Shown here: piece after piece, positions 1 to 20,871 of the stretch
Layout: every line of letters starts with the position of its first letter
Numbering within the stretch: the first letter of the stretch is position 1
Virus record (IMG/VR): IMGVR_UViG_3300030328_003689
Location: 1 to 20,871 of that record
DNA from: a virus
Reading direction: 5' to 3' (one strand)
DNA: 20,871 nucleotides
Notes under the pieces: generated by a model
The model's input: only the letters and a program-made list of their open reading frames with translations
What the model was told of the DNA's origin: nothing
The model's database searches: none
Program-made: the position numbers and the translations under genes

Positions 1-48
1 TCAAGAAAGATCCAATTGGTACACCCTTACGTAAACGAGACAGAATCG

Positions 49-204
49 ATGTTAACAAAATCACAGAAACTAGATCTAGTAGACATTCTTTGCCGAATGA
101 TAACAAAAGAAGTACCCGTAAGTCTAGAAGAAAGAATCTGGATGAACAAACTGGTACGAAATAATACAACAGCTAGACATCTTATGTGTAATATGTTACA
201 ATGA
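49..204 (+). CDS. Small conserved-type cyanophage protein, unknown function
   Basis: A 51-aa protein with no function I can name. It reads as a compact helical protein (KLDLVDILCRM near the N-terminus, then SLEERIWMNKLV), a pattern reminiscent of small uncharacterised cyanomyovirus proteins. I chose ATG 49 because it is the first ATG in the frame. The frame is also open back to position 1, so a longer protein entering from outside the window cannot be excluded. Its stop overlaps the next start as ATGA (201-204), the usual sign of translational coupling, which supports this frame. Another frame (3-164) is also open from the left edge and is very basic; it could be the tail of an upstream gene but looks like out-of-frame sequence after about 20 codons. 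Confidence 0.6.
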   Translation: MLTKSQKLDLVDILCRMITKEVPVSLEERIWMNKLVRNNTTARHLMCNMLQ

Positions 205-407
205 TATTAAATAAGAAAGCAAGACTGTTATTCATCACTGATCATCTATTACATGTAAGTGATCTAATTGAAGGAAATGAATACGAACATTTCTTAAGAG
301 ATAGTTTAACAACAATGCAATTTGAAGTCAAACGTCAACTACAATTAGAGGAGGATAAACATGAGAGAACAACTAATCAAGGCACTACTAGCACATGCAC
401 AGGGTGA
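201..407 (+). CDS. Small hypothetical phage protein
   Basis: A 68-aa protein of unknown function. It starts by ATGA overlap with the preceding gene and overlaps the next gene by 47 bp. The N-terminal 55 residues look like a genuine amphipathic helical protein (LLFITDHLLHVSDLIE, then acidic and amide-rich helices). The last 12 or so residues (rich in T, G and S) lie in the overlap and are constrained by the next gene's frame. The shine-dalgarno for the following gene (GAGGAGGA) lies inside this gene. It probably belongs to a three-gene operon with its neighbours; no domain is recognised. Confidence 0.55.
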   Translation: MILNKKARLLFITDHLLHVSDLIEGNEYEHFLRDSLTTMQFEVKRQLQLEEDKHERTTNQGTTSTCTG

Positions 408-576
408 TATTGCTAAACATGTTGCTAATGTAGAGGTATATCTAAGCAATCCAGTAGGTATTGGAGAACACTCAGATATTACTGAAGCAATAGAGACTGA
501 ATTGAATATCATTGCTAAGTACAAGGATCAAATCGATGTAATTAACAAGTACTTCAAGGTCAGAGAAAACCTTTAA
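361..576 (+). CDS. Conserved cyanomyovirus hypothetical protein
   Basis: A 71-aa, mostly alpha-helical protein beginning MREQLIKALLAHAQGDIAKH, with a central NPVGIGEHSDI segment and a charged C-terminal helix. I recognise this style of protein as one that recurs in many T4-like cyanophages, always without an assigned function; that is memory of the family, not a search. The start is well supported: ATG 361 follows a strong GAGGAGG ribosome-binding site at a suitable distance. The stop (574-576) is followed within 11 bases by a late-promoter-like box, so this gene ends the small operon. Confidence 0.8.
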   Translation: MREQLIKALLAHAQGDIAKHVANVEVYLSNPVGIGEHSDITEAIETELNIIAKYKDQIDVINKYFKVRENL

Positions 577-585
577 TTTATAGTA

Positions 586-593
586 CATAAATA
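586..593 (+). promoter_or_regulatory. T4-type late promoter candidate (CATAAATA)
   Basis: CATAAATA matches the T4 late -10 consensus TATAAATA at 7 of 8 positions. It is followed by CTAGGTTCCG, and nearly the same string follows the box at 1145-1152, so the two sites share an extended motif. No convincing open reading frame begins within 280 bp downstream. Confidence 0.55.
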
Positions 594-620
594 CTAGGTT
601 CCGCACATTGGTATGACTGA

Positions 621-654
621 GTTTTCCACAGATATTTGACTGCCTGTGGAAAAC
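621..654. repeat. Inverted repeat of two DnaA-box-like sequences
   Basis: GTTTTCCACAG at 621-631 is exactly reverse-complementary to CTGTGGAAAAC at 644-654, with a 12-nt spacer. The 9-bp core TTTTCCACA equals the cyanobacterial DnaA box as I know it. An AT-rich stretch (655-680) adjoins it directly. Whether DnaA binds here is inference. Confidence 0.75.
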
Positions 655-735
655 CTTTTAAATATATTAAAAAATATACTTAATGTGCTCTGTTGATACT
701 GTCTTAGGCCGCCATGCATCGAAAGTCAACCGAAC

Positions 736-761
736 GTGTGCCAGTAGTTTTTGTGGCACAC
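736..761. repeat. Hairpin in the intergenic region
   Basis: GTGTGCCA (736-743) pairs with TGGCACAC (754-761) around a 10-nt loop. No T-tract follows directly, so it is not a standard terminator; it may be an operator or an RNA structure. Confidence 0.45.
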
Positions 762-773
762 AGCAGCACATTT

Positions 774-801
774 TTGCACGTTTTTGAGTTATTATGATAA
801 T
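774..801 (+). promoter_or_regulatory. Possible sigma70 promoter for the KTSC-like gene
   Basis: TTGCAC (774-779) and GATAAT (796-801) are separated by 16 nt. The -10 matches at 5 of 6 positions and the -35 at 3 of 6. Transcription would start near 808 and give a leader of about 87 nt that includes the hairpin at 821-844. Confidence 0.4.
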
Positions 802-820
802 ATAGAAAGTCAGAAATCTC

Positions 821-844
821 AAAAAGTCAGAAAAATGACTTTTT
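821..844 (+). terminator. Leader hairpin, possible attenuator or bidirectional terminator
   Basis: AAAAAGTCA (821-829) pairs perfectly with TGACTTTTT (836-844) over a 6-nt loop. The A-run before and T-run after resemble a weak bidirectional terminator, but the T-run is inside the stem. It sits in the leader of the gene at 895, so an attenuation role is possible. Confidence 0.35.
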
Positions 845-894
845 CACTTTTCTTAAAAACTTTAAAAGCTCCTTTTTAACCTTTAACCCTTCTA

Positions 895-1149
895 ATGGCT
901 ACTAATGTCTTTGAAAACATCAACAGTTCGGCAATATTTCGGATAAAAGTCGAAGATTCAGCTGTATTTGTAACATTTCAAAGCAAAATCGACAAAGAAT
1001 ACGAGTATTCCACAGATAATGTGGAAAACTTCGTAAAATCTGTGGAAAACGTACTAAAAGACAATGAAAAAAGCATTGGCTCGTTTATTAACAAGCAAAT
1101 TAGGTCAAAGGTGCTTAAATTAGATGAAAAGCACCAAAAAGACCAATAA
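895..1149 (+). CDS. KTSC-like domain protein
   Basis: An 84-aa protein. A short N-terminal beta part (FRIKVEDSAVFVTF) with DKEYEY leads into a helical part that ends SIGSFINKQIRSKV. The Tyr-rich strand followed by a Lys/Ser-Gly-x-Phe-x-Asn-x-x-Ile motif is the layout of the KTSC domain, a small module of unknown function often found on nuclease or recombinase-like proteins and as free phage proteins. This is motif resemblance only. No good ribosome-binding site precedes ATG 895. Three TTTTCCACA-like boxes (1006-1014, 1020-1028, 1041-1049) fall inside the coding sequence and partly encode the repeated Val-Glu-Asn. The stop codon is embedded in a late promoter box. Confidence 0.65.
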   Translation: MATNVFENINSSAIFRIKVEDSAVFVTFQSKIDKEYEYSTDNVENFVKSVENVLKDNEKSIGSFINKQIRSKVLKLDEKHQKDQ

Positions 1150-1152
1150 ATA
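1145..1152 (+). promoter_or_regulatory. T4-type late promoter candidate (AATAAATA)
   Basis: AATAAATA matches TATAAATA at 7 of 8 positions and overlaps the stop codon of the preceding gene. It is followed by CTAGTGTTCCG, almost identical to the string after the box at 586-593. It lies 22 bp before the ATG of the next small gene, a suitable distance. Confidence 0.6.
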
Positions 1153-1174
1153 CTAGTGTTCCGATAAACCCATC

Positions 1175-1333
1175 ATGTCCAAATCATATGATATCCATGA
1201 TATCAAACGAGACTTAGACCAAGACGAGATAACTGCCCATTATGATATAAAGAACGTCAAGCGAAGCAAGAAGAAATCTGTTCGCAAGTTTAAGGATAGC
1301 AAATATACGTATGATGATGGGTATGGAGGGTGA
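1175..1333 (+). CDS. Small charged hypothetical protein (52 aa)
   Basis: A 52-aa protein beginning MSKSYDIHDIKRDL. It is rich in Lys, Asp and Tyr, with a basic core (KRSKKKSVRKFKDSK) and a Tyr/Gly-rich tail (YTYDDGYGG). It has no recognisable domain. Support comes from a late-promoter-like box ending 22 bp upstream and from its strongly biased hydrophilic composition. A nucleic-acid-binding or virion-associated role would fit the charge but is only a guess. Confidence 0.55.
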   Translation: MSKSYDIHDIKRDLDQDEITAHYDIKNVKRSKKKSVRKFKDSKYTYDDGYGG

Positions 1334-1414
1334 CAGTTCAATTAGTGTCCACTTTGTCACCCATTGTCGCCAGGATCGGTTATATTAAGAGAGTCAACAA
1401 AGCACGTTCATTCA

Positions 1415-1642
1415 ATGCAACTTCGCCAACTCGGTTCTAATCAGTCTAAACTATCATTTGCAGACGGTAAAGAGGTTTTCTTCTCATATGAAACCCCAGT
1501 CGCAGCATATGTCCCATCTCTAGGGTATGTTAAGACATCACAGAAGTGGAGCAGGACCACATCACGACACATCAGCAATTTCTCAAGTGCTTATGCTCAT
1601 GAGTACCCACAAGATTTCTTCAATTCTCTATTAGATGAGTAA
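1415..1642 (+). CDS. Conserved small phage protein, unknown function
   Basis: A 75-aa protein beginning MQLRQLGSNQSKLSFADGKE, then VFFSYETPVAAYVP and GYVKTSQKWSRTTSRHI. This fold-like pattern, a beta-rich body with FSYxTPVAA and a Thr/Ser-Lys-x-Ile tail, recurs in many cyanophage and other phage proteins of 70-80 aa, always without an assigned function. I take ATG 1415 as the start because the family begins with M-(Q/K)-L-x-x-L-G; the frame is open further upstream to a TTG at 1364. A strong terminator follows 15 bp after the stop. Confidence 0.75.
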   Translation: MQLRQLGSNQSKLSFADGKEVFFSYETPVAAYVPSLGYVKTSQKWSRTTSRHISNFSSAYAHEYPQDFFNSLLDE

Positions 1643-1656
1643 TTGAGAAAACCAAG

Positions 1657-1697
1657 AAAACCGAGATTTCTCAAAAAATGAGATTTCTCGGTTTTTT
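1657..1697 (+). terminator. Rho-independent terminator
   Basis: Two 17-nt arms (1657-1673 and 1679-1695) pair as AAAACCGAGA/TCTCGGTTTT plus TCTCA/TGAGA, interrupted only by two T-T mismatches, around a 5-nt A loop. A run of six T residues (1692-1697) follows. It ends the transcript of the 75-aa gene just upstream. Confidence 0.85.
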
Positions 1698-1702
1698 AAT
1701 AT

Positions 1703-1731
1703 TTGCAATTTTAACAGTTAAATGTTATAAT
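1703..1731 (+). promoter_or_regulatory. Sigma70-type promoter with extended -10
   Basis: TTGCAA (1703-1708), a 17-nt spacer, then TATAAT (1726-1731) preceded by TGT, an extended -10. This is the best host-type promoter in the window. The start site would be near 1738, giving a leader of about 19 nt with a GGAG ribosome-binding site (1748-1751). Confidence 0.75.
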
Positions 1732-1756
1732 TAGTATTACAACACCTGGAGCTTTA

Positions 1757-1885
1757 ATGATGGATTTTGATTTAGAGTTAGCAGAACAGACAGAAGAACT
1801 ACTGGCATACTATGGTACACGTGTACCAGTCACACTGGACTACGAACATGAAGAAACCCCACTTGAGGTGGGGTATCAGGACTAG
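1757..1885 (+). CDS. Small acidic hypothetical protein (42 aa)
   Basis: A 42-aa acidic protein, MMDFDLELAEQTEELLAYYG then a Val/Thr-rich part and EHEETPLEVGYQD. It has a near-ideal promoter and a GGAG ribosome-binding site 5 nt before ATG 1757, which makes this short frame credible. The second codon is also ATG. Its coding sequence contains a 16-bp perfect palindrome (1813-1828) and a hairpin (1856-1874) that may serve the converging minus-strand operon. Function unknown; such small acidic early proteins in phages often bind host proteins, but nothing here shows that. Confidence 0.6.
   Translation: MMDFDLELAEQTEELLAYYGTRVPVTLDYEHEETPLEVGYQD
1813..1828. repeat. 16-bp perfect palindrome
   Basis: TGGTACACGTGTACCA is fully self-complementary. 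It lies within the 42-aa gene, about 75 bp downstream of the predicted transcription start. It could be an operator for a dimeric regulator, or a coincidence of coding. Confidence 0.5.
1856..1874 (-). terminator. Possible terminator of the minus-strand operon
   Basis: ACCCCAC (1856-1862) pairs with GTGGGGT (1868-1874) over a 5-nt loop. Read on the minus strand the hairpin is followed by TTCTTC, a weak T-rich tail, about 50 bp past the last minus-strand stop codon. On the plus strand there is no T-tract. Confidence 0.45.
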
Positions 1886-1893
1886 TCAGCTGA

Positions 1894-1917
1894 CCTGTGG
1901 AAAAACCTGTGGAAAAA
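1894..1917. repeat. Tandem 12-bp repeat containing DnaA-box-like cores
   Basis: CCTGTGGAAAAA occurs twice back to back (1894-1905 and 1906-1917). Each copy carries TGTGGAAAA, the complement of TTTTCCACA. It lies between the convergent 42-aa gene and the minus-strand operon. Confidence 0.7.
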
Positions 1918-1920
1918 CCC

Positions 1921-2172
1921 TCAGTCTGCAATGAAGCAGTCTGGAGGGTTGATTCCATATAGTGTGCCGATTAGATCATCGGCAGTCTCTGGGTCTTCCA
2001 TCTCATTTACATGATCGATTAGTTCCCTTTCAGACATTCTCTCATATTGCATAATGAGAGTTTCATAAATGAATTGATATGCACTGGATGGATCTTCATG
2101 CAATCGATTCGCTTGTAACTCAGCATAATCTTCGATTAGTTGGTCGAAGGTGCAGTCGTTTAGTTCAGGCAT
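1921..2172 (-). CDS. Hypothetical helical acidic protein (83 aa)
   Basis: Fourth and last gene of the minus-strand operon. The 83-aa product begins MPELNDCTFDQLIEDYAELQ and is acidic and helical throughout (YQFIYETLIMQYERMSERELIDHV). No domain is recognised. A longer frame reaches ATG 2250, but I prefer ATG 2172: it overlaps the stop of the preceding small gene by 8 bp (ATGCCTGA), and the extra upstream residues are out-of-frame translation of that gene. The product looks like one of the many small acidic T4-like accessory proteins. Confidence 0.65.
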   Translation of the reverse strand: MPELNDCTFDQLIEDYAELQANRLHEDPSSAYQFIYETLIMQYERMSERELIDHVNEMEDPETADDLIGTLYGINPPDCFIAD

Positions 2173-2332
2173 GGAATGAATCCCAAATGGTAATGAATGA
2201 GTGCATCCAAGCACGTTGCTTTGGAGGCAGATGATAAATGTCTTGCTCATCGGCAGACACTAGGGGTAGACCGTGTGCAATGCAGTAATCTTCATACATT
2301 GCACATAAGCAGTCAGTCGGATCAAATTTCAT
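2165..2332 (-). CDS. Small hypothetical protein (55 aa)
   Basis: Third gene of the minus-strand operon. The 55-aa product begins MKFDPTDCLCAMYEDYCIAH and ends with a helical segment, LPPKQRAWMHSFITIWDSF. It starts by ATGA overlap (2329-2332) with the upstream gene's stop and ends overlapping the next start by 8 bp. This two-sided coupling is strong evidence that this short frame is real. It is relatively Cys-rich for its size (three Cys in the first 17 residues). Function unknown. Confidence 0.6.
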   Translation of the reverse strand: MKFDPTDCLCAMYEDYCIAHGLPLVSADEQDIYHLPPKQRAWMHSFITIWDSFHA

Positions 2333-2511
2333 AATCCGTTCATGTAGTCATGGACTAAATCATTGTACTCGACTTGAGCACGTTCACAAGCGATAGCATA
2401 GACCAGTTCCTCATCTGACCTATCAAGGTCTCTGAAATTAGCAGAGACGATTTCTTCATAGATGGACTCGGCAAGATTTTCGAGTCTGTGAGGATGTGAG
2501 AAATGAGACAT
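2329..2511 (-). CDS. Hypothetical acidic helical protein (60 aa)
   Basis: Second gene of the minus-strand operon. The 60-aa product begins MSHFSHPHRLENLAESIYEE and continues with acidic helices (DLDRSDEELVYAIACERAQV). I chose ATG 2511, 4 bp after the stop of the upstream gene; the frame is open further back, but that stretch is the shadow of the upstream gene. No strong ribosome-binding site is visible, so translation is probably coupled. Function unknown. Confidence 0.6.
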   Translation of the reverse strand: MSHFSHPHRLENLAESIYEEIVSANFRDLDRSDEELVYAIACERAQVEYNDLVHDYMNGL

Positions 2512-2515
2512 GGAT

Positions 2516-2695
2516 TTAAGAATCGGATGAAAGGATTTTGTGATCGGCATTTGAGATTTTATCCCAAACACGGTTGAAGGTTTCGAGGTCGTTGTGCTCT
2601 TCAAAATCCATTGAATAAGCGAATGAGAAGACCTCTTGAATCAAGTCATGCTCTTGCGAGGTGAGATTGATTGAAAACTGATCGGTGAATTTCAT
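2516..2695 (-). CDS. Hypothetical protein (59 aa), first gene of minus-strand operon
   Basis: A 59-aa product, MKFTDQFSINLTSQEHDLIQ then EVFSFAYSMDFEEHNDLETF, with Asn/Asp-Leu helices. The QEHDLIQEVFSFAYS stretch resembles small helical phage proteins but matches no family I can name. I prefer ATG 2695 over a GTG at 2710. A TATTAT sequence just upstream could be a -10, but it would leave almost no leader, so the operon promoter is unresolved; it must lie in the 182 bp between this gene and the divergent gene at 2878. Confidence 0.6.
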   Translation of the reverse strand: MKFTDQFSINLTSQEHDLIQEVFSFAYSMDFEEHNDLETFNRVWDKISNADHKILSSDS

Positions 2696-2877
2696 ACTCT
2701 TATAATACACGATTTTGACCCCAAATCATCCAATTGTAACGGATTACAACACACATTGGGACAGTCTCCCAACTGACCACGGGCGGCCTGAATTTTTTAT
2801 ATTGTTTCATAGTGTAACGATTCTCGTAACAATGACCATGACCGTGTAGAATGAATGAGTTCAAATGAATATCACGC

Positions 2878-3162
2878 ATGACCGTTGCAACACCTCGCAA
2901 GACTCGCACCCGTAAGGTTGCAGCACCGAAGGTAACACCAGTCAAGACCCCTAAGAAGGTCACTGCAACAGTGAGAAAAGTTAAGGCAGTCAAGGCAGTC
3001 AAGGTCTCAGCACCACGCCGCCCCTCATCTGCTAAACTCATCACCCCATCACGCTACATGCAAGACATTAAGGCAAGATGGGCAATTCACAACTATGAGA
3101 TTACAATGCTACTGCAAGATCTCACTAAACTCAACAACTATGTGAGACAGTTCGCAAAGTGA
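2878..3162 (+). CDS. Basic, histone-H1-like N-terminal tail protein
   Basis: A 94-aa protein in two parts. Residues 1-55 are a low-complexity basic tail of Lys, Arg, Val, Ala, Thr and Pro (TPRKTRTRKVAAPK, then KAVKAVKV), like histone H1 or AlgP-type C-terminal domains. Residues 56-94 are a helical module (SRYMQDIKARWAIHNYEITM). The basic tail implies nucleic-acid binding or compaction; that is inference from composition. Similar basic-tail-plus-helix small proteins occur in cyanomyoviruses. No clear ribosome-binding site precedes ATG 2878, but a strong terminator directly follows the gene. Confidence 0.7.
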   Translation: MTVATPRKTRTRKVAAPKVTPVKTPKKVTATVRKVKAVKAVKVSAPRRPSSAKLITPSRYMQDIKARWAIHNYEITMLLQDLTKLNNYVRQFAK

Positions 3163-3167
3163 CCACT

Positions 3168-3192
3168 AAGACCCCACACGGGGTCTTTTTTT
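3168..3192 (+). terminator. Rho-independent terminator
   Basis: AAGACCCC (3168-3175) pairs perfectly with GGGGTCTT (3180-3187) over an ACAC loop and is followed by T residues to 3192. It lies 6 bp after the stop of the basic protein gene. Confidence 0.9.
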
Positions 3193-3199
3193 GTTATTA

Positions 3200-3207
3200 T
3201 ATAAATG
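3200..3207 (+). promoter_or_regulatory. Late-promoter-like or -10-like box (TATAAATG)
   Basis: TATAAATG matches TATAAATA at 7 of 8 positions and lies in TTATTATATAAAT directly behind a terminator, so it probably starts the next transcript. A 36-codon frame from ATG 3205 (stop at 3315) is possible, but I cannot tell whether it is a gene. The gene it most plausibly serves starts at 3363. Confidence 0.35.
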
Positions 3208-3257
3208 TGGAGACGCAAGGCAGGGGTGAGCAACAATCAAATGATCTTTGATTCATT

Positions 3258-3266
3258 TGTGGAAAA
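3258..3266 (-). promoter_or_regulatory. DnaA-box-like sequence
   Basis: TGTGGAAAA, the complement of TTTTCCACA, next to a 7-bp hairpin (3235-3241 / 3247-3253). It is the last of the seven exact copies in the left part of the window. Confidence 0.4.
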
Positions 3267-3362
3267 CTGCTCTTTATGTTTGGAGACCTCTTGTACTGCT
3301 GATCTTAGGATCTGAAAAGACAGTTTTGAAGACTCCACACCACTATTCTTTCTCATCATTCC

Positions 3363-3668
3363 ATGATTAGACTCGAACTCACAATGGGCAGAGACATTCC
3401 TAACGAAGGCAGTGTTACTGACCATATGATGAACGATTTCATTAAGACTGAAATCATGCCACATTTTGAGTATGGCACATTCATTGACGGCGAGGGCATC
3501 TGGAAAGGTCAATTTGAAAAGACTAAAATCTTTTACATTGAGATCGCTGACAGTGAACTTGACGATCATATGCTATCTTTAAACTGCATCGCAGCAGCAT
3601 ACAAGAAGCAATTCAGACAAGACTCTGTTCTTATCTCACAAGTGCAAACCAACGCCATTTTTAACTGA
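3363..3668 (+). CDS. Conserved cyanophage hypothetical protein
   Basis: A 101-aa protein beginning MIRLELTMGRDIPNEGSVTD, followed by GTFIDGEGIWKGQFEKTKIFYIEIAD and an end helix (IAAAYKKQFRQDSVLIS). The alternation of beta strand, helix, beta hairpin (FxxxDGxGxWxG, E-x-x-K-x-x-x-I) and helix is that of a small ferredoxin-like alpha/beta domain, resembling DUF3574-type proteins; I hold this loosely. Cyanophage proteins with the same DIPNEGSVTD opening are known to me only as hypotheticals. The stop is coupled (TGATG) to the next small gene. Confidence 0.75.
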   Translation: MIRLELTMGRDIPNEGSVTDHMMNDFIKTEIMPHFEYGTFIDGEGIWKGQFEKTKIFYIEIADSELDDHMLSLNCIAAAYKKQFRQDSVLISQVQTNAIFN

Positions 3669-3814
3669 TGAGCACACCTTCAACTAAAGTCAGGTATTGG
3701 GTCGGCGATCAACGCCACCCTCGCCTAGTCTCTTTCAAATCGTATCAACATGCACTCGACTTTATTGAATCATCTTTATTGTTTGGAATGCGAGCAGAGG
3801 TGCAACCTTACTAA
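3668..3814 (+). CDS. Small hypothetical protein (48 aa)
   Basis: A 48-aa protein, MSTPSTKVRYWVGDQRHPRL then SFKSYQHALDFIESSLLFGMRAEVQPY. The WVGDQRHPRLVSFKSYQHALDF pattern (strand, turn, strand, helix) looks folded and natural. ATG 3668 shares its A with the TGA stop of the upstream gene (TGATG), which implies translational coupling. Function unknown. Confidence 0.6.
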   Translation: MSTPSTKVRYWVGDQRHPRLVSFKSYQHALDFIESSLLFGMRAEVQPY

Positions 3815-3826
3815 GTGTCACAAGCT

Positions 3827-3857
3827 TTGACCATTAGCACCCCTTGCCCATTATAAT
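3827..3857 (+). promoter_or_regulatory. Sigma70-type promoter
   Basis: TTGACC (3827-3832) and TATAAT (3852-3857) with a 19-nt spacer. The -10 is perfect, the -35 matches at 5 of 6 positions, and the spacer is about 2 nt long. The predicted start site coincides with or slightly follows ATG 3864. Confidence 0.6.
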
Positions 3858-3863
3858 AAGTAC

Positions 3864-4025
3864 ATGAACAACAAACTTATTAAAGCATTCGACAACTCAG
3901 TTCTTATGTCTGAGTCATGCCTAAAAGACAAAGCAGTCATGGCAGCATTAACATCTATGCACCGTGACGGTTTTCAGTTCAAATCCCATCCAACAGGCAG
4001 TTGGAATATTAGTGACCGCCACTAG
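3864..4025 (+). CDS. Small hypothetical protein (53 aa)
   Basis: A 53-aa protein beginning MNNKLIKAFDNSVLMSESCL, then a helical MAALTSMH and a C-terminal FKSHPTGSWNISDRH. No domain is recognised. The start is uncertain: ATG 3864 lies only 6 bp after the TATAAT box, so the message would be leaderless, whereas ATG 3906 would give a 39-aa product with a leader. The stop codon sits in the loop of a terminator hairpin, so the gene forms a compact promoter-gene-terminator unit. Confidence 0.55.
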   Translation: MNNKLIKAFDNSVLMSESCLKDKAVMAALTSMHRDGFQFKSHPTGSWNISDRH

Positions 4026-4036
4026 GTCACTTTTTT
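4011..4036 (+). terminator. Rho-independent terminator overlapping the stop codon
   Basis: AGTGACC (4011-4017) pairs with GGTCACT (4025-4031) over a 7-nt loop that contains the TAG stop, followed by T residues to 4036. Confidence 0.85.
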
Positions 4037-4073
4037 CTTGTCAACCCTATAGCGTGTCGATCACGCAAACACT

Positions 4074-4835
4074 ATGTACAAAACCAACGGATCAACCCAT
4101 TACGAAGGCATTGCTAATGAACATGCTGTCATTGAACTTCTCAACAATCGTAATTATTTCGATTGCCCTGTCACTCATCTTGGAGGGACAAAGAATAAAG
4201 CAGACGCAATGGCAGGCAATGTTCCCATTTCTATCAAAAGAAAGAAAGGTCTTGCCAATGGGTCGTTTGATTGGATCAACACCTCTAACACAGATGGCAT
4301 CATCGACAGAACCGTATTTACGGAGTACTTCAGATTCATTAAGTACTCTAGAGAAAACAGCGTTAAGCACGATATCCCTGCAGTCCGTGATTGGTATTCT
4401 AAATGCTGTGAAGCAGCACTCGCAAAAATCACACCGACCCAGGTTACCAAGTTTCTCCAGGAACAGGTATGCGATAAGCAAGACGGATTCAAACTGGTAG
4501 TGGCAGACACTGACAAAGACACATTATTCATTATAGACCATGAACGCACACCCTTGGCACAATTATTAAGCAAGGGATATATTGCCAACGTGGTCATGGG
4601 TCGTGGCAAGTCAAGTGCTAAGATTATATTCTCAGCACCAGGCAAAGATATAAATGACATTGGGTCTGGTGTTGATATTGGTCTACGTATTAGATGCACA
4701 TCTAACAATGGCATCAAGGCAATGCTTGGACTAAGCAAGGCAAACAAGAACAGTCAGACCGTGGTGAAGATACAGCAAGATAAAGTGCAACAGTTTGTAA
4801 ACGATTCATCACCGACCATTGTATTTGCAGACTGA
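4074..4835 (+). CDS. Hypothetical protein, possible PD-(D/E)XK-type nuclease
   Basis: A 253-aa protein. Residues 10-60 show an acidic helix (YEGIANEHAVIELL, Glu16), then GGTKNKADAM with Asp44 and a strand ISIKRKKG with Lys55. The order Glu, Asp and x-x-Lys resembles the PD-(D/E)XK restriction-nuclease core, except that the acidic residue before x-Lys is Ser53. The rest is a helical middle (residues 85-140, YFRFIKYSRENSV) and a mixed C-terminal part (FKLVVADTDKDTLFIIDHER; GVDIGLRIRC). A DNA-cleaving role is inference from this partial motif. The gene stands alone behind a terminator with no clear ribosome-binding site. If it is a nuclease it could act in host DNA degradation or phage exclusion. 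Confidence 0.6.
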   Translation: MYKTNGSTHYEGIANEHAVIELLNNRNYFDCPVTHLGGTKNKADAMAGNVPISIKRKKGLANGSFDWINTSNTDGIIDRTVFTEYFRFIKYSRENSVKHDIPAVRDWYSKCCEAALAKITPTQVTKFLQEQVCDKQDGFKLVVADTDKDTLFIIDHERTPLAQLLSKGYIANVVMGRGKSSAKIIFSAPGKDINDIGSGVDIGLRIRCTSNNGIKAMLGLSKANKNSQTVVKIQQDKVQQFVNDSSPTIVFAD

Positions 4836-4846
4836 CCATGTATAAT
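4819..4846 (+). promoter_or_regulatory. Sigma70-type promoter candidate
   Basis: TTGTAT (4819-4824), a 16-nt spacer, then TATAAT (4841-4846). The -10 is perfect and the -35 weak. It overlaps the end of the preceding gene and decides the next start: ATG 4838 lies inside the promoter, so ATG 4877 is more likely. Confidence 0.5.
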
Positions 4847-4876
4847 AATAGAGTAAACAACACAGGGATCCAACGC

Positions 4877-5065
4877 ATGACCACTTGGGCAATTCAACCA
4901 AAATCCACAGGCGAATTCAACGACATGATTTGTGAATTTGTTGCAACAGGATTTGAAGCAGCGTCCGACATGGCATTCAACTGGTCACAGGAGATCGGCG
5001 AACCAATCACAATTTGGAGAGTCGGCACGATTTCACAGTTCAGATGGATGGACGTGGAGGCATAA
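4877..5065 (+). CDS. Small conserved-type hypothetical protein (62 aa)
   Basis: A 62-aa protein, MTTWAIQPKSTGEFNDMICE then a helix (FEAASDMAFNWSQEIG) and a strand (PITIWRVGTISQFRWMDVEA). It has a compact strand-helix-strand layout with four Trp. Proteins of this kind, with a short helix and an (I/V)xIW end strand, are common unannotated cyanophage products. I chose ATG 4877 because a -10 box sits between the upstream ATG 4838 and this one. A strong terminator follows 9 bp after the stop. Confidence 0.65.
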   Translation: MTTWAIQPKSTGEFNDMICEFVATGFEAASDMAFNWSQEIGEPITIWRVGTISQFRWMDVEA

Positions 5066-5074
5066 GGATTTCAC

Positions 5075-5101
5075 AGGGGGCAGTGATTTGCCCCCTTTTT
5101 T
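5075..5101 (+). terminator. Strong rho-independent terminator
   Basis: AGGGGGCA (5075-5082) pairs with TGCCCCCT (5089-5096) over a 6-nt loop, with T residues to 5101. It separates the accessory region from the late baseplate module. Confidence 0.93.
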
Positions 5102-5164
5102 GTATGCCCCGATGGCCCGAGCGAAAATTCAAAAGAGCTAACCTACAAAAGTATCCCAACGACA

Positions 5165-5172
5165 TATAAATA
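5165..5172 (+). promoter_or_regulatory. T4-type late promoter (TATAAATA, perfect match)
   Basis: TATAAATA is identical to the T4 late consensus. It is placed after a strong terminator and about 50 bp before the first gene of the baseplate module, so it probably drives the run of genes from 5221 onward. Confidence 0.8.
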
Positions 5173-5220
5173 TTTTTACAAAATTGAAATCTCAAAACCC
5201 CTAATTCCGAAAAAATTTCC

Positions 5221-5430
5221 GTGACAAAAAATCCCGAAAAAAGTCCATCCTCTTGGACATATGAAGAGGCACTCAATAACTTTGACCAATTCTGTGATTA
5301 CTTCGACCATGCAGCATCAGCAAGATACCAATCAACTCAGTCCGACCAAACGCCTAGAGAACCAAGTCTCAGAGCTACTCCAAAGAGTGAGAGCATTGGA
5401 GACTCCTACATTGATGTACAGACCACCTGA
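5221..5430 (+). CDS. N-terminal frame of a small coiled-coil protein (possible frame switch)
   Basis: A 69-aa frame starting with GTG 5221. Residues 1-38 look genuine: a short polar lead, then a helix WTYEEALNNFDQFCDYFDHA. From residue 40 on (rich in Q, S, T and P) the sequence looks like out-of-frame translation of the next frame, in which an obvious coiled coil begins. Either two genes overlap by 122 bp, or this is the front of one protein whose rear is read in the +1 frame after about 5309. The late promoter at 5165-5172 serves it. Function unknown; its position suggests a late, possibly virion-related, product. Confidence 0.5.
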   Translation: MTKNPEKSPSSWTYEEALNNFDQFCDYFDHAASARYQSTQSDQTPREPSLRATPKSESIGDSYIDVQTT

Positions 5431-5626
5431 ATCTCCCACACATATAAAGGTAGCAGAGTACCTAGATAGTGTAGAAGAAAGACTTCGTAAGCTTGAAGAA
5501 AACTCCCATGCCGCCCCTCGGACAAATCATGGGGTACGTCTCACAGATGTCGAAGCTCGCCTTAGCAGTCTTGAGAGAAAGCCTCCTACGGTATACTTGG
5601 ATGATATTAACACTCCCTCGCTATAA
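5309..5626 (+). CDS. Coiled-coil protein upstream of PAAR gene
   Basis: A 105-aa frame from ATG 5309, MQHQQDTNQLSPTKRLENQV and so on. It contains two heptad-repeat segments, RLENQVSELLQRVRALE and LDSVEERLRKLEE, plus a third short one, LTDVEARLSSLERK, separated by Pro-rich linkers. Such trimming of heptads and linkers is typical of phage tail or baseplate accessory proteins. The frame is open back to 5261, but those residues are the shadow of the preceding frame. It ends 5 bp before the PAAR gene, so the two are co-transcribed. A structural or chaperone role is inference. Confidence 0.6.
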   Translation: MQHQQDTNQLSPTKRLENQVSELLQRVRALETPTLMYRPPESPTHIKVAEYLDSVEERLRKLEENSHAAPRTNHGVRLTDVEARLSSLERKPPTVYLDDINTPSL

Positions 5627-5631
5627 TTCTA

Positions 5632-5967
5632 ATGTCTGCCCCAACACTTTATAAAGGAATAGTCGATACAGGTGCTTCCTGTCCATGTGCAGGCTCTCCG
5701 TTCACGATGACCCCTACCGTTTCCGAAGTGAAAGTTTTGATTAATGGTTTTCAACCTATCAGGAATGGAGATAAAATGCCTAACAGTCCTGGAATGACTT
5801 GTACGTCTAATCCATCTCCTTGCAGTAATGACCGAACAGTTATTGCATCAGGTTCACCCAAGGTATTAATTAATGGTAAGAGTCTTGCTAAGATGGGAGA
5901 TATTTTAAATGCTGGTACTAACATTCGTGTAGGTGCTGCAGGTGCAATCAGAGTCATCACTAGTTGA
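5632..5967 (+). CDS. PAAR-motif baseplate spike tip protein (gp5.4-like)
   Basis: A 111-aa protein composed of the repeated PAAR pattern: DTGASCPCAGSPF, VLINGFQPIRNGDKM, SGSPKVLINGKSLAKMGDIL, GTNIRVGAAGA. PAAR proteins form a small cone that sharpens the tip of the T4 gp5 or type VI VgrG spike. Length and position at the head of the baseplate module agree with T4 gp5.4. The canonical metal site uses His and Cys, but this protein contains no His at all; Cys17, Cys19, Cys57 and Cys64 are candidates for a four-Cys site. ATG 5632 lies 5 bp after the previous stop. Confidence 0.85.
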   Translation: MSAPTLYKGIVDTGASCPCAGSPFTMTPTVSEVKVLINGFQPIRNGDKMPNSPGMTCTSNPSPCSNDRTVIASGSPKVLINGKSLAKMGDILNAGTNIRVGAAGAIRVITS

Positions 5968-5973
5968 CGGGTG

Positions 5974-5982
5974 TGTTATAAT
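5974..5982 (+). promoter_or_regulatory. Extended -10 promoter candidate
   Basis: TGTTATAAT is a perfect extended -10 (TG-n-TATAAT) without a good -35. It lies just after the PAAR gene and 22 bp before the next ATG. Confidence 0.45.
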
Positions 5983-6004
5983 ATAAGTACTTTGCAATAT
6001 TAAT

Positions 6005-6154
6005 ATGGCGAGAGCTAAAGGATCATTGAGTGCTGGCGATTATGTAGAGGCAATACCCAAGAAGTCTCGACAGGGAATGGGGAAGCATACTAAATACAGT
6101 GCCAGCTCTCGTAATGGAGCTAAGAAACGCTACCGAGGACAAGGAAGAAAATGA
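6005..6154 (+). CDS. Small basic conserved cyanophage protein (49 aa)
   Basis: A 49-aa protein, MARAKGSLSAGDYVEAIPKK then SRQGMGKHTKYSASSRNGAKKRYRGQGRK. It is very basic, Gly/Ser-rich and probably unfolded, resembling ribosomal-protein tails. I recognise this type (ARAKGxLSAGDYVE, with a KKRYRGQG tail) as a short protein that recurs near baseplate genes of cyanomyoviruses; its function is unknown. Its stop overlaps the next start (ATGA). RNA or DNA binding would fit the charge, but nothing proves it. Confidence 0.75.
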   Translation: MARAKGSLSAGDYVEAIPKKSRQGMGKHTKYSASSRNGAKKRYRGQGRK

Positions 6155-6279
6155 CTGAGTTCAACTATGTGGTTGGAAAACCTAAGAATCTCCAGTATAG
6201 AGACGACTGGGATGATAATAAGGACGGTAATGTAGATACCGATGAACGTGAGAAGTATAATCCAGAGGCAAGCGAGTAA
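6151..6279 (+). CDS. EF-hand loop mini-protein (42 aa)
   Basis: A 42-aa protein, MTEFNYVVGKPKNLQYRDDW then a 12-residue loop (residues 21-32: D-D-N-K-D-G-N-V-D-T-D-E) and a short charged tail. The loop fits the EF-hand/dockerin calcium-binding pattern at every key place: Asp21, Asn23, Asp25, Gly26, Val28, Asp29 and Glu32. Only one loop is present and flanking helices are short, as in dockerin-like or excalibur-type motifs. It is coupled to the preceding basic protein (ATGA overlap) inside the late baseplate module, so it may bind calcium as a virion or assembly component. Calcium binding is inference from the motif. Confidence 0.6.
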   Translation: MTEFNYVVGKPKNLQYRDDWDDNKDGNVDTDEREKYNPEASE

Positions 6280-6314
6280 TCGCCTATCGCCGAAAGCTCC
6301 GAATATAAACTATT

Positions 6315-6764
6315 ATGACTACTGAAAATACGGGGTCGCCACATGACCCCGACTATAATATCTCTGTGAGTTCTGCTCCTGATAGCATACGCCCAACAAT
6401 AGATCAATTAAAGGCAGCTTACCATCCTCCTGCAGGATCTATTGCTGCTCAGACGTATGATCCTAATAAGAGGTATATTGATGCTGCTTGGGAGAGAGCA
6501 TGGGATGGTGGTATGATCGATCCAGATTATGAGTGGCCAGATAATCCACCCGATAAAACTCAGGAGATGTTACATAGAATCTCTAAGGGGTTTAATAATA
6601 TTCTACTTAAGCTTGATGGTGTCGAAGAGACTAAAGAAACAGTAATTAAGCAAGAAGAGAAAATAGAAACAATGCTTGTACTGCTAGACAAAGTTTTAAG
6701 AGAAATAGAAATAATCAGAACCAATAGTAATAAAAAAAGTGAAACAGAATTGGAAGATGGTTGA
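6315..6764 (+). CDS. Hypothetical protein with C-terminal coiled coil
   Basis: A 149-aa protein in two parts. Residues 1-85 are Pro/Asp/Tyr-rich (YDPNKRYIDAAWERAWDGGM, IDPDYEWPDNPP) and probably little structured. Residues 90-145 form a long charged coiled coil (LDGVEETKETVIKQEEKIET, LDKVLREIEIIRTN). This build is common in late accessory proteins of cyanomyoviruses, perhaps for oligomerisation, but no specific role can be assigned. The stop overlaps the next start by 8 bp. It reads in the same direction as the baseplate genes and is probably expressed with them. Confidence 0.65.
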   Translation: MTTENTGSPHDPDYNISVSSAPDSIRPTIDQLKAAYHPPAGSIAAQTYDPNKRYIDAAWERAWDGGMIDPDYEWPDNPPDKTQEMLHRISKGFNNILLKLDGVEETKETVIKQEEKIETMLVLLDKVLREIEIIRTNSNKKSETELEDG

Positions 6765-7461
6765 GGATTTAGATCCTGAATCATATGAATGCTTTATTCC
6801 ATTTGGACCATTAGTGTATAAAGGTGATATAAAGGGAGATTTTTTAAACTTTCTCCTTGAGAACCTTGACACTATGAGAGGTTCTAAAGATGCAAGGGAT
6901 ATGTTGGTCGGGAATATAGATCAGCAAAGATATGCACCATTCCCACAAAGAAAATTTTGTGACCTTGTTAGACCCCATATAGTTAATTACCTTAAGGGGT
7001 GTTATGATAGAGAAACAGGAATTGATCGTTGTTGTAAGGATGGAAAGCAATCAGATAGATTCTTAGATCCAACTGAACATAGTGTCAATTTTAATCTAGG
7101 GGAAGGTCCATGGGTTAATTTTTCAGCTATGCATGAGTTTAATCCCATGCACAATCATCATGGTATTATAAGTGCAGTTGCTTTCTTAGATATACCAGAG
7201 GAGCTTGAAAAAGAAAGAGAAACAAATGGGTTTGAATTTAAAACAGCAGGATGCTTAGACATAATACATAATAGTCAACATGCTGTGATACACCCTAAAA
7301 CAGGAAATATGTATTTGTTTCCTTCTTATCTATGGCATCTGGTTTATCCTTATCATAGTGATGTTGAAAGAATATCAATGTCTTTTAACGTAACAGATGT
7401 AAGGTTAGATACAGTACACATATCAGGTCCACCACCAGGCGGTCTACCAAACTACCACTAA
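6757..7461 (+). CDS. 2OG-Fe(II) oxygenase family protein
   Basis: A 234-aa protein. The C-terminal half carries the pattern of the short phage/bacterial 2OG-Fe(II) oxygenases (2OG-FeII_Oxy_5 type): WVNFSAMHEFNPMHNHHG (His132, His134, His135), ISAVAFLDIPEE, HPKTGNMYLFPSYLWHLVYP (His194) and ERISMSFNV (Arg205 for 2-oxoglutarate). Such enzymes hydroxylate proteins or small molecules using Fe(II), O2 and 2-oxoglutarate. The first ligand cluster reads H-x-H-H rather than the textbook H-x-D, as is usual in this subfamily. I chose ATG 6757 over an upstream GTG at 6739; it overlaps the previous stop by 8 bp and is preceded by GGAAG. The target is unknown; the setting between baseplate genes suggests a virion protein or host target late in infection. 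Confidence 0.85.
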   Translation: MVEDLDPESYECFIPFGPLVYKGDIKGDFLNFLLENLDTMRGSKDARDMLVGNIDQQRYAPFPQRKFCDLVRPHIVNYLKGCYDRETGIDRCCKDGKQSDRFLDPTEHSVNFNLGEGPWVNFSAMHEFNPMHNHHGIISAVAFLDIPEELEKERETNGFEFKTAGCLDIIHNSQHAVIHPKTGNMYLFPSYLWHLVYPYHSDVERISMSFNVTDVRLDTVHISGPPPGGLPNYH

Positions 7462-7466
7462 AAACA

Positions 7467-7619
7467 ATGGAAGATTTATACAACCCTAGACCAGAAGAAG
7501 AAGACAGTACTCTGCTCACAGAAGCAGATGCAGATGTTTGGTTAAAGAAGACCAAGAAGAGAGATATTAACAAATATAAAACTGAAGATCTATATCCACA
7601 TGGAACAGAAGGGGCTTGA
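7467..7619 (+). CDS. Small hypothetical protein between two oxygenases (50 aa)
   Basis: A 50-aa hydrophilic protein, MEDLYNPRPEEEDSTLLTEA then DADVWLKKTKKRDINKYKTE and DLYPHGTEGA. It is acidic at the N-terminus and basic in the middle, with no domain recognised. It starts 5 bp after the first oxygenase stop and overlaps the second oxygenase start by 20 bp, so the three are translated as a unit. It may be a partner or substrate of the oxygenases, which is a guess from placement. Confidence 0.55.
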   Translation: MEDLYNPRPEEEDSTLLTEADADVWLKKTKKRDINKYKTEDLYPHGTEGA

Positions 7620-8205
7620 GCATCAGATCATACCTAATTGGTTATCTGAAGCTGAATGCGATATATTATACAATCGTGTTATAGAAACAGAAGAATACGT
7701 TAAATCAACTGGTCCTGATGAAGCTGCTGTTCTAGGACAATTCTCATACTATAAAGAAACAGATGCCCTTGGTGGTAGAGCAGCATCTTATAATTATTTG
7801 GATGATCCAGTCATTTACAATATTATGATGCCTGCAATCCGCAGAATTTTTAATGTTGGATTGAATGTAAGAATGTGGGCAAATACTTTCAGAAAGGGTG
7901 AAGGTATCGGTTTTCATGCTCATAGAGATGCTTCAGCTTCTAATGGTCCAAAACAGACATGGGCATCCTGTGTTCTATATTGTGGTGGTCCTACAGAGGG
8001 TATATGGTTCAACTTACAAATGAAGCCAAAGGTTTTCGAGGATGTGCATTTAAAGAATAAGAAGGGAGATCTTATAATATTCTCTGCAGATGTACCACAC
8101 TGGGTTCCTCCTCATGAGACAGATGGTATTCGTGTGTCTATAGCGTTTGATGTGAGTGGAGATGGCGGAGATGGAGATCCTCGCATGTTAAGACCAGTAA
8201 AGTGA
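7600..8205 (+). CDS. Second 2OG-Fe(II) oxygenase family protein
   Basis: A 201-aa protein with a clearer active site than its neighbour: GFHAHRDAS gives His108-x-Asp110, VPHWVPP gives the distal His167, and GIRVSIAFDVS gives Arg178, the residue that normally holds the 2-oxoglutarate carboxylate. The N-terminus (HQIIPNWLSEAECDILYNRV) is the usual lead helix after a strand of this fold. It should catalyse an Fe(II)- and 2-oxoglutarate-dependent oxidation, often protein hydroxylation. ATG 7600 overlaps the preceding small gene by 20 bp. The pair of oxygenases is not a recent duplication, since they share little beyond the catalytic pattern. Confidence 0.87.
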   Translation: MEQKGLEHQIIPNWLSEAECDILYNRVIETEEYVKSTGPDEAAVLGQFSYYKETDALGGRAASYNYLDDPVIYNIMMPAIRRIFNVGLNVRMWANTFRKGEGIGFHAHRDASASNGPKQTWASCVLYCGGPTEGIWFNLQMKPKVFEDVHLKNKKGDLIIFSADVPHWVPPHETDGIRVSIAFDVSGDGGDGDPRMLRPVK

Positions 8206-8236
8206 TATACATAATATATTACTCAAACTATGCTTG

Positions 8237-8632
8237 ATGCCTACCGTTACAAAGTTTAAGGACTTTTCTCTTTCTTTCACAAGAAATAAGATCACGAATG
8301 ATCTACTTGTGAAGAAGGAGAATGCTGCTATTAAGCAAGCGGTATTAAATATCCTTCTTACAGAGAAGGGAGAAAGATTATATAACAGTGACTTTGGATC
8401 TAGTGTCCGTAGCTATTTGTTTGAACCATTAGATTATGCTACGGCAGGTCTTGTTCAGACTGCGGTGGAAGATTGTTTAGTCGAATATGAACCTAGGGTT
8501 AATATACTTGAACTTAGTGTAATGCCTGATTTTGATAGTAATGGATTTGAAGTGCATCTAGCTTTCTCTATTACAGGTAGGGATGATCTTCCACCTCAAG
8601 ATATTGAGTTCTTCCTTAATCGTACCCGATAA
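8237..8632 (+). CDS. 25: Baseplate wedge protein gp25
   Basis: A 131-aa protein, nearly the length of T4 gp25 (132 aa). It shows the family features: MPTVTKFKDFSLSF opening, AIKQAVLNILLTEKGERLYN, DFGSSVRSYLFEPLDYATAG and the conserved Glu-Pro-Arg (85-87) in YEPRVNI that gives the gp25/VCA0109-type domain its EPR signature. In T4, gp25 joins gp6 and gp53 in the wedge and starts sheath polymerisation. I chose ATG 8237 rather than the TTG at 8234. Its TAA overlaps the ATG of gp6 (TAATG), so the two are translationally coupled. Confidence 0.95.
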   Translation: MPTVTKFKDFSLSFTRNKITNDLLVKKENAAIKQAVLNILLTEKGERLYNSDFGSSVRSYLFEPLDYATAGLVQTAVEDCLVEYEPRVNILELSVMPDFDSNGFEVHLAFSITGRDDLPPQDIEFFLNRTR

Positions 8633-10440
8633 TGCCCTATACTCAAGTTGCTAATTTAGACTTTGCGGATATTAAAGCCGCACTTAAAGATTACATGAGA
8701 GCACAGTCAGATTTTACTGACTATGACTTTGAAGGGTCTGCTATTACTACGTTTTTAGATGTTTTAGCATACAACACTTATTATACAGCATTTAACACCA
8801 ATATGGTGGTAAATGAAATGTTTCTTGACTCCGCTACTCTAAGAGACAATGTTGTAAGCTTAGCAAAGCAAATTGGATATAGACCTAGATCAGCAACTGC
8901 TCCAAAAGCGACTATTGATTTTACAGTTAATTATCAGGGTGGTGGTGCTAGTCCTGATACACTTGTACTAAAGCAAGGAACAGGATTTGTTACTAATTTC
9001 GATGATACTCTATATCAATATGTTGTAATTGAAGATCAGGAAACTCCTCTTGTTAATAATACAGCAACATATGAGGGAATCGATATATTTCAAGGTACTT
9101 TATTAACTCAGTCTTACACAATCAACACTGCTCTTAAGAATCAGCGTTTTATTATCAATAACACTGGTACAGATGTATCAACCATTCGTGTAAAGGTGTA
9201 TAAACAGCAAGGAGATACATCTTTCTTAACATTTAGTAGTGCAGATAACATTTTAAACCTTGATGGTACATCAGAAGTCTATTTCGTAGAGGAAATAGAA
9301 GATGAGAACTATGAAATCTTTTTTGGTGATGGAGTATTTGGTAAAAAGTTAGAAAATGGTAGTTTTGTAGAGATAACCTATCTTACTACATCTGCAGATA
9401 CTACAAATGGAGCAAAGACATTTAGTTTCTCTGGTTTGATACATGATAAGATTAATCCTAGTAACAGCTTTCCTTATGCAACCTCTGTAACCCTAGTAAA
9501 TGCCTCTACAGGGGGTGCTAATCCAGAATCAGTCTCTTCCATCAAGAAGCAAGCTCCAAAGAGTTTTGCGACCCAGGATAGGGCAGTTACAGCAGATGAC
9601 TATGTTTCTATTATTAAGAAGGTTTATGCTTCTATATCAGATATCATTACATTTGGTGGAGAGGAAGACAATCCTCCTGAATTTGGAAAAGTAAAGATTG
9701 CGATTAAACCAGAGAATGCTAGTACTATTTCAGCATTTACTAAGAATGAAATAGTCAAAGCTTTGAAGAATTATTCAGTTGCTTCTGTTACACCTGTAAT
9801 TGTTGATCCTTCTATTCTTTATATCGAGCTTAATTCAACAATAAGTTTCAAAACTTCCAAAACCACTTTAAGTAAAGCAGAAATTCAATCTAAAGTTATT
9901 AAAGCAGTTGAAGATTATATTTCTTCTGCAGAGACAGAAAAGTTTAATGGTAAATTCCGTCACAGTAGATTTGCATCAGTTATAGATGGTGCGGATGGTT
10001 CTATTAACTCAAACCTCACTAATGTAACTCTTAGAAAGGATTTCTATCCTGCATTGAATTCTACTTATTATTATGAACTTTGTTTTGTAAATGCGTTTAA
10101 AGAGTCTTGTGATGCTTCAGTAATGAAGTCAACTGGTTTTGTAGTCAGTGAGTATCCTTCCTTCACAGTGTATTTGGAGGATGATACCTTTGGTAAAATA
10201 GACCTATATAGACTGAATTCCCTTACTGGTGAGAAAGTATATCTTAAGAAAGGTGTGGGTGATATTAATTACACTCACGGTGAAATTAAATTATATGATC
10301 TTACAATCATTAAGGGTAGTTTTACTGATAATAAAATTGAAATCCGTGTAGAACCTGCATCAAGAGATGTAGATGCTGTACGAGAACTATATCTTGACGT
10401 TGATATCTCCAAATCCAATTTTAGTGCAGTTCCAGAATGA
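8632..10440 (+). CDS. 6: Baseplate wedge protein gp6
   Basis: A 602-aa protein (T4 gp6 is 660 aa). The N-terminal 90 residues carry the gp6 hallmark: FADIKAALKDYMRAQSDFTD, YDFEGSAITTFLDVLAYNTY, FNTNMVVNEMFLDSATLRDN, SLAKQIGYRPRSATAP. The middle shows a baseplate-J-like segment (KSFATQDRAVTADDYVSIIK, about residues 307-330) and a typical end strand with IEIRVEPASRDV. gp6 is the dimeric inner wedge element that forms the ring contacting gp25, gp53 and gp7. It is coupled to gp25 upstream and overlaps the giant gene downstream by ATGA (10437-10440). Confidence 0.95.
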   Translation: MPYTQVANLDFADIKAALKDYMRAQSDFTDYDFEGSAITTFLDVLAYNTYYTAFNTNMVVNEMFLDSATLRDNVVSLAKQIGYRPRSATAPKATIDFTVNYQGGGASPDTLVLKQGTGFVTNFDDTLYQYVVIEDQETPLVNNTATYEGIDIFQGTLLTQSYTINTALKNQRFIINNTGTDVSTIRVKVYKQQGDTSFLTFSSADNILNLDGTSEVYFVEEIEDENYEIFFGDGVFGKKLENGSFVEITYLTTSADTTNGAKTFSFSGLIHDKINPSNSFPYATSVTLVNASTGGANPESVSSIKKQAPKSFATQDRAVTADDYVSIIKKVYASISDIITFGGEEDNPPEFGKVKIAIKPENASTISAFTKNEIVKALKNYSVASVTPVIVDPSILYIELNSTISFKTSKTTLSKAEIQSKVIKAVEDYISSAETEKFNGKFRHSRFASVIDGADGSINSNLTNVTLRKDFYPALNSTYYYELCFVNAFKESCDASVMKSTGFVVSEYPSFTVYLEDDTFGKIDLYRLNSLTGEKVYLKKGVGDINYTHGEIKLYDLTIIKGSFTDNKIEIRVEPASRDVDAVRELYLDVDISKSNFSAVPE

Positions 10441-13400
10441 ACGTAAAGTCTAAAAATATCTCGGCACTGATTGAAAGTCAGTTACCTGGATTCATCGTAG
10501 AGGACTATGAGTACTTTGTAAAGTTCCTCAAATCTTACTATGCTCAACAAGAGCTTAGTGGTGGTGTTTTAGACATTATTGCAAATTTAACAAAATATCG
10601 TGATATTAACTATTACGACAAAGAGCTTCTAACACAGTCCTCGAAAACCGTTGGTATAACTGGGATCTCAGATACTAGTATAAATGTACTATCGACTGAA
10701 GGGTTCCCTGATAGTGGACTTGCTAAGGTTGATGATGAAATTTTCTTTTATACATCAAAGACATCTAATCAGTTTAATGGTGTTGCTAGAGGTGTAAGTG
10801 GTAATACTGAACTTGGAGATCTTTACAAGCTCAGTACATATGTTTCTACTACTGCAGATACACATGCAGCAGATGTTAAGGTAGAAAACCTCAGTAATCT
10901 GTTCCTATATGCCCTTGTACAAAGCTTTGAGTCGGAATACCTTGCTGGTATCCCCGAAAAGTATTTGCGTGGCGAGATTGATAAGAGAACCCTTATAAAG
11001 AATATCTCTTCTTTCTACAAATCAAAAGGTACTAAGCGTTCTATTCAGTTTATCTTCAATTCTCTTGTAAGTAGTGAAGATAGTGATGTATATTTTCCAA
11101 AAGATAATACACTTAAATCATCAGAGTCTGATTGGATCAATGTTCATGCTTTAAAGGTAGTTATTACAAGTGGTGATCCTAAAGATTTAATCGGTAAAGT
11201 TATTACTGAAAGTGGAGATAGTTATGCTTCTGCTGTAGTTGATAATATAAAGAAGGTAGAAGGTAATGTATGGGAATTGATTCTTGCTCCATCTACAATC
11301 AATAATCAATTCACTATAGCAAATAAGACTACTCTTAAGAAGGCAATTGATTCTTCTGATCAAACAGGAGATGTTATAGATGTTGATTCTACTTTTGGGT
11401 GGGAGAAAGAAGGAAAGATATTTATAGATGGTGAAGTTATTGAGTATTCTAGTAAAACTATACGTCAATTTAAGATTAAGAATAGAAAGCTAACTAGAAC
11501 GCACAATGTAGGACAGTCAGCTTATAGTGATAATAGAGTTAAAGGGAATAATGTTGAGTTTATAGCACTTGGTGTAGTTTATAATTTATCACCTACTACT
11601 TCAACACCTTATGGTATTGAGGGTGAACCTTTAGTTGTAGAGGAATCGGGATTTGATACAATTGATCCTAAGATCAAGAAGAGTGATGGTACGGTTAGGT
11701 GGTTACCTAATGATGATGCAACTTATACAGCTTTATCAGGGGATGCTGGAACTCAAGCATCTGTAAACGATGTTGTACCTGGTATACAGAGAATCTTTAG
11801 TGATGATAACAATTATTATATCTGTACTAGTGGTGTACCTGTTAATAGAACTATGTTCTTTAATCAGACAGTACCTTCTACTAAGACAGTTGTTGAGCAA
11901 TCTTTCTTGAGGACTATTAGGAAGAATGCTATTACAACTACTGAAGTATATAAGACTCCAAGAAAAGATTTTGGTATATTAGTAGATGGTTCTCTAGTAT
12001 ACACACATAAACATCAAGATGGTGTTTTTTATGGTGGACTTACTAAGATTGATGTTACTACACAGGGTAGTGGTTATTCTAGACCTCCTTATGTACTTAT
12101 TAATAGTGAACCATATAAAGCAACTGCTGTATTATCTGGTAGTGTAGTTGAGTCAATTAAAATAGATGATGCTGGTTCGTATACTGCTGCTCCTATTGTT
12201 GAAGTTGTATCTGGTAGAAATGCTGTATTAACACCAGTGATTACACGAGGAGCAATAACAAGCTTGTTGGTTACTGATCCAGGTGAATACTATTCTGCTC
12301 CTCCAACCATTAGAATAGTTGATGCTTTAGGAAGAGGTAGATATGCAGAGTATACTGCTAATGTGTCTGCTACTGGACAAATATCTGAGTGTGTTAAAGT
12401 AAATGGTGGATCTTTCTATAGTGAAGGAAATGTTGTAATCCAAGTTATACCAAGTGGTTCTGGTGCACTTGCAAGCTCTTCAATATATGAGTGGATCAAA
12501 AATAGATTTGTAGAAGAGACATTAGATTCTGAATGGGGAATATCTCATCTTAATGAAAGAGGATATCAAAATTATGGTACTGTCTCATATCCACCAACAC
12601 TTAGAGGAAATGATACGGGAACTAATCATTCTCCTATCATTGGATTTGCGTATGATGGTAATCCCATATACGGTCCTTACGGATATTCTGATCCTATAGA
12701 CTCTTCTAGTAGCATTGTGCGGATGCAATCAGGATATTTGAGGTATGGAACTAGATCAAATGGACCATCTCTTGTTACATATCCGATAGGAACATTCATA
12801 CAAGATTATTATTACGCAGATAGATACGGAACTGTAGATAGGAATAACGGAAGATATTGTGTAACACCAGAATACCCAGATGGAACATACGCATATTTTG
12901 CGACATTTGATAATCTAGGTGATCCAGAATTTCCATATCTGATTGGTGAAAATTTCTATTCTTTACCTCTTGCTGCTAACTACGATCAGAATCAAACACA
13001 GAATGATCTCCCAATGGACGCTGTACGCCTCCGTGGGGTCGATACACCTGATAATGGTCGTAAGACTAGGGGGATTGTTAAAGACGTTTCTTCTGGGAGT
13101 TTAGACGCATTTCAGGTATACAACTCATCTGATAATTTTAAGGTTGGTTCATCTATTGTTCTAGATGATACTGGTACTGGTGGTGTAGATGCTGCTGGAA
13201 CCATTTCCGCAGTTAAAGGAAATAACGTGGAGGAACTACAAGCTACAGATGCAAAGAGAGTAGCTAAGGTTCAAGTTACGGAAAATTGCTATGTGTTTGG
13301 TGGAGATACAATAACACAAGCATCATCTGGAGTATCTGGTAAAGTTGTTGGTGATGTTCTTGATGGTAAGATCTTAGTTTTAGAAGATGTTACGGGAACA

Positions 13401-16400
13401 TTTGATCAAACAGGTTTATTTGACTCTACAACATTAAGTATTAATATCATTCTCAACACGAATGCTACATTTACTGCTGGTGCAATTATAGAGTTGACTA
13501 ATGGTACTGTTAATAAAACTGACCCACCATCTATAATAGCAACAGGTGAAGTTATAGAATCAACAGATAGAAGAAATTCTGTTAAGCTTAAGGTTATATC
13601 TGGTACTTTTACACAACAAGCAGGATACTTCCTCAGAAGTAATAATTTATTAAACACAGTTGGTGCAGAGATACTATCAACTACAAGTTTAAGTACGGGT
13701 TTAATACCATTCATTGTTAATACAAATATTGCATTAGTTGAAACTGATGGTGATCATGCACTTGGTGTAGGTGATGTTGTATATGTTGAAATAGATCCTG
13801 ATGATTCTATATCGACAACAACTTACTATGTTCAATTAGGAGCAACACAAGAGATTGATATTAAGTCACTAACATTATCAACACAGATTGATGATCCTGG
13901 ATTAGGAAGAGCTGATTTGGTTAATGCTGGTGCTGACTATGCAGCAAACACATATGAGGATGTAGAGCTTATATTTGTTAATCAGAATGCTGCTAGAACC
14001 GATCTAGGAAAAGTTGGAGACTCAAATAATGCAAAAGCAACTATAGTTGTAAAGAATGTTGATAGTACAGGATTGGGATATGTAGAATCTCTTACAATTA
14101 CAACTAAAGGATCTAGTTATGTTAAGGGTGATATTCTTACTGTTGAAGATACAGCATTAAACAGATCAGGTGCTTCTACTAATACCCAACGTCTACGTTT
14201 AGTAGTCGATCATATTGGATTCGCTACTGGTGAGACTGTATTAAAACTAGACTCTATTAGTGGATTAGCGAATAATGATCTTCTATCAATAGGTGATGAG
14301 ATTGTTAAGATAAACTCTGTATCAGAGTCTACCAAATCAGTAACTGTCACAAGGGCACAAAATAATACTAGTGATATAGATCATTACGACAATGAAGTTG
14401 TTACATTATACGGATCTAGTTATAGATTTACTGTTGGAGAATTTCTCCCTGTTACAGGTACAACATTAGACCCTAGGATCATTTCATTTGAGAATAACAA
14501 ATTGATTGTGGAACATAATCAAGGATTCTTTGCGAATGGAGATTTTGCACCATACAAACTATCAGATCGAGCTACACTGTTTGATGAAAGTGAACCTAAG
14601 AAATTGATTGATATTGACAGTGTTACAGATTATAAGATTGTAACAAAAATATCTTCGTCTGTTTCTGGTCCATATGAAATATCACCTAATCTTAAGATAC
14701 AAGAGTATTATCAATATAGATTCGATTTAAGTCATTACACAAACGCAGAATCTGAGTTTATTATATCTCCTAGTCAGAATGATAACATCATTGCACCAGA
14801 GGTTGTTAATATTGGTACTCCTGGTAGTACTGGATCATATTCATATGTTAAGTTTGGGTATGGTGCTAGACTTGGTGATGTTAAGCTTGATGGTATATTG
14901 ACTAATAGAGTACCTAGAACTTATCAACGGTATTATTATAAGTCTATTGTGAGAACAATGGTAAATGGAACTAAAGAAATAAGGATAGGTCCATCTACAA
15001 GTATTGTTGATAATAACAATTATATTGAGCTTATCAATGATCCATTACAAGGACAGAAGTTAATTTCTGATGCACTCACATCTTCTACTCAGTCTACTGG
15101 TACAGGAGTTAAAGTATCATTTGTTACAACTGATAGATTTGTTTATGAGTTAACAGAAAATCCTGCGTGGTATGGAACTGGTAATATTAAGTATACCACT
15201 AAATCCAAAGGAGCAACTGGTGGTATTGCTGAAGTTGAGGTATCTAATCTTGGTTCTGGTTATAGAAAAGTTCCTGGTGTATTGGGAGCAGAATTAGATA
15301 GCAGTAGAGCCGCCGATGTTACGGCACAATGGGATCCTGTAGAAAAGAATATTGTTGGTGTTACAATTAACAAAGCTGGATTTAATTACTCTAAACCAAA
15401 AGTTGTTGTGGTTGATGGTGATGGATCTGAAGCAAGGTTTGATGTTCTAAAAACTGCTGATAACAGAATAGCAAATGTTATTGTAACAAACAAAGGAAAG
15501 AACTACTCATATAAACCAGAACTTAAAGTTGTTGAAGGTGATGTTAGAATATTTGCTTTGGGTTCTTCTATAGGAGCTCCAAAGAATGTACAACTTGAGT
15601 TTAATGGATCTGGAATTTGGAATGATACTTCAATATTAAGAAAGCATAAGGCAAGTGATGTTATTATCTTAGACACAACAGATGATTTCTTAAGTGGAGA
15701 GAAGGTAACCTCTGGACTTGCAGAAGGTACTGTTACTAAAGGTGGATGGAGAATTGGATCCAATATTCTTAAGGTATCTGTAACTAAAGGTGAGTTTGTT
15801 ATAGGTCAAACTCTTACTGGTAGTGCCAGTAAGTCAACTGGCACAATAGTTTCTGTTCAGAAGGCAGAGTTTTCTATTGATTTAAGATCTTATTATGATA
15901 ATCTAGGAACCTTTGCATCAGATAAGGGTAAAGTTGGTGTAAGAACTCACAAGATAGCAGATAATAAGTTCTATCAAGATTATTCTTATGTTGTTGAATC
16001 TAAGAAACAAATAGAAGATTGGAGAGATCTTATTAAGGATTCAGTTCATCCAGCTGGATTTAAGATGTTTGGTGAGCTTAATATAGATGCGAAAGTAGAT
16101 GTAAAGGTAAGTAATAATTCTAAGACTACTCAAGTTTCAACATTAAGACTCTGGGATGAAACCAGTAACAATGCAAGTATTAATGATACTAAGAGATATC
16201 ATCAGACTGTTGTAAACTTATCCGAAGATATTAATGTATTAAGGGGTAAAGGATCCCTTACAGAAAAAGCAAGTGATACATCTGGATTGATTGCTAAGGA
16301 GATTAAACTTACTCCAGCATTTGATGGTACTTTTGATCAGTATGGTAATATCTCTGGTACAAGAGAGTTTACTATTGTTGATGCTGCTACTAACAATCCA

Positions 16401-19400
16401 ATAACTCCATATAATGCTATGGCTTTAACCATAACATTAGATGCAGTATTACAAGAACCAGAGACTGCTTATACTGTATCTGGTGATAAGATTACTTTTG
16501 CTACAGCACCATTTGGTATTAGACAAGAAGGTAATAACACAATTGCAGCAACTAAGTTTATTGGAAGGTTGTTCCAATTTAAGGAATCTTCCAAGAACCT
16601 TCAGTATTTGAAGAAGGTTAGACCTATCTTCCAAAAAGAAGGTACATGGATTGATGCTGCTAATCAATTGCGTTTTAATAGGAATTTCATTCAAGAAGAG
16701 GCGATTGGATATGTTAAAGATAAGTATCCATCACTTACTTGGAATACACTAGAGTCTAAGTGTATACGTGATATTGGATTGATTGTAGATGCTTATGAAC
16801 ATGATCTAAGATTTGGTGGTAACTCTGCAACGTATGATGCTGCTGAGAAGTATTTTAACGATGGTTCATTAGCATACATCGATGCACAGAAAGATGAGAG
16901 TATTGAAGCATACAAGTATACAATGAACTTGTGTATTGCTGCAGCAAGGAATTGGGATATATCAGTTAAGAATTGTACTGTATCTCAAGGACAGGATGTT
17001 ATTACACTTCCTTCTACTCTGGGTATATGCGTAGGAATGAATGTAAGTAGTGGTAATCAATTTGATGAAGGTACTTTTGTTACTGAGATAGTAAGTTCTA
17101 CACAGATTAAAGTTTCTAAAGCAGCAAACATTGCATACCCAGCTCAAAATATTAGTACAGTTGTTAATAACAGTGGAACCACCAATTACGGTCCTATTAC
17201 TGTTTCTACTGGTGGTGTACTAAACGTGGGTATTGGAGCAACTACAACTGTTTATTCTACTATCAATAATATTGATGAGATAACCTTCTCATTCAGTAGA
17301 ATTAATAATGGTAAGTTTATGGATGCTGCTAAGCTTATTGAAGGAAATAAGAAGTATATTTCAGAAGAGACTATTGGTTGGACAAAAGCAACATATCCAA
17401 ACTTAGTAATACCTGATGAAGATAAGTGTCAAAGAGATACTGAATATCTTATAGATGCAATGATATATCATATAAGATATGGTGGTAATTGGAATGTTGT
17501 TGATTTTGGTGAGAAATATTATTACAAGAATCAACTTAATCATATAGTAGATCAGAAGGCAGAAAGTATTGCTGCTTACACAAAAGCAACTCAACTTATG
17601 GTTGAGGCAATGAAGAACAATCTTCCAACTGGCACATACACTACTATTGTTCCTTATGAAGATACTACTATTCTTGCTGATCCTAACGGTCCTTATTCAA
17701 CAACTTGTGCTGAAGTAGAATCTGCATTGAATAGTTATATTCAAATAGTTACTAAGACTATTGATAAAGGTCCAAACCTATTCACCAAGATTGAAGATAA
17801 TAATCAAAGAACTGGTAATTGGACTACTTTAAGAACATTAACTAATATAAACATTCTTTCTAAGGATAATGTATTTACTGAGTGTGATACTGTAGTATCT
17901 GCTTTAAATTCGTTGTTCTTAAATGTTGAATCTATATTGAATGGTACTACAGTAGTTAAGTCCCTACCAGATTATTTCAACAATGAAAATAAAGAGTTTG
18001 AGTTATATTATACTGATAATACACCAGTAAAAACTGAGGTTGAACATAACCTTATAGTTGGTATCAATGGTATTTTCCAGAATGCTAAGTATGATGAAAC
18101 ATTCCCTAGATTGAATTCTTATTATATTAAGAGAGCTGCTGGTGCTAGTGATCCTGATAGAATTATATTTTCAGAAGCACCTAAGTGGAAGCAGAATTTA
18201 AACACACTAACTGTTCAAGAACCTCTTGCTGTAGATAAGTTCTTTGCACATAATATTGGTGGTTATGTGAGAATGGGTTTACAAGAAGAGAACTTTAATG
18301 GATCTGCTACTGGTCCATTTATTATGAGAGATGAAAAGACTGGTGATGTAGTAGTTATTGATGATGATAGATTTGCTTTTGTTTATATCGATGGAATATT
18401 ACAGAAGAGGAATACTGCATATATTATAAACGAATCTAGTATTACATTCAGTCAAGCTTTAAAGAAAGGTCAGAGTGTTAGTGTAGTTTTATTAACAGGT
18501 ACTTCTATCGATCAGTTATTAGATGCATTTAATGTAGAACCAGATCGTTTCTTTAATGAAGTAACTATTACAGTTACTGGTGGTTCTGCAGAATATGCTA
18601 CTTTCATTTCAGGTGTTAGAGATGGTGCAGTAGTTTATCAGTTTACAGATAACTCTTGGCCAACACCTGATGTATATACAACTATTGGTATGGTTAGAAA
18701 GTACAACCAAACTGCTAGTGGATGGGATGTTACTCTCATTGCTCAGAATCCTAAGATTGATCTTACCAAACCTCTAAGAATTGCTGCAAATACTGATCTT
18801 CAGACTGCATCTTATACTGAGGTTGATTTATCTGCTCTTACCACAGCAGTTACATATAATGATGTTGATGGTAGTAGAGTTCTTAGGAAGGATAGTGTTT
18901 CTTGGTTGTATGATAGGGTTAAACCTACTATAACCTCATTAGAACCTGGTGATCATATTAAGATCGATGGTGAGAGTGATTATAGAACAGTCAAACTAAC
19001 TCCTAGAGAATCTAAATCATTGAGTCATGTTGAAGATACGCAAATAGGTGATAATGTAGGTGTTATCTCTGTTAGCAATTATAATGGTGATACTAAAGGT
19101 GAAGGTCTTGATATTACGGCAGTTATTACTGGGGATACTGTAACATCATTGAATTGGAATAAAACTGTTCTTGGTTCTAATCCACAAGCTCATAATTATG
19201 ATACACCACCAATATTAACATTTGAACCAGTTGATCTAAATGGTGGTGGTGCTAAAGCACAGGTTATTGTTGATGGTGGTAATGTTATTGATGTTATTCT
19301 TACTGATGGTGGTAGTGGATATTCTGCTGCTCCTATTGTTAATGTCTCTCGTGGTTATGATATCATCAAGAAGACCAGACAGTTCGATACCAAATATCTC

Positions 19401-19988
19401 CGTAAAATTGAAGACACTATAACTGGTCTTAGTGCTCTAAATACTACATCATTAGTTGGGGAAGCAACACAGTTAGCATTTGAGTTTACTCATAGTGTTG
19501 CTGCAGCGTCTTCTCAGAGTGAACAATTAAAAGTCACTCAACAACTCGTTAGAGAGAATAAAGTTTCTGTTGGAGCAACAGAGATTCATGTGACTACACC
19601 TCATGCTATTACACAATCCGCAATGGGAACAACTACATCGTTGACCAATTCCATTAAACAGATTGAGCTTGATAATACATTATCAATGACTGGTACAGTT
19701 AGGTTAACAACTCCTTCCACTGCTCCTACTATTGGTATGGGTACTTCCACAACAGCAGTTCATTTCGCAACATTATTAGATACTGACTTCGATTGGACTG
19801 ATTCTAATGTTATGGTATCAACTACTGCTGCATTTGATGCAACAGGTGTGATACAAGTTGGTAAGTTCCGTATCGCTTATAGTTCAAAATTATCTGATCG
19901 TTTCATCGTTGACTACGGTAATTCAGATACTATTCAACCTTCAGGTCTAACAACTGAAACTGCAGGAACTGTAGTTAGACAAGTATAA
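10437..19988 (+). CDS. Giant gp7-position baseplate structural protein with YHYH domain
   Basis: A 3183-aa virion protein, about three times T4 gp7 (1032 aa). Residues 1-230 are the usual cyanophage tail-protein opening (ALIESQLPGFIVEDYEYFVK; GIPEKYLRGEIDKRTLIKNI; FYKSKGTKRSIQFIFNSL). Glycine-tyrosine beta repeats of the GSGYSxPPxVxI type lie at about residues 542-632, 1588-1701 and 2932-2975, with another at about 1226. A YHYH-type domain (GFAYDGNPIYGPYGY, near residue 736) spans about 690-842. Two copies of a roughly 100-aa helical domain lie at about 2073-2174 and 2296-2394. The C-terminus is Thr-rich. Location between gp6 and gp8 points to the gp7 role (wedge initiator); I assign it by position because T4 gp7 similarity cannot be judged by eye. 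ATGA overlap couples it to gp6. Confidence 0.85.
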   Translation: MNVKSKNISALIESQLPGFIVEDYEYFVKFLKSYYAQQELSGGVLDIIANLTKYRDINYYDKELLTQSSKTVGITGISDTSINVLSTEGFPDSGLAKVDDEIFFYTSKTSNQFNGVARGVSGNTELGDLYKLSTYVSTTADTHAADVKVENLSNLFLYALVQSFESEYLAGIPEKYLRGEIDKRTLIKNISSFYKSKGTKRSIQFIFNSLVSSEDSDVYFPKDNTLKSSESDWINVHALKVVITSGDPKDLIGKVITESGDSYASAVVDNIKKVEGNVWELILAPSTINNQFTIANKTTLKKAIDSSDQTGDVIDVDSTFGWEKEGKIFIDGEVIEYSSKTIRQFKIKNRKLTRTHNVGQSAYSDNRVKGNNVEFIALGVVYNLSPTTSTPYGIEGEPLVVEESGFDTIDPKIKKSDGTVRWLPNDDATYTALSGDAGTQASVNDVVPGIQRIFSDDNNYYICTSGVPVNRTMFFNQTVPSTKTVVEQSFLRTIRKNAITTTEVYKTPRKDFGILVDGSLVYTHKHQDGVFYGGLTKIDVTTQGSGYSRPPYVLINSEPYKATAVLSGSVVESIKIDDAGSYTAAPIVEVVSGRNAVLTPVITRGAITSLLVTDPGEYYSAPPTIRIVDALGRGRYAEYTANVSATGQISECVKVNGGSFYSEGNVVIQVIPSGSGALASSSIYEWIKNRFVEETLDSEWGISHLNERGYQNYGTVSYPPTLRGNDTGTNHSPIIGFAYDGNPIYGPYGYSDPIDSSSSIVRMQSGYLRYGTRSNGPSLVTYPIGTFIQDYYYADRYGTVDRNNGRYCVTPEYPDGTYAYFATFDNLGDPEFPYLIGENFYSLPLAANYDQNQTQNDLPMDAVRLRGVDTPDNGRKTRGIVKDVSSGSLDAFQVYNSSDNFKVGSSIVLDDTGTGGVDAAGTISAVKGNNVEELQATDAKRVAKVQVTENCYVFGGDTITQASSGVSGKVVGDVLDGKILVLEDVTGTFDQTGLFDSTTLSINIILNTNATFTAGAIIELTNGTVNKTDPPSIIATGEVIESTDRRNSVKLKVISGTFTQQAGYFLRSNNLLNTVGAEILSTTSLSTGLIPFIVNTNIALVETDGDHALGVGDVVYVEIDPDDSISTTTYYVQLGATQEIDIKSLTLSTQIDDPGLGRADLVNAGADYAANTYEDVELIFVNQNAARTDLGKVGDSNNAKATIVVKNVDSTGLGYVESLTITTKGSSYVKGDILTVEDTALNRSGASTNTQRLRLVVDHIGFATGETVLKLDSISGLANNDLLSIGDEIVKINSVSESTKSVTVTRAQNNTSDIDHYDNEVVTLYGSSYRFTVGEFLPVTGTTLDPRIISFENNKLIVEHNQGFFANGDFAPYKLSDRATLFDESEPKKLIDIDSVTDYKIVTKISSSVSGPYEISPNLKIQEYYQYRFDLSHYTNAESEFIISPSQNDNIIAPEVVNIGTPGSTGSYSYVKFGYGARLGDVKLDGILTNRVPRTYQRYYYKSIVRTMVNGTKEIRIGPSTSIVDNNNYIELINDPLQGQKLISDALTSSTQSTGTGVKVSFVTTDRFVYELTENPAWYGTGNIKYTTKSKGATGGIAEVEVSNLGSGYRKVPGVLGAELDSSRAADVTAQWDPVEKNIVGVTINKAGFNYSKPKVVVVDGDGSEARFDVLKTADNRIANVIVTNKGKNYSYKPELKVVEGDVRIFALGSSIGAPKNVQLEFNGSGIWNDTSILRKHKASDVIILDTTDDFLSGEKVTSGLAEGTVTKGGWRIGSNILKVSVTKGEFVIGQTLTGSASKSTGTIVSVQKAEFSIDLRSYYDNLGTFASDKGKVGVRTHKIADNKFYQDYSYVVESKKQIEDWRDLIKDSVHPAGFKMFGELNIDAKVDVKVSNNSKTTQVSTLRLWDETSNNASINDTKRYHQTVVNLSEDINVLRGKGSLTEKASDTSGLIAKEIKLTPAFDGTFDQYGNISGTREFTIVDAATNNPITPYNAMALTITLDAVLQEPETAYTVSGDKITFATAPFGIRQEGNNTIAATKFIGRLFQFKESSKNLQYLKKVRPIFQKEGTWIDAANQLRFNRNFIQEEAIGYVKDKYPSLTWNTLESKCIRDIGLIVDAYEHDLRFGGNSATYDAAEKYFNDGSLAYIDAQKDESIEAYKYTMNLCIAAARNWDISVKNCTVSQGQDVITLPSTLGICVGMNVSSGNQFDEGTFVTEIVSSTQIKVSKAANIAYPAQNISTVVNNSGTTNYGPITVSTGGVLNVGIGATTTVYSTINNIDEITFSFSRINNGKFMDAAKLIEGNKKYISEETIGWTKATYPNLVIPDEDKCQRDTEYLIDAMIYHIRYGGNWNVVDFGEKYYYKNQLNHIVDQKAESIAAYTKATQLMVEAMKNNLPTGTYTTIVPYEDTTILADPNGPYSTTCAEVESALNSYIQIVTKTIDKGPNLFTKIEDNNQRTGNWTTLRTLTNINILSKDNVFTECDTVVSALNSLFLNVESILNGTTVVKSLPDYFNNENKEFELYYTDNTPVKTEVEHNLIVGINGIFQNAKYDETFPRLNSYYIKRAAGASDPDRIIFSEAPKWKQNLNTLTVQEPLAVDKFFAHNIGGYVRMGLQEENFNGSATGPFIMRDEKTGDVVVIDDDRFAFVYIDGILQKRNTAYIINESSITFSQALKKGQSVSVVLLTGTSIDQLLDAFNVEPDRFFNEVTITVTGGSAEYATFISGVRDGAVVYQFTDNSWPTPDVYTTIGMVRKYNQTASGWDVTLIAQNPKIDLTKPLRIAANTDLQTASYTEVDLSALTTAVTYNDVDGSRVLRKDSVSWLYDRVKPTITSLEPGDHIKIDGESDYRTVKLTPRESKSLSHVEDTQIGDNVGVISVSNYNGDTKGEGLDITAVITGDTVTSLNWNKTVLGSNPQAHNYDTPPILTFEPVDLNGGGAKAQVIVDGGNVIDVILTDGGSGYSAAPIVNVSRGYDIIKKTRQFDTKYLRKIEDTITGLSALNTTSLVGEATQLAFEFTHSVAAASSQSEQLKVTQQLVRENKVSVGATEIHVTTPHAITQSAMGTTTSLTNSIKQIELDNTLSMTGTVRLTTPSTAPTIGMGTSTTAVHFATLLDTDFDWTDSNVMVSTTAAFDATGVIQVGKFRIAYSSKLSDRFIVDYGNSDTIQPSGLTTETAGTVVRQV
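16653..16958 (+). repeat. First copy of internal duplicated helical domain
   Basis: Encodes about residues 2073-2174 of the giant protein. Shared motifs with the second copy are DAA, N then I-x-E-E-x-IG, K then YP-x-L, KC-x-RD, DA, (F/Y)GGN, EKY and QK-x-ESI-x-AY. Confidence 0.7.
17322..17620 (+). repeat. Second copy of internal duplicated helical domain
   Basis: Encodes about residues 2296-2394 of the giant protein. It keeps the motif order of the first copy with about one third identical residues by eye, so the duplication is old at the protein level. A beta-rich stretch of about 120 aa separates the copies. Confidence 0.7.
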
Positions 19989-19997
19989 ATATAAATA
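19984..19997 (+). promoter_or_regulatory. Double T4-type late promoter
   Basis: Two perfect TATAAATA boxes overlap by 2 bp (19984-19991 and 19990-19997). The first contains the TAA stop of the giant gene. ATG of gp8 follows 41 bp later, a suitable leader length, so gp8 and what follows gain an extra late start. Confidence 0.8.
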
Positions 19998-20038
19998 ACT
20001 CGGATATCCTGTAGTACAAAACTACCCAATTTTCAATT

Positions 20039-20871
20039 ATGTCGGCAATCATATCAGAAAAGTTTCGCATTTTTAATGCACAACAATTTCTAGAATCCCT
20101 TACGGAAGGTGCAAACGATACTAGTGCGGATCGTGCACGAATGTATTTCTTCGTTGGTCGTTCGGATCAATGGGATTCGTATCTAGAGATCTACAATGCT
20201 AATGCTACTGCATTTAATGTCGGTGAAGAAGTGTATGATTCTGGTGCTGCTGGTGGTACTGCATATGGATCTACCACATGGAAGGCAACTATCCGTAAGG
20301 TAAATCCTAATTCAATTCTTGTTTACTCTCCTACCCCTGCTGCTGGTACTCCGACTGCTGGTAATCTACTTAAGGGATATACAGGTGGTTCTGATACTGG
20401 TGCTGAAGCTAAAGCGGGTGTGTATCGTATTGCCGATGAAACGAATGCACCTACTCCTTTAGACAACCAAGAAGAGAAGCAGAGTATCTATGACGAGCTC
20501 ATTGCTGCTAAAAGGGTAGAGTCATCCAATGTTGTTTCTGTAGTTTCACGTTATAACTGGAACACAGTTACCAACCCTAAGTTTGATATGTACAAGCCTG
20601 ACTACAGTGCTGCACCTGCTTCAGGTGGTACTGCAAAGGCTGCTGCTACAGGAGCAACTTCTTTAGGAGCTGCTAAGTTCTATGTAATGAACAATAACTA
20701 CGAAGTATTTAAGTGCCTTTACAATAAGGAAGATGTAGTTTCTGGTGGTGGTAACGCATCTGATATGCCTACTACAGCAAATAACTATGCTTCTGGTGTG
20801 TATACTGGTCCTACTGACGGTTACGTTTGGAAGTACCTTTATACAATGACAACACAACAGGTCATGGATTT
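20039..20871 (+). CDS. 8: Baseplate wedge protein gp8 (3' end outside window)
   Basis: A partial gene, 277 codons to the window edge (T4 gp8 is 334 aa). The start MSAIISEKFRIFNAQQFLES and MYFFVGRSDQWD (compare T4 TFGRSEPW) are followed by a Gly/Ala-rich region, KFYVMNNNYEVFKCLYNK, and DGYVWKYLYTM (T4 has DGYVWEYLFEI). This order is diagnostic for gp8, which dimerises and joins wedge proteins gp7 and gp10. A double late promoter precedes it and no other ATG competes with 20039. The gene is open to the end of the window. Confidence 0.92.
   Translation, partial: MSAIISEKFRIFNAQQFLESLTEGANDTSADRARMYFFVGRSDQWDSYLEIYNANATAFNVGEEVYDSGAAGGTAYGSTTWKATIRKVNPNSILVYSPTPAAGTPTAGNLLKGYTGGSDTGAEAKAGVYRIADETNAPTPLDNQEEKQSIYDELIAAKRVESSNVVSVVSRYNWNTVTNPKFDMYKPDYSAAPASGGTAKAAATGATSLGAAKFYVMNNNYEVFKCLYNKEDVVSGGGNASDMPTTANNYASGVYTGPTDGYVWKYLYTMTTQQVMD

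Follow-up and report, generated by a model that had tools for sequence, protein, structure and literature searches.

T4-like cyanophages are among the most abundant viruses of the ocean. Phage and plasmid origins of the lambda or P1 type combine initiator repeats, an AT-rich region and nearby transcription, and are used together with initiators of their own (O, RepA). Transcription directed away from AT-rich DNA leaves negative supercoils behind, as discussed for E. coli oriC and gidA. RepEA and RepEB of phage T4 have a length of about 45-50 aa. The origin oriE of T4 harbours 12-nt iterons of unknown role and an early promoter, and shows less dependence on gp59 (PMC3016281). In the annotated T4 genome, oriE is located upstream of the PAAR gene 5.4 and gp6. 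Cyanomyoviruses lack MotA and AsiA, and a single theta origin was predicted for Syn9 (PMC2984593).

The locus described here, element A, comprises positions 600-732 of a viral sequence from IMG/VR and may represent a cis element with an origin-like role in T4-like cyanophages, recruiting host DnaA. Judged from its sequence, we assign this reading a probability of about one half. As far as the literature was searched, by title and opening of the abstract and with few subscription journals included, no account of such an element in T4-like cyanophages was found, and element A is apparently new.

DnaA-type boxes in the window

The window analysed is a whole IMG/VR record with a length of 20,871 bp; it represents part of a T4-like cyanophage, and its features are listed in Table 1. 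The closest DNA matches at gp25 and gp6 are Synechococcus phages, with ~76% identity. The initial annotation had listed seven exact copies of TTTTCCACA; all of them were found where it had placed them, within the first 3.3 kb, and the remaining 17.6 kb hold none. The seven sites compare with a mean of 0.47 and a maximum of 3 in 100 dinucleotide-preserving shuffles. Also present are the one-mismatch site TATTCCACA at 1006-1014, the 12-bp tandem repeat at 1896-1916, and a perfect 11-bp inverted repeat formed by GTTTTCCACAG (621-631) and CTGTGGAAAAC (644-654). The A/T-only run described beside the inverted repeat exists as well, although it spans 656-678 and not 655-680.

Table 1. Coordinates of the features identified in the window
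Feature	Position	Strand	Basis or remark
Conserved non-coding element A (box pair, AT-rich core, 3′ block)	600-732	+	Profile match 601-732
DnaA-type box TTTTCCACA, left arm of convergent pair	622-630	+	Exact; high-information alignment columns
DnaA-type box TTTTCCACA, right arm, gap 14 bp	645-653	-	Exact; commonest gap in viral contigs
A/T-only stretch, candidate duplex-unwinding region	656-678	.	Sequence
Conserved 3′ block (TAATGTGCTCTGTTGATACTGTCTTAGGCCGCC...GTCAA)	684-732	+	Conserved alignment columns
Near-box 1006 (+), exact boxes 1020 and 1041 (-)	1006-1049		Inside ORF 895-1149
DnaA-type box pair as 12-bp direct repeat	1896-1916	-	Exact; intergenic, between convergent small genes
Conserved RNA-like element E, contains TGTGGAAAA at 3258-3266	3186-3342	+	Profile matches
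PAAR gene	5632-5967		PHROG match
gp25	8234-8632		
gp6	8632-10440		
Structural ORF			3183 aa

The clustering of the sites is clear, but a single cause shared by all of them is not what was found, as at least three different explanations apply among the seven. Sites 1020 and 1041 correspond to in-frame Val-Glu-Asn codons of ORF 895-1149, for which a search of viral contigs returned no relatives. The relative L129 lacks both sites, its nucleotides are not conserved there, and the two boxes are probably a coding coincidence. An explanation by codon pairs holds for these two sites only and does not extend to the others. At the place matching 1896/1908, the relative L129 possesses an inverted box pair with a gap of 5. 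The last site belongs to element E, whose profile matches about 20 loci and whose consensus fold contains a few compensatory changes. Element E is probably a structured RNA, going by this fold, and probably separate from the DnaA-type element. The search against Rfam gave nothing at the gathering threshold in the window or in element E, only a sub-threshold chance match to a snoRNA.

The motif is not spread evenly over complete genomes. In the 132,963-bp record of the relative L129 (G018), all seven exact sites are located at 123,808-126,673, within 2.9 kb, and the clustering is therefore not an artefact of the fragment. Ten isolate genomes (171-198 kb, ten genera) have, by our tally, 34 out of 58 exact sites within ~2.3 kb of element A; the reversed motif, used as a control, occurs in these genomes at 20 sites in total. 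Four isolates, Syn9, ACG-2014b, S-RIM12, and S-RIM8, carry one extra in-frame site, TGT GGA AAA (Cys-Gly-Lys), no more than 300 bp into the large gene that precedes gp25. From the comparison of coordinates, this extra site looks like a codon coincidence.

Anatomy and conservation of element A

No ORF of at least 45 aa on the + strand covers positions 577-894. The stretch 600-732 aligns with homologues in L129, L012, L067, and L102, and an iterated profile comprises 91 distinct homologues, most of the collected elements having been fetched through the box pattern itself. By this alignment and the profile, the motif is conserved in position in relatives. In the consensus, TTTTCCACA is followed by a spacer, TGTGGAAAA, an AT-rich core built around AAATGNNTTAAAAAAATATAG, and a 3′ block built around TAAATGTGCTGAGNTNTTGTNNTCTTAGCNCGC...GTCAA. 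BLAST with one copy of the element (ACG-2014g type) revealed 241 records with E ≤0.01, all of them cyanophages and many near-identical. The matches listed are unannotated or overlap only a 'hypothetical protein'.

In terms of stability, 40-bp stretches that begin at 645-648 belong to the lowest 0.03% of the window; for the copies of S-RIM32, S-CAM1, and Syn19, no unusual instability of the AT-rich core was seen. The 46-kb contigs L010 and L039 were considered as podovirus sequences on account of their size, an assignment that was rejected given that the element of L039 is identical to that of the T4-like ACG-2014g. ARAGORN could not detect tRNA genes in the window or at the element of S-PM2. 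Unlike ARAGORN, the S-PM2 record itself annotates tRNA-Asn and tRNA-Leu at its element.

The distances between convergent boxes were taken from the listed matches of a pair scan (TTTTCCACA-N{4,30}-TGTGGAAAA) in viral contigs. Among these matches, which contain 95 distinct spacers after collapsing similar ones, the gaps peak at 4-5, 14-15, and 25-26 bp. A periodicity of 10.5 bp was obtained for the same 95 spacers with a Rayleigh p of ~5e-19, a value that is indicative only because the spacer set still shares ancestry. Since the gaps follow the 10.5-bp helical period, the phasing suggests proteins bound on one face of the helix.

Boxes at the host oriC

Across 26 genomes of the Synechococcus/Prochlorococcus family, the 400-bp regions preceding dnaN contain TTTTCCACA at 13 exact sites vs 0.08 expected from shuffles, and sites with one mismatch amount to 75 vs 2.3 expected. 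The same 9-mer, known as the cyanobacterial DnaA box, is thus present at the hosts' own oriC. Several host oriC possess a convergent box pair with a gap of 11-12, and in the AT-rich (Prochlorococcus-like) host oriC inspected a CTACTACTAC trio lies beside a box. No DnaA trio of this host type was seen in window positions 600-732. The cumulative GC skew of Syn9 rises almost throughout, with no minimum at the element (52.6 kb), and provides no origin signature. Element A is not classed in the oriC family because of these trio and skew results; from its sequence, it could be described as origin-like, working like an oriC-type origin without being filed as one.

Genomic position and downstream promoter

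In P-SSM7, Syn9, Syn19, and S-PM2 (here at 19.2 kb), element A is located in a zone of small genes 1.6-7.6 kb upstream of gp25/gp6. This place, between gene 5 and gene 6 and upstream of gp6, is of the oriE type. A strong sigma-70 promoter pointing away from the element was found within 200 bp downstream in 63 out of 83 elements, vs 10 out of 76 upstream controls, and many of these promoters are a perfect TTGACA-N17-TATAAT. The candidate promoter of the window itself is weak.

Such frequent near-consensus promoters would also be expected if element A were an extended upstream region that regulates a strong early promoter, with DnaA or another host factor acting as transcription factor. Nevertheless, the distance from the boxes to the -35 hexamer downstream is well over 100 bp, which is far for direct contact with the polymerase, and the AT-rich core and the 3′ block between boxes and promoter are conserved. 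Together with the weak promoter of the window, this makes a purely regulatory role unlikely.

The core in phages without boxes

A box-free model of 95 positions, comprising only the core and the 3′ block, was applied to 20 complete phage records. Among the records on which it had not been trained, S-PM2 (E 2e-14) possesses three exact boxes 20-45 bp upstream of the match, and in S-SM2 (E 4e-6) the match itself includes two exact boxes plus a near-box. P-RSM4 (E 2e-11) has one near-box only, and no boxes accompany the matches in S-RSM4 (E 5e-14) and P-HM2 (E 9e-5) or the weak core match in P-SSM4 (E 0.01). The model also scores Syn9 (E 2e-15), previously found through its boxes. Matches in the podovirus P-SSP7 (best E 1e-3, in coding-like sequence) and in S-CRM01 (E 0.05) are probably due to chance. 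With strict filters, no match was obtained in P-SSM2, S-SSM7, S-TIM5, the pelagiphage HTVC008M, and T4; these absences are soft, since S-SRM01 escaped the strict filters as well, although BLAST does reveal a core in it.

No boxes lie at the core of S-RSM4, P-HM2, P-SSM4, S-SRM01, L138, and L141; they accompany it in two out of the six reference phages with a plausible core that were picked regardless of boxes. Because the core persists in several cyanophages that have no boxes there, its distribution is broader than that of the boxes, which are not universal. Near the core of S-SRM01, S-RSM4, L138, and L141, an inverted repeat of the type TTCTCAATA...TATTGAGAA is found in place of the boxes. 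The search for Photo_RC, aimed at the hosts of box-less records, gave no match in 11 records and was uninformative. Tentatively, and with less confidence than for the general origin reading, these sequences could be seen as a modular origin in the oriE zone, whose core and 3′ block carry either DnaA boxes or the TTCTCAATA...TATTGAGAA repeat, swapped between lineages.

The boxes could instead bind an initiator or repressor encoded by the phage, their resemblance to host DnaA boxes being secondary. Convergent pairs in phase are a typical feature of sites for dimeric or cooperative proteins, and the inverted repeat of some box-less relatives agrees with such a protein. However, the boxes are those of the host oriC, and their arrangement is as variable as in DnaA clusters, with pairs, direct repeats, and gaps differing freely; binding by a phage protein is accordingly judged quite unlikely.

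That the cluster partly reflects coding constraint or RNA structure, and not binding sites, is true for 1020/1041 and probably true for 3258. For element A this explanation is very unlikely, given that the element is non-coding and carries indels among relatives, that no common RNA fold was found for its 3′ block, and that the gap phasing is hard to account for otherwise. Least probable is the decoy that had been proposed as the alternative to an origin, titrating host DnaA and halting host chromosome replication: several isolates do have further boxes within ~2 kb of the element, but the isolates whose element was fetched hold 3-12 exact sites per genome vs 14 exact sites, plus near-boxes, in the 2.4 Mb of the host WH7803, and the conserved core, 3′ block, and position would be left unexplained.

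A possible DnaA-dependent origin

An origin-like site recruiting host DnaA is favoured by the match to the host boxes, the phasing, the conservation, the finds of the core model, the position in the oriE zone, and the promoter, as well as by the lack of MotA and AsiA in cyanomyoviruses and the single origin predicted for Syn9. Anatomy and conservation thus agree with what the initial annotation had proposed; the boxes that are not universal and the trio and skew results do not. In the mechanism we propose, host DnaA would bind the two convergent TTTTCCACA boxes with their helical phasing, together with the further boxes that many relatives have within ~2 kb. The DnaA complex would then melt the adjoining AT-rich core. 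In most relatives, RNA polymerase moving away from the downstream early promoter would leave negative supercoils behind and thereby aid the melting. The phage replisome of gp59, gp41, gp61, and gp43 would subsequently load, and replication would start at element A.

If the modular reading is true, lytic T4-like phages would have an origin driven by host DnaA, and with the boxes in place their early replication would depend on the host initiator. Dependence on DnaA would couple the replication of lytic phages to the cell-cycle initiator of the host. Element A offers a precise, largely unannotated origin candidate of ~130 bp in cultured phages, such as S-PM2, Syn9, and P-SSM7.

Comparison with known origins

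Similar to element A, oriE of T4 lies in the zone upstream of gene 5.4/gp6 and possesses an early promoter and repeated sequence elements. It differs in having 12-nt iterons instead of DnaA boxes and in its location inside gene 5, and T4 gave no match to the core model under the strict filters. Repeats of 12 bp are represented in the window by the one tandem pair at 1896-1916, with none in element A. Origins of the lambda/P1 type also join initiator sites, an AT-rich unwinding region, and transcriptional activation, but encode the initiators O and RepA themselves, unlike the use of host DnaA proposed here.

Compared with element A, the host oriC of marine Synechococcus and Prochlorococcus, in the gap between thrC and dnaN, has more, and more degenerate, boxes, the CTACTACTAC trio, and a pair gap of 11-12. 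Element A has mostly exact boxes, a gap of 14-15, a different core followed by the 3′ block, and no trio in the window copy. Nonetheless, both share the same 9-mer, its arrangement in convergent pairs, and an adjoining AT-rich sequence.

Conserved features beside and apart from element A

Element E, a conserved non-coding stretch separate from the origin-like element A, was found in approximately twenty cyanophage contigs. Its consensus fold contained a few compensatory pairs, but single sequences did not fold better than shuffles, and Rfam holds no family for it. Element E is a candidate for a new phage RNA. The small protein encoded next to element A has relatives at the DNA level in cyanophages and Pelagibacter phage HTVC104P.

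In the S-PM2 record (NC_006820), tRNA-Asn and tRNA-Leu are annotated across the copy of element A (19177-19333). ARAGORN did not find a tRNA there, and the annotation looks shifted.

Several core copies without DnaA boxes possess an inverted repeat, which is possibly an alternative recognition module. In the copy from contig L141 (33-203), the AT-rich 11-mer CTTATAAATGT also occurs four times in tandem, in an iteron-like array adjoining the 3' block.

Coordinates of the features
Feature	Location	Remarks
Element E (GACGCAAGGCAGGGGTGAGCAACAATCAGATG...CTGTGGAAAACTGCTCTTTATGTTTGGAGACCTCTTGTACT)	window 3186-3342; L129:5823-5986; L012:4773-4940; L156-L170	conserved, non-coding
71-aa protein, phrog_1811	window 361-576	function not assigned; adjoins element A
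Inverted repeat TTCTCAATA...TATTGAGAA	L138:2977-3111; L141:33-203; S-SRM01 (L307); S-RSM4 (L326); L042; L113	box-less core copies

DnaA-box-type sites outside element A

An in-frame TGTGGAAAA (Cys-Gly-Lys) recurs early in the large gene that lies upstream of gp25 in Syn9 (54597), ACG-2014b (47997), S-RIM12 (48465) and S-RIM8 (43342), where it likely reflects codon conservation rather than a binding site. GC-rich viral contigs (L049, L051, L063, L082, L091, L103, L105) have in common a TTTTCCACA-N18-TGTGGAAAA pair whose surroundings are conserved; it seems to have no relation to element A. On the host chromosome of Synechococcus WH7803 (L267:1869-1921), a convergent TTTTCCACA pair is separated by 35 bp, one helical step longer than the gap series of the phage pairs.
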